This document shows positions 1 through 64,000 of a stretch of 64,000 nt of DNA, piece after piece. Within the stretch, counting starts at the first letter, position 1. Each line of letters begins with the position of its first letter. Origin of the DNA: a bacterium BMS3Abin14 (GTDB taxonomy: Bacteria > BMS3Abin14); the NCBI GenBank assembly GCA_002897695.1, contig BDTG01000028.1, positions 27,231 through 91,230 of the forward strand. Reading direction: 5' to 3'. The notes below the pieces were generated by a model. The model was not told the DNA's origin. It saw only the letters and a list, made by a program, of their open reading frames with translations, and ran no database searches. A program made the position numbers and the translations under genes.

Positions 1-1
1 C

Positions 2-1138
2 CCATACGCCGGCAAACTGACCCTGTTCAAGGTAATTTCCGGGTCCATTAAGGCGGATTCCGGGTTTTTCAACGCAACCCGGGAGGCCAAAGAGAGGTGT
101 GGCAACATCTTCCAGCTCCAGGGCAAGAAACAGACCCCCGTTCCCGAATTATTCGCTGGTCAGCTGGGCGCTGTTGCCAAGCTCAAGGAGACCGGGACCG
201 GGGATACCCTTTGCATGGAGAGTGACCCATTTATACTTTCTCCCCCCCACGTCCCCGAACCAGCGCTTTCATACGCCATCGTTCCCAAAACCAAGGGGGA
301 CGAGGAGAAGGTCAGCGCTGCCATCAATCGACTCCTGGATGAGGACCCGTCCCTTCGAGTGTCGAGGGACAAGGAAACCAAAGAAAATATCCTTTCAGGT
401 ATGGGGCAGCTCCACATTGAGGTTACCATAGGGAGAATGAAGGAGAAATTTGGAGTGGATGTGGAGATGAAAATCCCCAAAGTTCCCTACAGGGAAACCA
501 TCAAGGGGAAGACCAGGCTCCAGAGCCGTTACAAAAAGCAGTCCGGAGGGCGGGGACAGTATGGGGATGTCTGGCTGGAAATCGAGCCTCTTGCTAACGG
601 AGCAGAGTTTGAATTCGTTGACAGAATAGTTGGCGGCGTTGTGCCGAGGCAGTATATTCCGGCTGTTGAAAAAGGGGTCCGTGAGGCCATGACCGAGGGT
701 GTCCTGGCGGGCTATCCCGTGACAAATGTCAAGGTATCCCTCTACGACGGGTCGTTCCACTCGGTGGATTCCTCGGAGATGGCGTTCAAAATAGCCGCGT
801 CCATGGGATTCAAGAAGGGTTTCATGGAGGCGAAACCAATCCTTCTTGAACCAATTGTCGACCTTGAGGTCTCTGTGCAGGATGATTATATGGGATCCGT
901 TATTGGGGACCTTAACTCCAGAAGGGGAAAAGTCGTGGGTGTGGAACCCCAGGCAGGAAGCCAGTTGGTGAGGGCCCAGGTCCCCATGGCGGAGGTTCTG
1001 ACCTATGCGCCCGACTTGAGGTCTATGACCGAGGGGAGGGCCTCTTTCAGCCAGACGTTTTCACATTACGAGGAAGTTCCGGCGCACCTGGCGTCGGGAA
1101 TTATCGAAAAAACCGGGGATAAAAAAGAAAAGGATTGA
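2..1138 (+). CDS. Elongation factor G-like translational GTPase, C-terminal part (5' truncated by window edge)
   Basis: The frame is open from base 2 to a TGA at 1136-1138, giving 378 visible residues without a start. The protein matches the EF-G domain order after the GTPase domain: end of domain II (PYAGKLTLFKVISGSIKADS), domain III (GMGQLHIEVTIGRMKEKFGV), domain IV with the GGRGQYGDVWLEI stretch, and domain V (RRGKVVGVEPQAGSQLVRAQ, then a HYEEVP tail). EF-G drives ribosomal translocation. The domain V wording (GVEPQAGSQ rather than the usual GMExRGxxQ) and PDLRSMTEGRASF point to the second EF-G type often carried beside canonical FusA, so I give no symbol. Three bases separate it from the SPOR gene, so they are probably co-transcribed. 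Family assignment is firm; the paralogue type is inference. Confidence 0.9.
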   Translation, partial: PYAGKLTLFKVISGSIKADSGFFNATREAKERCGNIFQLQGKKQTPVPELFAGQLGAVAKLKETGTGDTLCMESDPFILSPPHVPEPALSYAIVPKTKGDEEKVSAAINRLLDEDPSLRVSRDKETKENILSGMGQLHIEVTIGRMKEKFGVDVEMKIPKVPYRETIKGKTRLQSRYKKQSGGRGQYGDVWLEIEPLANGAEFEFVDRIVGGVVPRQYIPAVEKGVREAMTEGVLAGYPVTNVKVSLYDGSFHSVDSSEMAFKIAASMGFKKGFMEAKPILLEPIVDLEVSVQDDYMGSVIGDLNSRRGKVVGVEPQAGSQLVRAQVPMAEVLTYAPDLRSMTEGRASFSQTFSHYEEVPAHLASGIIEKTGDKKEKD

Positions 1139-1141
1139 GCT

Positions 1142-2233
1142 ATGGGCGATGATTTTGATCTCTTTCCCAAGAGGGATAACCTTGACCCGTTTTCTTTCGG
1201 ACAGGATGAAAAGGGTCCGAAAGAAGAGGATAAACCGGAGGAACCCGCCGATCTTGTTTTTGGCGTAAAAGAGGAAAAGGCTGTCGACAGCCTACCGGAC
1301 CTGGATGTGGACAAACTCCTGGGTGAGCCGCGTTCATCCGACAGGGAGCTCGAACCTCCAATGTCAGGGCCCATACCCGATGAACAGTCGGGTATAGGTA
1401 TTCCTCCAGCAGAAGGTCACCCGGGGACCGGCAGAAGAGCCGGTTCGGGAAAGCGCAAGACTTCACCGTTTGTCCTCATCGGAGGCGCGCTTGTACTTAT
1501 TCTGCTCATCCTGTGGGGAGTCTTGAACTATCTTCACCAGGACAGGAGAACAGATTCCAGTTTTCGGGCACCTGCGGTTAACAAGGTCACCGTGAAGATG
1601 GAGAAGCTTCCCCGGAATACGGCTCCAAAGGTGACAGCTCCCGTTCCCAAACCGGTCCCTGTGCCCATTCCCAAACCTGTTCCTGCACCGGCGCCTGAAC
1701 CGGTTCAAACACCCGCTATAAAACCTGTTAAAACACCATCGTTGCAAAACCCCATGCCGGTTGTCGAAGGGGCGGAGGGGAAATATTCTGTTCAGGTTGG
1801 GGCATGCATTCTCAAGTCGAGCGTAAGGGAACTCGAAAAAAAGCTGGCTGCTGTCGGCTACAGTCCGCTCTATAAAAAAGGGTCTACTCACGCGATGATG
1901 CATTTTCTGACAGTAGGCCCCTTTGCCAGTACCAGCGAGGCCGAAAGGGTTCTTTCCGACCTTAAACAGGCGAGGGTAGAGGCTAACCTTTCGAGGGTTT
2001 CCGGAGGAGAAACGGCTATCAACGCCGGCAGTTACCTGTTTGAGGGAAATGCCCGGATGATAATGACCCGCATAAATAAGATGGGGTACAGGGTCAGGCT
2101 GACCAAAAGAGAAACCAGGCTTCCCATGACCTTTGTCAGGGTTGGTAAGTTCCGGACAAGGTCGGATGCAGGAAGTTTAAGTGATGAGCTCAAGGATAAA
2201 GGATTTGATGCCATTGTCGTCAAGCTTCAATAG
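1142..2233 (+). CDS. Membrane-anchored protein with two C-terminal SPOR repeats
   Basis: A 363-residue protein with an acidic, disordered cytoplasmic N-terminus (about 1-105), one transmembrane helix (about 109-128, SPFVLIGGALVLILLILWGV), a proline/lysine/valine-rich spacer (about 160-195, repeats of KPVPxP) and two SPOR-like units (about 210-285, starting GKYSVQVGACILKSSV, and 290-363, ending in FDAIVVKLQ). SPOR domains bind denuded glycan strands at division septa, so a periplasmic role in envelope or division remodelling is likely. The layout (single TM, Pro-rich linker, SPOR) is that of FtsN/DedD-like proteins, but nothing identifies an orthologue. It starts 3 bases after the EF-G-like stop and is followed 11 bases later by the next gene. 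Confidence 0.8.
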   Translation: MGDDFDLFPKRDNLDPFSFGQDEKGPKEEDKPEEPADLVFGVKEEKAVDSLPDLDVDKLLGEPRSSDRELEPPMSGPIPDEQSGIGIPPAEGHPGTGRRAGSGKRKTSPFVLIGGALVLILLILWGVLNYLHQDRRTDSSFRAPAVNKVTVKMEKLPRNTAPKVTAPVPKPVPVPIPKPVPAPAPEPVQTPAIKPVKTPSLQNPMPVVEGAEGKYSVQVGACILKSSVRELEKKLAAVGYSPLYKKGSTHAMMHFLTVGPFASTSEAERVLSDLKQARVEANLSRVSGGETAINAGSYLFEGNARMIMTRINKMGYRVRLTKRETRLPMTFVRVGKFRTRSDAGSLSDELKDKGFDAIVVKLQ

Positions 2234-2244
2234 GAAACTCACCA

Positions 2245-2904
2245 ATGACTCCGGCAAATGAGCGTGAATTAGGTGTTCTTGTCCGGATGGTAGCCTCGGA
2301 CGACCCGCAAAGGCGGGATATCGCGCTCCGGGCCATCAGGAAAATTCCTTCGGCCGAGGTCGCGGAGTACCTGGCATCCCGTAAGCCTGACGAGAAGACC
2401 TCCGGCCTGATAACACAATCACTCCAGGAAAGCGAATCCGACCCCGTTCCAACTGCTCAACAGGAAAATCATCCGGATAATGATAAGGAGTTGACATTGA
2501 CCCAGCGCGTCCAGTTCATGACCGTGGGTGAAAAGATTAAATTGGCTTTCAAGGGCGACAAGGAGTCCAGGACGCTTCTCCTCAAGGACACTAACCGTGA
2601 GATATACATGTCCGTCCTGGAAAATCCAGGCCTTAAGGAGACCGAGGTCGAGATGATAACTAAAAATACGGCCACCAATGCCGACATTCTAAGGGCCATC
2701 GGAAAGAACAGGGAGTGGTCGTCAAACAGGAATATAATGAGAAACCTTGTACACAATTCCAAAACCCCTGTGGAGCTTTCCATAAGGTTTCTTCCCAGAA
2801 TGAATTTTAAAGATCTGGAATTTATCGCCAAGAGCCGGAACCTCCCGATGGCAGTCAGGACAAACGCCAAGAGGCTCGTCTCCAGCAAAAGGAAAGGGCG
2901 GTGA
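2245..2904 (+). CDS. Conserved hypothetical partner of an MglA-type GTPase
   Basis: A 219-residue soluble protein with no signal peptide or membrane segment. The sequence is helix-rich: an N-terminal block (1-65) with repeat-like helices (RDIALRAIRKIPSAEVAEYL), a polar linker (65-85), and a C-terminal helical domain (85-219) containing LTQRVQFMTVGEKIKLAFKG and NPGLKETEVEMITKNTATN. The style resembles HEAT-like or DUF2336-like helical scaffolds, but I do not recognise a named family. It lies directly before the MglA-type GTPase with only 4 bases between stop and start, so the two products probably act together, for example as scaffold and switch. The function is inferred from position only. 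Confidence 0.65.
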   Translation: MTPANERELGVLVRMVASDDPQRRDIALRAIRKIPSAEVAEYLASRKPDEKTSGLITQSLQESESDPVPTAQQENHPDNDKELTLTQRVQFMTVGEKIKLAFKGDKESRTLLLKDTNREIYMSVLENPGLKETEVEMITKNTATNADILRAIGKNREWSSNRNIMRNLVHNSKTPVELSIRFLPRMNFKDLEFIAKSRNLPMAVRTNAKRLVSSKRKGR

Positions 2905-2908
2905 AGCT

Positions 2909-4270
2909 ATGCCGGTTTTTAACTACCCCGGTAAAGAAGTAAACATAAAGGTCGTCTATTACGGTCCCGGCCTGTCCGGAAAGACCACCAACATCCAGTT
3001 TATCCACGGCAATGTCAGGCCCGATTTCAAAGGGAAGCTCGTATCTCTTGCCACCCAGACAGACAGGACGCTGTTTTTTGACTTCCTTCCCATGGAACTG
3101 GGAGTGTTGGGTGGGTACAAGATAAGGCTCCACCTGTATACCGTCCCTGGCCAGGTTCATTACAACGCGACAAGAAAACTCGTCCTGAAAGGGGTGGATG
3201 GGGTTGTCTTTGTGGCTGATTCCCAGCGTGCGATGCAGGAGACGAATCAGGAGAGTCTTTCCAACCTTGAGAAGAACCTGGCATCCTACGGCAAGGGTCT
3301 CGCCGATCTTCCCCATGTCATACAATGCAACAAAAGGGACCTTGATGATCTTTTGGACATGGATGCACTCAGCGCTCAGCTAAACCCCCACAAAGCGCCG
3401 ATTGTCGAGGCCGTCGCATCGGATGGAAAGGGTGTGCTGGAATGTCTGAGAGAAGTCCTGCGGCTTGTCATGAAATCACTTCGGGACCAGTTTCCATCGC
3501 GGGAAATGGGGACCAAACAGGCGGAGACCCCCCCTTCTGAGGCCAGGGCCGAGGTTGTCCCGGAACCTGAACCATTGGAGGATTATGAGGCAGCTTCGCC
3601 GCTCCAGGAGCGGGATCTTTCCAATGAGTCGGCGTTATCCCCTGATTCCGACGGTGAGGCCGATGAATCCGAGATAATGCTGGAGGTCCCGGAAAGGGAG
3701 GCCACCCAAATACCTGAACCTGAGGCTACGGTCGCCCTTGATGCGCCGGAAGCGCAGATTTCCACCGATACGAACGATGTGGTCGTTCATCTGCCCATCC
3801 CCGGCGGTGGGGAGATGGAGGTTTCCGTCCGGATCATCGCCCGTCTTACCAGAGCGCCGGTTTCCGCGGAGGTCATTCCCCCGGAGCCTGTGAGGGAACG
3901 ACGGGAGGAAAATTCCCCCGAAGGGATTTCCGAAGAGATCGAAACCGTCGTCCTCGATCCGGATCTGGAGATAGAGAGCGCAGATATTGAGGAGACGGCC
4001 CTCGATGACGAGTTCGATGTCGAGGAGGTTATCGCCGAGCTGGAGGAGGAGATGGAACTCGATGCCCTTGAAACCGCAACCGGGGACGGTGAAGACAGCA
4101 GGGCTGGAGGTCCGGATGGGGGGTCCGCCCCGGGGACTCCGGATGAACACTATGACCCTTCTTTCCGGGAGTTGCAGTTCACTGATTTTGACGGAAATCA
4201 GGAGTCCGAGGCTGGAAAGGGGAAGCGGAAAGGCCTTTTCGGGCGGCTCAGGAAGAAAAAGCGGCCCTGA
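2909..4270 (+). CDS. MglA-type small GTPase with long acidic C-terminal extension
   Basis: Residues 1-200 form a Ras-like GTPase of the MglA family: P-loop GPGLSGKTT at 19-27, the family-typical TVPGQ (78-82) in place of DxxGQ, and NKRD at 141-144 for guanine specificity. MglA proteins set cell polarity and control motility machinery in deltaproteobacteria. This protein is 453 residues, more than twice the length of a minimal MglA (about 195). Residues about 205-430 are Glu/Asp/Pro-rich and low in complexity (for example EEVIAELEEEMELDALE), and the end is basic (KGKRKGLFGRLRKKKRP). No MglB/roadblock gene is visible nearby. The extension may dock effectors or the membrane through its basic tail; that is inference. 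It is translationally close to the preceding gene. Confidence 0.85.
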   Translation: MPVFNYPGKEVNIKVVYYGPGLSGKTTNIQFIHGNVRPDFKGKLVSLATQTDRTLFFDFLPMELGVLGGYKIRLHLYTVPGQVHYNATRKLVLKGVDGVVFVADSQRAMQETNQESLSNLEKNLASYGKGLADLPHVIQCNKRDLDDLLDMDALSAQLNPHKAPIVEAVASDGKGVLECLREVLRLVMKSLRDQFPSREMGTKQAETPPSEARAEVVPEPEPLEDYEAASPLQERDLSNESALSPDSDGEADESEIMLEVPEREATQIPEPEATVALDAPEAQISTDTNDVVVHLPIPGGGEMEVSVRIIARLTRAPVSAEVIPPEPVRERREENSPEGISEEIETVVLDPDLEIESADIEETALDDEFDVEEVIAELEEEMELDALETATGDGEDSRAGGPDGGSAPGTPDEHYDPSFRELQFTDFDGNQESEAGKGKRKGLFGRLRKKKRP

Positions 4271-4289
4271 CGGGACAGGTAAGGAAAAT

Positions 4290-4317
4290 AGTCCAGAGTC
4301 CAGAGTCCAGAGTCCAG
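4290..4317. repeat. Tandem heptamer repeat, four copies of AGTCCAG
   Basis: Four exact head-to-tail copies of AGTCCAG begin 20 bases after the MglA-type stop codon. A three-copy version lies directly behind another stop codon at 33834-33854, and related period-7 units (TGTCCAA) occur at 21697-21717 and inverted near 29373. These are non-coding scars or slippage-prone intergenic repeats. Confidence 0.85.
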
Positions 4318-4393
4318 AGGCTGGACTCCCTGCCGCGCCGAAGCCCGGAAGGCGAAGGCGGATGAATCCTGGCCCGTTTGGCAGCACTTTTGC

Positions 4394-6742
4394 TTGTGTG
4401 TTTCCATGCGGACGGGTTCCACCGGAAATAATCGCGGGATAGTTTCTCTCAGACCCGCCAGTGCCCTTCTTGCCGTGGGATTTTTGTGCGGCTCCCTGTT
4501 GGGAATGGCCATTCCCAACTATCCGGAAGCTGCGATAGGTCCAGTCGCGGCGGTTACGGGACTCTCTGTTGTTGCTTCGACTCCCCTCGCTCTGATGGCG
4601 GCCGGCTTTTCACTGGGCATCCTGACCGCAGTTATTCCAGAAAAATACCGGACCGGAACAAACTCCCCGGATATTACGGGCACCATGGAGGGCAGGGTCC
4701 TGTCTGTCGCTTCCGGAGTGGCCGGGGGCGGGGTTGCCACCGTCTCAGTGGACCGGGTTTTTCTGCCCCGGCCTGTAACCGTTCGTTTTAAGGCCCGTCT
4801 GCGTTTTTCCGGCGGGCCTATGCCTTTCGCCGGAGATCTGATCAGAGCTCCTGTCCATTTGATCCAGTTTGAGTCGGCAAACAGGCCCGGTTTGCGCTAT
4901 CTCGGCAATGTGGACCCTCGAGGATGGGCCCTCATCCGTGAAGGGGGGTACCTTTCGCATCTCAGGAGGAAGATCAGGAATTCACTGCTGAAAGGAGGTG
5001 AGAGGTTTGGCCCTTCAGTCACAGGGATGCTTGCCAGTATAGCTCTTGGGGACAAATCCCTTTTGCCGGCAGAAACATCCAGAGCCATGCGGCATACCGG
5101 CATCTATCATCTTCTGGCCGTATCCGGAGTCCACCTGGCTGCAGCTCTGCTGATGGGAATCCTGTTGGCCCGCCCTCTGGGTGCGGCAATAGCGGGCGCC
5201 GGGCGCCCGGGCCTGTCCCTCGAAATTCGAGTGGTTGCAGGTGGCCTGTTCTGCATCCTTTACCTGTGCATAACCGGAATATCCCCTTCCGCTGCCAGGG
5301 CCGGAGTTTTTGCGGCTCTGACGGCTTTGGCATTGATGACAAAGAGGGAAATCCACCCGATTAATGTCCTTGCATTATGCTACCTGGCTATCGGCTCATT
5401 TTCCACCGTTCCTCAGCCCGGGGTCTCACTGGCCCTTTCAATGCTCGCGTGTCTGGGTATCTTTGCATCCGTCGGGAGGGGTCCAAGGGATCTGACGTCT
5501 GCGATGAGGGTGTCGGTAGGTGCATTTATCTTTACCCTTCCACTGGTTGTAACGGTTTTCAGGGGAATCCCGTTCTTGGCTCCGGCGATCAACCTGATCG
5601 TCGGAGTTCCCTTTGCCGCCATGCTGATTCCAGGGGTGGTACTCGGCGATGTCCTTTCAGTTGTGTTGCCCCAAGGGGCGAATATCGTTTTTGCCGTTTG
5701 TGCCGGTCTCGGTAAGATATTCTCGGTTTTTATCGCTGCCCTCGGGAGCGTGAGATGGATCTATCTCCCCCTGAACGAATACGGATGTGCTGTAGCTGCA
5801 GCCGCAGGCGTCCTGTGTGCATTTCTGTGGATTAGATGGTGTGGAAACCTTGGTCGCGGAGTGGTGTTAATAATCCTCATTTCCAGCGCTGCGCTTGCAG
5901 GAAACTTTCTCGGGGACATGTTTGTTTACAACAGGCTTGTAATGCAATTTCCCGGCCTGGGCCAGGCCGACGCAGCTGTCCTCAGAGCCAGCGGCAAGAC
6001 GGTTATGGTTGATACAGGGCCACCCGGAGTTGGATTGCGCAGCCCTCCCATTGCCCGGATGATGGAGAGAGAGGGGATAAGGAGGATTGATGTCATCATT
6101 CTTACCCACCCACATCCTGATCACGTGGGCGGGGTTGCGTTTCTGATGAAAAACTGGGACGTTGGCGAGGTCGTCCTGCCCCAGACCATGCAGGCGTTTG
6201 ACCTCTGGCGGAAGGTCCTGACGACCGTCCCTCCGGGTACCGTTGTGCGTTTTCTGGCCAGGGGGGATTCCATAAGGGTGGGAGAGATGGAATTCGAGGC
6301 CATGGCCCCGTTTTCCGAACTGTATCGGGATGGAGACGATCTGAACGGGCTTTCGCTGGTCATGCTGCTGCATTGGCGAAAATTTACTGCGCTGTTCACC
6401 GGTGATGCCCCCTGGGGGTCGGTGGAAAAAATAATCGGCCGGTTAGACAGCCTCTATCTTCTCAAAGTCCCCCATCACGGGAGCGCCAGAGGTTTCGACC
6501 CGGTCGCCATGAAAAGGATCGGTATGATCAAAGGGGTGTTCCGAAAACTGCTGGCCGTGTTCACTTCCGATCCGCTTGGGGAGAGGGCGCTCCCCTCCCT
6601 GAAAGTGGTCCGATGGTTTGAAAGGGCAGGGGCACGGTTTTTACTGACAGGACGTGGAGAGGGTGTTAACATTATTTGCCGTTTTCCGCGAAAGTGGAGA
6701 AAGGGCGAGATTGGGAAAGTTGACATCCATTATGGCTTCTGA
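4394..6742 (+). CDS. comEC: ComEC/Rec2-family competence protein (DNA channel plus metallo-beta-lactamase domain)
   Basis: About 782 residues. An N-terminal pair of hydrophobic stretches (about 20-75) is followed by a soluble OB-like region, the ComEC polytopic membrane core with the hallmark GIYHLLAVSGVHLAAAL near 235, several more helices to about 510, and a C-terminal metallo-beta-lactamase-like domain with THPHPDHVGG near 575 and a late PHHGSARGF motif near 695. ComEC forms the inner-membrane channel through which single-stranded DNA enters during natural transformation, and the hydrolase-like domain is thought to process the entering strand. TTG at 4394 is the longest start; ATG at 4406 is also possible, and neither has a clear Shine-Dalgarno. 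Length and architecture are normal and the frame is intact. No other competence gene is in the window. Confidence 0.93.
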   Translation: MCVSMRTGSTGNNRGIVSLRPASALLAVGFLCGSLLGMAIPNYPEAAIGPVAAVTGLSVVASTPLALMAAGFSLGILTAVIPEKYRTGTNSPDITGTMEGRVLSVASGVAGGGVATVSVDRVFLPRPVTVRFKARLRFSGGPMPFAGDLIRAPVHLIQFESANRPGLRYLGNVDPRGWALIREGGYLSHLRRKIRNSLLKGGERFGPSVTGMLASIALGDKSLLPAETSRAMRHTGIYHLLAVSGVHLAAALLMGILLARPLGAAIAGAGRPGLSLEIRVVAGGLFCILYLCITGISPSAARAGVFAALTALALMTKREIHPINVLALCYLAIGSFSTVPQPGVSLALSMLACLGIFASVGRGPRDLTSAMRVSVGAFIFTLPLVVTVFRGIPFLAPAINLIVGVPFAAMLIPGVVLGDVLSVVLPQGANIVFAVCAGLGKIFSVFIAALGSVRWIYLPLNEYGCAVAAAAGVLCAFLWIRWCGNLGRGVVLIILISSAALAGNFLGDMFVYNRLVMQFPGLGQADAAVLRASGKTVMVDTGPPGVGLRSPPIARMMEREGIRRIDVIILTHPHPDHVGGVAFLMKNWDVGEVVLPQTMQAFDLWRKVLTTVPPGTVVRFLARGDSIRVGEMEFEAMAPFSELYRDGDDLNGLSLVMLLHWRKFTALFTGDAPWGSVEKIIGRLDSLYLLKVPHHGSARGFDPVAMKRIGMIKGVFRKLLAVFTSDPLGERALPSLKVVRWFERAGARFLLTGRGEGVNIICRFPRKWRKGEIGKVDIHYGF

Positions 6743-6795
6743 TAAAAAAACGCATATATTCTATATTGTTAGATGAGTTTCAGCCGGGGAAGGCG

Positions 6796-8223
6796 ATGAA
6801 AAAATTCACGGTCCTTGTTGTTGATGATGACAAATTTTCCAGAACTTTCTGCCGCCAGATCCTGGAGGAAGAGGGAAATGTGGTGGTTGAAGAGTCCGCA
6901 GGGGTGGATGAGGCCCTGGGCAGGGTAAAAGATGGTGGAATCGATCTTGTTGTTTCCGACATGGTCATGCCGGACAAGTCAGGCCTTGACCTTGTACAAA
7001 GTTTAAGCGTTGAGTCACCTGACCTCAAGGTCATCGTTATTACCGGCCACGCCTCAATTGAGAACGCGGTTGAGGCCATGAAACTCGGTGCGCTGGACTA
7101 CATACGAAAACCTCTGAACCCCGGTGAGTTCAAGGTGGTCGTTCAGCACGCTCTCGATCGAATGACCCTCACCAGGGAAAACAGGGAGCTCAAGAGCAGC
7201 CTAAACCTCTACAATGTGAGCAGTCGGATCATGCGAACCATTGAGATTGAGGAACTGTATGAGGTCGTCTTCGAAAAGATGCTACAGGAGGTTGGGGCCA
7301 CAAGCGGGTTTCTTTATCTCATCGACCAGGAACAAGGTGAATCGAACATCGTTATCTCCGAGGGTTTCGATGTGGATCGTAATCCTGATCTTGACCGGAA
7401 GGTCTTTGAACTATACGGGGTCGCACTGTCCGAGACAACGCTCCCGTACTGTCCCGAGGTTGTTCTCCCCCTGAAGATCAACTACAGGAGCAGGTCCGAT
7501 TCCATTCTTTCCATTATCTTTATCCCTCTCAGAAGCAAGAGTGACCTGGTCGGAATGGTGGTATTTTTTGACACCGAACAGGAGAGCGCCTTCGATGACG
7601 AGGACCTGAAAGCGGCCCAGTTCCTCTGTGATCATGCCGGTTCTGCTTTTGAAAACGCACTTTTATACTCCAAGGCAAAAATCCTCACTATTACCGATGA
7701 TCTGACCAGCGTGTTTAACTACCGGTATCTGAATAATATTCTTGACCGTGAAATGCTCAGGGCTGAAAGGCTGGAGTCGTCCATGTCCGTTCTCTTCCTG
7801 GATCTGGATTCGTTCAAGAAGGTCAATGACCGGTTCGGGCATCTGGTGGGGAGTAAAATTCTGGTTGAACTGGCCGGCCTGCTCAAGGAAGCTGTGCGAA
7901 AGGTCGATGCCGTTGCGCGATACGGTGGCGATGAGTACATCATCGTTTTGACGGATACATTTGCCGAAGGGGCTGTGATCGTTGCAGAACGAATCCGGCA
8001 GATGATTGAAGAGTTTGTCTTCCTCGAAGAGGAGGGATATTCTATTCGCCTGACGATCTCCATAGGGGTCGCCTCCTATCCGGAGCATGCCCAGAGCAAG
8101 GCGGAACTGCTGCATCTCGCCGATGAGGCAATGTACAGGGGCAAGTTCGGCAAGAAAAACGTTGTCTATCTTGCCGTTCCCGGCCAGGGAAGTTCGGGCT
8201 CCAGTATTCTATCAGCCCCCTGA
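6796..8223 (+). CDS. Response regulator with receiver, GAF and GGDEF-type domains (probable diguanylate cyclase)
   Basis: ATG 6796 is preferred over an upstream in-frame TTG (6766) because the receiver core starts right after it and GGGGAAGG lies just upstream. The 475 residues hold a receiver (about 1-120: acidic pocket VVDDD, phospho-acceptor in SDMVMPDKSGLD, conserved lysine in IRKPL), a GAF domain (about 145-290) and a GGDEF domain (about 300-460). The signature reads RYGGDEYIIVL; GGDEY is a tolerated variant of GGDEF, so cyclase activity making cyclic-di-GMP is likely. An upstream RxxD inhibitory site is not obvious. It follows comEC by about 50 AT-rich bases, and hisS begins 25 bases after its stop. 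Confidence 0.88.
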   Translation: MKKFTVLVVDDDKFSRTFCRQILEEEGNVVVEESAGVDEALGRVKDGGIDLVVSDMVMPDKSGLDLVQSLSVESPDLKVIVITGHASIENAVEAMKLGALDYIRKPLNPGEFKVVVQHALDRMTLTRENRELKSSLNLYNVSSRIMRTIEIEELYEVVFEKMLQEVGATSGFLYLIDQEQGESNIVISEGFDVDRNPDLDRKVFELYGVALSETTLPYCPEVVLPLKINYRSRSDSILSIIFIPLRSKSDLVGMVVFFDTEQESAFDDEDLKAAQFLCDHAGSAFENALLYSKAKILTITDDLTSVFNYRYLNNILDREMLRAERLESSMSVLFLDLDSFKKVNDRFGHLVGSKILVELAGLLKEAVRKVDAVARYGGDEYIIVLTDTFAEGAVIVAERIRQMIEEFVFLEEEGYSIRLTISIGVASYPEHAQSKAELLHLADEAMYRGKFGKKNVVYLAVPGQGSSGSSILSAP

Positions 8224-8248
8224 GAAAAAGGGTAAAGGTCAAACTTCA

Positions 8249-9523
8249 ATGCACAAAGCGATCAAGGCGATACGCGGCTTCAGCGATGTTCCGACCGAGG
8301 ATGCCTGGAAATACACCTATATTGAAAATTGCGCCCGGCGGCATTTTCAGCTGTATGGCTACAGGGAGATACGGCTTCCGGTGCTTGAGTACACCGAACT
8401 GTTTTCAAGAGGGATCGGCGAGGCCACGGATATTGTTGAAAAGGAAATGTATACTTTCCCCGACCGTAAAGGGAGAAGCCTGACCCTCCGTCCCGAGGGA
8501 ACCGCATCCGCGATGCGCGCATACCTGGAAAGGGGATGGCACTCTAACGGGGCTCTCAGTAAACTCTTCTATTCCGGCCCCATGTTCCGGCATGAGAGGC
8601 CGCAGAAGGGCCGGTATCGCCAGTTCTATCAGCTTGGGTTGGAGGCCATCGGCCATGGCGGGCCTTTGGTGGATGCCGAGGTAGTCGACCTTCTGTACCG
8701 GTTTTTCCTCCGAATGGATGTCCAGGACGTCAGGATCCTCCTTAACAGCCTGGGGTGCGAGGATTGCCGACCCGGGTTCCGTGATAAATTGCTGGTTTTT
8801 CTCGGGTCCGTCTCCGACAGGCTATGCTCAAATTGCAGAAGAAGGACACAGACAAACCCTCTCAGGGTCCTGGATTGCAAGGTGCCGACCTGTCAGGAGG
8901 CTCTAACAGGCGTCCCGGTAATGGTGGATTCTCTTTGCGATGAATGCCGGGACCATTTTTCCGGCGTGTGCCGTACCCTGGACGGTCTTGAAGTGCCTTA
9001 CACCGTAGACCCCAGGATCGTTCGCGGCCTGGACTACTACAGCAGGACCGCAATTGAGGCCGTCTGTGACCGTCTGGGTTCCCAGAACGCTGTGGCGGCC
9101 GGCGGGCGATACGATGGCCTGGCTCGGCAGATCGGAGGGGATGTGCCGGGAATCGGGTTTGCCCTGGGTGTTGAACGTCTGAAGCTGATTATGAAATGGG
9201 ATTCTCCTGCTCCTCCGGTTCCCGACTATTATCTTGCGGGCGCCACACCCGATGCAAGGATCCCCGTTATGAAATTGGCGGATCAAATCAGGGGATTCGG
9301 GATTCGGGCCGAGGTTGATCTGGAGGAAAGGAGCCTTAAGGCACAGATGAGGCGTGCAAATAGAATGTCGGTACACAAGGTGGTTATCATCGGGGATGAC
9401 GAGCTGTCGAGAGGAACCGTGACGCTGAAAGATTTTTCCAGTAATAAACAGGAGGAGATCTCTCGAGATAATTTTCTCGCTGGACTGATCAGAACCGGAG
9501 AAAACCTGAAAGGAGCGGAGTGA
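8249..9523 (+). CDS. hisS: Histidyl-tRNA synthetase
   Basis: Charges tRNA-His with histidine in the cytoplasm. From ATG 8249 the product is 424 residues, normal for bacterial HisRS. Class II motifs are clear: the N-terminal IKAIRGFSDV, motif 2 around GPMFRHERPQKGRYRQFYQL, the histidine-A signature GLDYYSRTAIEA, and motif 3 GIGFALGVERL. The C-terminal anticodon-binding domain (about 325-424) is present. The frame stays open upstream into the preceding gene, but homology starts at MHKAIKAIRG, which decides the start. The stop codon overlaps the ATG of the next gene (TGATG at 9521-9525), so the two are translationally coupled. Confidence 0.97.
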   Translation: MHKAIKAIRGFSDVPTEDAWKYTYIENCARRHFQLYGYREIRLPVLEYTELFSRGIGEATDIVEKEMYTFPDRKGRSLTLRPEGTASAMRAYLERGWHSNGALSKLFYSGPMFRHERPQKGRYRQFYQLGLEAIGHGGPLVDAEVVDLLYRFFLRMDVQDVRILLNSLGCEDCRPGFRDKLLVFLGSVSDRLCSNCRRRTQTNPLRVLDCKVPTCQEALTGVPVMVDSLCDECRDHFSGVCRTLDGLEVPYTVDPRIVRGLDYYSRTAIEAVCDRLGSQNAVAAGGRYDGLARQIGGDVPGIGFALGVERLKLIMKWDSPAPPVPDYYLAGATPDARIPVMKLADQIRGFGIRAEVDLEERSLKAQMRRANRMSVHKVVIIGDDELSRGTVTLKDFSSNKQEEISRDNFLAGLIRTGENLKGAE

Positions 9524-11190
9524 TGGTTACGTCGGGAAGCCTGAAGGCGATAGGTCTTGCAAAATTGCTCGCCGATGCCGAGAGCCGGGGGTTCACAGGG
9601 TCATTGACCCTTAAGGGCAAGACAGGCCTTGCCGGTATTACCCTTAAGGATGGCCATGTCGTTGATGTTCAGGAACCACGGATCAGGAGCCGCCTCGGCC
9701 GTTACCTGGTGACGAAGAACCTCATTACCGAGAAGGAACTCCAGGCGGCTTTGAATACGCAGAAACAGTCGGGTAAAGGAAAATTTCTTGGTGAGATCCT
9801 TGTTGACCAGGCGGTTCTGGACAGGAAAACCCTCGACAGTTCCATGAGGAATGTCGTTGAGGACTCCCTTGTCCATCTCCTCGGGTGGGAAGAAGGGCTG
9901 TACAGGGTTGAGCCCCTGGACGTTGTGGTGGGTGATCCCGTGGAAATAGCCCCCATCCCGGAGCTCCTCTCAAGGACGGCTCAACTTGCCTCGGCTGTGG
10001 AGGAGGAATGGATTATCAGCGAAATTCTTCCTGACGGTGGGGAGCTTGAAAATGGTGTAAGGGGTGAGATCCTCGCGGCGGTTCGCAGGGTCAGCCAGAA
10101 GTTGAGGGAGCTCAAGCCACAGGAGATCGTTCTCATGGTTGAGGATGAGGCCCTTATGCGTAAGATGTTCAAGGACAAACTGGAGAGTTTTGGTTTTGAT
10201 GTGGACGCTGTGGAGTCGCCGCAAAAGGCCATCGAAAAGCTTTCCGACTACGACCTGGAGGGAAAGCTGCCCATCGTTCTGGCGGATCTTATCATGCCCA
10301 CCATCAGCGGCAAGGGTATATTCGGCGGGCTGGAACTGCTTGAGGAGATACAGAAGACCCACAGCCATGTTCCCGTAATAGTCAACACGGCCTACCCGGA
10401 TCCGACCATAAGGAGAAGGGCCCTTTTCCTGGGCGCGACCTATTATATAAACAAACCTGAAAGAAAGGACATCACCCCCGACAAGCTTGAAAATCAGTTG
10501 AACCTCTTTATTGAGGAGGTCGCCCTCTGCATACAGAATGTTATCCAGAGGCATGAGATTTATTTCGAGAGGGAGCAGCAGAACATTCTGCGGGAGGAAC
10601 TTCTTTCCCAGCTCATTCAATCCCGCGAGGAATTGCAGAAAGTGGGGGAACTTGTTCAAAGGGACACGGGGGATATTCGTTTCCTTCGTGAGACCAGCGA
10701 CAAGATGGTGCATAACAAGAGTCTGGCGAAGATGGCAGAGACCATCGTCCAGTTCGCAGGTGATGAGATGGACCGGAGCGCCATCTTCCTGATCAGGCGG
10801 GAAAAGGTGGCGGGTTTTTTCGGCCACGACAGAAGGTCTGATCAGGATGATTTTGGAGATCGTATAAGAGGCCTGAACTTTACCCTGGAAGATTCTCCAG
10901 CTATCCAGGAAGCGGTAATCTCCAGGGACGGGGTCGTCAAACGGAACCCGGGAGATGCTCTGGGATCCGCGCTGTTGGAAGTATTCGGGGATTCTCCTCC
11001 CGAACATTCGGTAATACTCCCCCTGCTGGTGCAGAATATGGTCGTTGCGGTTTTATACTGCGATGTCGTAGCCGGAGGGACCCCGCCGCGGGAGCTGGAT
11101 TCACTGGAAATCCTGCTGAACCTGGCTTCCATGTCCCTGGAGATCCAGCAGCAGCATGCGATTATCCAGAGGCTCAGACAGAGCAGTTAG
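9523..11190 (+). CDS. DUF4388-receiver-GAF regulatory protein
   Basis: A 555-residue cytoplasmic signalling protein. Residues 1-155 match the DUF4388 (PATAN-like) fold typical of deltaproteobacterial and cyanobacterial regulators (GFTGSLTLKGKTGLAGITLK, then GRYLVTKNLITEKELQAALN). About 200-325 is a receiver: VEDEALMRKMF, acceptor aspartate in VLADLIMPTISGKGIFGGLE, and lysine in YYINKPERKD. It carries a few extra residues after the acceptor loop. A coiled-coil segment (about 345-400) leads to a C-terminal GAF-like domain (about 405-550). There is no DNA-binding or enzymatic output domain, so it probably works through protein contacts. AGGAGCGG precedes the start, and ATG 9523 overlaps the hisS stop; a GTG three bases earlier is an alternative. 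Confidence 0.85.
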   Translation: MVTSGSLKAIGLAKLLADAESRGFTGSLTLKGKTGLAGITLKDGHVVDVQEPRIRSRLGRYLVTKNLITEKELQAALNTQKQSGKGKFLGEILVDQAVLDRKTLDSSMRNVVEDSLVHLLGWEEGLYRVEPLDVVVGDPVEIAPIPELLSRTAQLASAVEEEWIISEILPDGGELENGVRGEILAAVRRVSQKLRELKPQEIVLMVEDEALMRKMFKDKLESFGFDVDAVESPQKAIEKLSDYDLEGKLPIVLADLIMPTISGKGIFGGLELLEEIQKTHSHVPVIVNTAYPDPTIRRRALFLGATYYINKPERKDITPDKLENQLNLFIEEVALCIQNVIQRHEIYFEREQQNILREELLSQLIQSREELQKVGELVQRDTGDIRFLRETSDKMVHNKSLAKMAETIVQFAGDEMDRSAIFLIRREKVAGFFGHDRRSDQDDFGDRIRGLNFTLEDSPAIQEAVISRDGVVKRNPGDALGSALLEVFGDSPPEHSVILPLLVQNMVVAVLYCDVVAGGTPPRELDSLEILLNLASMSLEIQQQHAIIQRLRQSS

Positions 11191-11313
11191 ACTCACAGGC
11201 AGGGGACTTCGAGTCACGTTTACCTGTCACGTCGCAGCTCAAGTGAAGACCGGCAGCGTGACGAGCGGGCGAGAGAAAAAGGTTTTTATCCGGACTGATA
11301 TTGGGAGGATAAG

Positions 11314-13116
11314 TTGGATACGGGATCAGATGCACTGGACCAGCAGGGTGATTGGGAGCGAACGCACAACTGTGGAACCCTGAAAAAAGATAATATCGGG
11401 AATGAGGTCATCCTCATGGGTTGGGTCCTTCGCAGAAGGGATCACGGCGGGTTGATCTTCGTCGATCTGAGAGACCGGTGGGGCATAACCCAGGTAGTTT
11501 TCAACCCGGAGAGGGAACCTGAATCCCACGGGAAAGCTGAGCGCCTGAGATCCGAATACGTTATCGCCGTCAGGGGTGAGGTGTCTCCAAGACCCGAAGG
11601 CATGGGAAACCCTGGTCTGGTCACGGGAGCGATTGAGGTGCTGGTTGACGAGTTGAGGGTTCTCAACTCCAGTCTGACCCCCCCGTTTTCCCTTGACGAG
11701 CGTGAGGGTGGGGATGTCGCTGAAATCGTCCGCCTCAAGTACCGGTACCTGGCCCTGCGGCGGGACACCCTGAAAAACAATATGATACAGCGTTCCCTCT
11801 TGGCGAAATGGGTCAGGGACTATTTTTACGATGAGGGATTTCTCGAGATAGAGACACCCTTTCTCACAAAAAGCACCCCAGAGGGCGCCAGGGATTATCT
11901 TGTGCCCAGCAGGGTTAGCCAAGGTAACTTCTACGCACTTCCACAGTCCCCACAGCTTTTCAAACAGATCTTGATGGTAGCCGGGTTCGACCGCTATTTC
12001 CAGATTGTACACTGTTTCAGGGACGAGGACCTGCGTGCGGACCGGCAGCCGGAGTTTACCCAGATCGACGTGGAGATGTCCTTTCCCACGGTTGACACCC
12101 TGTTCGATATAATGGAGCGGATGATGTCCGGGGTCTTCCGGTTCGCCCTGGACCTGGACATAGCGGGACCCTTTCCACGACTGGGTTATGGGGAGTGCCT
12201 TGACAGGTTTGGACTGGACAGGCCGGACACAAGATTCGGGATGGAGCTGGTTGACCTGACGGAGATCCTTGGCTGTACCGAGGCGAGAGTGTTCTCCGAA
12301 ACCGTGGCGGCCGGCGGTATTATCAGAGGGCTGACGGTTAAGGATGGGGGTGGAATGTCCCGCAGAGAGCTCGATGAGCTTACAGCCTATGTGGGGGTTT
12401 ACGGGGCAAAAGGGCTGGCCTGGTTCAAGTATTCCGAGAATGGCTGGCAGTCTCCCCTGGCCAAGTTCATCGGTGAGGACGAAAAAGCGCGGGTGTCCCA
12501 AACGGCCATGTTTGAACCGGGCGACCTGCTTCTGGTAGTCGCGGGCGCCTCCGGCATGGTTAACGAGTCGTTGGGGCAGCTGCGGGTCCACCTCGGGAAC
12601 ATGCTCGACCTCATACCTGCTGACCGCTACGATTTTCTCTGGGTTACCGATTTCCCCCTTTTCGAATACGACGAGAAGGCGGGCAGGTACAACTCCATGC
12701 ACCACCCGTTCACCTCCCCGGTGGAAGAAGACCTGCCCCTCCTCGAAACGGACCCCGGCCGGGTCAGGGCCAAGGCCTACGACATGGTCCTGAACGGGTC
12801 TGAGATCGGTGGCGGCAGCGTTCGTATTCACCGGCAAGACGTACAGAGCACCGTATTCAAGCACCTGAACATAGGACCTGATGAGGCAAGCGAAAAATTC
12901 GGATTTCTCCTTGACGCGCTGCAGTACGGCGCCCCTCCTCACGGCGGCATCGCATTCGGTCTGGACCGCATTATGATGATACTGACCGGATCTGCCTCCA
13001 TCAGGGACGTCATTCCTTTTCCCAAGACCCAGAAAGCCGCTTGTCTCATGACCGATGCGCCCAACCCTGTTGATCCAACCCAGCTTATGGAACTTGGACT
13101 GAAGCTGCGCCGGTAA
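11314..13116 (+). CDS. aspS: Aspartyl-tRNA synthetase
   Basis: Charges tRNA-Asp (or tRNA-Asp/Asn if non-discriminating) in the cytoplasm. It is 600 residues, the usual bacterial length. It has the N-terminal OB-fold (GWVLRRRDHGGLIFVDLRDR), class II motif 2 (FRDEDLRADRQPEFTQIDVE), the STPEGARDYLVPSR loop, the bacterial GAD insertion in the middle, and motif 3 (GIAFGLDRIMMILTG). Start TTG 11314 follows GGGAGGAT with good spacing, and the typical RTHNCG beginning lies 15 residues in. No ATG fits as well. Whether it also feeds an Asp-tRNA(Asn) amidotransferase cannot be decided here. An open antisense frame covers the gene but is only a shadow. Confidence 0.97.
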   Translation: MDTGSDALDQQGDWERTHNCGTLKKDNIGNEVILMGWVLRRRDHGGLIFVDLRDRWGITQVVFNPEREPESHGKAERLRSEYVIAVRGEVSPRPEGMGNPGLVTGAIEVLVDELRVLNSSLTPPFSLDEREGGDVAEIVRLKYRYLALRRDTLKNNMIQRSLLAKWVRDYFYDEGFLEIETPFLTKSTPEGARDYLVPSRVSQGNFYALPQSPQLFKQILMVAGFDRYFQIVHCFRDEDLRADRQPEFTQIDVEMSFPTVDTLFDIMERMMSGVFRFALDLDIAGPFPRLGYGECLDRFGLDRPDTRFGMELVDLTEILGCTEARVFSETVAAGGIIRGLTVKDGGGMSRRELDELTAYVGVYGAKGLAWFKYSENGWQSPLAKFIGEDEKARVSQTAMFEPGDLLLVVAGASGMVNESLGQLRVHLGNMLDLIPADRYDFLWVTDFPLFEYDEKAGRYNSMHHPFTSPVEEDLPLLETDPGRVRAKAYDMVLNGSEIGGGSVRIHRQDVQSTVFKHLNIGPDEASEKFGFLLDALQYGAPPHGGIAFGLDRIMMILTGSASIRDVIPFPKTQKAACLMTDAPNPVDPTQLMELGLKLRR

Positions 13117-13157
13117 AAATACACACTGACCCGGATGAACCCCACTACCTAAAGTTC

Positions 13158-13186
13158 TTGACACCTGAGGGCTACCCTTATATAGG
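13158..13186 (+). promoter_or_regulatory. Sigma-70-type promoter of the mdh-fum-suc-kor operon
   Basis: TTGACA at 13158-13163, a 17-base spacer and TATAGG at 13181-13186. The region is the only sizeable gap before the nine-gene operon, and the operator palindrome starts at the last base of the -10. The match to the -35 is perfect; the -10 is weaker. Confidence 0.65.
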
Positions 13187-13205
13187 TATACTGTATACAG
13201 TATAC
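13186..13205. promoter_or_regulatory. Perfect 20-base palindromic operator GTATACTGTATACAGTATAC
   Basis: The 20 bases equal their own reverse complement. The site sits at the -10/+1 region of the mdh promoter, a repressor position. The same core, GTATACTGTATAC, recurs just downstream of the -10 of the sdhCAB promoter (35132-35146). The look is that of GntR-type (for example FCD subfamily) operators, but no regulator gene for it is in the window. Confidence 0.7.
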
Positions 13206-13338
13206 TGAAGTTGTGCCCATTAAATGATATCTTTCGTTTTCCGTGGAGTAAAAGGCCACGACTGGTTTTTTTGCGGCCTTATCAATAGGTAGTAGTGTGA
13301 CAGTAGTGCAAAAAAATCGGCGTCTTGAACAGGTATAA

Positions 13339-14325
<987 letters not shown>

Positions 14326-14358
14326 TTTTTCCGGGGTTTCTTCTATCTAACTGCAGAT

Positions 14359-14393
14359 GGAGGGTCGTCTTCTACTTTCACGGAGGACCCTCC
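14359..14393 (+). terminator. Hairpin between mdh and fumA, possible attenuator
   Basis: GGAGGGTC (14359-14366) pairs with GACCCTCC (14386-14393) across a 19-base loop, followed by a modest T-rich run (TTCTGTTTG). The U-tract is weak, so partial termination or mRNA stabilisation that raises mdh over the distal genes is more likely than full termination. Confidence 0.45.
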
Positions 14394-14474
14394 TTCTGTT
14401 TGTGAACGCGAAATTCTACTTTTGGAAAAAGATGGAGACCTGTTCGGCGTGATTGGATGCCCGGAGGAAAAACC

Positions 14475-15314
14475 ATGAGAGAGATCGAGGCCCGGCAGAT
14501 AACCCGGGCCGTTAAAGAGCTTTGCATGAATGCGGCTTATCACCTGGGCGATGATGTGGTCGGGGCTATCAGGGAAGGTCTGGAAAAGGAGGCATCTCCC
14601 ACCGGCAGGGATGTGTTGAACCAGCTTCTCGAGAATGCGGAGATAGCCTCGGCAGGGGAGTTCCCCCTTTGCCAGGATTGCGGCCTTGCGGTTATCTTCG
14701 TTGAACTTGGCCAGGATGTCCACGTGAGCGGCAGCGACCTCAACGATGCCATCCATGAAGGGGTCAGGCAGGGCTATGGGGAAGCCTATCTCCGAAAGAG
14801 CGTATGTCATCCCTTCACCCGTAAAAATACCGGAGATAACACGCCCTCCATCATCCACGTTAAGATTGTCCCTGGTGAAAAGATCAAGCTGACCATGGCC
14901 GCCAAGGGAGGGGGCAGTGAGAATATGAGCCGGGTCATGATGCTCAAACCTTCCGATGGGAAGGAAGGTATCATGGATTATGTTATCGGGCGGGTAATAG
15001 AATCAGGCCCCAACCCCTGTCCTCCAACCATCGTCGGTGTTGGAATAGGGGGGACATACGAAAAGGCCGCTCTTATTGCCAAGGAGGCTCTCCTCCGCCC
15101 CGTCGGCCGACCAAGCCCTGACCCGGAACTGGCAGAGATGGAGAAAAAAATTCTCGATGCAGTGAATGGATCCGGCATCGGTCCGGCCGGGCTGGGGGGC
15201 AGGGTGACTTCATTTGCCGTCCACATCGAGATGAACCCCTGTCACATCGCCAGCCTTCCGGTGGCGGTTAATATCAACTGCCATTCCCACCGGCACAAGG
15301 AAACGGTCATCTAA
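14475..15314 (+). CDS. fumA: Fumarate hydratase class I, alpha (N-terminal) subunit
   Basis: Hydrates fumarate to malate using an oxygen-sensitive [4Fe-4S] cluster. The 279-residue product matches the N-terminal half of single-chain class I fumarases and the alpha chain of split ones: CQDCGLAVIFVELG supplies an early cysteine pair, KNTGDNTPSIIHV and AAKGGGSENMSRV are family blocks, and IEMNPCHIASLPVAVN ends the domain. Start ATG 14475 has GGAGG six bases upstream. The beta subunit begins 14 bases after the stop, so the split form is complete. The same chain type occurs in L-tartrate dehydratase, but the TCA neighbours favour fumarase. Confidence 0.92.
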   Translation: MREIEARQITRAVKELCMNAAYHLGDDVVGAIREGLEKEASPTGRDVLNQLLENAEIASAGEFPLCQDCGLAVIFVELGQDVHVSGSDLNDAIHEGVRQGYGEAYLRKSVCHPFTRKNTGDNTPSIIHVKIVPGEKIKLTMAAKGGGSENMSRVMMLKPSDGKEGIMDYVIGRVIESGPNPCPPTIVGVGIGGTYEKAALIAKEALLRPVGRPSPDPELAEMEKKILDAVNGSGIGPAGLGGRVTSFAVHIEMNPCHIASLPVAVNINCHSHRHKETVI

Positions 15315-15328
15315 GGGAGGTATTGATC

Positions 15329-15886
15329 ATGTCGGAACCTGTTCGGTTGACTCCCCCTCTGTCGGGGGAAGATGTTGAGTTTTTGAAAGCAGGTGACAGG
15401 GTGCTGATCTCCGGTACGATCTACACGGGGCGGGATGCCGCCCATAAGAGGCTTGTGGATCTGTTGGAGAAGGGTGATCCTCTTCCCCTGGAACTGGAGG
15501 GCCAGGTCATCTATTTTGTCGGTCCCTCTCCGAGCAGGCCTGGAAATCCCATCGGTTCTGCCGGCCCGACCACCAGTTACCGTATGGACGCCTATTCTCC
15601 TGTCCTCATAGAGAAGGGGCTGAAAGTAATGATAGGCAAGGGAGCGCGTTCACAGGAAGTTATTGATGCGATGGTACGCTATAAGGCGGTTTATCTTGCG
15701 GCGGTAGGCGGGGCAGCGGCCCTGATATCCCGAAGGATCGAGTCCTGTGAGGTCATCGCCTACGAGGACCTCGGCCCGGAGGCCATTCGAAAGCTGGAAG
15801 TCAGGGATTTTCCCGCTATCGTGGTAAACGACTGCGAGGGAAACGATCTTTACAGGCAGGGTGTGGAAGAGTACAAGACGGCGTAA
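15329..15886 (+). CDS. fumB: Fumarate hydratase class I, beta (C-terminal) subunit
   Basis: Second half of the split class I fumarase, 185 residues. Family blocks are visible: [20 protein letters not shown] near the N-terminus, [20 protein letters not shown] with the substrate-contact region, [13 protein letters not shown], and the terminal [17 protein letters not shown] 15329 follows GGGAGG with an 8-base gap; a TTG six bases earlier is less likely. With the alpha chain it forms the Fe-S enzyme linking succinate dehydrogenase to malate dehydrogenase. The 89 bases before sucC hold no gene. Confidence 0.92.
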
Positions 15887-15975
15887 TATTTTTATGGAAG
15901 GGGAAGGCTCGGTGCTACCCCCTATACAGCAGTCGGTCCCCCGGGTGGCGGGATCAGATAGCGGGAGGTCATTGC

Positions 15976-17145
15976 ATGAAGGTCCACGAATACCAGGCGA
16001 AACAGCTTCTTCGGGAATATGGCGTTCCGGTGCCGGACGGGGGGATGGGCAGAACCCCTGCGGAGGCCCGGAAGATAGCCGAAGAATTGGGCGGGAAAGT
16101 CGTTGTAAAGGCTCAGATCCATGCCGGGGGCCGCGGCAAGGCCGGCGGCGTTAAGTTGGTTTCAGGACCCGCGGAGGCCGAGAAGGTGGCTGGGGAGCTT
16201 ATAGGCAAAACCCTGATAACCCACCAGACCGGACCCGGGGGGAAGGTTGTCAATCAGATCCTCATCGAGGGAGGGGTTGAGATCGCATCCGAGTTCTACC
16301 TCGGCATGGCCATCGATCGCGCAACCGAGAGGGTCGCCATCATGGCGAGTACCGAGGGAGGGGTTGAGATCGAGAAAGTAGCGGCCGAAGCCCCTGAGAA
16401 GATCCTCAAGGAATTCGTGGACCCGGCCGTGGGATTGATGCCCTTTCAGGCCAGGAAGATTGCATTCAATCTGGGTTTGACCGGAAAGACTGCGTCTGCC
16501 GCGGCCTCCTTTGTCCTGAAGCTTTACAGACTGTTTATGGACAAGGATTGTTCACTGGCTGAGATCAATCCGCTCATCACCACTGCGACCGGCGAGGTGA
16601 TTGCCCTTGACGCAAAGTTGAATTTTGACGACAATGCCCTTTTCCGGCACCCTGATATCGTTGAGCTTCGGGACCTTTCGGAGGAACAGCCGCAGGAGAC
16701 CGAAGCCTCGGAGTACGGGCTCTCCTATATAAAACTGGAGGGCAATGTGGGGTGTATGGTCAACGGTGCGGGCCTAGCCATGTCCACCATGGACATTATC
16801 AAGCTTGCAGGCGGCGAGCCGGCGAATTTTCTGGATGTGGGCGGAGCGGCCAAGGAGGAATCCGTCACTAATGCCTTCAGGATCATTCTCTCCGATAAAA
16901 ATGTTAAGGTTGTCCTCGTCAATATTTTCGGGGGCATCGTCCGTTGCGATATCGTGGCCCAGGGTGTGATCAATGCTGCGAAAAACCTGAACGTGACGGT
17001 CCCTGTCGTCGTCAGGCTCGAGGGCACGAATGCGAAGGAGGGGCTCAGCCTTATTGAAAAATCAGGGATGAAATTTATTACGGCCAAAGGCCTGAAGGCC
17101 GCTGCAGAGCAGGCGGTAGCTGCCGCAAAGAGCGGGGAGGTGTAG
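15976..17145 (+). CDS. sucC: Succinyl-CoA ligase [ADP/GDP-forming], beta subunit
   Basis: With SucD it interconverts succinyl-CoA and succinate with nucleotide phosphorylation. At 389 residues the length is normal. The N-terminal ATP-grasp opens [20 protein letters not shown] and includes [17 protein letters not shown]; the C-terminal CoA-ligase domain includes [28 protein letters not shown] and [11 protein letters not shown]. Start ATG 15976 follows GGGAGG. One base separates it from sucD. Together with the downstream ferredoxin-linked 2-oxoglutarate oxidoreductase it covers 2-oxoglutarate to succinate, or the reverse. Confidence 0.97.
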
Positions 17146-17146
17146 G

Positions 17147-18019
17147 ATGAGCATCCTGGTAAACAGCGATACGAGGGTTGTCGTTCAGGGAATCACGGGA
17201 CACGAGGGTAGTTTCCACACAAGGCAGTGCGTAGCCTACGGGACCAAAGTGGTCGCCGGGGTGACGCCTGGAAAGGGCGGCCAGGACGTCGATGGCATCC
17301 CTGTTTTCAACACGGTATCCCAGGCGGTAGAAAAGGAGGGCGCCGACGCGGCCCTGATTTTCGTTCCACCTGCATTTTGCGCCGACGCTATCCTTGAGGC
17401 GGCTTACGGGGGGGTCGATCTCGTTGTATGTATTACCGAGGGGATTCCCACTCTGGACATGGTCAAGGTGAAAAACGCACTTGGGGCTACGGGTGTGCGG
17501 ATGATCGGGCCTAACTGTCCCGGTGTCATGACCCCGGGTCAGTGCAAGATGGGCATCATGCCCGGGTTTATCCATAAGGAGGGGCGCGTTGGCGTTATCT
17601 CCAGGAGCGGGACCCTGACCTACGAGGCCGTCGGCCAGTTGACGGAGCTTGGCATCGGTCAGAGTACATGCATCGGCATTGGGGGAGACCCCATTATCGG
17701 CAGCACATTTGTTGATCTTTTACGGCTTTTCAACGATGATCCTGATACCGACGCCGTGGTGATGATCGGCGAGATCGGCGGCTCTGCGGAGGAGACCGCC
17801 GCAGACTTTATCAAAAAAGAGATGGGTAAACCGGTTGTGTCGTTCATCGCCGGACAGACTGCCCCTCCCGGGAAGCGGATGGGGCATGCCGGGGCTATTA
17901 TTGCTGGTGGAAAAGGTACTGCCGCCGAAAAGATTGTCAGCCTGGAGGCAGCCGGGGTTACCGTCAGCAGGAGCCCCTCGGAAATTGGCGCCAGGATAGC
18001 TGAAGTCCTTGGCGCCTGA
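17147..18019 (+). CDS. sucD: Succinyl-CoA ligase [ADP/GDP-forming], alpha subunit
   Basis: The 290-residue partner of SucC. It carries the CoA-binding Rossmann start ([21 protein letters not shown]), the GVTPGKGGQ loop, [20 protein letters not shown], and the phosphorylated active-site histidine in [19 protein letters not shown] 17147 follows GGGGAGGTG at the end of sucC, so translation is coupled. Nothing is unusual in length or motifs. Confidence 0.97.
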
Positions 18020-18032
18020 CAGGGAGGAAAGA

Positions 18033-18287
18033 ATGGCCAATATCGCTCCTGACGAGAAGACTGAGGTAGCGCAATATGGTGGGAGAAAAATCACCATAAT
18101 TCCCCGATATTGCAAGGGGTGCGAGATCTGTGTGAAGTTCTGCCCTGCTTCGGTCCTGGAAATGAAAGATTTCAAGGTTCACACAGCTCGCATTGAGGAC
18201 TGTACCGAATGCATGCTCTGTGAGGTGAGATGCCCCGATTTTGCCATTTTTGTAGATGAATCGGGTAAAAAGGGGAAGGCGAAATGA
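18033..18287 (+). CDS. korD: 2-oxoglutarate:ferredoxin oxidoreductase, delta (2x[4Fe-4S] ferredoxin-like) subunit
   Basis: An 84-residue ferredoxin-type subunit with two cluster motifs, CKGCEICVKFCP and CTECMLCEVRCP, each giving CxxCxxCxxxCP. In KorDABC complexes it passes electrons between the TPP site and external ferredoxin. ATG 18033 has AGGGAGGAAAG upstream; an in-frame TTG at 18009 lies inside sucD and is not needed. Its stop overlaps the korA start (ATGA at 18284-18287). Confidence 0.9.
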   Translation: MANIAPDEKTEVAQYGGRKITIIPRYCKGCEICVKFCPASVLEMKDFKVHTARIEDCTECMLCEVRCPDFAIFVDESGKKGKAK

Positions 18288-19417
18288 GCGGCAAGGACGT
18301 ATTTTTTCAAGGTAATGAAGCCTGTGCGCACGGTGCCCTTTATGCCGGCTGCCGTTTTTTCGCCGGCTATCCCATCACCCCATCAACCGAGGTAGCTGAA
18401 TTGATGTCACGCTTCCTGCCGAAGCTTGGCGGGGCGTTTATCCAGATGGAGGATGAGATCGCCGCCATGGCGGCCACCATCGGGGGGTCCCTCGCAGGCA
18501 AAAAAAGCCTGACGGCTACCAGTGGTCCCGGTTTTTCCCTCAAACAGGAAAACATCGGGTTCGCATGCATAACGGAGATACCGTGTGTGATCCTGAATGT
18601 CATGCGAGGCGGCCCCAGCACCGGGCTGCCCACCGGCCCCAGCCAGTCGGACGTCATGCAGGCCAGGTGGGGCACCCATGGGGATCATCCGGTCATCGCC
18701 TTAACCCCCGCCTCCGTTCAGGAGATCTTCACCGAAACGGTGAGGGCTTTCAACCTGGCCGAGAGGCTCAGGACCCCGGTTATCCTTCTCCTCGATGAGA
18801 TTATCGGTCACATGAGGGAAAAGATCACTATTCCCCCCGAAGGGGAGCTTGAGATCTGGGACCGTCCCAGGCCAACGTGCAAACCTGAGGAGTATAAACC
18901 TTACGACATCAGTGAAGGGTTGATTCCGCCCATGGCCGATTTCGGCTCCGGCTACCGCTGGCACACCACCGGCCTGAACCATGATGAAACAGGATTTCCA
19001 ACCAACAAGCCCGAATTGGTGGAACCGGAAGCTGAGAGGCTTATGAACAAGATCACCCGCAATCTGGACATCATAGAAAAGTATGACTACCACGAGGCCA
19101 GGGGGGCTAAGGTCGGGATGATGGCCTTCGGTTCCACATCCCGGTCCGCGCGCGCGGCCATCAGAACCCTGGCCGCAGAGGGGATTCCTGTGGAGTTCCT
19201 CAGGCCCGTCACCCTTTGGCCCTTTCCCACGAAGATCATCGAGAAGATGGCCGAAAATGTTGATGCCATAATTGTCCCTGAGATGAATCTCGGCCAGATG
19301 TCTGAGGAGGTCCAGAGGTGCGCCTGCGGCAAGGCCAGGGTCGTTGGGATTAACAGGGTGGACGGTGATCCGATAACACCCGCGCAGATCATTGACAAGA
19401 TCAGGGAGGTGTCGTGA
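18284..19417 (+). CDS. korA: 2-oxoglutarate:ferredoxin oxidoreductase, alpha subunit
   Basis: A 377-residue alpha chain of the 2-oxoacid:acceptor oxidoreductase family. Visible blocks are the YPITPSTEVAE pyrimidine-domain motif, QMEDEIAAMAATIGGSLAGK, SGPGFSLKQENIGFACITEI, and GGPSTGLPTGPSQSDVMQAR. The enzyme decarboxylates 2-oxoglutarate to succinyl-CoA with ferredoxin as acceptor, or carboxylates succinyl-CoA in reductive cycles. The substrate call rests on linkage to sucCD, mdh and fum; sequence alone does not exclude other 2-oxoacids. Both ends overlap neighbouring genes by 4 bases or less. Confidence 0.92.
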   Translation: MSGKDVFFQGNEACAHGALYAGCRFFAGYPITPSTEVAELMSRFLPKLGGAFIQMEDEIAAMAATIGGSLAGKKSLTATSGPGFSLKQENIGFACITEIPCVILNVMRGGPSTGLPTGPSQSDVMQARWGTHGDHPVIALTPASVQEIFTETVRAFNLAERLRTPVILLLDEIIGHMREKITIPPEGELEIWDRPRPTCKPEEYKPYDISEGLIPPMADFGSGYRWHTTGLNHDETGFPTNKPELVEPEAERLMNKITRNLDIIEKYDYHEARGAKVGMMAFGSTSRSARAAIRTLAAEGIPVEFLRPVTLWPFPTKIIEKMAENVDAIIVPEMNLGQMSEEVQRCACGKARVVGINRVDGDPITPAQIIDKIREVS

Positions 19418-20235
19418 TGGCATTTAACTACGCGCAATATACCCGGCCGGGCAAGCTTCCCCACATCTGGTGTCCGGGATGCGCCCATGGAATCGTTATG
19501 AAATCGCTTATCAGGGCCATCGATCGGGTTGGGCTGGATAAGGACAACACCGTTATCGTATCAGGGATAGGCTGCGCTTCAAGGCTTCCCGGCTATGTCG
19601 ACTTCAACACTCTGCACACCACCCATGGAAGAGGCCTTGGATTTGCCACGGGAATAAAGATGGCCAATCCGAAGCTTGATGTTATTGTCGTGGGTGGCGA
19701 CGGGGATTCCCTCGCCATCGGCGGGAATCATTTTATACACGCCTGCCGAAGGAACATCAACATCACTCTGGTGGTTTTCAACAACTTTATCTACGGCATG
19801 ACAGGAGGTCAATTCTCGCCAACGACCCCCCATGGCAGGCTTGCAAGCACCACACCTTACGGCAATCCTGATTACTCTTTCGACGTGGTGGAGTTGGCAT
19901 CGGGCGCCGGGGCGAGCTTTGTGGGGCGCCATACCGCGTATCATGCCATTCCACTGGAGAGGATGATTGCCGATGCCATCTCCCATAAGGGATTTTCGGT
20001 GGTGGATGCCCTGTGCACGTGCCCGACGACCTACGGACGAAGGAACAAACTGGGAACGGCTGTGGATATGATCGAGTGGTTTAAAAATAATACCGTGGGC
20101 ATCAAGGCGGCTGGAAAGCTTCCTCCCGAAAAGGTCGAGGGAAAGATCCTCACCGGCGTGTTTAAAAATATTGAAAAGCCCGAATATTGTATGGAATACG
20201 AAAACATCAAGGCAAAGGCAGGGAACAGGCCCTGA
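19417..20235 (+). CDS. korB: 2-oxoglutarate:ferredoxin oxidoreductase, beta (TPP-binding) subunit
   Basis: A 272-residue beta chain. It has the HIWCPGCAHGIVMK cluster/TPP entry motif, SGIGCASRLPGYVDFNTLHT, and the thiamine diphosphate motif GDGDSLAIGGNHFIHACRRN followed by NNFIYGMTGGQFSPT. ATG 19417 shares its A with the korA stop (TGATG), showing tight coupling; a GTG three bases earlier is an alternative. It forms the catalytic core with KorA. Confidence 0.93.
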   Translation: MAFNYAQYTRPGKLPHIWCPGCAHGIVMKSLIRAIDRVGLDKDNTVIVSGIGCASRLPGYVDFNTLHTTHGRGLGFATGIKMANPKLDVIVVGGDGDSLAIGGNHFIHACRRNINITLVVFNNFIYGMTGGQFSPTTPHGRLASTTPYGNPDYSFDVVELASGAGASFVGRHTAYHAIPLERMIADAISHKGFSVVDALCTCPTTYGRRNKLGTAVDMIEWFKNNTVGIKAAGKLPPEKVEGKILTGVFKNIEKPEYCMEYENIKAKAGNRP

Positions 20236-20250
20236 CCAGGAGGTAATATC

Positions 20251-20787
20251 ATGGCCGACAGGTTCGAGGTAAGACTCAGCGGCGCTGGTGGACAGGGATT
20301 GATCCTTGGCGGTGTCATCCTTGCGGAGGCCGCATCCCTTTTTGAAGGTAAAAACGCTGTTCAAACCCAGTCCTACGGACCCGAAGCCAGGGGCGGCGCC
20401 AGTAAATCTGAGGTCATCCTCTCGGAAGGAGAGGTCGATTATCCCAAGGCCACGGAGATTGATCTCCTTCTATGCCTTACGCAGGAAGCCTGTGATAAAT
20501 ACACCGTCGATCTGAAAGACAATGGTGTTCTTATCACCGATTCCCGCATGGTCCAGGATATTCCCGAAGGGAAATTCAAGGTTTATCAGCTGCCCATAAT
20601 CGATACCGCCAAGGATAAGGTCGGGAAGGTTTTTGTCGCCAACATCGTGGCGCTTGGAGCCATAACCCGCCTGATCGAGCAGGTATCCTTCGATTCGGTT
20701 GAAAAGGCCGTTCTCAACCGGGTGCCGAATGGAACCGAGGACCTGAACAAAAGAGCCCTGAAACTGGGATACGATCTGGTTAATTAA
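20251..20787 (+). CDS. korC: 2-oxoglutarate:ferredoxin oxidoreductase, gamma subunit
   Basis: A 178-residue gamma chain with the family-defining GAGGQGLILGGVILAEAASL at the start and QSYGPEARGGASKSEVILS soon after. AGGAGGTAATATC places ATG 20251. It completes the four-chain KorDABC enzyme and ends the nine-gene operon. The next gene faces it on the other strand 30 bases away, with no obvious terminator between them. Confidence 0.93.
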   Translation: MADRFEVRLSGAGGQGLILGGVILAEAASLFEGKNAVQTQSYGPEARGGASKSEVILSEGEVDYPKATEIDLLLCLTQEACDKYTVDLKDNGVLITDSRMVQDIPEGKFKVYQLPIIDTAKDKVGKVFVANIVALGAITRLIEQVSFDSVEKAVLNRVPNGTEDLNKRALKLGYDLVN

Positions 20788-20817
20788 TCAGGCCTGCGAC
20801 GGGGATCAGACGGAGAG

Positions 20818-21567
20818 TTACCTGAACCTTATGTTGTGCTTTTGAACGGCCTTAACCAGATATTCTATCTCGCCGGGATGGAGGATTCCCTTCTTGACAA
20901 AGAATTCCCCTATGGGCCGCTGGAGCCAACGCTGAAAGCCAAGGACCGCGGAACGCTGGTAGGGAGTCATGTACCCCAGGCGAAGCGCTGAGCCGCCTAT
21001 CCTTTCCCCGAACACTCTTTCCGCTGAGATGATGTGAAGCTCCTCTGAATTAAGAAACTTCCACGTGGCGGCAATATGGCCGAAAGAGGGACGCTGACGT
21101 CTCTGCCAGGTAATGGCCTTGATAAGGGTTCTCCAGGATATGATCCCGGAGTAGTAAAGGTACTGGCCCAGCAGAAGCCTGTTCTCGGGAACCAGACCCT
21201 GCCAGAAATGGTCATGGGTTTTCCCGCCCGTTTCTGATGCCCTGTTTTCGGCCGGGTCTTCGCGGGGGGTGTTGCGGGGCTGAGGATTCGTCCGGTGAAC
21301 AGTCGTGGATAGGTCCTCCGATGACAGGAAAGCCAGAAGGCTGGAGTAGGCCTGAGTTACTGCTATGAAATGTTCGGCCATCTCATTCTCATCCTTGCCC
21401 TGAATTCTGGCCCTGTCCGGATGAAGCTCCAGAGCCTTTCTCCTGAAGGTGACCTTCAGGCCTGAAGGCCCCAGCGTTCGCAGAAACTCATCGGTCACCT
21501 CGACATCGGCGCCGAAAAGCACCCTGAATGCCGAAGTGATCTCCCGGGTATTTAACGCGGTATTCAA
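20818..21567 (-). CDS. J-domain (DnaJ-like) protein
   Basis: A 249-residue protein read leftwards. It begins near TTG 21567, which has GGGAGG 9 bases upstream, and reads LNTREITSAFRVLFGADVEV, then a J-domain-like helix pair with the HPD signature in RRKALELHPDRARIQ (about residues 55-68) and AEHFIAVTQAYSSLLAFL. J-domains stimulate the ATPase of DnaK-type Hsp70s. The C-terminal half (about 140-249) is a second conserved region (LLLGQYLYYSGIISWRTLIK, then PIGEFFVKKGILHPGEIEYL) of unknown role. The frame stays open for about 150 codons upstream, but that part reads through repeats and lacks protein character. Similar J-proteins are familiar from Geobacter-type genomes. Confidence 0.75.
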   Translation of the reverse strand: MNTALNTREITSAFRVLFGADVEVTDEFLRTLGPSGLKVTFRRKALELHPDRARIQGKDENEMAEHFIAVTQAYSSLLAFLSSEDLSTTVHRTNPQPRNTPREDPAENRASETGGKTHDHFWQGLVPENRLLLGQYLYYSGIISWRTLIKAITWQRRQRPSFGHIAATWKFLNSEELHIISAERVFGERIGGSALRLGYMTPYQRSAVLGFQRWLQRPIGEFFVKKGILHPGEIEYLVKAVQKHNIRFR

Positions 21568-22084
21568 GGACCAGAACCTCCCTAAGTCTCCAGCTACAAA
21601 CAGAAGAATCGCTTGCAGGCACAAAAGCGACAACCGCAACTTTACAGTGACGCTATTCTGGGTAATAAACGTGCATGTGTCAAGTGTCTTGAACGTGGTC
21701 CAATGTCCAATGTCCAACGGGGAAAAGCCGGATGTGGTGACACGGAGACACGGAGAAAAACGAAGAGGGGGGATAAGAGCAGGCGGTGGGCTCGATTTAA
21801 CAGGGATGAAGGGGATGAAAACAGGCGATGGGCAGTAAGAGCAAGTTTGTAGTTTGAGGCTTGAGGTTAAAATCTGGCACTGAAACCTTGGTGAAACAGA
21901 CATGGGAGCAAGGGAGTAAGGGCGTATCGAAGCATCGAAGAATCGAAGAATCTCAAACTCGCCTATATTATGTGACAATTGTCTTGTCCGGTTCGACGTG
22001 GTATGCCTCGATCCCAAAAACGACTTTTAAAAAGGGAGACTTTTGGTGTCGGGCAAGCCCATTAATGTCATTATCGGGGACGGG
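21568..22084. other. Gene-free, repeat-rich left flank of the accessory region
   Basis: About 500 bases with no credible gene. The stretch holds three TGTCCAA-type heptamers (21697-21717), a GTGACACGGAGACACGGAG segment, a GCAAGTTTG/GTTTGAGG unit (21841-21868), and a short tandem run of ATCGAAG-like units near 21925-21955. The mix looks like accumulated intergenic repeat debris at an integration hot spot. Confidence 0.6.
21697..21870 (+). repeat. Left copy of the inverted repeat flanking the accessory island
   Basis: AATGTCCAATGTCCAACGGG (from 21702), followed by GGAAAA and, about 115 bases later, GCAAGTTTG and GTTTGAGG. The reverse complement of 29390-29344 reads AATGTCCAACGTCCAACGGG, then GGAA and GCAAGTTTGAGGTTTGAGG. 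The two blocks therefore match in inverted orientation, with one mismatch in the first 23 bases. The left copy carries an extra segment between its two blocks. Confidence 0.7.
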
Positions 22085-22480
22085 GAAAATCCCTCGTCTT
22101 TAGGTGAAGGGAAGGATGTGATAACATAATTATGTCAGATATCGATTGAACGTGAGATAGAGATCCTGTCGGGTAAAGTTGGCAGCGACCATGTTCACGT
22201 TTTTATATCCTGTCGTCCGAGTCATAATATCAGTGTATCAGTCAGGTAGTGCAATGGTTGAAGGGAATCAGTTTCCGGGTGCTTCTTTAAGGAGTTTCCC
22301 CACTTGCGCAAGCAATTTTGGGGTCGTCATTTTTGGGCTCGCGGCTATCTTGCTGTTTCCTCCGGTACCATCACAGATGAGATGATCCAGGAGTATATTG
22401 AAGAGCAAGAAGGGGAGCCGATTCATGATGACAGTCAATTTCCAGTTGACAACCCTTAAACCCATCGCCTTTTAGGCGAG
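22085..22480 (+). mobile_element. Degenerate IS200/IS605-type element with both end hairpins
   Basis: The left end shows a wobble-paired hairpin TCGTCTTTAGGTGA (about 22093-22106). The right end shows a perfect hairpin TCGCCT-TTT-AGGCGA (22465-22479). The two hairpins share the same sequence pattern, as IS200/IS605 ends do. Between them lies a broken Y1 transposase. At about 400 bases it is shorter than a complete tnpA-only element, so part of the 5' gene is missing. The right end lies about 10 bases before the HEPN fragment. Confidence 0.75.
22133..22459 (+). pseudogene. Remnant of IS200-type Y1 (HUH) transposase TnpA
   Basis: Translation gives REIEILSGKVGSDHVHVFIS with the HUH catalytic pair (HVH, codons 22190-22198). 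After a disrupted stretch comes KEFPHLRKQFWGRHFWARGY, followed by TITDEMIQEYIEE and a TAA at 22457-22459. TnpA normally nicks single-stranded DNA at hairpin ends through an active tyrosine. Here the N-terminal quarter is absent, and in-frame stops at about 22235-22250 sit where the LVQWLKG segment moves into another frame and back, so two compensating frameshifts have killed it. The tyrosine-bearing helix seems retained. The element cannot transpose by itself but might be mobilised in trans. Confidence 0.8.
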
Positions 22481-22489
22481 GAGTATCCA

Positions 22490-22985
22490 GTGGAGTCGAG
22501 GCTGCGGACAAACATGCCTCCAGTGAAAGCGAGCTTTCTTGCTATGACTCAAAACCATGCGAAAGATAACAATCAAATGCAGGCCTCGTTTGCGACTTTA
22601 CTGAGTGGGGCGGCTGAGGCCCTTGCAAATTATCTTGACAGGCTATTGCCTTCACTTCTTGATAACTGGTGGAAAAATGCTGTGGTGGACAAGCTGTCTT
22701 TTCAGCAACACCGCGGATCAAACAGAAAGGAATAGTCCACCTCTCATCATTGGATCTTGCTGCCTTGCTTCGGGTGTTGGATCAGAACTGGTACCAGATT
22801 TCAATGAAGATGAATCTATCCCCGGAAGTTCGCCATTTTGTTAAAGAAATGCAGACAGTTCGCAATCGGTGGGCGCACGCCGGCAGTGAAGGATTTCCGG
22901 TCGACGATGTATACCGTGACTTGGACACCCTGCAACGTTTTGCCACAGTCATTGAGGCGGACGAAGCTCTGCTTCAAGAAGTACG
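22490..22985 (+). pseudogene. Swt1-like HEPN module, frameshifted away from the downstream helicase
   Basis: Frame 2 from 22490 reads ATLLSGAAEALANYLDRLLP and DNWWKNAVVDKLSFQQ, then hits TAG at 22733. The homology continues one frame back (from about 22712) as SSLDLAALLRVLDQNWYQI and VKEMQTVRNRWAHAG, then DDVYRDLDTLQRFATVIEAD. RNRWAH (22861-22878) fits the HEPN RNase motif R-x4-H with a polar residue after the Arg. The module resembles the N-terminal Swt1-type HEPN domain of large helicases in defence loci. A second backward step near 22980 is needed to join the helicase frame. Both steps look like single-base deletions. If real, the RNase part is lost; if assembly errors, the gene is one long HEPN-helicase. 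Confidence 0.7.
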
Positions 22986-25949
22986 GTGGAGGGTGAGACG
23001 CAGACATACTACGCATCGCAACTCAAAGCTGAAGACCGGCAGGAAGCCGAGTCCCGATTCTTGCCGTGCGAGGAATTTCATTCCTACCTCACCGCGCTGC
23101 AAATTCGATATCCGGGACTCTCCACGCTCTATTCCTTGAATGCCGCACGAGCCGATTTTATCCCCTATCAGTTCCGGCCCGTCTTGCGGTTTATCAGATC
23201 AGACCGTCCTCGATTGCTGGTCGCCGATGGCGTGGGCGTCGGCAAGACAATCGAAGCGGGTCTGATTCTCCGAGAACTGCAGGCACGACGAGATATACGC
23301 TCGATCCTCATCATATGCCCTCGCCCTCTTGTTACCGAGCGTAAGTGGCAGATTGAGATGAAGCGGTTTGAAGAGCGTTTTATTCATCTTGACGGTGGGA
23401 CGCTCAGGTATTGCATAAACGAAATGGATTTGGAAGGAACCTGGCCAGAGCAGCACCAGCGAGTCATCATCCCATATTCCTTATTCGACGAAGTCCTTCT
23501 CTATGGCTCGGGCTCTGACGGCAAACGAAAGTGCAAAAAGGGGTTGTTGGATTTGGACCCACCCCCTCGCTTCGATCTGGTTATCGTGGATGAGGCGCAC
23601 CACATCCGGAATCAGGATACGTTCAGCCACAAAGCCGTGCGGTTTTTCTGTGACCATGCGGAAGCCGTGGTCTTTCTGACAGCGACGCCGATTCAACTTG
23701 GCAGCCATGACCTCTTTGTTTTGCTGAACACCCTCCGCCCCGACCTTATTATCGACCAAGAGAGCTTTGAGCACATGTCAGAGCCGAATCCGTTTATAAA
23801 CCAAGCGGTCGCATTGGCGCGTGCCCAGGAACCGGACTGGACGACCCAGGCCAATGAAGCTCTCGATCAGGCTGCTGGGACACCCTGGGGACAATCGATT
23901 CTTAAACATAATCCTGAATTCAACCGCATACATACTCTAATTTCGAAAGGCAAAATCGGATTGGAGGAGCGTGTACAGCTGATTACCGACCTCGAGGCGT
24001 TACATACCTTCTCCGGGATAATCAATCGAACGCGACGCCGCGATATCGGGGAGTTCACGATCCGAAATCCGGAAACCGTGGTTGTTGAATTTACCCCCCC
24101 CCAAAAAGAGCTTCATGACGAACTGATTCAAGTCCAGGCGGAGATATTCAGCAGACTTCATGGGGATGTTAACGTCAAGTTCATGATGACAACAATTAGA
24201 CGTCAGGCTGCGAGCTGCCTTTTCGGCCTCGCCCCTTTCCTTGACGAAATTCTCAACCGGCATCTTGATGAATTATCATGGGAGGAGGCCGACAACACCG
24301 AACCAGTTCCACAAAGCGACATCATCGATAGCATCGAATCACGAATTAAAACCATCCTTGAGAAGGCGCGTGCTCTCGATCCGAATGACCCCAAGCTTGA
24401 CGCTCTCCGTAAAGTCATAAGAGACAAGCAGGGTCTGCCAAACAACAAAGTGATGCTTTTTAGCAGTTTTCGGCACACGCTTCACTATCTCTATGAACAT
24501 CTGAACGCAGATAGTTTTCGGGTTGGAATGATTCATGGCGGCACACCTGACGAGGACCGTGTCGATCTTCGTAACCGCTTTGAGATGCAGCGAGATCAGG
24601 ATAACGGTCTCGACGTTCTTCTGTTTTCCGAGATCGGTTGTGAAGGCTTGGACTACCAGTTCTGTGATTGCATTGTGAACTATGACCTGCCCTGGAATCC
24701 GATGCGGATTGAGCAGAGAATAGGACGAATTGACCGCTGGGGGCAGAAAAGTGAAAAGGTGGCTATCTTCAATATGATTACGCCAGGGACTGTGGACGCG
24801 GACATCTATGAACGCTGTCTGGTTCGCATAGGAGTGTTCAATAATGCCCTGGGCGGTAGTGAAGAGATACTTGGTGAAATCAGTCGAGAAATTCGTAATA
24901 TTGCGGATAACTTCTCTCTGAGTGAAGCTGAGCGCGGAGAGCAGTTCCAACAATTAGCGGACAATAAGATCAGGCTAATACAAGAACAGGATGACCTCGA
25001 GCAGAAACAACTTGAGCTATTCGGCATCCGTCTTCCTCAAGACCAAATGAAGCGGGAAATCGAACAGGCGTCGAGTTTCTGGCTGTCTCCCTCTTCAATA
25101 CGAAGGCTCATAACGATTTACCTTCAGCGGGTTTGCGGAAAGGAACAGGAGTTCATACTCGGCGAGAAAGCACTGAAAACGCTTCGGCTTTCGCAAGAAT
25201 CAAGGAGTAGTGTACTACGGGATTTTCAAAGACTACCCCGCCAGAACACGTCCGCGTATCGAGAATGGGAAAACTGGTTGAAGGGTGGCAACCCTCATCT
25301 TCTAATGACCTTCGAGTCCGAGTGCGCTTCGCACCACCCTGAGGCCGTTTTCATTATGCCCCTCCATCCCTTGGTAAAACAGGCGGCCATGGCATTCGAT
25401 GCCAGAAAGCGCGTATTTACAGCCCTGAAGGTTAACAGCAATGATGTCCCGAAAGGCAGATACGAATTCGCCATCTTCCAATGGCAGTTCCATGGCGTTA
25501 GGGAGGATTTGGTCTTGCGGCCTGTTGCTTCCTCGGACGTGGTGACCGAACACCTTCCAGGTCTTGTTGAGAAAGCGGAAGGAGATCCCACTGGAAGGAT
25601 CGACGTCGCAGATCCCGCCATTTGGGATGGTCTGGATGCGCAGCATCACAGGCTGTGGTCTGAAGCACGCAAAAACCATCAACGAAAGACCCAGGAACTG
25701 GCTGAATACCGGAGGGAGAGTTTGACAACGAGCCACAGAGCCCGGATCTCACTTCTTGAAGAACAACTGGGTCAAGCGAGTAATGACAAAATCAGGCGGA
25801 TGCGCCAAGCTCAAATTGCAGCGGCTGAAGCGGATTACGCGCGTCGCATTCAAGAATTGGATATTGCTATGGAACGGGCCGATATTACCGCCCAACCGGT
25901 GGCGTATGGGGTAATCCACATCGATGGAGGGTTGTCGGATGCCGAGTGA
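22986..25949 (+). CDS. SNF2/RapA-like superfamily 2 helicase of a HEPN-helicase defence-type protein
   Basis: 987 residues from GTG 22986, which may be an artificial start because the preceding HEPN module probably belonged to the same polypeptide. Motifs: Walker A GVGVGKT (82-88) in VADGVGVGKTIEAGLILREL, DEAH box (202-205) in VIVDEAHHIRN, motif III LTATPIQ (231-237), and helicase C-terminal motif VI QRIGRIDRWGQ (577-587). A long C-terminal region (about 620-987) has coiled-coil stretches and no recognised nuclease motif. The family translocates on duplex DNA or remodels protein-DNA complexes. Its stop overlaps the next gene by 11 bases. Together with a sacsin-like ATPase this resembles helicase-ATPase defence operons, but no methyltransferase is present. 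Confidence 0.85.
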   Translation: MEGETQTYYASQLKAEDRQEAESRFLPCEEFHSYLTALQIRYPGLSTLYSLNAARADFIPYQFRPVLRFIRSDRPRLLVADGVGVGKTIEAGLILRELQARRDIRSILIICPRPLVTERKWQIEMKRFEERFIHLDGGTLRYCINEMDLEGTWPEQHQRVIIPYSLFDEVLLYGSGSDGKRKCKKGLLDLDPPPRFDLVIVDEAHHIRNQDTFSHKAVRFFCDHAEAVVFLTATPIQLGSHDLFVLLNTLRPDLIIDQESFEHMSEPNPFINQAVALARAQEPDWTTQANEALDQAAGTPWGQSILKHNPEFNRIHTLISKGKIGLEERVQLITDLEALHTFSGIINRTRRRDIGEFTIRNPETVVVEFTPPQKELHDELIQVQAEIFSRLHGDVNVKFMMTTIRRQAASCLFGLAPFLDEILNRHLDELSWEEADNTEPVPQSDIIDSIESRIKTILEKARALDPNDPKLDALRKVIRDKQGLPNNKVMLFSSFRHTLHYLYEHLNADSFRVGMIHGGTPDEDRVDLRNRFEMQRDQDNGLDVLLFSEIGCEGLDYQFCDCIVNYDLPWNPMRIEQRIGRIDRWGQKSEKVAIFNMITPGTVDADIYERCLVRIGVFNNALGGSEEILGEISREIRNIADNFSLSEAERGEQFQQLADNKIRLIQEQDDLEQKQLELFGIRLPQDQMKREIEQASSFWLSPSSIRRLITIYLQRVCGKEQEFILGEKALKTLRLSQESRSSVLRDFQRLPRQNTSAYREWENWLKGGNPHLLMTFESECASHHPEAVFIMPLHPLVKQAAMAFDARKRVFTALKVNSNDVPKGRYEFAIFQWQFHGVREDLVLRPVASSDVVTEHLPGLVEKAEGDPTGRIDVADPAIWDGLDAQHHRLWSEARKNHQRKTQELAEYRRESLTTSHRARISLLEEQLGQASNDKIRRMRQAQIAAAEADYARRIQELDIAMERADITAQPVAYGVIHIDGGLSDAE

Positions 25950-28900
25950 CTACGAACAGATTTGCAAGGATAATATTCGCCGTCGTGGTGAGGAATTTGA
26001 CGACATAGGTCAGCTCATATCAGAACAACTCCACAGTGATCGCACACATTTTATCTACGAGCTTCTTCAAAACGCTGAAGATGCACTAGGGCGTCGCAAG
26101 CGAAACAATCCAGAAAGTGAATTGCCCACCAACGTTAAGTTTCTTCTCTATAAAGATAGAATGGAATTTAGACACTTCGGGGAAAACTTTAACATAGAAG
26201 ATGTAAAAGGCATTTCAAACGTTCTTAAAGGCACCAAGTCCGAAGATAAGACTCAAATTGGAAAATTTGGCATAGGATTTAAGTCAGTATATGCATTTAC
26301 TTCAACACCAGAAATTCACTCTGGAGCCGAACATTTTATTATCGAACGATATATTCGACCTCGAAGCGCTGATAAATTTCCACAAATAGCCAGCGGAGAG
26401 ACAACCTTTGTTTTCCCCTTCAATCATAAAGACCTTTCAAAAGAACAAGCATTTCAGCTCATAGAAGAGAAGCTGAAAAAGATTGGTTCCCGCATCTTAC
26501 TTTTCCTGGGTAACATAACGGAAATTAAATGGAAAATTGAAGACCAAGATGAAGGACTATATCTTAAAGAATCAAAACAGCAAGGCCAGTTCGCCCAAAA
26601 GGTTACTGTGATAGGACAGCACGGAAATGAAAATGAAGAAGAGGAGTGGCTTGTTTTCAGACGACAGATTGAGGCTGGGAATTCATCTTTTGAGAGTTTT
26701 GTTGAAGTAGCATTCAGATTAAAAAATGATGTAAAATTAGAAAGAGAAATTATACAGAAAATTGAATCTTCTCCATTGATTGTTTATTTCCCCACAAAAC
26801 TTGAGACGCGTTTTGGTTTTTTTGTTCATGGTCCTTATGACACTACTGCTTCGCGTTCGGACATTGAAAATAACGAATGGAATAGAAGACTAATCATCGA
26901 AACGGCAGATCTTTTAACCGAAATAGTCTTGCCTTGGTTAAAGGAAAATAGGTTATTAACTCCCAGTTTTCTTGAGGCTCTACCAATCAGACTCGATGTA
27001 TTTCCACAAGATAGCTTATTTCGGCCAATATATGAAAAGGTGCGGGGTGCACTAAGAAATCAAGATTTTCTTCCGACAACAGATGGTAATTACGTTGCCG
27101 GGAAGCGTGCAGTGCTCGCTCGCGCTGAAGACCTTGTGAACTTAATGAGCTCGGAACAACTTTCCTTCCTATTAAGCAAATCGATAAAATTAGAATGGCT
27201 TACAACAGATATAACGGAAAATAAAAAAGATATCCATCGATATTTAGTTGGTTGGAAGCCAGGCTACTACGATACTGGAGAGGAGACAGAATCACTTATT
27301 GTTGCTGAGATTCGCCCACAAGATTTAATTGAAAAACTTACGTCTGATTTCCTAGAGGCGCAAAGTATCACCTGGCTACTTAAATTTTATGCTTTTTGTG
27401 AAAAACGCCCCACACTTATTGACAAGTTAAAAAATAAACCTGTTGTTCGTCTCGAAGAAGGTCCTTATGTTATTCCATTCAAGCAAGACGGTTCTCCTAA
27501 TGCTTACTTGCCACCTGAAAACGATACAGAGTTTCCAGTGGTGTCCAGAAAAATATCTAAAGATGAAAAGGCGCTTGAATTCCTCAAGAAATTAGGGCTC
27601 ACAAAGCCTGATGCAGTTGCTGAAGTGATAGAACATGTTCTTCCCAAATACAGGCAATCTAATCCTGATATCTCAGATGATGAACATCGCCAGGACATAA
27701 AAAAAATCCTAAAGGCTTACGAAACTGACTCTCAAAAAAAGAAGAGAAGACTGATAGAACAGTTACAGGCAACGGAGTTTATTTTTACGGAAACACCCGG
27801 CATAGAAACGACCAGTTTCAGAAGGCCAATTGACGCGTATTTCTGGAGTAATGAGTTGGAAGCATACTTTTCTGGCAGCAACACAGTTGGTTTCGTTAGG
27901 CCAGAATTTTATAATCAGTCCGTCTTGGCGGTTTTCGAAGATCTGGGAGTCACTGATAAGATACGAATACGATGTAAGTCAAAAAATGGTTCAGTGGATT
28001 ACATGCAGCTTGAATATAAGAATTGGCATAGGCGTGGGCTAAGAGGTTTTGATCCAGATATTCAAATAGACGGAATCCAATATGCCATAAAGAATCCATC
28101 AGGTGAAAAGAGCAAAATCATTTGGAACGAAGTAGCGGTAAAGTACAGTCATTGCATTAAGGGCAAAATTATAAGATCAAGCCGGCAAGATTTTTCACTG
28201 AATGCAAGCGTCTACGAAGAAGAGGAATTAACGTCAAATTTTGGCCGATTATTGATGGACACCCCTTGGCTGCCAGATAAGCAAGACAACTTTCATAAAC
28301 CCGCTGAACTCAAGCTCGACGATCTACCGGAATCATTTGTTCGTGATGAAAAACCGGTCAACCAGTTAGGTATGAAGAAAGATGTTGTCGCTAAACTTGC
28401 GGAAGAAGCAGGTATTTCATTAGATAATATCGAAAAGGCCAAGAAAATTGCTGAAGCCTCTCCAGAAGTCAAAGAACAAATTGACTTATTGCTCTCTAAT
28501 TCCAACGAAAAACAGCCGGAATTCCCCCGAAAAGCCTCATCGAATGTTGACCGCCGCAGAAAAAAAACAACTGAAAAATACCATAAGGCACCCAAAAAGA
28601 AATATGAAAAGAAACCTTACAGTAAAAAGGTTACTGAAAATACTATAGATCCCAAAATTTGGCTGAGAGAAACATATACGAACAAAGAAAGGCAGATGAT
28701 TTGCCAAATATGCCAGAATGAAATGCCCTTCAAAAAGAAGGATAGCCAGTATTATTTTGAAGCCGTCGAATTATTGAATGATTTTGATCGCGAGATGGAA
28801 GAGTTTTATATTGCCCTGTGCCCCCTATGTGCGGCTATGTATAACGAATTTGTGAAACATGACAAAGGTGCCATGGAGCCTTTGAAAAACGCGTTGATAA

Positions 28901-29010
28901 ATTCGGACGACGCTGAAGTCCCGCTGCAGCTTGGAGAGCTGGACACAAGTGTCCGGTTTGTCGAGACCCATTATCACGATATACAGACTATTCTCGAGGA
29001 GCGAAAATAA
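25939..29010 (+). CDS. Sacsin-like GHKL ATPase with C-terminal four-cysteine (zinc-finger/HNH-like) domain
   Basis: A 1023-residue protein. The N-terminal Hsp90/histidine-kinase-type ATPase shows the N-box ELLQNAEDAL (41-50), a D/G-box equivalent EFRHFGENFN, and the lid motif GKFGIGFKSVYAF (108-120), as in sacsin-type ATPases. The middle (about 200-830) is large and not recognised. A Lys-rich linker (about 865-905) leads to C922/C925 (CQIC) and C961/C964 (CPLC), a likely zinc site. The gene is visibly AT-richer than its surroundings (AAA, GAA and ATT codons dominate), a sign of transfer. ATG 25939 follows GGAGGG with 7 bases between. No signal peptide, so cytoplasmic. Phage defence is inferred from the helicase partner and mobile surroundings, not shown. 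Confidence 0.8.
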   Translation: MPSDYEQICKDNIRRRGEEFDDIGQLISEQLHSDRTHFIYELLQNAEDALGRRKRNNPESELPTNVKFLLYKDRMEFRHFGENFNIEDVKGISNVLKGTKSEDKTQIGKFGIGFKSVYAFTSTPEIHSGAEHFIIERYIRPRSADKFPQIASGETTFVFPFNHKDLSKEQAFQLIEEKLKKIGSRILLFLGNITEIKWKIEDQDEGLYLKESKQQGQFAQKVTVIGQHGNENEEEEWLVFRRQIEAGNSSFESFVEVAFRLKNDVKLEREIIQKIESSPLIVYFPTKLETRFGFFVHGPYDTTASRSDIENNEWNRRLIIETADLLTEIVLPWLKENRLLTPSFLEALPIRLDVFPQDSLFRPIYEKVRGALRNQDFLPTTDGNYVAGKRAVLARAEDLVNLMSSEQLSFLLSKSIKLEWLTTDITENKKDIHRYLVGWKPGYYDTGEETESLIVAEIRPQDLIEKLTSDFLEAQSITWLLKFYAFCEKRPTLIDKLKNKPVVRLEEGPYVIPFKQDGSPNAYLPPENDTEFPVVSRKISKDEKALEFLKKLGLTKPDAVAEVIEHVLPKYRQSNPDISDDEHRQDIKKILKAYETDSQKKKRRLIEQLQATEFIFTETPGIETTSFRRPIDAYFWSNELEAYFSGSNTVGFVRPEFYNQSVLAVFEDLGVTDKIRIRCKSKNGSVDYMQLEYKNWHRRGLRGFDPDIQIDGIQYAIKNPSGEKSKIIWNEVAVKYSHCIKGKIIRSSRQDFSLNASVYEEEELTSNFGRLLMDTPWLPDKQDNFHKPAELKLDDLPESFVRDEKPVNQLGMKKDVVAKLAEEAGISLDNIEKAKKIAEASPEVKEQIDLLLSNSNEKQPEFPRKASSNVDRRRKKTTEKYHKAPKKKYEKKPYSKKVTENTIDPKIWLRETYTNKERQMICQICQNEMPFKKKDSQYYFEAVELLNDFDREMEEFYIALCPLCAAMYNEFVKHDKGAMEPLKNALINSDDAEVPLQLGELDTSVRFVETHYHDIQTILEERK

Positions 29011-29286
29011 GTTCGCTCGGTGGCCATTGCGAGCAATTCTCTACATGCGTAGGCCTAATTTTACTGCCAGATATCAAGCGAAGACTGAGGCAATTGTTCG
29101 GGCCGGAACGGCTTCAAGACAGGGTGAGTCATGATGTTTGAAGCCGCGTCGGGCCTATGCAGCTCCCCCCAAATGAAAGATCAAGAGGCTCGGCGGAATC
29201 TGGAACCCGAGACGAAAGCTTCGAGGAAGCCCTTGTGTCAGAGACAGTTAAGGCAATGGGACGTGTATGGGAGCATTGAGGTAACG

Positions 29287-29331
29287 AAGTGTTATCTATG
29301 TCCTGAACTAAAAGTGTTGCCCCTGTCCTGA
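29287..29331. mobile_element. Possible IS21-family terminal repeat remnant
   Basis: Two 20-base direct repeats offset by 25 bases: AAGTGTTATCTATGTCCTGA (29287-29306) and AAGTGTTGCCCCTGTCCTGA (29312-29331), 16 of 20 identical. Short multiple repeats of the TGTTAxCTATGTCCTG type are typical of IS21-like ends, where they bind transposase. No transposase or helper gene remains, so this is a scar at most. Confidence 0.4.
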
Positions 29332-29343
29332 TTGCTCCCCCGC

Positions 29344-29413
29344 ATCCCTCAAACCTCAAACTTGCCCTTCCCCGTTGGACGTTGGACATTCTTTCTCACG
29401 TTGAACGTTGGAC
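29344..29413 (-). repeat. Right copy of the inverted repeat flanking the accessory island
   Basis: CCTCAAACCTCAAACTTGCC, then CCCCGTTGGACGTTGGACAT ending near 29390, with an extra CGTTGAACGTTGGAC to 29413. Read on the minus strand it matches 21702-21725 and 21841-21868 of the left flank in order. Confidence 0.7.
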
Positions 29414-29469
29414 TTAATGGTAGTTCCCCGACTTTCGGAACAATGTGGTGTTTTTGCCACACATTATCC

Positions 29470-29497
29470 TTGTTGAGATACTCCTAAATGATATAAT
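29470..29497 (+). promoter_or_regulatory. Sigma-70-type promoter upstream of the DUF4390-kinase-regulator operon
   Basis: TTGTTG (29470-29475), a 16-base spacer and a perfect TATAAT (29492-29497), about 60 bases before the DUF4390 start. The TGTGG-N8-CCACA dyad at 29444-29461 ends 8 bases before the -35 and could be an activator site or the stem of an upstream transcript end. Confidence 0.6.
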
Positions 29498-29559
29498 CTC
29501 CAGCAATCTGCCAATAAAAATGTGTATCCGTGCGTACGCAAGGGAGACTCCCGATAACT

Positions 29560-30150
29560 GTGAACTGCGAAATCCGGCGTGTAACAGGCTGCCTTCTCAT
29601 CTTCCTGGCGCTCCAGACCCTCCTTTCACCGGGGCTTGCCGTTGCCGCCGCGGGGAGGAAGCCGGTCATCTCTGAGGTAACACTCAGGGCTGGGCAGCAG
29701 GATGTCCTTCTTTCGGCGAAACTCGATGCCCCTATCAGTGAGAAGGTAAGGGAAGCCGTTATGGGGGGGGTCCCCCTGACATTTCGATACAAAATCAGGC
29801 TGACAAAAAAAGGGGCTCCTCTGGGAGAAAGGATTCTCCGCACGGAGGATGTCGTCCACACAATTCAGTACAACCCTGTGAAGAAGATTTTCGATTTCAA
29901 GACAGAGGGGTACAGGGATGATCTTCAGAAAACAACGAAGGATGCGAACGAGGCTTTCAGGTGGATGTCCAGGGTAGAGGAATGGCATCTCTACCCTCTG
30001 AAAAAGCTCAGGAGCCATGTGCGGTATCGGGTCAGGGTTATGGCGACCTTAAATTCGGTGGAACTACCCTCTGTTCTGGGATACCTCTTTTTCTTCACGA
30101 GCATCTTCAACAGTGACACCCCCTGGAAACAGGTGGAATTTTCCTATTAG
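29560..30150 (+). CDS. Exported DUF4390 protein
   Basis: About 196 residues from GTG 29560 (GTG 29530 gives 206). A signal peptide is clear: a short positive start, a hydrophobic core VTGCLLIFLALQTLLSPGL and a VAAAG cleavage region. The mature part matches DUF4390: SEVTLRAGQQDVLLSAKLDA, VPLTFRYKIRLTKKG, a central YRDDLQKTT and the C-terminal GYLFFFTSIFNSDTPWKQVE. DUF4390 genes usually precede an NtrY-like kinase, and here the kinase starts 8 bases after the stop. A periplasmic input role to that kinase is plausible but unproven. Confidence 0.8.
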   Translation: MNCEIRRVTGCLLIFLALQTLLSPGLAVAAAGRKPVISEVTLRAGQQDVLLSAKLDAPISEKVREAVMGGVPLTFRYKIRLTKKGAPLGERILRTEDVVHTIQYNPVKKIFDFKTEGYRDDLQKTTKDANEAFRWMSRVEEWHLYPLKKLRSHVRYRVRVMATLNSVELPSVLGYLFFFTSIFNSDTPWKQVEFSY

Positions 30151-30158
30151 GAGTGATT

Positions 30159-32372
30159 TTGCCGGCTAAACTCCCAAAGATTCTGGATGTAAGATCACGG
30201 CTGACCGCCATCGTCCTTCTTGTCCTTCTCATAGGGCTGGCTCTTTTTTTTGGTAGCCGGTACAGGGATTTTCAGTCCGCCGTCCCCAGGGGCGGGAATC
30301 TCTTTGTTTTTTTTCTGATCAATATCAATGTTCTTCTGGTCACGGTACTCATCTTTCTTCTGGCCCGGAACGTCATCAAACTGTTCTACGAAGGCCGAAG
30401 AAAGGTTTTTGGCTATCACCTCAGGGCTAAACTGGTACTGATCCTTGCCGGGTTTTCCCTTATTCCCACTATCCTGCTTCTCTTCGTGGCCGAAGGGTTT
30501 ATTTCCGACAGTGTGCGGTACTGGTTCAATATCAATGTGGAGCAGGCAGTTGAGGACAGCGTTTCCATCTCCCGGGACTATTATTCGACCATGACCGGTC
30601 GAGCCAGGGTGCTGGCTCAAAGGGTTTCGGACCGCCTTGGGGAGATTGATGGAGAGAAAGACATTGGCGATCGGCTTGAAGCTGTTCGAAAGGATTATTC
30701 GGTTTCCGACATTGAACTATTCGACCATTATGGACAACGTATTGCCGATGCCTGGGACGGATTGGGACCGCAGGAGGTGACTGACCCCCAAAGCAGTCTG
30801 GTCCAGAACGCAAGTGTCGGCAGGGTTGTTGACGGTATCGGCAAGGCCATGAAAGGAGAGTTTATCAAGGGGGCGGCTCCTCTTATGACACCCCGGGGTC
30901 AGGGCGCTGTGATCGTCTCTATATTCGTTCCGGAAAATGTCAGGGCAAAGGCCGAGAACATTGCCAAGACCTACCGTGGCTACACTGAGATGAAGCTGCT
31001 GAAAAAACCCATATATACCAACTACAGGGCCTATCTTATTTTCCTGGCCATGCTCATCCTGTTTTCCGCATCCTGGCTGGGTTTTTACATTGCACGCAGC
31101 ATTACCGTTCCCATCCAGTCCCTCGCCGAGGGGGCGGAAAAGGTCGCCGGCGGGGATCTTTCGGTCCGTGTTGATGTTACGGCAACGGACGAGATCGGTA
31201 TCCTCGTTCAGGCCTTCAACCGGATGACGGGTGAGCTGGAAGAGGGCAGGCTGCGGCTCGAGAAGGCCCATGGTGACCTGGAGAAAGCATACTTCGAAAA
31301 TGAACAGCGACGCACCTACATAGAGACGGTTTTAAGGGATGTCGGCACGGGCGTAGTTTCCATGGATATGGAGGGGAGGATCAACACCTTCAACCGTGCA
31401 GCCGAGGTCATGTTTGTGGTCAACCCGGAGGATGTGCTCGGGAGATGTATTGACGACCTCCTGGGGGCGGAGCATGTTCGTGTCATGCGCGGAATGCTGA
31501 AGGCGGCTCTCGATTCGGACCTCCGAAACGTCAGGCGTGAAATCCCGATCGTAGTCGCCGGAACACCCCTTATTCTCCGCCTGAATATCAGTGTCCTGGA
31601 TGATCCGGCAGGAAAGCCCATGGGGTTTGTCCTCGTTCTGGAGGATATGACGCAACTCGTCAACGCCCAGAAAAAAGCGGCATGGTCTGAAGTGGCAACC
31701 CGGATTGCCCACGAAATAAAAAATCCGCTGACCCCCATAAAACTTTCCGCGGAAAGGATCAGGAAGAGGCTTATGGGGCATCTGGATGAGGAGGATGCCC
31801 GAATTATGAGTGAAGGAACCGCGTCAATAATCAGGGAGGTTGACTGGATGCGGAGTTTGGTTAACGAATTTTCCCAATTCGCCCGGCTTCCTGTGCTTAC
31901 TTCCGTTCCGGGGGACATTAACGGGACAATCAGTGAAGTGACTGCACTATATAGCGGCGGAAAATCAATGAAAATGAAAATTGGGATGCAGCTTGAACCT
32001 GATCTGCCTGTTATAAGTTTTGACCACGAGCAGATACGCAGGGTGCTGATCAATCTCATTGACAACGCCATCAAGGCCGTTGAGGAAAAAGGAGAAGGGG
32101 AGATATTGGTTTCAACCAACCTCCTGAGGACCCATGGCATACTTGAAATATCCGTGGCTGATACGGGGGTCGGGGTTCGGGAGAATCTTCGGAACAGGAT
32201 TTTCGAGCCCTATTTCAGCACAAGAGAGGATGGGTCCGGATTAGGCCTGGCGATTACCCAGAGGATCGTAGAGGAGCATGGCGGAACGATCACCCATATG
32301 GAAAACCACCCAAGCGGAAGCGTGTTTTCAGTCAGGATACCGGTTGACATTGATCCCGGAAGGCGAGCCTGA
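30159..32372 (+). CDS. NtrY-like membrane sensor histidine kinase
   Basis: About 737 residues. TTG 30159 follows TAGGAG with proper spacing; GTG 30153 is an alternative. It has several N-terminal transmembrane helices (about 14-35, 48-72, 90-112), an extracytoplasmic segment to about 285, another helix (about 290-312), HAMP (about 312-365), a PAS domain (about 385-500), the H-box ATRIAHEIKNPLTPIKLSAE near 520, and HATPase boxes NLIDNAIKAV and DTGVGV with FEPYFSTREDGSGLGLAI. The HEIKNPLTPIKLSAERI wording is typical of NtrY. It is expected to phosphorylate the sigma-54 activator encoded 90 bases downstream. The name indicates family only; nitrogen control is not implied by the neighbours. Confidence 0.88.
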   Translation: MPAKLPKILDVRSRLTAIVLLVLLIGLALFFGSRYRDFQSAVPRGGNLFVFFLININVLLVTVLIFLLARNVIKLFYEGRRKVFGYHLRAKLVLILAGFSLIPTILLLFVAEGFISDSVRYWFNINVEQAVEDSVSISRDYYSTMTGRARVLAQRVSDRLGEIDGEKDIGDRLEAVRKDYSVSDIELFDHYGQRIADAWDGLGPQEVTDPQSSLVQNASVGRVVDGIGKAMKGEFIKGAAPLMTPRGQGAVIVSIFVPENVRAKAENIAKTYRGYTEMKLLKKPIYTNYRAYLIFLAMLILFSASWLGFYIARSITVPIQSLAEGAEKVAGGDLSVRVDVTATDEIGILVQAFNRMTGELEEGRLRLEKAHGDLEKAYFENEQRRTYIETVLRDVGTGVVSMDMEGRINTFNRAAEVMFVVNPEDVLGRCIDDLLGAEHVRVMRGMLKAALDSDLRNVRREIPIVVAGTPLILRLNISVLDDPAGKPMGFVLVLEDMTQLVNAQKKAAWSEVATRIAHEIKNPLTPIKLSAERIRKRLMGHLDEEDARIMSEGTASIIREVDWMRSLVNEFSQFARLPVLTSVPGDINGTISEVTALYSGGKSMKMKIGMQLEPDLPVISFDHEQIRRVLINLIDNAIKAVEEKGEGEILVSTNLLRTHGILEISVADTGVGVRENLRNRIFEPYFSTREDGSGLGLAITQRIVEEHGGTITHMENHPSGSVFSVRIPVDIDPGRRA

Positions 32373-32461
32373 CCCCGATTGATGACTTCGCAGGAAGTCA
32401 CCGAAGCGCCCACTGAGGGGCGTTCAATTCGAAAAGTCCGGAAGGAAAAGGAGGTAATGGT

Positions 32462-33832
32462 TTGAGCCGAAGAAAAACCGGCGGACTGATCCTCGTTGTC
32501 GATGACGACAAAAGGGTCCGGGAAAGTATCAGCACGATACTTCAGGATGAAGGTTTTTCCGTTCTGGAGGCAGCCGATGGAGAATCTGCGTTGACCAGGG
32601 TGGCCGTGGACAGTCCCGACGCTGTGCTGCTTGACGTCTGGATGCCGGGAATGGATGGAGTCGAAACGCTCCGGGGAATGGCCCGACAGGATCCCGAGCT
32701 GCCTGTAATTATCATGTCTGGCCATGGAAACATTGAGACTGCCGTTACGGCCACCAAGCTGGGGGCTTTCGACTTTCTGGAAAAACCACTGTCCATTGAT
32801 CGGCTTACCCTGGCCCTTCGAAATGCCATCAGTCAAAGGGAACTCGTTGAGGAAAATCGGGCGCTCAGGGATGCCCAGGGCAGAACGGGTGAGCTCGTGA
32901 ACAAGTCCCCTGTGATGAAAGCGATTATCGAGCAGCTCCGAATCGTCGCACCGACCATGGCTTCGGTTTTGATCACAGGAGATAACGGGACAGGCAAAGA
33001 GCTCCTGGCAAGGGCCCTGCACTCGGCATCCCACAGGGGAAAGGAACCGTTCGTGGCCGTCAACTGCGCGGCTATTCCTGAGGGCCTTATCGAGAGCGAG
33101 CTGTTTGGATACGAGAGGGGCGCCTTTACCGGCGCCAATGCCCGGAAGATGGGTAAATTCGACCTGGCCAACCACGGCACCCTCTTTCTGGATGAGATAG
33201 GAGACATGAGTCTTGCTACCCAGGCTAAAATCCTTCGGGTCCTGGAGGAGAAGCTGTTCCAGAGGGTGGGCGGGAACAGGGATGTTGAAGTTGATGTCCG
33301 CATTGTAGCCGCGACAAACAAGGATCTGGGTTTGGAAATTTCCCAAGGCCGATTCAGAGAGGATCTCTTCTTTCGGCTGAACGTTTTTCCCTTCCATATT
33401 CCACCCCTTCGGGAACGGAAAGAGGATATTCCGGAACTGCTGAAAAGTTTTCTGCTCGAGTTGGGGGACCTTTATTCCAAAAAAAGGCTTTCTTTCTCGA
33501 AGGAAGCCCTTGTGATGATGTCATCCTACTCCTGGCCGGGGAATATACGGGAACTCAGGAACGTCGTGGAGCGCCTCGTGATCCTGTCACCGGATGAAGT
33601 TATTTCTGTCGGCCTGATCCCGGTATCCATAAAACAGGGCAACTTGAGGAAGGATGCGGGTGAGGCGGCCCAGGAGGGGGATTACCGGAAAGCCCGTGAG
33701 GATTTTGAGCGGAAGTTTTTCCTCGAAAGCCTTGAGCGCAACGGCTGGAATGTCTCCAAAACTGCCGAGGAAGTCGGCATCGAACGGAGCAACCTTCACA
33801 GGAAGATCAAGCAGTTCGGCCTCAGGAAATAA
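32462..33832 (+). CDS. NtrC/NtrX-family sigma-54-dependent response regulator
   Basis: 456 residues. The receiver (1-120: VVDDDKRVRES, acceptor in LLDVWMPGMDGVE, Lys in FLEKPLS) is followed by an AAA+ domain (about 140-375: Walker A GDNGTGKEL, sigma-54 contact loop GYERGAFTGANARK, Walker B GTLFLDEIGDM) and a Fis-type HTH (about 415-456: WNVSKTAEEVGIERSNLHRK). It can open sigma-54 promoters when phosphorylated. TTG 32462 is chosen because AAAGGAGG lies 7 bases upstream and the overlapping ATG at 32458 runs into TGA at once. It is the likely partner of the preceding kinase. The 89 bases between them hold a GACTTC-GCAG-GAAGTC hairpin. Confidence 0.92.
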   Translation: MSRRKTGGLILVVDDDKRVRESISTILQDEGFSVLEAADGESALTRVAVDSPDAVLLDVWMPGMDGVETLRGMARQDPELPVIIMSGHGNIETAVTATKLGAFDFLEKPLSIDRLTLALRNAISQRELVEENRALRDAQGRTGELVNKSPVMKAIIEQLRIVAPTMASVLITGDNGTGKELLARALHSASHRGKEPFVAVNCAAIPEGLIESELFGYERGAFTGANARKMGKFDLANHGTLFLDEIGDMSLATQAKILRVLEEKLFQRVGGNRDVEVDVRIVAATNKDLGLEISQGRFREDLFFRLNVFPFHIPPLRERKEDIPELLKSFLLELGDLYSKKRLSFSKEALVMMSSYSWPGNIRELRNVVERLVILSPDEVISVGLIPVSIKQGNLRKDAGEAAQEGDYRKAREDFERKFFLESLERNGWNVSKTAEEVGIERSNLHRKIKQFGLRK

Positions 33833-33833
33833 T

Positions 33834-33854
33834 AGTCCAGAGTCCAGCGTCCAG
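33834..33854. repeat. Tandem heptamer repeat, three copies of AGTCCAG type
   Basis: AGTCCAG, AGTCCAG, CGTCCAG directly after the regulator's stop codon. Same family as the four-copy array at 4290-4317; both end in AGG. Confidence 0.8.
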
Positions 33855-33953
33855 AGGGGCGAAGAGCGTTCGCGTCGAAGGGTGGTATGACCTGAAAGCG
33901 GTCATGCCGTGGTAAATCAGCCCTGGAATTCCAAAAAACAAGGGGGAATGAAA

Positions 33954-35066
33954 ATGTCTGAGGCCGGTCGTCGTGAACTGGAGAGTGTTGTACGTTCACT
34001 CATCAAGGTCAACCTGGGCGTGAAGGAGGATGAAACGCTCCTGTTGCTTGGCGATAAGGGTGACGATGTCATGGACCCGCGACTGGCGCTGGATGTGGGC
34101 GAGTGCCTTGAGCTGATTCATCCGGGGACCACGACCGTCATATTCCCGTCCACAGGAAGAAGCGGCATCGAACCCCCGGAGCAGGTATGGGAAGCCTCCT
34201 TTGGCCGGGAGACAGTGCAGCGGTTTCGGAGAAGCGGCCTGTTAAAGAGGCTTATCGAAAAGACCGCCTCAGAGGAGGATATCCGGGCCGCAGGGGAGAT
34301 GGTCTCCCCTGCGGATGCCGTGGATACCGTCGTCGCCCTTGCGTTCAATTCCACCAGCCATACCTCCTTTCGCAAGCTTCTCACCATGTGGGGAAAGGCT
34401 CGCTATGCCAGCATGCCCCACTTTCTCAGGGATATGTTTTTCGGTTCGATGAATGTGGACTGGAGAGCCCTTGCGAATTCCACCCAGGCCCTTGCGAGGG
34501 CGCTCGAAGGGGTGAATTCCCTGGAAATCCATGCCGGCAACGGCACCAATCTGGAACTGGATGTGTCGGAAAGGCCTTTCAAGACGGATGATGGTGACCT
34601 GACAAAACCCGGGTCATTCGGCAACCTCCCTGCCGGTGAGGTTTTCGTCGCCCCCCTGGAGGGGACCACGGAAGGAACCCTGGTCATTGAATGGGGCCCA
34701 TCGTTAAAACTGGCTGCTCCGATGAAGGTATTTGTCGAAAAGGGCCGGGCGGTCTCGGTCTCCGGCGAGAATCCGGATGATGTAAGATGGATCGAGGGCC
34801 TTTTTTCCGCCCACCCCGACAACAATAATGTCGCTGAACTGGGCATCGGTACCAATCCAGGCGCAACGCGCCCGGACAGTATCCTTGAATCGGAGAAAAT
34901 TCTCGGGACGGTTCACCTCGCCTTCGGTGATAACCACACCTTCGGAGGGAACGTTGTGGCCCCATTTCACCTGGATTTTGTGGTCTATGATGCCACACTG
35001 ACCGGCCTGTGGAAGCAGGGAGGGGGAAGAAGAGTCCTGCTCTCGGATGGAAAGCCGGGTTGGTAG
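33954..35066 (+). CDS. M29-like metal-dependent aminopeptidase
   Basis: 370 residues from ATG 33954, with AAGGGGG seven bases upstream. The C-terminal half carries the recognisable features of leucyl-aminopeptidase-type M29 proteins: LEIHAGNGTNLELDVS, PAGEVFVAPLEGTTEGTLVIEW cut by several acidic metal ligands, ELGIGTNPGA, GTVHLAFGDNHTFGG and PFHLDFV. These supply the Glu/His/Asp ligands of a two-metal site. It has no signal peptide, so a cytoplasmic role in peptide turnover is expected. It stands between a sigma-54 regulator and the sdh operon, with no obvious link to either. Confidence 0.8.
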   Translation: MSEAGRRELESVVRSLIKVNLGVKEDETLLLLGDKGDDVMDPRLALDVGECLELIHPGTTTVIFPSTGRSGIEPPEQVWEASFGRETVQRFRRSGLLKRLIEKTASEEDIRAAGEMVSPADAVDTVVALAFNSTSHTSFRKLLTMWGKARYASMPHFLRDMFFGSMNVDWRALANSTQALARALEGVNSLEIHAGNGTNLELDVSERPFKTDDGDLTKPGSFGNLPAGEVFVAPLEGTTEGTLVIEWGPSLKLAAPMKVFVEKGRAVSVSGENPDDVRWIEGLFSAHPDNNNVAELGIGTNPGATRPDSILESEKILGTVHLAFGDNHTFGGNVVAPFHLDFVVYDATLTGLWKQGGGRRVLLSDGKPGW

Positions 35067-35098
35067 CCGGCCGACCCCAAGCGCCCCGTCCGGGATAG

Positions 35099-35127
35099 TT
35101 GACATCTTGCATCTAAAGTCCTATGTT
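35099..35127 (+). promoter_or_regulatory. Sigma-70-type promoter of sdhCAB
   Basis: TTGACA (35099-35104), a 17-base spacer and TATGTT (35122-35127). The geometry copies the mdh promoter at 13158-13186, including an operator dyad just downstream. Confidence 0.7.
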
Positions 35128-35131
35128 CCCG

Positions 35132-35146
35132 TGTATACTGTATACA
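35132..35146. promoter_or_regulatory. Operator TGTATACTGTATACA at the sdhCAB promoter
   Basis: Two 7-base arms TGTATAC and GTATACA around one central T. It shares GTATACTGTATAC with the perfect palindrome at the mdh promoter and starts 5 bases after the -10, the expected place for a repressor. Confidence 0.7.
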
Positions 35147-35270
35147 AATTTTCAGAGGAGGAGGGTACGCCGGGATTAAGTTTGCTGCGTTTCCCCGGTT
35201 TTGCCGCGGGGTAATCATTTCTGTCGTCCGTTTTTATTAACCACAACCGTATAATCAAAGGAAAGGTGCC

Positions 35271-35936
35271 ATGTCAATGCTCACTAGTTCCGTCGGGAGA
35301 AAGATGTTCATGGCGGTGAGTGGCCTGTTCATGCTCCTGTTCGTCGTTGCGCACCTGCTGGGAAACTCCACTATTTTTGTGGGCGCCGGCTGGTTGAACG
35401 CATACGCGGAGCATCTTCGCAGTCTGCCCATCCTGGTGTGGCCGGAACGAATCATCATGTTCGTTCTGCTATGTCTGCATATCTATTTCGGAATCACCCT
35501 GACGCTGGAAAACTGGGGCGCAAAAGGGCGAAAATACGCTGTAACCAGGAGGCTCAAGGCCACCTTTGCCGGCAGGACCATGATCTGGACAGGGCTTGTT
35601 CTCCTGGCCTTCATCATCTACCACCTGCTCCAGTTCACATTCCGCGTCACCCCGGATATCGTCCAGACACTGGATGCCGAAGGGCGTTATGATGTCTTTA
35701 ACATGGTCGTCAGCAGCCTTCGGGTAGCGTCCAATTCCGCTATATATCTCGTCGCCGTAGTTGCCCTGTTCCTCCATCTCTACCATGGCGCCGAGAGTTT
35801 TTTGCAGACCCTGGGGCTCAATAACGATCGGACACGGCCGAGGATTAACGCGGTGGGCATCGCGCTATCCGTGCTGTTTCTCGTTGGGTACGGCGCGATC
35901 CCGGTCCTCATCCTGGCCGGCATCCTGGCCAGATAG
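35271..35936 (+). CDS. sdhC: Succinate dehydrogenase/fumarate reductase, type B cytochrome b subunit
   Basis: A 221-residue inner-membrane protein with five transmembrane helices, the type B single-anchor form that binds two b haems. Histidines suited to haem binding sit in helices: [10 protein letters not shown] near 27, [18 protein letters not shown] and LFLHLYHGA. It anchors SdhAB and exchanges electrons with the quinone pool. ATG 35271 has AAAGGAAAGG upstream. The leader from the promoter is about 130 bases. SdhA starts 11 bases after the stop. Type B enzymes in deltaproteobacteria often work as both succinate dehydrogenase and fumarate reductase; direction cannot be read from sequence. 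Confidence 0.92.
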
Positions 35937-35947
35937 GGGGCGTGACA

Positions 35948-37861
35948 ATGATACTTGACGGAAAGAGTCCGACAGGACCCATTGAAGAAACATGGGATAA
36001 GTACCGCAACGATATGAAGCCGGTCAACCCGACCAACAAACGGAATTTCAAGGTTCTCATCGTCGGCACCGGCCTTGCCGGCGCTTCGTCCGCCGCAACC
36101 CTTGCCGGGCTTGGGTACAACGTGGAGTCGTTCTGCTACCAGGACAGCCCCCGGCGCGCCCATTCCATAGCCGCCCAGGGCGGGATCAACGCCGCCAAGA
36201 ACTACCCCAACGATGCCGACAGCGTCTGGCGTCTCTTCTACGATACGGTTAAAGGCGGTGACTTCCGGTCCCGCGAGGCCGATGTGTGGCGCCTGGCCCA
36301 GGTGAGCAACAGCATCATCGACCAGTGCGTCGCCCAGGGCATCCCTTTCGCCCGTGACTACGCCGGTTACCTCGACAACCGTTCGTTCGGGGGGGCTCAG
36401 GTTTCCAGGACATTTTTCGCCAGGGGGCAGACGGGACAGCAGCTCCTGCTCGGGGCCTACTCGGCCATGTCCCTCCAGATCAAGGCGGGAGGGGTCAGGA
36501 TATTCCCCCGGACAGAGATGCAGGACCTCATACTGGTGGACGGTGAGGCTAAGGGGATAACCGTTCGTAATCTTCTCACAGGCGAGATCAGCAGCCATGT
36601 CGGTGACGCTGTTCTCCTGTGTACCGGTGGGTATGTCAACGTGTTCGACCTGTCCACCAATGCCATGGGTTCCAGCGTTTCGGCCATCTGGAAAGCATAC
36701 CGGAAAGGCGCCTTTTTGGCCAATCCCTGTTACACCCAGATCCATCCCACCTGTATCCCGCAGTCGGGCGACTACCAGTCGAAGCTGACGCTCATGTCCG
36801 AGTCTCTCCGCAACGACGGCAGATGCTGGGTTCCCAAAAAACACGGGGAAAATCGTCCTCCCGACCAGATTCCCGAGGAGGATCGCGACTACTATCTCGA
36901 GAGGAAATACCCTGCTTTCGGGAACCTCGCGCCCCGGGACATTGCCTCCCGTGCAGCCAAGGAACAGTGCGATGACGGGCGTGGTGTAGGGCCCACCGGC
37001 CGCGGTGTTTATCTGGACTTCCGGGATCCCATCAAACGTCTCGGTGAGGATTTGATTCGTGAAAGGTATGGGAACCTGTTCGAAATGTACGAACAGATAA
37101 CCGGCGAGGACGGCTACAAAGTCCCCATGCGCATTTATCCCGCACCTCACTATTCCATGGGCGGGCTGTGGGTGGACTACAGCCTCATGAGCAACATCCC
37201 CGGTCTGTTCGTCCTGGGCGAGGCCAATTTCTCCGTGCACGGCGCGAACAGGCTTGGCGCCAGTGCCCTCATGCAGGGTCTGGCCGACGGCTACTTCATT
37301 ATCCCTTATACCCTGGCAAACTACCTTTCCGGGGTAACACCGGGCAGGCTCAGTGCCGACAGTCCGGAAGTCAAAGCCTCTATCGAGGATGTCAAATCGA
37401 ACATCCGGAAACTCCTGTCCGTCGATGGAAAGCGCACCGCGGCCGAGTTCAGGCGCGATCTTCACCACGTCATGTGGGAGGACGCGGGCATGACGCGCAG
37501 CAAGGAAAGCCTCACGGATGCGATCCATAAGATCCCCGCCATCCGCAAGGAGTTCTGGGAGAATGTGAAAGTGCCCGGGACCGGGACAGAGATCAACCAG
37601 GAGTTGGAGAAAGCCGGCCGGGCGGTGGATTTTCTGGAGTTTGCCGAACTGCTCGCTCGCGATGCCCTACACCGGGACGAATCGTGCGGAGGCCACTTCC
37701 GTGTTGAGCACCAGACGGAGGATGGCGAGGCGATACGTGACGACGAGAACTTTACCTATTCGGCGGCCTGGGAGTTCAAGGGGGTTGACAAGGAGCCTGA
37801 GCTCCATAAGGAACCCCTGAAATTCGAAAAAGTTCACCTCGCGGTAAGGAGCTACAAATAA
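35948..37861 (+). CDS. sdhA: Succinate dehydrogenase/fumarate reductase flavoprotein subunit
   Basis: 637 residues from ATG 35948 (GTG 35942 adds two). FAD domain start [20 protein letters not shown]; covalent FAD histidine in [32 protein letters not shown] in the substrate domain; late [18 protein letters not shown]. It oxidises succinate to fumarate or the reverse on the cytoplasmic face. The long capping-domain version fits type B (Wolinella/Bacillus-like) enzymes. Its TAA shares the A of the sdhB ATG (TAATG), so SdhA and SdhB are translationally coupled. Confidence 0.97.
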
Positions 37862-38628
37862 TGAGCGGAAATGCTGAGCAAAAGACGATGACATTGAAGC
37901 TGGTCGTCTGGCGTCAGAAGGAACCAAAGGACGCCGGCCGCTTTGAGACGTACCTTGCCAACGGGATCACTACCCACCATTCCTTCCTGGAAATGCTGGA
38001 CGTGGTGAACCGGGAACTCATCCTCGCAGGGAAAGAACCCATAGTATTCGACCATGACTGCCGTGAGGGAATATGCGGAGCATGTTCCATGGTAATCAAC
38101 GGGGTTCCCCATGGCGGGCAGGAAAGGACCACCACCTGTCAACTGCACATGCGGAATTTCAAGGACGGGGACACGATCTACATCGAGCCCTGGCGGGCCA
38201 AGGCGTTTCCCATTCGCAAGGATCTGATGGTGGACCGCAGCGCCTTTGATAAAATAATTCAGGAGGGGGGGTATATCTCCGTGCACGCCGGTTCTCCGGT
38301 GGACGCAAACGCCATTCTGATCGCCAAGCAGGCCGCTGATTATTCCATGGACGCCGCCGAATGCATCGGTTGCGGGGCCTGCGTTGCCGCCTGTCCCAAC
38401 GGATCCGCCATGCTGTTTACCAGCGCCAAGGTTTCCCAGTTTGCCGCTTTGCCCCAGGGTCAGGTGGAGGCAAAGGAACGCGTCCAGAAGATGCTGGATG
38501 CGATGAAGGACTGCGGGTTTGGCAACTGTACCAATCATTACGAGTGCCAGGCGGCGTGTCCAAAGGGGATTGACGTGAAGTTCATCGCGAAACTCAACAG
38601 GGAGTATCTGAAAGCCGTGTTCTGCTAG
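37861..38628 (+). CDS. sdhB: Succinate dehydrogenase/fumarate reductase iron-sulfur subunit
   Basis: 255 residues. The [2Fe-2S] motif is [15 protein letters not shown]; the C-terminal ferredoxin-like domain has [14 protein letters not shown] for [4Fe-4S], and a second cysteine set with [20 protein letters not shown] for [3Fe-4S]/[4Fe-4S]. It carries electrons from the flavin to the haems of SdhC. Gene order C-A-B and the long Cys-rich tail are those of type B enzymes. It is last in the operon; a strong terminator follows 215 bases later. Confidence 0.96.
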
Positions 38629-38842
38629 AAAGGTGAACTTTCTGCTCTGAATTTTTCGGCCTTGACCGGACAGGATGTCCCGTGTTACGAAGTAAGCTGA
38701 AGGGGATATTTAATATGCGCTCTGAACTTTACACATCCTTTGCACTTTCGGGCCTGGAACGGTCATGGTGGTGGTGTGTGAAATTGGCAACTTCGCCGGA
38801 AGGCCGTCAGGGCGCCTGATCCCAAGGACCAAAAGTCACTTC
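38629..38842. other. Gene-free stretch between sdhB and the terminator
   Basis: No open frame of interest. A weak promoter-like pair (TTGACC near 38663, then TTACGA about 17 bases on) and a small hairpin TCAGG-GCG-CCTGA near 38808-38820 precede the terminator. It could be the sdh 3' untranslated region or encode a small RNA of about 180 bases. Confidence 0.35.
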
Positions 38843-38872
38843 AAGCCCCGCCGGAACCGGCGGGGCTTTTTT
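38843..38872 (+). terminator. Strong Rho-independent terminator
   Basis: A perfect 12-base stem, AAGCCCCGCCGG pairing with CCGGCGGGGCTT, around an AA turn (a GAAC tetraloop in practice), running into six T. It ends the sdh transcript, or a short RNA before it, 44 bases before the binding-protein gene. Confidence 0.93.
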
Positions 38873-38916
38873 ACGTTAAAGGGAGTATTAAACCTTTTAA
38901 AAGGAAGGGGTCGAAC

Positions 38917-40065
38917 ATGAACAAGAAAACGACAGGTGCTTTTACGATTGCGGCCATGATGCTAACCCTGGGGATAATGACGCCGACGGCCCAGGCTGCG
39001 GAGCCCTACAGGATCGGCGCGGCCTTCGCCCTGACGGGCCCGGCTGCCATGATCGGAGAACCGTCGATGAAGATGGCCCAGATGCTTTTAGAGGAGATCA
39101 ACGCCGCCGGCGGCGTTAACGGCCATCCAATTGAGCTGATTACCTACGACACGAAATCCGATCCGACCCGGGCGGTTCTCGTCATTCGCAAGCTGGTTTC
39201 CAGGGATAAGGTTCTGGCGATTATCGGACCCACGACCACCGGTTCCGCCATGGCCTCCATCAAGTTCATCCAGGAGAGCAAGGTGCCCATGGTTGCCTGT
39301 GTGGGAGGGTCCCCTGTGGTCATTCCCGTGAAAAAATGGGTTTTCAAAACCCCACAGACAGGTATCATTGCTGTAGAACGACTTTACGATTACTTCGCCA
39401 AAGAGGGGTATAGGAAGATAGCCCTTTTGACCTCCGCCGGTGGATTCGGCGACAGCGGCAAGAAAGCGCTTCTGGCGCAGGCCGGGCCTCTTGGTATCGA
39501 GGTGGTTGCCAAAGAACGTTACAACGATAAGGACACCAATATGAGCGCCCAGCTCACTTCCATCAGGGGAACTGACGCGCAGGCCATCGTCGTATGGGGG
39601 ATCGGTCCGGCTCCGGCAATCATCGCCAAAAATGCCAGGCAGCTGGGAATCAGGACCCCTGTCTTCCTGAGCCACGGCGAGGCGGATCCGAGCTTTATCA
39701 GACTTGCAGGCGACGCCGGTGAGGGTGTCATGATGCCCGCGAGCCGTTTTATCGTTGCCCAGAAGCTTCCCGACGATGATCCTCGAAAGGCCTTCCTGAT
39801 GAAGATCAAGGAAAAATATGAAAAACGCTACGGCCCGGTCAGTACGCACACCGGCTATGCTTACGATGCTCTCAGGATAATCCAGCATGCGCTCGAGGAG
39901 GCCGGCGCCGATAGAGCCGGCATCAGGGATGCCATCGAAAAAACAACTAATTATGTCGGCATCAACGGGACGTTCAATATGTCGTCTTCAGACCACAACG
40001 GTCTCACCAAGGATTCCCTCGTCATGGTTGAGGTGGAGAATGGGGGATGGGTGATTGTACCCTGA
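38917..40065 (+). CDS. Periplasmic substrate-binding protein of a branched-chain amino acid-type ABC transporter
   Basis: 382 residues with a classic signal peptide (KKTTGAFTIAAMMLTLGIM, cleavage after AQA-AEP, about residue 27). The mature protein is a Peripla_BP_6 (LivJ-like) receptor: YRIGAAFALTGPAAMIGEPS, NAAGGVNGHPIELITYDTKS, IGPTTTGSAMASIKFIQESK, and GYAYDALRIIQHALEEAG. No permease or ATPase genes are adjacent. The next gene, iorA, starts inside its last codons, so the ligand is probably an aromatic or other amino acid or phenylacetate-like acid; that is inference from context. AAAAGGAAGGGG precedes ATG 38917. Confidence 0.88.
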   Translation: MNKKTTGAFTIAAMMLTLGIMTPTAQAAEPYRIGAAFALTGPAAMIGEPSMKMAQMLLEEINAAGGVNGHPIELITYDTKSDPTRAVLVIRKLVSRDKVLAIIGPTTTGSAMASIKFIQESKVPMVACVGGSPVVIPVKKWVFKTPQTGIIAVERLYDYFAKEGYRKIALLTSAGGFGDSGKKALLAQAGPLGIEVVAKERYNDKDTNMSAQLTSIRGTDAQAIVVWGIGPAPAIIAKNARQLGIRTPVFLSHGEADPSFIRLAGDAGEGVMMPASRFIVAQKLPDDDPRKAFLMKIKEKYEKRYGPVSTHTGYAYDALRIIQHALEEAGADRAGIRDAIEKTTNYVGINGTFNMSSSDHNGLTKDSLVMVEVENGGWVIVP

Positions 40066-41923
40066 TTCACCTGCCGAAACCCCGGGAGGGGGCGCACGTC
40101 TCCTCCTGGGGAATGAGGCTATAGCACAGGGGCTCTTCGAGGCCGGGTGCCGTATGGCAACGGCCTACCCCGGCACTCCGTCAACCGAGATTCTGGAAGC
40201 GCTGGCCGCCTACGGGGCTGCTGATCTGCATGTTGAGTGGTCGGTCAACGAAAAGGTTGCGTTGGAGACCGCTATCGCCGGGTCCTACAGTGGGTTGAGA
40301 ACGGCCACGATCATGAAGCAGGTCGGCCTTAACGTGGCCTTGGATCCCCTCATGAGCCTGGCATATACCGGCGTCGTGGGCGGCCTTCTCATCGTGGTGG
40401 CAGATGATCCTGGACCGCACAGTTCCCAGACAGAGCAGGACACGCGTGCTCTGGCCATGGCGGCCGGCATTCCCGTTCTGGACCCTGCGACGCCCGAGGA
40501 GAGCAGGGAGATGGTGGATCTCGGGTTCAGGCTCTCTGAAAAATACGGTATCCCCGTTATTCTCAGGCCGGTTCTCAGGGTTTGCCATTCAAGGACAGCC
40601 ATCCAGACCCCTGTCTCCCGTCCCGAGTCCGGGCCGGCGGAATTTTGCAAAGATCCGGATCGCTGGGCGGCGACGCCAAAACACCGATACACCCTGCATG
40701 GAGAGTTGAACAAAAAAATCCGGGCCATAGCCTCTGACCCCCTTTCCCTTGGGACCTACAAAAACCTGATCGTGGACGGTGCCAGACCTTCGTTCGGGAT
40801 AGTAGCCTCCGGGGTTCCCGCGGCCTACGCGGCCGATGTCATACGGCGCAGAGGGCTGGATGATCGACTGAAACTCATATCCGTGGGGCTTCCCTTCCCC
40901 CTGAACCCGGAGAAAATATCCTCCATGCTGAGAGGCGTTGAGACCATCCTGGTTCTCGAGGAGACAGGGCCTGTTATGGAGACTGTCCTTGCGGGTTATC
41001 TGAATGTCTCCGGCAGGCTGGATGGCGCTATCCCGTCGGAGGGGGAAATGACGCCTGACCTGGTGGATATTGTCATCCGAAAGCTCCCTGGAGCATCCCG
41101 GACATCCATCGAAGTTGCAGGCGCACAGGATTATTTTCATCGAGCCGAAAAGGAAGATGCCGGAAGCCCGCCCATACTTTGTGCAGGATGTTCCCACCGT
41201 TCGTCGTTCTGGGCGTTGAAGCAGGCAATGCCCGGCGGGATCTACACGGGTGACATAGGGTGCTACACCCTCGGCATCGCATTAGGCGCTGTGGACACAG
41301 TGCTTTGTATGGGGGCATCAATCTCCCAGGCTGCCGGTTTTTTTTGGGCCTACGGACAATCTGACGGCCCCATGCCGGCAATCGCCGCCGTAATAGGAGA
41401 CTCGACCTTCTGTCACGCTGGAATCCCCGCTCTTGTAAATGCCGTCCAACAGGGGGCTGCTTTCGTGCTGCTGGTCCTGGACAACGGGACAACGGCCATG
41501 ACGGGTGGACAGCCCACACCTGGAACCGGGATGCTTGCCGGGGGGGGGAACGGGAAACATGTTCCACTGGAGGGGATTGTCACCGGATGCGGAGTTTCGG
41601 AATTATGGATAACCGATCCCCTGGATTATAAAGTAATGGTCGATGATATCAGGGCCGCAGCGGATGTGGCGGCAGGTGGAGAAATGGCGGTGGTTATCTG
41701 CCGGTCTCCCTGCGTCCTGATGATTGACGACCGCCAGGGAGCCGTACCCGTTATCGATCTGGATGCCTGCAACGGATGCCGTATCTGTACGGATCGATTC
41801 GGCTGTCCGGCCATCGTCTGGGGTTCCTGTGGCCCCGTCATCATCGCCGACCAGTGTCCCGGATGCGGGATCTGCCTTCACGTCTGCGCTCCAGGGGCCA
41901 TCCGTCTGGAGGTGGATGCATGA
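40055..41923 (+). CDS. iorA: Indolepyruvate:ferredoxin oxidoreductase, alpha subunit
   Basis: 622 residues from TTG 40055, overlapping the upstream gene by 11 bases. No ATG fits, and GGGGGA lies 7 bases upstream. IorA oxidatively decarboxylates aryl pyruvates (from Trp, Phe, Tyr) to aryl-acetyl-CoA with ferredoxin. Seen: LLLGNEAIAQGLFEAGC, AYPGTPSTEILEAL, the TPP domain with GDSTFCHAGIPALVNAVQQG and DNGTTAMTGGQPTPG, and two C-terminal cluster motifs (CNGCRICTDRFGCP; CPGCGICLHVCAPG). The first motif is spaced unusually (CxxCxxCx4C). Normal length. The paaK-like gene downstream fits phenylacetyl-CoA chemistry. Confidence 0.92.
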   Translation: MYPDSPAETPGGGARLLLGNEAIAQGLFEAGCRMATAYPGTPSTEILEALAAYGAADLHVEWSVNEKVALETAIAGSYSGLRTATIMKQVGLNVALDPLMSLAYTGVVGGLLIVVADDPGPHSSQTEQDTRALAMAAGIPVLDPATPEESREMVDLGFRLSEKYGIPVILRPVLRVCHSRTAIQTPVSRPESGPAEFCKDPDRWAATPKHRYTLHGELNKKIRAIASDPLSLGTYKNLIVDGARPSFGIVASGVPAAYAADVIRRRGLDDRLKLISVGLPFPLNPEKISSMLRGVETILVLEETGPVMETVLAGYLNVSGRLDGAIPSEGEMTPDLVDIVIRKLPGASRTSIEVAGAQDYFHRAEKEDAGSPPILCAGCSHRSSFWALKQAMPGGIYTGDIGCYTLGIALGAVDTVLCMGASISQAAGFFWAYGQSDGPMPAIAAVIGDSTFCHAGIPALVNAVQQGAAFVLLVLDNGTTAMTGGQPTPGTGMLAGGGNGKHVPLEGIVTGCGVSELWITDPLDYKVMVDDIRAAADVAAGGEMAVVICRSPCVLMIDDRQGAVPVIDLDACNGCRICTDRFGCPAIVWGSCGPVIIADQCPGCGICLHVCAPGAIRLEVDA

Positions 41924-42492
41924 TGCCGCCTTCCTTCGATATCGTCCTGGCTGGTCGTGGGGGGCAGGGTGTAATATTCCTTTCCCGCATCATAGGCGAG
42001 GCGGCCATGCTCCAGGGGCTCGGGATCAGGACCACTGAAACCCATGGGATGGCCATGAGAGGCGGATCGGTTAAGTGTTTTGTGCGTATCGGCGATGCCA
42101 TGGGGCCGCTGTTTCCCAGGGGCTGCGCATCTCTTCTGATGGCCCTGCACCCGGATGAAGCCCCGTCCGGAAGTTCTTATCTGGGACCGGCCGGAGTAAT
42201 GGTCATAAATACCTCCCAGATGCCGGAGCGGACAAAAAATCCTGAGGACATGAAAATTATCACCGTGGATGCCCAATCCCTGGCTGAAAAGGAGGGCGTC
42301 CCCCGTTCATCCAATCTTGCCCTTCTGGGAGCCGCGGCCGGACTGGAGGACTTCCCTGTATCATCCGCCAGTCTGGAGTCCGTTATCCTGTCGAAGGGGC
42401 CGGAAGGCATACGGGAGCGCAACCTGAGAATCTTCCAGCTTGGCGGTGAGAATTTTCAACAGTATCCCGGCAAAAAAACAAGAAAACCGTGA
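41920..42492 (+). CDS. iorB: Indolepyruvate:ferredoxin oxidoreductase, beta subunit
   Basis: 190 residues from ATG 41920, overlapping the iorA stop; a second ATG follows at once. Family signature IVLAGRGGQGVIFLSRIIGE near the start, and ETHGMAMRGGSVKCFVRIGD, as in gamma-type chains of 2-oxoacid oxidoreductases. It pairs with IorA. The upstream open frame from 41776 is not coding in this frame because iorA occupies it. Confidence 0.9.
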   Translation: MMPPSFDIVLAGRGGQGVIFLSRIIGEAAMLQGLGIRTTETHGMAMRGGSVKCFVRIGDAMGPLFPRGCASLLMALHPDEAPSGSSYLGPAGVMVINTSQMPERTKNPEDMKIITVDAQSLAEKEGVPRSSNLALLGAAAGLEDFPVSSASLESVILSKGPEGIRERNLRIFQLGGENFQQYPGKKTRKP

Positions 42493-42528
42493 ACCATGTG
42501 TGAAGTGAACCGGTGAAAGGAGATTTTG

Positions 42529-43803
42529 ATGTTTCAGCCTGACAGGGAAACCCTTTCCAGGGAGGAACTGGCCAGGGAGCAGCTAAAAAAACTGCACTCA
42601 ACCGTCGGCCGCATCCGCGAGAAAAACCCTGACTATCATGCCCGGATCGGTTCGCCTGACCCCGGGGAGATTCGGTCGCTTGAAGATATTGGCGAAATCC
42701 CTTTTATGAGCAAGGACGATCTGCGGGATGGATATCCATTCCGGTTCGCCTGTGCTCCGAGGGAAAGCTTTGTCAGGATGCATATGAGTTCCGGCACCAC
42801 AGGGACACCCATCATCACCCCATACACCACTGCTGACGTTGACCAATGGGGGGAGATCATGGCCAGGTGCTTTGCCGCCGCCAGGGTGGGCTCCGAGGAC
42901 GTGGTTCAGATAACCCCATCCTTCGGTCTGTTCAACGGGGGGTTCGGATTTCATTATGGGGCCGCCCGGCTCGGCAGCTTCATCGTTCCCATTGGGGCCG
43001 GCCGGAGTTCATTGCAGCTCCAGTTCATGAAGGATCTCGGGACCACCGCACTGACTGCCATTGCCTCGTATCCGCTGCGGTTGATGGATATTGCCAGGCA
43101 GGAGGGCTTTGATTGGGGCTCCACCCGGTTGAAGGTCGGAATCTTCGGGGCTGAGGTCTGGAGCGACGAGATGAGGGCGCGGATCGAAGAAGAGATGGGT
43201 ATTGAAGCCTACGATATTATCGGCATGACCGAGACGGGCGGGGTTGGCCTGGGGATCGACTGCCCCGCACGTGCCGGGATCCACATCTGGGAGGATCACT
43301 ATCTCGTGGAGATCGTTGACCCCGAAAGCGGCGACATGCTTCCGGACGGGCAGACCGGGGAAATGGTAGTCACCACGCTTACCAGGGAGGCCCTCCCCCT
43401 GATCCGGTTCAGAACCAGGGACATAACGTCTGTTGTATCCCGGGAAAAGTGTGGTTGCGGCAGAACCCACATGAGAATTGCCCGTATCACGGGCCGCACC
43501 GACGATATGATCAAGGTCAAGGGAGTGAATTTCTTTCCCCGCCAGATCGAATCCCTTCTTCTCAAGGAGGAGGGAATGGGCAACGACTACCTCATCGAGG
43601 TTGAAAGGATTCATGGAGCCGATCGCCTTCAGGTCACGGTTGAGGTTGAGAACCCTTCGGATATGCGCCTGGCCGGCAGGTTGGGAGAGATCCTCCGCGA
43701 TTTTCTGGGATTCGGGGCGAAGATCTCCCTCCTGCCCTTGGGGGGGATAGAAAAGCCTCCCGGGAAAGCGGTAAGGATTGTGGACCGCCGGCAAAAGGCC
43801 TGA
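42529..43803 (+). CDS. paaK: Phenylacetate-CoA ligase family protein
   Basis: 424 residues, normal for PaaK. It activates phenylacetate (or another aryl acid) to the CoA thioester with ATP. Adenylate-forming motifs: P-loop SSGTTGTPIITPYT, then YDIIGMTETGGVG, LIRFRTRDIT, and GRTDDMIKVKGVNFFPRQIE. ATG 42529 follows AAAGGAGA. It completes a binding-protein/iorAB/paaK group in which free aryl acids and aryl pyruvates both end as aryl-CoA; several anaerobes and archaea pair these genes. Substrate specificity is not decided by sequence. Confidence 0.88.
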   Translation: MFQPDRETLSREELAREQLKKLHSTVGRIREKNPDYHARIGSPDPGEIRSLEDIGEIPFMSKDDLRDGYPFRFACAPRESFVRMHMSSGTTGTPIITPYTTADVDQWGEIMARCFAAARVGSEDVVQITPSFGLFNGGFGFHYGAARLGSFIVPIGAGRSSLQLQFMKDLGTTALTAIASYPLRLMDIARQEGFDWGSTRLKVGIFGAEVWSDEMRARIEEEMGIEAYDIIGMTETGGVGLGIDCPARAGIHIWEDHYLVEIVDPESGDMLPDGQTGEMVVTTLTREALPLIRFRTRDITSVVSREKCGCGRTHMRIARITGRTDDMIKVKGVNFFPRQIESLLLKEEGMGNDYLIEVERIHGADRLQVTVEVENPSDMRLAGRLGEILRDFLGFGAKISLLPLGGIEKPPGKAVRIVDRRQKA

Positions 43804-44004
43804 AAACCTGTCTCACGCTGAGAAAACCAGGGTCCAGAGCCAATTCACCGCGAAGTTAACGAAGTTTCGCGAAGTTTAAAACCAGAACCTCTGGGTTAGA
43901 TCTATCAGCGTAAATCAGCGGGCTAATAAGGATTTAAAATTATTTACCGCGGATGAACACAGATAGACGCGGATAAGGCAAGTATTTAAAGCGAAAAAAC
44001 CCCC
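43804..44004. repeat. Repeat-rich intergenic stretch before the tetR promoter
   Basis: No gene. It contains GCGAAGTTAACGAAGTTTCG with a second GCGAAGTTT, ATCAGCGTAAATCAGCGG, and ACCGCGGATGAACACAGATA with a further ACGCGGATAAG. AATTATTTACCGCGGAT (43938-43954) recurs exactly, inverted, at 52764-52780. These are dispersed intergenic repeat families common in deltaproteobacterial genomes. Confidence 0.6.
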
Positions 44005-44051
44005 TTGACAGGATGCGGCGGAAAGTGTACTGACTGAGCGGTCAGTCAGTA
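44005..44051 (+). promoter_or_regulatory. tetR promoter with overlapping TetR-type operator
   Basis: TTGACA (44005-44010), 17 bases, TACTGA as -10 (44028-44033). A perfect 10-base inverted repeat, TACTGACTGA and TCAGTCAGTA around GCGG (44028-44051), covers the -10 and start region. TGACTGA/TCAGTCA-type dyads are usual TetR/AcrR sites, so the pump operon is probably autorepressed. Confidence 0.85.
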
Positions 44052-44071
44052 TTGTAGTCGGAACATGGGCC

Positions 44072-44701
44072 ATGGGGAAGAGCAAAATGTCCAGAAAAGA
44101 TGATATTTTAAGCGCAGCCACGGAGCTTTTCGCGGTCCAGGGGTTCAATGGAACGGCCACATCCGAAATCGCCGCTCGAGCGGGCGTTGCCCAGGGCACT
44201 GTCTTCCATCACTTCAAAAGCAAGGAGAACCTCCTGGTCGCTATCTGCGACCAACTGGTCCAGGATTATGTAAGCGGGCTCCTGGCAGCCGCGGAAGTGC
44301 CCGGCACCGGCTGGGAGGCCCTTGAGAGGGCGCTTCGGTTCGCCCTCGATTTTCTGGATGAGAGGTCGGATTCCATATCGGTGGCAATCCGGGAAACCCC
44401 TTTTTTAAAGGGCGAGACCTATAAACGACATCATCCGCACTTTCAGGAGCTCATGGGCCGGATAATTCTGGTCTACGAGGGGTGCCTGCGCAGAGGCGAA
44501 GAGGATGGAAGCATCCTCCCCGTTAAGGTGAGGGAGAGTGCTTTTTTCCTGCACATGCTCATCAACGGAGTCCACTATTCCAGGGTTCACGATGTTCTGG
44601 AGGCCCCTGAAATGAAGTCGGATATAATCGAATTTGTACGCAGGAGCCTCTCATCCGAGGGGACGCCTGGAGAGAAGAGGGGGGCTGGCGGTGGAGAGTG
44701 A
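44072..44701 (+). CDS. TetR/AcrR-family repressor of the efflux operon
   Basis: 209 residues (204 if ATG 44087, which has GGGGAAG upstream, is the start). The N-terminal HTH is typical: DDILSAATELFAVQGFNGTA followed by EIAARAGVAQGTVFHHFKSK, where GTVFHHF is the recognition helix. The C-terminal ligand domain is divergent, as usual. It lies 21 bases behind the palindromic operator and overlaps the TolC-type gene by 11 bases, so it very likely represses itself and the three pump genes until a toxic ligand binds. Confidence 0.92.
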   Translation: MGKSKMSRKDDILSAATELFAVQGFNGTATSEIAARAGVAQGTVFHHFKSKENLLVAICDQLVQDYVSGLLAAAEVPGTGWEALERALRFALDFLDERSDSISVAIRETPFLKGETYKRHHPHFQELMGRIILVYEGCLRRGEEDGSILPVKVRESAFFLHMLINGVHYSRVHDVLEAPEMKSDIIEFVRRSLSSEGTPGEKRGAGGGE

Positions 44702-46028
44702 GCGGATATCCATAAGCGACAGGCTAAAACCCTCCATGCGGCCGATTCCAAGGAGGGGAGGGGGTTTTATCCCTGTTCTCCTGGCATTGGCCCTGGCCGC
44801 CGTGCCCGGTTACAGCTTCGGTTCAGATGGTCCGTCCATCTCACTTTCGAAGGCCTACCGGCTTGCCCTTGAGAATAATGAGGACATCCAGATCGCCCGT
44901 GAGGGCCTTAACCAGGGGCACCTCCTGATGAAAGAGGCTCTTACCGTGCTGATCCCCAGGCTGACGGCCAATGCGGGAACCTCGAAACAGTATTTCACCG
45001 ACGGGACCTCAGCGGGCAGCAAAAACTGGGGGCTGACCCTTGAGCAGACCCTTTTCGCCGGTGGGAGGACCTGGATCGCGAGAAAGGGCGCACAGTATAC
45101 ACTGAAATCCGCTGAATACGGCCTTGCTTTCGCCAGGCAAAGCGTTTTGATGGGTGTGGTTTCCGGTTTCTACGATACGCTGACGGTCGGCAGACTGGTG
45201 CGGCTGAAAGAGGACGCTGTCGAACGGCTGAAGGAGCAGCTTCGGTCCGCCAAAGCGCGTTTCGATGTGGGGGATGCACCGAAAACTGATGTGTTGTCGG
45301 CGCGAGCCGGCCTGTCGGGTGCAAAGGTGGACCTTGTGCAGGCCCGTAAGGGCCTCATCATGGCCCGCCGCCGCCTGGAGAACCTCATTGGGGCTCCCCT
45401 GCCAAAAAGTGTACAGGTTCCCCCCGGCGTGGGCATCCCGGAAAAATCTCTGGCGGAACTCAAAGACATGGCGCGTCTTCAGCGTGCCGATCTTCTGCAG
45501 GGCAGAGAGCTTATCAAGGTGTCGGAGCAGCAGGCAAAATTAACCGCCGGCGGCAGGAGACCCAGCGTCAAACTCTCGGGATCGTTCACCCGGTACGACG
45601 AGAATGCCCCGTTCGTGCCCGAGAAAACAGTTTCACTCAAGCTTGATTGGCCGTTCTTCCAGGGCGGGCTCGTTGGCCTTCAGGCAGAGGAGGCCTATTC
45701 AAAGACCCGGCAGGAAAAGGAAAGATACGGACGGATGGTAAAGGCCGATCTTCTGGCAGTGGAGAATGCCCTCAGGGACCTGGAGGCCTTCAGAGCCCAG
45801 GATGACCTTGTCAGGTCCACCCTCGACGATGCCAAAGAAACTTTTCGGTTAGAGAGGCTGCAGTTCGATCTGGGCGGGGCGGTCAGTCTCGATGTGCTCA
45901 GGGCACAGGACAAGCTGGCTGAAGCTGAGAATGCTGTTGCGGCCCAGCAATATGAAATGGGGAGGGCACGGGCGCTTCTCCTCTATTCCATTGGAGCCCT
46001 CGACCTGGGCGCCTTCGGATTCAAATAG
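44691..46028 (+). CDS. TolC-family outer-membrane efflux protein
   Basis: About 445 residues from GTG 44691 (ATG 44736 is an alternative). It starts inside the tetR end. A hydrophobic signal-like stretch GGFIPVLLALALAAVPGYSF precedes the mature start GSDGPSISLSKAYRLALENN, which is the OEP family opening. Two OEP repeats with long coiled-coil helices follow (LKEQLRSAKARFDVGDAPKT; ETFRLERLQFDLGGAVSLD). It forms the outer-membrane exit duct of the tripartite pump with the next two products. Length is normal for the family. Confidence 0.9.
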   Translation: MESERISISDRLKPSMRPIPRRGGGFIPVLLALALAAVPGYSFGSDGPSISLSKAYRLALENNEDIQIAREGLNQGHLLMKEALTVLIPRLTANAGTSKQYFTDGTSAGSKNWGLTLEQTLFAGGRTWIARKGAQYTLKSAEYGLAFARQSVLMGVVSGFYDTLTVGRLVRLKEDAVERLKEQLRSAKARFDVGDAPKTDVLSARAGLSGAKVDLVQARKGLIMARRRLENLIGAPLPKSVQVPPGVGIPEKSLAELKDMARLQRADLLQGRELIKVSEQQAKLTAGGRRPSVKLSGSFTRYDENAPFVPEKTVSLKLDWPFFQGGLVGLQAEEAYSKTRQEKERYGRMVKADLLAVENALRDLEAFRAQDDLVRSTLDDAKETFRLERLQFDLGGAVSLDVLRAQDKLAEAENAVAAQQYEMGRARALLLYSIGALDLGAFGFK

Positions 46029-46048
46029 ATACAAGGGAGACCAGCGGA

Positions 46049-47143
46049 ATGAAGATGTCATCAACCAGGAAGCTATTGACCTTTATTGCGGTCCTGGCGC
46101 TCATCGCGGGCGCCGGCATTATCTTCGCGAAAAAGGGCAACGGCGGCCTGGATCGAAAGCACGTGCCGGTTTCCACCCCGATGCCGGTAAAGAGGCCTGT
46201 GAATGTAGTTGTCCAGACAACAGTCCCCCGAACAGTTAGGGAAAGCTTCACCCTCCCCGGGACCCTGGAAGCGTGGGAGGACCTGACCCTTGCATTGGAG
46301 CAGCCGGGCGCCATCGTGTGGGTCGGCCCCAGGGAGGGCGACCGTCTTTCGGCCGGGGAGGCCATTATGAAGATTGACAGGGAATTGCTCATAAGCCGAC
46401 GGAGCAGGAATCAGGCCGATTACGACCTGAAAAAAAAGCAGCTGAAGCGGGTGGATTCTCTCTTTCGTGAGAAGCTGGTCAGCGAGAGGGTGTTTGATGA
46501 GGCCAAACAGGCCTATGAGTCTGCCGCCTCTCTCCTCGATCAATCGGCAATTGCCCTTAAAAAGAGCGTCCTTGTTTCCCCCATCGACGGAATCCTGGAC
46601 AGATTGCTGGTGGACAGGGGGGAATACGGCAACATCGGCACGCCTGCCGCGGTGGTGGTTCGGGTGGATCGTCTCAAGGTGTTGGTCAATGTCCCCGAAA
46701 AGGACGTATCGTTTATTCAAAAAGGGTCTGAGGTCACCGTGCTTCCGACCGACGTGAACGGCACAAAAAATTCGGCTATTACGGGGAAGGTCATCAATGT
46801 CGGTTATCAGGCCGACCCCATGACCAGAACCTACAGGACAAAGATCAGGATCGACAACCATCATGGGCAGTACAGGCCGGGGATGATCGTCCGGGTTCGT
46901 TTCATACGGCGTATTCTGAAGGATGTGCTGGCGATTCCCCTGTACTCGGTGGTGGACCGTGACGGTGAGAAGTTCGTGTTTGTTGTTGAGGAAGGGAAAG
47001 CCGTCAAACGCCCGGTCCGGCTGGGATCGATTATAAACGGCAAGGTCATTGTAAAAGACGGTCTTTCCAGTAAAGAAAAACTGGTAATAAAGGGCCAGCA
47101 GCTTATTCAGAATGGCGCTCCGGTAAACGTGGTCGAAGGATAG
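46049..47143 (+). CDS. RND efflux periplasmic adaptor (HlyD/MFP family)
   Basis: 364 residues. The N-terminal membrane anchor or signal (LLTFIAVLALIAGAGIIFA) is followed by a lipoyl-like half (PGTLEAWEDLTLALEQPGAI), an alpha-hairpin (DYDLKKKQLKRV-type region and SERVFDEAKQAYESAASLLD), the second lipoyl half (LVSPIDGILDRLLVDRGEYG), and a beta-barrel region to the end. It bridges the inner-membrane pump and the TolC duct. There is no lipobox cysteine, so a membrane-anchored rather than lipidated form is likely. 20 bases after the duct gene and 9 before the pump. Confidence 0.9.
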   Translation: MKMSSTRKLLTFIAVLALIAGAGIIFAKKGNGGLDRKHVPVSTPMPVKRPVNVVVQTTVPRTVRESFTLPGTLEAWEDLTLALEQPGAIVWVGPREGDRLSAGEAIMKIDRELLISRRSRNQADYDLKKKQLKRVDSLFREKLVSERVFDEAKQAYESAASLLDQSAIALKKSVLVSPIDGILDRLLVDRGEYGNIGTPAAVVVRVDRLKVLVNVPEKDVSFIQKGSEVTVLPTDVNGTKNSAITGKVINVGYQADPMTRTYRTKIRIDNHHGQYRPGMIVRVRFIRRILKDVLAIPLYSVVDRDGEKFVFVVEEGKAVKRPVRLGSIINGKVIVKDGLSSKEKLVIKGQQLIQNGAPVNVVEG

Positions 47144-47152
47144 AAACAGGCC

Positions 47153-50100
47153 ATGCTTATTACCGACGCATCCATCGCACGCCGCACAACGGTTTTTGTC
47201 CTGATGCTGATCATACTGGTGGTTGGCCTTTTCAGCTATGTGACCCTCCCCCGGGAATCCAGGCCGGACATCACCATCCCCTATATCCTCGTTCAGACGA
47301 CCTACAAGGGCGCGGCCGCCGAGGATGTCGAGAACCTGATTACCATTCCCCTCGAGCGAAAGTTGAGGGGGATAAAGGATGTGGAAAAGGTCCGTTCGGT
47401 CAGCGCCGAAGGGGCGTCCATGATAACCGTTGAATTTGTCCCCAACGTCGTCATTGATGATGCCCTCCAGAGGGTGCGCGACAAGGTGGACCAGGTCAAG
47501 GGTGACCTGCCGGACGACCTCGAATCGGACCCGCTGGTTCTGGAGATCAACCTTTCCGAGTTCCCGGTCCTCATGATAGCGGTATCCGGACAGGTGGGCG
47601 AAAGGGTGCTGAAAAAGGTATCCGAGGACCTTCAGGACCGCATTGAGGAGATTCCAGGAGTCCTGGAAGTTGATATCACCGGTAGCCGGAAACGGGAGAT
47701 ACGGGTGGAGTTCGACCCGGACCGGATGGCAGCCTATCGCCTCAGTTTTTCTGAAATATTGAGCCTTATAAGGAAAGAGAACGTTAACGTTCCAGGGGGG
47801 AGTATCGATCTGGGGCATGGAAAGTACCTCCTTCGCGTCCCGGGCGAGTTCAGTGATCCGAGGCAGATAGACAACCTGGTTCTGCTTACCCGCGATGGTA
47901 AACCGGTCTACCTGAAGGATGTTGCCACTGTCAGGGACACCTTCGAGGACCCCCGGAGCTATGCCCGCATCAACGGCCGCACCAGCGTTACACTGGCCGT
48001 GAAAAAACGCACCGGGGAGAACATTATCGAGCTTTCGGATCGGGTTTTCCATCTGCTTGACGTGGCACGGCCGTTGCTTCCGCCAGGGGTTGACGTGGCC
48101 GTGACCCTTAACGAGTCGAAGGATATTCGGAGGATGGTGTCCGAATTGGAGAACAACATCATCACCGGTCTCATACTCGTGCTGGGCGTTCTGTTTCTCT
48201 TCCTCGGATTAAGGAGCGCTATCTTCGTAGCTCTGGCCATCCCGTTTTCAATGCTCATCTCTTTTACTGTCCTCCAGGCCATGGGGATCACACTTAACAT
48301 GGTGGTACTTTTTTCCCTCATACTTGCCCTGGGCATGCTGGTGGATAATGCAATCGTCATTGTGGAAAATATCTTCAGGCATATGCAGGAGGGGCGCGAT
48401 CGGGTCGATGCGGCGCGGACCGCGGTTGCGGAGGTTGGCTGGCCCGTAATCGCCTCCACGATCACCACGCTTTGCGCCTTCGGCCCCATGCTGTTCTGGC
48501 CCGGCATAATGGGCGAGTTTATGAAATATCTGCCCACGACCCTCATCGTCGTGCTGTCCGCATCTCTTTTCGTGGCTCTGGTGATAAACCCCGTACTGTG
48601 TGCCACATTCCTCAAGGCCGGGAAGAAGGCGGAAAATAAAAAGGGCAAGGAACCCGTTATCATCCGATTGTATAGCCGGATACTGGGGGTGGCGCTCAAC
48701 CATCGCATCATGGTGGTTTTTTCATCGTTTATTCTCATGGGTGGAATCATCGGGGCCTACGTATTTCTGGGCAACGGCGTTGAGCTTTTCCCCAGCACCG
48801 ATCCCAACCGGGCCAGCATAGAGGTCCAGGCTCCACCGGGAACAAACCTTGATACAACTGACGCACTGGTTCGGACGGTGGAACTCGATGTCAAAAACGA
48901 GGTTGATCTCAAATATGTTATCGCCGGAGTGGGTCTTGCTGAGGGCGGCGGCGGGGGAACCGACTCACGGCTGGGGAAGGTTTCTGTGGAGTTCGTGGAC
49001 CGTAAGCAACGGCATGAAAGTTCTACGGCGGTAATCAAGCGTATCCGGGAATCACTGCGAAATCTTTCGGGCGCCGACGTGAAGGTCGAAAAGGAGAAAA
49101 TGGGGCCTCCGGCCGGAGCCCCGGTGGAGGTACAGATCAGGGGAGAGAGCGTGGAAGTGCTCTCCGCTCTGGTGGAGAAGGTCAAGGGGCTTATCCAGAA
49201 CGTACCCGGACTTGTGGATATGGAAGACGACCTTTCCCGTGCCCAGCCTGAAATAACTGTAGTCGTGGACAGGGAAAAGGCCTCCCTCCTGGGCCTGTCC
49301 ACCATCGAGATTTCCAATACCGTCAAGGCAGCCATCAGCGGATGGAAGCTCGGGGACTATCGGGAAGGTAGTGACGATTATGACATCATAGCCCGGCTTC
49401 CCGAAAGGAGCCGGCGTACTTTTGCTCAGATCGAGAACCTGCTCATTCCAAGAGCTAACGGGGATCCGGTGCCCCTGTCTACGGTGGCCCACCTTCGCAT
49501 GGGCACCGGCTACGGCGCCATCCGGCACCTGGATCAGAAGCGGCTCGCCACGGTGACCGCCAACACCTCGGGACGCAGTTCCATCGAGGTGCTCAAGGAT
49601 GTGAGGGCCCGTCTTAAACAGCTGGACTTGCCGGGTGGCTATTCCATCAAATACGCCGGGGAAAATGAGGAAAAACAGAAAACCTCGGTATTCCTGAGCA
49701 AGGCGTTCGTAGGAGCCATTTTCCTTATCTTCCTTGTCCTCATAACCCAGTTCAACTCCTTCGCACAGGCGCTTATAGTACTTACATCGGTCATCCTGTC
49801 TCTTACCGGTGTGTTTTTCGGCCTCATGGTCACGAGAATGCCCTTCGGGATTATCATGACCGGTATCGGGGTCATCTCGTTGGCCGGAGTAGTGGTGAAC
49901 AACGCCATCGTCCTTATCGATTACGTAAACAAGCTCAGAGAGAAAGGGTTTGCACTTACGGACGCGCTGATCACAGGCGGAACAGTACGATTCCGGCCTG
50001 TTATGCTTACCGCCATTACCACCATCCTGGGGTTATTGCCGATGGCTGTCGGGGTGAGCTTTGATTTCAAGACCTTCAGCCTGCAGATAGGCGGCGAATC

Positions 50101-50269
50101 AGCGCAATGGTGGGGCCCGATGGCCGTTGCGGTGATCTTCGGCCTGACGGTAGCCACTCTCCTGACCCTGGTGGTGGTTCCGGTTCTCTATTCCCTGAAC
50201 GAGACAGTGACCCTTCGAAGCCTTATTCCAGGCCCGTTCCGCCGTAACACGGACGCGGGGGACCTTTAG
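47153..50269 (+). CDS. RND-family multidrug efflux transporter (HAE1/AcrB-like)
   Basis: 1038 residues, standard for AcrB-like proteins. TM1 is followed by a large periplasmic loop, then TM2-6, a second loop and TM7-12. TM4 carries the proton-relay aspartate region in LGMLVDNAIVIVENIFRHMQ; the second half has GVVVNNAIVLIDYVNKLREK, and LPMAVGVSF near the end. TYKGAAAEDVENLITIPLER in the porter region is the usual RND signature. Proton-driven export of drugs, bile-like compounds or metabolites across both membranes with its two partners. The substrate is unknown. It closes the tetR operon; the next gene begins 122 bases later. Confidence 0.95.
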   Translation: MLITDASIARRTTVFVLMLIILVVGLFSYVTLPRESRPDITIPYILVQTTYKGAAAEDVENLITIPLERKLRGIKDVEKVRSVSAEGASMITVEFVPNVVIDDALQRVRDKVDQVKGDLPDDLESDPLVLEINLSEFPVLMIAVSGQVGERVLKKVSEDLQDRIEEIPGVLEVDITGSRKREIRVEFDPDRMAAYRLSFSEILSLIRKENVNVPGGSIDLGHGKYLLRVPGEFSDPRQIDNLVLLTRDGKPVYLKDVATVRDTFEDPRSYARINGRTSVTLAVKKRTGENIIELSDRVFHLLDVARPLLPPGVDVAVTLNESKDIRRMVSELENNIITGLILVLGVLFLFLGLRSAIFVALAIPFSMLISFTVLQAMGITLNMVVLFSLILALGMLVDNAIVIVENIFRHMQEGRDRVDAARTAVAEVGWPVIASTITTLCAFGPMLFWPGIMGEFMKYLPTTLIVVLSASLFVALVINPVLCATFLKAGKKAENKKGKEPVIIRLYSRILGVALNHRIMVVFSSFILMGGIIGAYVFLGNGVELFPSTDPNRASIEVQAPPGTNLDTTDALVRTVELDVKNEVDLKYVIAGVGLAEGGGGGTDSRLGKVSVEFVDRKQRHESSTAVIKRIRESLRNLSGADVKVEKEKMGPPAGAPVEVQIRGESVEVLSALVEKVKGLIQNVPGLVDMEDDLSRAQPEITVVVDREKASLLGLSTIEISNTVKAAISGWKLGDYREGSDDYDIIARLPERSRRTFAQIENLLIPRANGDPVPLSTVAHLRMGTGYGAIRHLDQKRLATVTANTSGRSSIEVLKDVRARLKQLDLPGGYSIKYAGENEEKQKTSVFLSKAFVGAIFLIFLVLITQFNSFAQALIVLTSVILSLTGVFFGLMVTRMPFGIIMTGIGVISLAGVVVNNAIVLIDYVNKLREKGFALTDALITGGTVRFRPVMLTAITTILGLLPMAVGVSFDFKTFSLQIGGESAQWWGPMAVAVIFGLTVATLLTLVVVPVLYSLNETVTLRSLIPGPFRRNTDAGDL

Positions 50270-50391
50270 TCGTTCGCCGGATGGTGTCAGAGCACCTTGC
50301 ATCATTGTTGAAAACAACCATACCTTATGATAAGTCTGGTATTGTGTAATCCGAAAATCCGGCAGCAGATTGGAAAAAGGGGGATAATATT

Positions 50392-51450
50392 TTGAATAAC
50401 CGGTCCTTTGGCCTGAAAATCAAGGATCTGGGGGGCGGATCACCGCGTGTGCTTGTAGTCGACGACGATCACCTTCTCAATACAATCATCAGAAATGCGC
50501 TGGCGGATAAGAAGGTCAATGTAGACCAGGCTGAGGACGGCGTGCAGGCCACCCTCCTTCTGGAAAACAACAAGTATGATCTGGTCCTCTGCGACATTGT
50601 AATGCCCGGTGTGGACGGATTGAAAATCCTCCATTTCGTCCGGGAGAGGGATCCGGAACTGCCGTTCATCATGGTAACCTCTCAATCCGACATGAAAAGC
50701 GTCCTGAAAGCCATTCGGCTGGGGATCTCGGATTACATCACCAAACCGTTCGATGTCCAGGAATTAGGCTGGCGGGTTGAGAAGGCTCTCGATAGATCGA
50801 GGTTGTTGAGGATGGAGCGGAACTATAAAAAGAATCTCGAACAGATGCTTGTGCAGCAGGCTGAAGAAAATCGGCGGTTGTTTTTTGAGGCTGTTGAATC
50901 CCTGGTCAACACGCTGGAAGCCAAAGATGTGTACACCAAAGGACACTCCATAAGGGTTACCCGATACGCGATGGGGTTTGTTAAACATATCGGCCTGCCA
51001 TTCGAAGAGGCGACCAATGTTCAGGTTGCAGCCCGTCTTCACGACATTGGAAAAATATCCATCGACGATGCCATACTCAACAAACAGGGGAAGCTCACCG
51101 TTGAGGAGTACGAAGAGATAAAGAAACATCCCGAAACAAGTTGTTCCATATTAAAACCCATTATCGATGACGAGACACTGGAGATAATTATGCATCACCA
51201 TGAAAGGTGGGATGGCAATGGGTATCCAGGTGGATTGGCCGGAGAAAAAATACCTTTCGGGGCCAGGGTTCTTTGCCTGGCAGATGCTTTTGACGCAATT
51301 TCATCGGAACGTTCCTACAAGGCGGCGCTGCCTTTCGAGGAAAGCATTGCCGAGATAAAATCCGGTTCAGGGGCATATTTTTCGCCCGACCTCGTATACG
51401 GGTTCGTTGAATCCCTGAGGAAGAACCGCAAACTTTACGGGTTTGGATAA
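50392..51450 (+). CDS. Response regulator with HD-GYP phosphodiesterase domain
   Basis: 352 residues from TTG 50392, which has AAAGGGGGAT upstream. Receiver (about 18-135: VVDDDHLLNTI, acceptor in VLCDIVMPGVDGLK, Lys in YITKPFD), a short linker helix, then HD-GYP (about 160-345): catalytic HDIGK in AARLHDIGKISIDD, HHHERWDGNGYPGGL with the GYP triad, and LADAFDAISSERSYK. HD-GYP proteins break down cyclic-di-GMP, so this opposes the GGDEF protein at 6.8 kb. It has its own leader and appears to be a single gene. Confidence 0.93.
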   Translation: MNNRSFGLKIKDLGGGSPRVLVVDDDHLLNTIIRNALADKKVNVDQAEDGVQATLLLENNKYDLVLCDIVMPGVDGLKILHFVRERDPELPFIMVTSQSDMKSVLKAIRLGISDYITKPFDVQELGWRVEKALDRSRLLRMERNYKKNLEQMLVQQAEENRRLFFEAVESLVNTLEAKDVYTKGHSIRVTRYAMGFVKHIGLPFEEATNVQVAARLHDIGKISIDDAILNKQGKLTVEEYEEIKKHPETSCSILKPIIDDETLEIIMHHHERWDGNGYPGGLAGEKIPFGARVLCLADAFDAISSERSYKAALPFEESIAEIKSGSGAYFSPDLVYGFVESLRKNRKLYGFG

Positions 51451-51466
51451 CCGGCCTGATGCAGGT

Positions 51467-52615
51467 CTATTCCACGTCTCTTTCCCGCATTGCATCGTGC
51501 AGGAGGTTGTTGCCGTCGCAACGGTAACAATGATTCTCGGTTCCCGGTGGCACATCACCGTCCAGTACCAGATCCGCAGCCTCACGAATGGCCTCCGCAT
51601 ACCATTTCCCGGAGGGCGCCCGATGGCCCGCGAAGCGGGAGCCGGGACTTGGAGACCAGACGAACGGAACAACGTTGGCCCCCATTCTCGTCATGGTCTT
51701 CACACCATCAAGGAAGGCGTCTTTCGGTTCCAGACCCATCACAAAGACCGCAAAAACATTGCCCTCTCCAAATACCTCGACGGCGCTTTCGATCGACCGG
51801 AGGAATTGTGTGTGCGATGTATTTTCCGCTTTTCCGGGACAAATGGCCCGGTAAAGCGCCTCGTCCCAGATTTCCATGCTGTATCCGATAGCCTGTATAC
51901 CGGTGTCGTAGTAACGCTTTATATCGTCACCCTTCGCAGGCGATGGCAGGACCGTACCGGGGATGCGGCCCGCCCCCGTATGTCTCCGGATAGAGGCGAA
52001 GATGTCTTCAACGACCGACGCCTCTCTCTCGTGCGCAAAGCAGCCGCCTGTGAGCAGGACATGGTTGACGATGCCCTCTTCCCACGCGGTACCGGCAACC
52101 TCTCCAATCAATTCCGCATCCTTCTTTTTCAGCACGGAATCATATTTCCGGGAAGTGGAAACGAGATTACAGAACAGGCATTGCTGCCCGCTCGCGAAGT
52201 GGCTGCAATAGTTCTGGTAACAAAAAAACAGACAGTCCTCTCCCCCGATCTGCCCAATCTGGGCCATTTTTTTGCTCTCGGCAAGCTCATAATCGTAAAA
52301 TGCGGGGCGCTTGATCCACTTCACCTCGCACACATCCCGGTCACGGTGGAACAACCGCAGAATCCCGTCGTCAGCCCGCACGCAGAATGGCGATGACGAG
52401 TTCAACCGGAACTGAACAACGGTCCCGCCAGGCAGGAGAAAATCGTCCGGCAATTCGGAGCCTGCATGGTCCTCCATATCCCAACCAAAGAGGCCGTGCT
52501 TCTGTTCCTTGTAGTCTGTGCCGACCCCCGCCAACGCTTCTTCGGCAGTTCTCACGCCCTCGACCAGGAGGGAGGCCTTAAGTTCGATCATGTCACCCGT
52601 GTATGTCTCGTTCAT
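51467..52615 (-). CDS. Radical SAM protein with atypical CX8CX2C cluster motif
   Basis: 382 residues from ATG 52615 (AAGGAAA upstream); longer starts to 52639 are possible. The cluster region reads YCSHFASGQQCLFCNL: C137-x8-C146-x2-C149, instead of CX3CX2C, with two extra cysteines just before (C128, C132). Other SAM-barrel traits are present: VLLTGGCFAHERE (a GGE-like motif read as GGC), SMEIWDEALYRAICPG, and FAVFVMGLEPKD. It ends with HCYRCDGNNLLHD, perhaps an auxiliary cysteine pair. I do not recognise the subfamily or substrate. It is convergent with the HD-GYP gene, with only 16 bases between the stops. Confidence 0.75.
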   Translation of the reverse strand: MNETYTGDMIELKASLLVEGVRTAEEALAGVGTDYKEQKHGLFGWDMEDHAGSELPDDFLLPGGTVVQFRLNSSSPFCVRADDGILRLFHRDRDVCEVKWIKRPAFYDYELAESKKMAQIGQIGGEDCLFFCYQNYCSHFASGQQCLFCNLVSTSRKYDSVLKKKDAELIGEVAGTAWEEGIVNHVLLTGGCFAHEREASVVEDIFASIRRHTGAGRIPGTVLPSPAKGDDIKRYYDTGIQAIGYSMEIWDEALYRAICPGKAENTSHTQFLRSIESAVEVFGEGNVFAVFVMGLEPKDAFLDGVKTMTRMGANVVPFVWSPSPGSRFAGHRAPSGKWYAEAIREAADLVLDGDVPPGTENHCYRCDGNNLLHDAMRERDVE

Positions 52616-53114
52616 CGCTTTCCTTTCCATGTTACCCAAAGTTCAGTTCATCGGCACGCGGAAGCGCGTCCGCCGGATATTATAATTCCGGTATCCATGA
52701 AATCAAGAAAAAATATCAACGAGGGCCGGTTTCCCTATCCATAATACGGGTAATTCCGAGTTGATCCGCGGTAAATAATTTAAGGTTCATCCGGGAAATG
52801 AGTATCTGGATGAGTACTATACCCTACCATTTGTCATCGCGAACCGTATCCCACGTGAAGCGATCCCGTGGGCGACCGGAAGGCGCCGCAAAGACCTTTT
52901 CAGCCGTGCACGAGATTGCCACGCCTACGGTTTCACTCGGGCTCGCAATGACAGCAAAATAATAAAGGTACGCATTAACCGGATGATCCTGATTTAAAGG
53001 CTTATCAGCCGCTGATCTTCGCTGATAGACCTGAAGCTGAACCATAACCTTGGGGGTGGAGCGGCGTTGTGGTAAAATAAAGCGGTCTATCGCGGTGAGC
53101 CGGTTTTGCGGTGT
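52616..53114. other. Gene-free stretch with dispersed repeats
   Basis: Separates two minus-strand genes. From left: the leader of the radical SAM gene, an inverted copy of the ACCGCGGAT repeat (52764-52780), a 122-base palindromic element (52832-52953), and a CAGCCGCTGATCTTCGCTGA unit near 53009-53030. No coding sequence is seen. Confidence 0.6.
52832..52953. repeat. Palindromic REP/MITE-like element, about 122 bases
   Basis: Ends TGTCATCGCGA (52832-52842) and TCGCAATGACA (52943-52953) are inverted repeats with one mismatch. The interior (GAGATTGCCACGCC and similar) is of the widespread TGTCATTGCGAG...TCGCAATGACA family seen as scattered intergenic elements. It has no coding capacity. Confidence 0.75.
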
Positions 53115-54572
53115 TTACCAGTCCAGCAGTGTTCTTTCGCCTTCCAGGCTGCGGATCTCCGTCACGTCTTCGGTAGCCTCCAGACACCCTTCGTAATTCC
53201 CCTCCTCGTCCCTGATGGCGTAGTAGCGGATGAACAGGAAGCGCCCGTTCATCCGGATCCAGAAATTGGCGGTATCCTTTTCCCCGTTCCTGAAGGCGTC
53301 CAGGATCCTCTGGACGATGTGCACGCTGTCGGGCGGATGGCAGTTCTGTACAGCTCTGCCTATTATCCCCGGGCTCCTTGGGAAAATCCGCTCCTTGTTG
53401 GCAGAATAGTACTGAACCTTGTCTTCGGCGTCCACAAAGGTGATATCCACAGGCAGGTTCATCATGACGAGGTCCAGCTGCTTCGGGGTCAGACCTCCCG
53501 TGGAAAGCCACAATGGGGCATTTCCCGCCCCATGGCGTTCGGGCGGGGCCTCTGAGAGTGGCCCTTCGACCGGCAGCCAGGTCCCGGCCGGTTCCACCAG
53601 GGCATATCCGATCTCGTCGCTGCCCGCCAGGACCCTTCCCCAGTCCGAATCGGACAGTATCTCCAGGGCCATGGGAAACAGGATATTCTCCTCCTTGTAG
53701 ATCATGTTGGAGACAGCAGTGGTAAGGACCTGTCCGTCCACCTCAACATCGCCGGCCTGCCCTTCGTCAAGTTCCCCTCGCACACCTTTGAGCAGGGCTC
53801 GGATGTCATCGTGAAGCGCCCACATGACCCTTGAAGGACCAGTGATCTCGTGGTCCTCCAGGACGGGAAAGAGCTGATTTTCCTTCCTGATATAATGTTT
53901 TTCGATCTCCGACAGACGGGTCAAAAGGCCGTCGAGCTCCTGGAGCCGGTTTTTGAGGGTCTCTTCATCGGGCAGATGAGCAAGGCCTGGGAGGATCATT
54001 CTCATCCGATCGGTGACCTCCCCCAACGCCCGATTTTCCAGCCGAAAAGTGTGTACGGGATGTCCGGGCGGGACAGCCTCGGGGGGGTTATCCCCAAAGG
54101 ACTCGGAGAAAACCTGCACGTGGACGTCGCAGAGGTTCTTGATCTCATCCTCACCGATGCCATCCTTGATCAGAGCCTGCTCCATCTCGGCGATCTCGGA
54201 GGCGCTCACCTCCTGCAGGAGCCTTGCGAAACGGGCTTTCTGCTCCTCCGGGGCCTTTCCCTCGTGAAGCCCCTTGACTATCTCCTTGAGGGTGGCGATT
54301 CGTGCCTCCCTCTCCTCAGGCAACGGAGGACCCTTCTCCGAGTCGTCAACCGGCGCGTGGATCATGGCGGCCGTGATCCTGCGGTGGAACTCATCGTATG
54401 ACAATCCGCTCATCTCGGCCGCATGTTCAAAAGTGGCAAAACGGCCAAGAGTCTTGCGGAGGAGGGGGTTCTTCAGCTTGTTGAACTCGGGAGAAATATT
54501 GGTCAGGACCTTGAGAAGATGAGGATTTTCCTCCAGCAGATTAAGGATTTTGGTATTTTTGTCTATTTTCAT
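53115..54572 (-). CDS. DUF1858/DUF438/hemerythrin/PAS multidomain protein
   Basis: 485 residues. Order: DUF1858-like N-terminus (1-65, KILNLLEENPHLLKVL), a DUF438 region (about 90-165), a hemerythrin-like helical bundle (about 170-310: VHTFRLENRALGEV, EKHYIRKENQLFPVLEDHE, YKEENILFPMALE), and a C-terminal PAS domain (about 365-480: PVDITFVDAEDKVQYYSANK). Such proteins may bind O2 or NO at a di-iron site and often go with nitrosative-stress genes; that role is known only loosely. An FNR/HcpR-like site lies about 60 bases upstream, fitting redox or NO control. Start ATG 54572 follows GGAGG. Confidence 0.85.
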   Translation of the reverse strand: MKIDKNTKILNLLEENPHLLKVLTNISPEFNKLKNPLLRKTLGRFATFEHAAEMSGLSYDEFHRRITAAMIHAPVDDSEKGPPLPEEREARIATLKEIVKGLHEGKAPEEQKARFARLLQEVSASEIAEMEQALIKDGIGEDEIKNLCDVHVQVFSESFGDNPPEAVPPGHPVHTFRLENRALGEVTDRMRMILPGLAHLPDEETLKNRLQELDGLLTRLSEIEKHYIRKENQLFPVLEDHEITGPSRVMWALHDDIRALLKGVRGELDEGQAGDVEVDGQVLTTAVSNMIYKEENILFPMALEILSDSDWGRVLAGSDEIGYALVEPAGTWLPVEGPLSEAPPERHGAGNAPLWLSTGGLTPKQLDLVMMNLPVDITFVDAEDKVQYYSANKERIFPRSPGIIGRAVQNCHPPDSVHIVQRILDAFRNGEKDTANFWIRMNGRFLFIRYYAIRDEEGNYEGCLEATEDVTEIRSLEGERTLLDW

Positions 54573-54625
54573 TGTTACCTCCGCAGTGTTTCTTTAGAGA
54601 ATAGCAGAGATCGGTGATTGCAGCA

Positions 54626-54639
54626 TTGATCAAGGTCAA
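54626..54639. promoter_or_regulatory. CRP/FNR-type site TTGAT-CAAG-GTCAA (HcpR/FNR-like)
   Basis: Half sites TTGAT and GTCAA with four central bases, centred about 60 bases upstream of the minus-strand DUF438 gene. This is the classic FNR/DNR/HcpR spacing. No CRP/FNR regulator gene is in the window. Confidence 0.55.
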
Positions 54640-54666
54640 AGGATGGGGGATGGTGACCTCTCCGAG

Positions 54667-56631
54667 CTATTCGTCCTGCCCACACTGCCTGGTGGGTGCG
54701 GTGCCCGGGATGAAAGCCTCCACGATGGTATGGGGACAGGCGGGGCCGGCCAGGAGGCCAGAGACCGGATCCACCTCCACCAGGTCGATCCCATCGGGGA
54801 CGGGAAATGGGGTTGGAGGCACATCCTTAAGGGCGTTTTCCATGAAATTCATCCAGATGGGGAGCGCTGCTCGGGCCCCTGTTTCACCGTACCCGAGATC
54901 CTTTGAATGATCAAATCCAACCCAGGCTCCTGCGGTCAGGCCCGGGACGTAGCCGATAAACCATGCATCGTGATAACCATCGGTAGTCCCTGTTTTGCCG
55001 CCGGAGGGGCGTCCCATGGCCCTGGATCTTCTGCCGGTCCCGTATCGGTTGACCCCCTCAAGGAGGTTGGTCATCTGGTAGGATACCTGGGGAGAGAGAA
55101 CATCCGAAAGATGGGATGGCGCCTCCCAGATAACTGAGCCTTCGCGGTCCTTGACCCTCTTGACCAGATGGGGGGATGCCAGAATGCCATTGTTATCAAA
55201 AACGCCGAAGGCGGAAACCATCTGAAGAAGAGAAACATCGAATGTGCCGAGGGCCATGGACGGGTATGGTTTCAGGTCGGCCGAGATACCCAGGCGTCGG
55301 GCCGTGTCAATGACGGGCTGGTAGCCAAGGCGCAGCAGCAGGTCAACCGATGCTGCGTTCAGGGACTTCTCCAGGGCCGTTCTCAGGGTGACCGGGCCGT
55401 GGTATTGCTTCGAGTAGTTTCTTGGCACCCAGGGTGCGGATTGACCCTTGATGGAAATTTCCATGGGGCTGTCGTTTAGTATGTCGGATGGGGTAAAACC
55501 TGAGGAAAGGGCGGCAGCATAGAGGACGGGTTTGAAAGATGACCCCGGCTGCCTCTTTGCCTGGGTGGCCCGGTTAAACGGTGATTGGGTAAAATCCCTT
55601 CCACCGACCATGGCCTTGATATCCCCGGTGGAAGGGTCCAGGGCGACCATGGCCGCCTGAACCGGTTCCGTGCCCCCTTCGGGATGACGTTTGGCGTAGC
55701 TTTCCAGACCTTTCTTCACCGCATTTTCCGCGTCCCTCTGCATGTCGAGATTCAGGGTCGACTCGATTACAAGGCCGCCGCGGTAGATAAGGTTGGCGCT
55801 TATCCTGGACTCCAGGTTTCGCCTGACGATCTCGGTGAAATAGGGGGCCGGGTCCTCCGGGGCCGCTGACGGCCGGAGGGTAACGCCTTCCTCGACAGTC
55901 AGGCGATAGGTCTCATCGTTGATATATCCCTCGTTAAGGAGCCGTAACAGGACGACCCGCATTCTGGCGGCGGCCTTTTTAGGATGATTCAGGGGGGAAT
56001 AGAGTGTGGGAGAGCGTGGAAGCCCGGCGATCATTGCGCATTCGGCGAGGTCAAGTTCTCTGACACCCTTGCCGAAATATGTTCTTGCGGCAGCCTCTAC
56101 CCCGTAGGCCCCTTCCCCGAGGTAGATCTGGTTCAGATACATGGTGAGAATTTCGTCCTTTGAATATCTGCGTTCAATGTTTATGGCGAGGATGGCCTCC
56201 TTGAGCTTCCGGGTAATGGTCTTTTCGGGGGTCAGGAAAAGGACCTTGGCAAGCTGCTGCGTAAGGGTGCTGCCCCCTTCGGCCATGCGAAGGGTTGTCA
56301 CATCCTTCCAGACGGCACGAGCGATGCCCTTTATGTCGAGGCCGAAGTGCTGGTAGAAGCGGGAATCCTCCACGGCGATAATCGCCTCGATGAGATCTTT
56401 AGGTATCTCCCGGAGGGGTACGGGTATTCTTCGCTCGACGAACAGGGAGGAGATGGGCGTTCCATCGTCCGACAGAATAGTCGTGACGGCGCTGGGTTCG
56501 TAGGTCGCAAGGGCCTCCACCTGGGGGAGATTCTGGGTCAGCGCCAGGAGGGAGCCAAGAAGGGCGCCGACCACCATGGCCGCGGCAATGGGAATCGCCA
56601 CCCAATGCCATTTGGAATATCGCAACGACAT
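54667..56631 (-). CDS. mrcA: Class A penicillin-binding protein 1A
   Basis: 654 residues, one N-terminal transmembrane helix (about 12-32), then glycosyltransferase family 51 (about 55-230: EDSRFYQHFGLDIKGIARAV with the catalytic Glu, GGSTLTQQLAKVLFL, RKLKEAILAI). The transpeptidase domain (about 305-610) has the active serine in PGSSFKP (SxxK), SLN in the second motif, and KTGTT. It polymerises and cross-links peptidoglycan in the periplasm. It is shorter than E. coli PBP1A, with a compact C-terminus. It reads towards the DUF438 gene on the same strand. Confidence 0.93.
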   Translation of the reverse strand: MSLRYSKWHWVAIPIAAAMVVGALLGSLLALTQNLPQVEALATYEPSAVTTILSDDGTPISSLFVERRIPVPLREIPKDLIEAIIAVEDSRFYQHFGLDIKGIARAVWKDVTTLRMAEGGSTLTQQLAKVLFLTPEKTITRKLKEAILAINIERRYSKDEILTMYLNQIYLGEGAYGVEAAARTYFGKGVRELDLAECAMIAGLPRSPTLYSPLNHPKKAAARMRVVLLRLLNEGYINDETYRLTVEEGVTLRPSAAPEDPAPYFTEIVRRNLESRISANLIYRGGLVIESTLNLDMQRDAENAVKKGLESYAKRHPEGGTEPVQAAMVALDPSTGDIKAMVGGRDFTQSPFNRATQAKRQPGSSFKPVLYAAALSSGFTPSDILNDSPMEISIKGQSAPWVPRNYSKQYHGPVTLRTALEKSLNAASVDLLLRLGYQPVIDTARRLGISADLKPYPSMALGTFDVSLLQMVSAFGVFDNNGILASPHLVKRVKDREGSVIWEAPSHLSDVLSPQVSYQMTNLLEGVNRYGTGRRSRAMGRPSGGKTGTTDGYHDAWFIGYVPGLTAGAWVGFDHSKDLGYGETGARAALPIWMNFMENALKDVPPTPFPVPDGIDLVEVDPVSGLLAGPACPHTIVEAFIPGTAPTRQCGQDE

Positions 56632-56970
56632 GCCCAGTATTTAGCATGTACCGGTGCGTCAGGGAACTGCAATAAGTCCTCTCAGACTGTTCACGGGAGG
56701 ATCTGTCGGTTCAGCCCTGAAGCCACTTCGGTTAATGCCCCTCTGAGGGTGCGACATTTTTGTCGGCCCGAGGATCGCTGACTGAGAATTTTCAGCCATA
56801 AACAATTGTATTTCAAAGAGAATAAGCGTTTTGCCCCTGAAAGCAGATATCCGATGTGTCTCACCACGGCGCCTTCCACTTCACCCTTTACCCCAGTCCA
56901 ATCCCAGGTTATAAAAAGAATTTTCCTGAAAAAAATATTCGGCATACTTTCTGCTTGATGCTTATGGGAG
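56632..56970. other. Divergent intergenic region between pbp1A and the GAF gene
   Basis: Promoter region for genes on both sides. It holds a small dyad GACA-TTTT-TGTC near 56753-56765 and an AT-rich stretch (56905-56960) that may carry the promoter for the GAF/CheY pair. No gene is seen. Confidence 0.45.
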
Positions 56971-57267
56971 ATGGAGGATGAACTCGTCAGACTGCGGTCT
57001 CTCAGGGAGATGATTCAGGTCCAGTTCGAGAACATGAATAAGGAAAACATCCTCCTCACCATGCAGGAGATTCTTCTTCATCTGGTGGGCGCGGAAGTCT
57101 TCAGCATCTGGATGGTTGACCAGGCCGGCGGTTCCTTCGATATCACCGCATCTACCGACGAGTCTGACCTTTTTAATGGAGACATGCCCGGTCTTGAGGA
57201 CAGCATGCTCAGGAGACTGCAATTGAAGTGGCATGATTTAGCCTTTTGGAAAGGCACGGGAGGATGA
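56971..57267 (+). CDS. Short GAF-domain fragment-like protein
   Basis: 98 residues. After a helix (REMIQVQFENMNKENILLTM) it reads EILLHLVGAEVFSIWMVDQA, the first strands and helix of a GAF domain, then stops at about half the usual GAF length. It starts at ATG 56971 with GGGAG upstream and lies 4 bases before a CheY-like gene, so it may be a small partner of that receiver. It could also be a remnant of a longer sensor. No catalytic function is expected. Confidence 0.6.
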   Translation: MEDELVRLRSLREMIQVQFENMNKENILLTMQEILLHLVGAEVFSIWMVDQAGGSFDITASTDESDLFNGDMPGLEDSMLRRLQLKWHDLAFWKGTGG

Positions 57268-57271
57268 GAAA

Positions 57272-57646
57272 ATGGAAACCGCAAAAAAGAAAATATTGAT
57301 AGTGGATGATTCGAGAGCTGTTCGCCAACTTCTCAGGATGATTCTGGAAAGAAATATCGCCTGCGAACTGGCAGAGGCGGAGGATGGGCAGGAGGCCTAT
57401 GAGAAGCTCAAGACGAAAAATTACGATATCCTGATAACCGATATCAACATGCCCCGGATGAACGGCCTGTCACTCATCGGACGGATCAGGAACGAGTTGG
57501 GCCTCCAGATTCCCATAGTCATCGTCACGACCATGGGGCATGAGGAGGATCGCGACGCAGGCATGAACCTGGGCGCCGACACCTACATCACCAAACCAAT
57601 AAACGGCACGCACCTGGTAAACACCGTCAACAGCCTTTTATCCTGA
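57272..57646 (+). CDS. CheY-like single-domain response regulator
   Basis: 124 residues, a complete receiver: acidic pair in ILIVDDSRAVRQLL, acceptor aspartate in ILITDINMPRMNGLSLI, Thr in VIVTTMG and Lys in TYITKPINGTHL. There is no output domain. PRMNGLSLI and the single-domain form fit chemotaxis-like or phosphorelay roles. Likely driven by the large kinase at 58.6 kb or another one; the partner is not shown by sequence. Confidence 0.9.
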   Translation: METAKKKILIVDDSRAVRQLLRMILERNIACELAEAEDGQEAYEKLKTKNYDILITDINMPRMNGLSLIGRIRNELGLQIPIVIVTTMGHEEDRDAGMNLGADTYITKPINGTHLVNTVNSLLS

Positions 57647-57753
57647 CCGGTCAGGGCGATGTGTGGTATGATTTTTCGCAGATTCGTGTGAAGCCGGGGT
57701 AGACCTGTTCGGTGGCACAGGGGGGGGATCTGGAAGCCGTGGGGTACAGAATA

Positions 57754-58587
57754 ATGACTTCATGGGGCTGGTCATATTTTAACAGGTTTTTTCTCTGCCT
57801 GCTTCTGTGTATCCTGCTTACAGTCTCCTGCTCACGCAGGCCCGAGGAGATCCGTATAGGGGTCATCGTCACCACCGGGGGATGGAGCTGATGCTGTCCT
57901 CGACACTCAACGCAGTGGAAATGGCCCGGAGTGACCTTGAGCGAGCCCATGTGCCTCTCATATCCGCCCTGAGCACCCATCCCGGGACCACCGCCGGGAG
58001 GAAGTACGTTTTCCGGATAGCGTTCCTCAACAGCTTCCAGGCCAGTGGAGCGGCGCTGTTTAGCCTCCGTGATCTGGGGGCGAAAAGGATCGCGGTCCTC
58101 TACAACATCGCCAACCCTTACAGTCGGGGAATCGCTGAGACCTTCAGGGCGACAGTGTTGAAAGGGAAGGCGCATGGGGATAGATGCCATCTTCGTGGGC
58201 GGTGAAGCCTGGGACCGGGAAAAATTTGCCGTCATGCCCCAGTTCGAGGGGGCCTACATGATGGCCACGTGGTCTCCCGATGTTCAGGGTGAAAGGTCGA
58301 GGGCTTTCGTCGAGGAGTACGTTTCGCGTTTCGATAGCCGGCCTGAGGACGGGGCGGCCCTTACCTGCGACGCGCTTCAGATATTGTTTCGCGCCATAAA
58401 AAACGTTGAGAAGCTCGATGCCGAATCCATAAGGGACGAGCTCTACGACCTCGGCCCCTACCATGGGGTCACCGGCGCCATAGATTTCATCCACAGCGGG
58501 GACCCTGAAAAGGCAGGGGTCATCCTCCGGTTCGAGAACGGACGAACGATGATCATCAGGCCCATCCTGCTCACTCAGGAAAACTGA
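57754..58587 (+). pseudogene. Decayed substrate-binding lipoprotein (Peripla_BP_6 type)
   Basis: Starts as a good lipoprotein: ATG 57754, hydrophobic FFLCLLLCILLTVSC lipobox, then RPEEIRIGVIVTTGG, and stops at 57889-57891. Homology goes on in another frame (ELMLSSTLNAVEMARSDLER, HVPLISALSTHPGTTAGRKY, LGAKRIAVLYNIANPYSRGI), then shifts again at about 58172 to MGIDAIFVGGEAWDREKFAV and runs to TGA 58587. Compared with a LivJ-type receptor of about 380 residues, two internal blocks are missing as well as the frame. It may once have supplied ligand sensing to the adjacent Cache kinase. The pieces are unmistakable, the inactivation is clear unless the assembly is wrong. Confidence 0.75.
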
Positions 58588-58590
58588 CGG

Positions 58591-61500
58591 ATGCTCCCTT
58601 CCATGAAGCTATTTACCAAAAGCCTCGTCTCGCGCCTGGTACTGTCGTTCCTGGGGGTATCCCTCATCACGGTCCTTATTATGGGCTACCTGTCCTACGA
58701 GAGGGCCAGGGCAGCTCTCGAGTCGGCGGTATATGAACGGATTAACGCCACACTGGAACTGAAAGAGGATGCTCTCAACAGGTGGGTGGATGAGAAGGTA
58801 GATGACCTCATCTTCGTAAAAACCCAGCAGCGATTTCACAGGAGCGCGGAACTGCTGCTGAGTGGAACCGACCGCGAGGGCATGTCCAGCGCATACAGCG
58901 TCCTGTTCGGCGTATTCCAGACCATGTTCGTGAACATGCAGGATTTCTCAGAGATAGCCCTTTTGTCCCGGCCGGGAGGGAGGGTTGTCGTTTCCTCAAA
59001 ACTGGAAAACGAGGGGGACTTCAGGCTTTCGGACACCTATTTCATCCAGGGGCTGAAGGGCACCTGTATCCAGGAAGTCTACCTGTCTCCCGTTACCTTT
59101 CAACCCATCATTACCGTTGCCACACCCATCCGCGACGAAACCGGCAGGGCCATCGGCGTTATGGCCGCTCATCTGGACATGGACCGAATGGACGAGATCA
59201 TCCTGAGACGCAGCGGGCTTGGCGAGAGCGGGGAGGCCTATCTCGTTGATTCTACCAACACCTTTGTCGCAGGGAGGGGTTTCGGCCGGGCCGATTATCC
59301 ACGGGGCGCCCATTCCCCCGGGATCAAAAAGGCCCTCATGGGCGAGTCGGGCGAGGGCCTGTACCTGAATTACGCAGGGGTCCCGGTGGTGGGGGCATAC
59401 AGATGGATCCCGGAGCGTAATCTGGCGCTTCTCGGTGAGATAAGCCAGAAAGAGGCTTTCGCCCCGGCGCGCAGGCTGGTCATTCAGATCGTCTTTATCG
59501 GCGCACTGGTCTGTCTGTTTCTAGCCCTCACCGTCCGCCTGATTGCTCAGCGGATAGCCGGCCCCATCCTGGCCATCACCGATGCGGCTGAACGGATCAC
59601 GAAGGGCGACAGGAATGTCCAGGCACCAGTCACCACAAAGGATGAGGTTGGCGAGCTGGCAACGGCCTTCAATTCGATGGTGAAAAAGATTGGGGAAACC
59701 GAGGGACGCTTCCGCACCGTTTTCGGCGGCAGCCCGAGCGCCATCATTATTACGCGCATGAGTGACAATATAATCACGGATGTGAACGAGGAGTACGAGA
59801 AGATCTCCGGGTACTCATGGGAGGAAACCGTTGGTAAATCGGCAGCGAAACTTGGTCTGTGGAAGGACGCAAAAAAAAGGAACGGTATCCTTGAACTGGT
59901 TGAAAAACAGGGCCGGGTGGACAATTTCCAGACCGAATTCCGGGTCCGGGAAGGCACGGTAAAGGCGACACTTGTTTCAGCAGCAACGGTCCTGTTGAAC
60001 GATGAGAGGCATCTCATTTTCTTCGTCAAGGATATCAGTAAGATGAAGGAGGTCGAAAGTGCCCTGCAGGAAAACGAGGAGAAGTACAGGCTCCTTGCCG
60101 ACAACGTCTCGGATGTCCTCTGGGTGCGTGATGAAAATCTGGATCCCATATACTATTCCCCATCCATCGAGCAACTACGGGGGTTCACTCCCGAGGATGT
60201 CATGCGCCAATCCATGGAGGAGATCTTTGTTCCCGATTCCCGGGAAAAAGCCCTGACTGCCTTCAAACGGCAGATGATGCAGGAAGAAAAGAGCAGGGGA
60301 ACCCAGGCACGTACCGTATCCCTTGAAGTCGAGTTGTACCGAAAGGACGGCTCCACCATCTGGGCCGAGATGAACACGAGGGTCATGAGGACGAACGAAG
60401 GGGCGGTCACCGGCATCATAGGCGTCACCCGTGATATCACCAGGAGAAAACTGGCTGAGCAGGCTTTAAAGGAAAGTGAGGAGCGATACCGGGTTCTGTT
60501 TAACAGCGGCAGTGACGCTGTCTTCGTTTTCGCCATCGATAATGAAGGACTGCCGGGGAAACATTATGCCGTCAACGATGTAGCCTGCCGGATGCTCGAC
60601 ATGTCACGGGACGAGTTGATGGAGATGACGCTGTTCGATTTCATGGCCCAACACGATGGGGCCAGGATAAAAGAGACGCTCCAGACAATCCTGAATAAAA
60701 AGCATGTCACTTTTGAGCGGTCCTTTGTCGACAGCGGCGGGAACGAGATCCCGGTGGAGGTGAACGCCAATCTGGTGGAACTGTATGATGCCTCCATCGT
60801 TATCGCCTTCGCGCGGGATCTTACGGAGCGGAAGCAGGCAGAAGAGGAACAGAAAAAGATCCAGACCAAACTGATTCAGGCGAACAAGATGAATTCACTA
60901 GGTATAATGGCGTCAGGTCTTGCCCACGAGATCAACAACCCCAACAATACCATCATGTTCAATCTGCGACGGTTCGCCAGGACCTGGGATGATATTTTCC
61001 CAATACTGGAGGAGTATTATGACGAGCATGGCGATTTCAATATCGGCGGGGTACCCTATACGGAACTCTCCCGGATATTCCCCAGATTGATATCCGGCAC
61101 ACTGGAGAGTTCCGAGATGATCAAGGCCATCATAGAGAACCTGAAAGGCTTCATCCGCCACAGCGCCGACACCATGGATTTCGATGTTGACATCAACGAT
61201 GTGGTCAGAAGGGCCGTGTCGCTGCTGGAAAGCCAGGTCAGGAAGGGAGTAGGCAGACTGGAACTGGACCTGGCCGATGACCTGCCGCGGGTGCGGGGGA
61301 ACCCACAGAAGCTGATCCAGGTTGTGGTCAACCTCGTCGCAAACGCACTTGAGGCCCTCACGGATGATGATCAGAGGGTCGTGGTGACATCAACGCTTCT
61401 TTCCGCTGGATCCCGGATCGCTCTTACGGTCACGGACCAGGGGAGAGGTATGACTGAAAAAGAAGTTAACGATTCGACGCAGCCTTTTTTCACAACAAAA

Positions 61501-61650
61501 CTGGAGTCGGGAGGCACCGGCCTGGGGCTGACCATCACCAGGATGCTTCTTGACGAACACGGGGCGTCAATGGATGTCGACTCCACCCCTGAAGAAGGGA
61601 CCACTGTGACCGTCACTCTCAAGGTAAAGGGTATTGAATCGGTCCATTGA
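58591..61650 (+). CDS. Membrane sensor histidine kinase with Cache, HAMP and three PAS domains
   Basis: 1019 residues. TM1 (about 15-35), an extracytoplasmic dCache-type sensor (about 40-290, with the PIRDETGRAIGVMAAHLDMD strand), TM2 (about 298-318), HAMP (about 318-370), three PAS domains (about 375-490, 500-625, 630-755), the H-box GIMASGLAHEINNPNNTIMF, N-box NLVANALEAL, and DQGRGM with TGLGLTI at the end. It autophosphorylates on the His of LAHEINNP. Start ATG 58591 follows CAGGAAAAC, 4 bases after the decayed lipoprotein. The next genes, an activator with a receiver and a receiver protein, are likely partners. Confidence 0.92.
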   Translation: MLPSMKLFTKSLVSRLVLSFLGVSLITVLIMGYLSYERARAALESAVYERINATLELKEDALNRWVDEKVDDLIFVKTQQRFHRSAELLLSGTDREGMSSAYSVLFGVFQTMFVNMQDFSEIALLSRPGGRVVVSSKLENEGDFRLSDTYFIQGLKGTCIQEVYLSPVTFQPIITVATPIRDETGRAIGVMAAHLDMDRMDEIILRRSGLGESGEAYLVDSTNTFVAGRGFGRADYPRGAHSPGIKKALMGESGEGLYLNYAGVPVVGAYRWIPERNLALLGEISQKEAFAPARRLVIQIVFIGALVCLFLALTVRLIAQRIAGPILAITDAAERITKGDRNVQAPVTTKDEVGELATAFNSMVKKIGETEGRFRTVFGGSPSAIIITRMSDNIITDVNEEYEKISGYSWEETVGKSAAKLGLWKDAKKRNGILELVEKQGRVDNFQTEFRVREGTVKATLVSAATVLLNDERHLIFFVKDISKMKEVESALQENEEKYRLLADNVSDVLWVRDENLDPIYYSPSIEQLRGFTPEDVMRQSMEEIFVPDSREKALTAFKRQMMQEEKSRGTQARTVSLEVELYRKDGSTIWAEMNTRVMRTNEGAVTGIIGVTRDITRRKLAEQALKESEERYRVLFNSGSDAVFVFAIDNEGLPGKHYAVNDVACRMLDMSRDELMEMTLFDFMAQHDGARIKETLQTILNKKHVTFERSFVDSGGNEIPVEVNANLVELYDASIVIAFARDLTERKQAEEEQKKIQTKLIQANKMNSLGIMASGLAHEINNPNNTIMFNLRRFARTWDDIFPILEEYYDEHGDFNIGGVPYTELSRIFPRLISGTLESSEMIKAIIENLKGFIRHSADTMDFDVDINDVVRRAVSLLESQVRKGVGRLELDLADDLPRVRGNPQKLIQVVVNLVANALEALTDDDQRVVVTSTLLSAGSRIALTVTDQGRGMTEKEVNDSTQPFFTTKLESGGTGLGLTITRMLLDEHGASMDVDSTPEEGTTVTVTLKVKGIESVH

Positions 61651-61679
61651 ACCCGTGGCGCAAATCAGCGAGGTAACCA

Positions 61680-63116
61680 ATGAAGATAATAAACAGGATC
61701 GGCCAGGGCGTCCTTATGGTGGACGACGAGGAAAACTTCCTTCTGACGGCTGGCGTGTTGTTGAAAAGCGCAGGAATAGAGCAAGTATGGACCATAAGCG
61801 ACAGCAGACAGGTCATGACGTTCCTCGAAAAGAGAGCCCCGGCCGTCATTGTTCTGGATCTGACCATGCCCCATATTACCGGCAGGGAACTGCTGACTGA
61901 GTTAACCCGGGAATATCCCGGGATCCCCGTAATTATCCTCACCGCCCACGATGACCTCACCATGGCGGTGGAGTGTATGAAGGAGGGCGCCAGGGACTAC
62001 CTCGTCAAGCCGGTGGAGGAGAGTCGATTCATCTCCAGCATCAGTGGCGCACTGGAGGTGGTCCAACTGAAAGAGGAGATGCATTCCCTCAAGGAAAGTT
62101 TTCTCCATGGCGCATCCGGTGATGATAACGCCTTCGATGCCATCATCACCGACAGCAGCCTGATGCGGTCCATATTCACGTACGTCAGAGCGATAGCTCC
62201 CTCCGAGCACCCCGTGTTGATCTGTGGTGAAACCGGGGTGGGCAAGGAACTGATAGCGAAGGCGGTGCACGAACTGAGCGGCAGGAGAGGAGATTTCGTG
62301 GCCGTGAATGTGGCTGGACTTGATGACACGGTTTTTTCCGACACGCTGTTTGGCCACGAAAAGGGAGCCTTCACAGGGGCTGAGAGGGCGCGAGACGGCC
62401 TGGTCAGAAAGGCGAGGGAGGGCACCCTCTTTCTCGATGAGATAGGGGACCTTGCCGAGAGCATCCAGATCAAGCTCCTGCGTCTTCTGCAGGAAAGACA
62501 GTACTATCCCATGGGATCCGACCTGTCCAGGCCCAGCAGAGCCAGGATTGTAGTGGCCACCAACAGGGATATCCACGATCTGGTGCGCAAGGGCAGATTC
62601 CGGAAGGACCTGTACTACAGATTGCGGGCCCACGAGGTGAGGATACCACCACTCAGGGACAGGCTGGAGGACCTGCTCCCTTTAGTGGATTTTTTTCTGG
62701 AAAAGGCGGCAGGAGACCTGGGGAAAAAAGTGCCGGCTTACCCCGGGGAACTTATCGTGCTCCTCAGGAACTACCACTTTCCAGGCAATATCCGGGAACT
62801 GGAGGGGATGCTCAACGATGCCCTGGCAAGGCACGGATCAGGCGTGCTTACCCTGGAGAGTTTCAGGAAAGCCATCAATGAGGAGCGCCTTGGACCCATG
62901 GGTCATGAACCTTCAGAGCCGGATCAGGCTGACATACCTTCGAAAGACAGATTTTCATACAGGGGCCCCTTTCCCACCATCAGGGAGGTGGAGGAGTACC
63001 TCCTCGATGAGGCCATGACCAGGGCAGAGGACAATCAGACCATTGCCGCCGACCTTCTGGGCATCACGCGCCAGACGCTGAACAAGCGTCTGACAAGGTC
63101 CCGGAGAAAAAGCTGA
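61680..63116 (+). CDS. Sigma-54-dependent response regulator (NtrC family)
   Basis: 478 residues. Receiver (about 10-125: MVDDEENFLLT, acceptor in VLDLTMPHITGRE, Lys in YLVKPVEE), AAA+ (about 150-385: GETGVGKEL, GHEKGAFTGAERAR, GTLFLDEIGDL) and a Fis-like HTH (about 440-475: EDNQTIAADLLGITRQTLNK). The GAFTGA loop is intact, so it should contact sigma-54. It starts 29 bases after the kinase. A strong sigma-54 promoter lies 135 bases behind it, before the next receiver gene, which is its most likely local target. Confidence 0.92.
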   Translation: MKIINRIGQGVLMVDDEENFLLTAGVLLKSAGIEQVWTISDSRQVMTFLEKRAPAVIVLDLTMPHITGRELLTELTREYPGIPVIILTAHDDLTMAVECMKEGARDYLVKPVEESRFISSISGALEVVQLKEEMHSLKESFLHGASGDDNAFDAIITDSSLMRSIFTYVRAIAPSEHPVLICGETGVGKELIAKAVHELSGRRGDFVAVNVAGLDDTVFSDTLFGHEKGAFTGAERARDGLVRKAREGTLFLDEIGDLAESIQIKLLRLLQERQYYPMGSDLSRPSRARIVVATNRDIHDLVRKGRFRKDLYYRLRAHEVRIPPLRDRLEDLLPLVDFFLEKAAGDLGKKVPAYPGELIVLLRNYHFPGNIRELEGMLNDALARHGSGVLTLESFRKAINEERLGPMGHEPSEPDQADIPSKDRFSYRGPFPTIREVEEYLLDEAMTRAEDNQTIAADLLGITRQTLNKRLTRSRRKS

Positions 63117-63250
63117 TACCCCGAATGAGGGTGTCAAATATTTCGCTCCACCCCACCCGTCGATATTTTTTCTCGCCCCTCCTTCGGTAAGACATTTCCC
63201 AAAAAGTCATAACACATTGAATTTGTAAGGTAAACAAACCATCTGTGCCG

Positions 63251-63266
63251 TTGGCACGTTCCATGC
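63251..63266 (+). promoter_or_regulatory. Sigma-54 (-24/-12) promoter TTGGCACGTTCCATGC
   Basis: GG and GC dinucleotides separated by exactly 10 bases, in a near-consensus TGGCAC-N5-TGC context, 55 bases before the receiver gene at 63321. The upstream 130 bases (63117-63250) are gene-free and could hold the activator sites. Confidence 0.8.
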
Positions 63267-63320
63267 TCTCACAGAGGGGGAAACCCCGAACTGGAGATGA
63301 ATCAGCATGGAGAGGGCAAC

Positions 63321-63725
63321 ATGAACGCAAGGACCACCATACTACTGGTAGACGATGATTCGAGGTTTCGTTTCGCCCTTGCCACTGAACTGAGGGCTTC
63401 GGGATATCTGGTACAGAGCGCTGAGGATGGCCAGCGAGCCACAGGAATGATCGAGGATGGTGGTGAACCCTGGGCGGATATTGACCTTGTGATCACGGAT
63501 CTTGTTATGCCGCGCAAGGACGGCCTGGAACTCTGTAAGACTATCAGGAAGAAAAACATGGACATTCCTGTGCTGGTCATCACGGGTTTTCTCTCTCCCA
63601 ACATACAGAGAGAACTCGAGCGTCTGGGATGTACAGACTTTCTGGAAAAGCCGTTCTCCCCACAGGAATTTCTCTCGAAAGTTGAGCTGATGCTTTTGCA
63701 CAGGGCGGCAGATTCCAGGCAGTGA
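63321..63725 (+). CDS. Single-domain receiver protein under a sigma-54 promoter
   Basis: 134 residues from ATG 63321 (GGAGAGGG upstream). Receiver elements: ILLVDDDSRFRFAL, acceptor in LVITDLVMPRKDGLEL, Thr in VLVITGF, Lys in DFLEKPFSP. A short C-terminal tail follows the domain; there is no output module. It is probably activated through the sigma-54 promoter by the preceding regulator and may feed back into the same phosphorelay. Confidence 0.9.
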   Translation: MNARTTILLVDDDSRFRFALATELRASGYLVQSAEDGQRATGMIEDGGEPWADIDLVITDLVMPRKDGLELCKTIRKKNMDIPVLVITGFLSPNIQRELERLGCTDFLEKPFSPQEFLSKVELMLLHRAADSRQ

Positions 63726-63819
63726 AGGAATGAACCGTTCTGAAAAGGCAGGCTGCGAAAGCATCTCGGGATGAGATAACCGTCGCGACCGGCGACACAA
63801 CACAATGGAGGATCGAAAA

Positions 63820-64000
63820 ATGAGAAATGTATTTACAATGATCACTGCGATAGCTCTTGCTGTCTGCATGGGCGGGGTGGCCTTTGCCGAGAAGGCTCCG
63901 CAATCGGTGTATGATCTGGCTGCCTCCACGTTGGCTGACGTAGGTCATGACCCTGTTATTGTCAAGGCGGTGAGGGTGGACAATGCCAAGGTGGAGACCC
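63820..64000 (+). CDS. Exported protein, N-terminal part (3' truncated by window edge)
   Basis: 60 residues are visible. ATG 63820 follows a GGAGGATCG ribosome site. The signal peptide is clear: MRNVFTMITAIALAVCMGGV followed by AFA and a mature start at EKAPQSVYDLAASTLADVGH. The mature start, DPVIVKAVRVDNAK, resembles the beginning of Cache-type periplasmic sensor proteins, but too little is visible to assign it. Its place after the receiver gene suggests it belongs to the same signalling cluster. Confidence 0.7.
   Translation, partial: MRNVFTMITAIALAVCMGGVAFAEKAPQSVYDLAASTLADVGHDPVIVKAVRVDNAKVET

Follow-up and report, generated by a model that had tools for sequence, protein, structure and literature searches.

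A frameshifted HEPN-helicase gene beside a sacsin-type ATPase in the bacterium BMS3Abin14, and exchange of the ATPase behind related helicases

The locus described here lies in a stretch of 64,000 nucleotides of contig BDTG01000028.1 from the bacterium BMS3Abin14 (the window, to which all coordinates refer). It contains a gene for an SNF2-type helicase and a gene for a sacsin-type ATPase of 1023 residues, which stand head to tail with an overlap of 11 bases, as a first-pass annotation made from the letters alone had already stated. Sacsin-like ATPases of bacteria appear in catalogues of defence genes (PADLOC TmtA, Tiamat), but no established role is known to us. The features of the locus are as follows.

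22127 to 22459, plus strand: frameshifted relic of a transposase gene of the IS200 type (Y1) (PF01797 Y1_Tnp, 4.8e-12 and 5.6e-6 in translated pieces)
22544 to 22714, plus strand: first half of a HEPN_Swt1 domain, in the frame of 22490 (49% identity over 57 aa to G238)
22713 to 22715, plus strand: 1-nt deletion that breaks the HEPN frame (DNA alignment with the three intact relatives G171, L063 and G238)
22714 to 22986, plus strand: second half of the HEPN domain (PF18731, 2.3e-15), with RNRWAH at 22861-22878
22985 to 22997, plus strand: junction left by the loss of about 204 nt, with a second frame shift (G171 residues 144-211 missing)
22986 to 25949, plus strand: SNF2 helicase of the RapA/DrmD type, 987 aa, frame still open
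25939 to 29010, plus strand: sacsin-type GHKL ATPase, 1023 aa, GC 0.40 (PF25794, 2.4e-13)
28654 to 29007, plus strand: C-terminal zinc-type domain with CQIC/CPLC, conserved among relatives, weakly resembling HNH

The helicase matches the Pfam families SNF2-rel (E 2.5e-16) and Helicase_C (6.6e-20), and the motifs GVGVGKT, DEAH and QRIGRIDR are all found, which bears out the assignment made in the first pass. RapA is its best PDB match by sequence (1.3e-32), and DrmD is the top defence profile (PADLOC 2e-115, NCBIfam 4e-90) and fits far better than RapA does. The protein is 73-75% identical to the fused HEPN-helicases of G171 and L063 and 55% identical to that of G287. As synonymous sites are saturated, codon-position counts were used in place of dN/dS. 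At columns invariant in four relatives, changes private to the window stand at 5%, 2% and 46% for codon positions 1, 2 and 3, and by these counts the helicase was under purifying selection on the window branch until recently. For this ORF no clear start site stands out, and the deletion at its 5' end fuses two frames.

For the ATPase, the SACS match is joined by NCBIfam P_loop_sacsin (1.9e-21), and the only PADLOC family matched is TmtA (3e-67, residues 26-800). The predicted model (pLDDT 76, pTM 0.55) resembles Hsp90/TRAP1 (Foldseek, 3e-11) and sacsin SR1 (2e-6), and by sequence, too, sacsin SR1 and Hsp90 are the closest structures solved. The Bergerat-fold residues E46, N50 and D53 and the loop residues G113, F115, G116 and G118 are invariant in eight relatives (numbering from 25924), so that both the G-x-F-G-x-G loop and the E, N and D residues of a GHKL/Hsp90-like ATPase of the sacsin type are present. 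The middle region is the most variable part of the protein, and the C-terminal approximately 118 residues with the CxxC/CPLC motif, likewise seen in the first pass, are conserved across the relatives. The fold matches of this C-terminal domain (model pLDDT 73) are weak: the first seven VIA rows are all HNH proteins, with Z values of only 2.5-4.5, and a Foldseek search with the domain gave no significant match (E 0.89 or worse). The catalytic histidines of HNH are absent, since the corresponding segments YFEAVELL and CPLCAAMYNEF hold no histidine there, and the same is true of most relatives.

In the first-pass annotation, a Swt1-like HEPN module was taken as a separate partner of the ATPase that may act as a toxic RNase. 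The homology itself is well founded: the second half of the domain reaches 57.3 bits with PF18731 against a cut-off of 27.5, contains the R-x4-6-H motif and shares 71-78% identity with G171 and G238 over a length of 91 aa. When the HEPN piece was used as a search query, however, the same domain was recovered as the N-terminal part of proteins some 1200 aa long from other genomes, and the window carries two lesions. Protein-guided and DNA alignments place the residues up to about 52 in one frame, residues 53-143 in a second and those from 212 onward in a third, and at one and the same base of the window the similarity to G171 residue 143 stops and that to residue 212 starts in another frame. 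The segment removed by the larger deletion comprises a linker and a Tudor/SH3-like domain, called TUDOR in related helicases by a survey of BREX systems (PMC12839542). Because the domain is fused in the relatives and doubly damaged in the window, the reading as a separate gene was rejected, and the alignments indicate that HEPN is here the broken N-terminus of the helicase gene; the HEPN_Swt1 features give the family of the relic and do not mark a functional gene. A sequencing error might account for the 1-nt frameshift, but hardly for the 204-nt deletion. With the two halves out of frame with each other, no complete HEPN domain can be produced, and a role as toxic RNase fails in this genome.

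Of the surroundings, the proposed flanking by transposon scars holds upstream, where stops and frame changes separate the matching pieces of the Y1 transposase relic, but downstream of the module no transposon relic was recognised in the window. The module as a whole lies between imperfect inverted repeats at 21702-21866 and 29340-29390 (23 nt at 96%, 30 nt at 80%). An adjoining ORF of 399 aa on the minus strand (20818-22017) has a weak DnaJ-type match and a weak, below-cut-off match to an MshE-like c-di-GMP motif. The deviant base composition likewise stands in part: the GC content falls from about 0.52 to about 0.37-0.40 at the boundary between helicase and ATPase and recovers after 29.0 kb, and GC3 is 0.36 in the ATPase gene; the helicase gene (GC 0.51, GC3 0.56) deviates only mildly from the genes around it. 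No RNA families were found around the module. There is no methylase gene beside the pair, and neither PF02384 N6_Mtase nor PF09369 MZB (DUF1998/DrmB), the two families searched, has a match in the assembly (2.28 Mb, estimated 100% complete), with control genomes positive in the same search; the first pass, too, had noted no methyltransferase at the locus.

In relatives, the ATPase gene lies directly downstream of the helicase gene in 17 of 17 testable loci. These are the window, G097, G171, G287, G436, G425 and G406, the Armatimonadetes contig L011, the virus-like contigs L063, L065, L066, L067 and L086 (MT835838), the plasmids of Ensifer, Rhizobium bangladeshense and Rhizobium BT03, and the more distant Methanomethylovorans hollandica. 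G065 was left out as belonging to another clade: its helicase (31% identity) groups with the Methanomethylovorans type, and no ATPase follows; the Methanomethylovorans pair itself is equally distant and was counted, having been found via both genes. Also uncounted are G428, L068, MT836112 and MT837207, in which the sequence ends inside or directly after the helicase, and L064, with a fragmentary ATPase on the opposite strand. The pair is conserved across many phyla and occurs also on plasmids and virus-like contigs. It is rare all the same: the helicase was found in 4 of 386 genomes across the domain and in 5 of 68 in one phylum, and both of the SACS-domain genomes among 20 sampled from one phylum carry the helicase pair.

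The intact form can be read from G171 (1194 aa) and G287 (1186 aa), in which HEPN, an SH3-like segment and the helicase form one protein, with a sacsin-type ATPase directly behind. HEPN is fused to the helicase in twelve loci (G171, G287, G436, G425, G406, L063-L068 and L086), among them L064 with its fragmentary ATPase and L068, where the ATPase would lie beyond the contig part covered, and the R-x4-H motif is retained in all ten aligned HEPN-helicases. HEPN is missing from the helicases of G097, L011, the rhizobial plasmids and Methanomethylovorans, and the first three of these retain the Tudor/SH3-like domain. On rhizobial plasmids a small protein without Pfam match overlaps the start of the HEPN-less helicase (L024:8133-8687 and L025:8142-8672, 53% identical), and in L011 a second helicase fragment starts behind the ATPase (12352-12615, 46% identity to the window's over 96 aa). 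Neighbours of the pair include AbiE, an ABC-three-component system, R-M and BREX genes. The co-occurrence without a methylase and near defence genes that a neighbourhood check was to look for was thus seen, and, with the pair conserved beside defence genes, neither a lack of co-occurrence nor a purely housekeeping neighbourhood was encountered. Elsewhere such ATPases are partnered by UvrD-type helicases (L076, L077), type III R-M (L078, L081, L083) or PDC-S68 (L084).

While the order of the two genes is conserved, comparison of the sequences indicates that the ATPase has been exchanged repeatedly behind a conserved helicase, with relics left in two lineages. The helicases of G171 and L063 are 91% identical and their ATPases 22%; the values are 81% and 29% for G287 and G425, and 73% and 28% for the window and G171. 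G171 and L065 show the reverse (50% and 66%), and in the control pair G287 and G436 both genes agree (91% and 92%). The DNA similarity between G171 and L063 (90% over 3534 bp) ends 27 nt ahead of the helicase stop codon and resumes only at the last approximately 220 bp of the G171 ATPase gene, and in L063 a frameshifted relic of the G171-type ATPase tail stands behind a different ATPase gene. Likewise, G287 and G436 carry a relic of the G425-type ATPase behind their own; no relic of an older ATPase was found behind the window's own. In tree comparisons, the ATPase data reject the groupings G171+L063, window+G171+L063 and G287+G436+G425 (p-AU 8e-49, 4e-62 and 5e-65), and the helicase data reject G171+L065 (p-AU 3e-127). 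The GC drop in the window, which is limited to the ATPase gene, fits a replaced gene. In L049 (3453-6638) and L069 (516-3701), a second, different sacsin-type ATPase follows the first and a relic tail, and is 98% identical between the two genomes.

A fixed contact between the zinc-type domain and the helicase was considered, because with L063 left out the identity of the C-terminal domain rises and falls with helicase identity (Spearman 0.74, Mantel p 0.0005), which is not so for ATPase residues 131-420 (0.14, p 0.17). In L063, however, the zinc domain is replaced along with the rest of the ATPase, and as its inclusion lowers the correlation to 0.34 (p 0.06), such a contact is weakened to a lead.

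The first-pass annotation suggested that the locus may be a reduced, methylase-free system, and as a special state this does not hold, since R-M or BREX methylases accompany some relatives and are missing beside others. The majority of pairs stand without a methylase next to them (for example G097, G171, G287, G406, G425, Ensifer and Rhizobium). In L063, by contrast, hsdM, hsdS, hsdR and an Mrr-type protein precede HEPN-helicase, ATPase and PDC-S68; in L068, type III mod and res precede the HEPN-helicase; and in L086, a human gut contig labelled phage (MT835838.1), HEPN-helicase and ATPase follow the terminal piece of PglX and a complete PglZ, the pair being inserted into a BREX locus. As pairs stand alone or sit in type I R-M or BREX loci, a methylase is optional company and not a lost core part. 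It was also considered whether the pair is an R-M or BREX accessory that lost its methylase partner; these three loci do place the genes behind methylase loci, but most pairs lack such a neighbour and those present differ in type, so that we regard this as improbable.

PDC-S68, a RecD-like protein, possibly belongs to the system as the product of its third gene. It adjoins the HEPN-helicase and/or a sacsin-type ATPase in L063 (10001-20819), L011 (2139-11903) and L013 (2407-6965), and in G010, of the same family as the window's genome, a PDC-S68 that is 84% identical to that of L063 follows a leftover C-terminal piece of the ATPase. The PADLOC label suggests a single-gene candidate, whereas in L063, L011 and G010 the protein is part of the same gene cluster; in the window and its genome PDC-S68 has no match. 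Further sacsin-type proteins were observed in other company: L081 and L083 (both 7872-13028) encode a protein of 1718 aa directly after type III R-M-like mod and res, with a TmtA-like N-terminus and a MkoA (Mokosh)-like C-terminus in the L081 copy, and on a Sulfuricurvum plasmid (L026:11938-19787) a complete qatABCD defence operon is directly preceded by a gene for a DUF3883 protein of the sacsin type.

Comparison with known systems, which had been suggested with PADLOC, gave DrmD as the best profile for the helicase and TmtA, over the N-terminal part only, for the ATPase. DISARM was rejected: the DrmD match is the best but reaches 303.4 bits in NCBIfam against a cut-off of 610, the genome has no match to DrmB or an N6 methylase and thus no other DISARM part, and the partner of the helicase is a sacsin-type ATPase. 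With Tiamat, the N-terminal half of TmtA is shared (residues 26-800 on profile positions 27-808 of 1302), but the PADLOC TmtA models comprise about 1060-1780 positions, the C-terminal approximately 500 positions of the best profile are unmatched with the zinc domain in their place, and, unlike TmtA, the ATPase has a coupled helicase gene upstream. The Hma and DUF499-centred BREX-related systems (PMC8565338, PMC12839542) have the same parts list of Swt1-HEPN, SNF2 helicase with Tudor and ATPase, but there HEPN is carried by the DUF499 AAA+ ATPase and the core includes a methylase, whereas here HEPN is part of the helicase protein and the ATPase belongs to the GHKL class. Hma was likewise rejected, as the ATPase is of another class (its PADLOC match is TmtA only, while HmaC is DUF499) and no HmaB-like methylase lies beside it. 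A fusion of a HEPN of the Swt1 family with a SWI2/SNF2 ATPase (WQE_15321), predicted to be active, has been described, and HEPN-SNF2 fusions as well as a role of HEPN as a suicide arm freed when restriction fails have been proposed (Anantharaman et al. 2013, PMC3710099). In the available portions of that paper, a link of sacsin and HEPN is made only for eukaryotic Sacsin, and neither a sacsin-type ATPase as partner gene nor its exchange is mentioned. HEPN-SNF2 fusions, DrmD-like helicases, Tiamat-like ATPases and PDC-S68 are thus already known; a search of open-access full texts on sacsin, Tiamat, HEPN with SNF2, DUF3883 and Hma found no description of the pair as a system or of partner exchange.

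We favour, with moderate confidence, the reading of the locus as the damaged form of a mobile module of two genes, very probably for phage defence, with the ATPase as sensor and the HEPN-helicase as effector. Domain content, gene coupling, lesions and exchange are shown, whereas defence, sensing, RNase activity and coupling through the zinc domain are inferred. Gene 1 of the intact module encodes one protein of about 1190 aa with a HEPN RNase domain, a Tudor/SH3-like domain and a RapA/DrmD-like SNF2 translocase, and gene 2, overlapping or abutting it, the sacsin-type GHKL ATPase. The latter would sense an invader feature with the variable middle region of an Hsp90-like clamp, and ATP-driven closing of this clamp would be relayed to the helicase, perhaps via the C-terminal zinc domain. 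The helicase would then act on DNA and free the HEPN arm, which would cut RNA and stop the infected cell. With HEPN and the Tudor/SH3-like domain lost, this genome would have at most a helicase-ATPase pair without RNase arm, or a dying module.

Both ORFs are open and the module may work in a reduced form. It is even conceivable that the window pair works as it is, as an HEPN-less anti-DNA defence for which the loss of HEPN and of the Tudor/SH3-like domain was tolerated or adaptive. The open frames of 987 and 1023 codons with all motifs kept, the purifying selection on the helicase and the natural HEPN-less examples (G097, L011, rhizobial plasmids) point in this direction. These examples keep the Tudor/SH3-like domain that the window has lost, however, the helicase lacks an evident start site, two frames are joined by the deletion, and the adjoining IS200 relic is also decaying, so that we think this rather unlikely. 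A RapA-like transcription or stress module without a defence function would agree with RapA as the nearest solved helicase and with Hsp90/TRAP1 as the best ATPase match, sacsin being an Hsp90-like chaperone. Yet the helicase is rare and patchy, occurs on plasmids and virus-like contigs with AbiE, R-M and BREX genes as neighbours, and is matched far better by DrmD profiles, and we give this possibility hardly any weight.

Within the favoured reading of a two-gene defence module, the ATPase might be an exchangeable recognition subunit, swapped through recombination at the gene boundary like the specificity subunits of type I restriction enzymes and re-aiming one HEPN-helicase effector at new phages, with the same kind of ATPase serving UvrD-nuclease, RecD-like (PDC-S68) and type III R-M partners; we put this forward tentatively, as somewhat less than an even chance. 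As an alternative to a sensor role, the ATPase could be swapped to escape phage inhibitors.

For the window, the analysis corrects the earlier reading, as HEPN is a broken helicase domain and no active toxin gene. While the parts themselves are known, the exchange of the ATPase is the point worth following, and two natural loci that combine 91% identical HEPN-helicases with unrelated ATPases offer a ready experimental pair. That a near-identical helicase has changed partners in nature, with relics of the former ATPase gene still present, gives direct evidence from evolution that the ATPase is the variable, and probably the recognising, part of the module.
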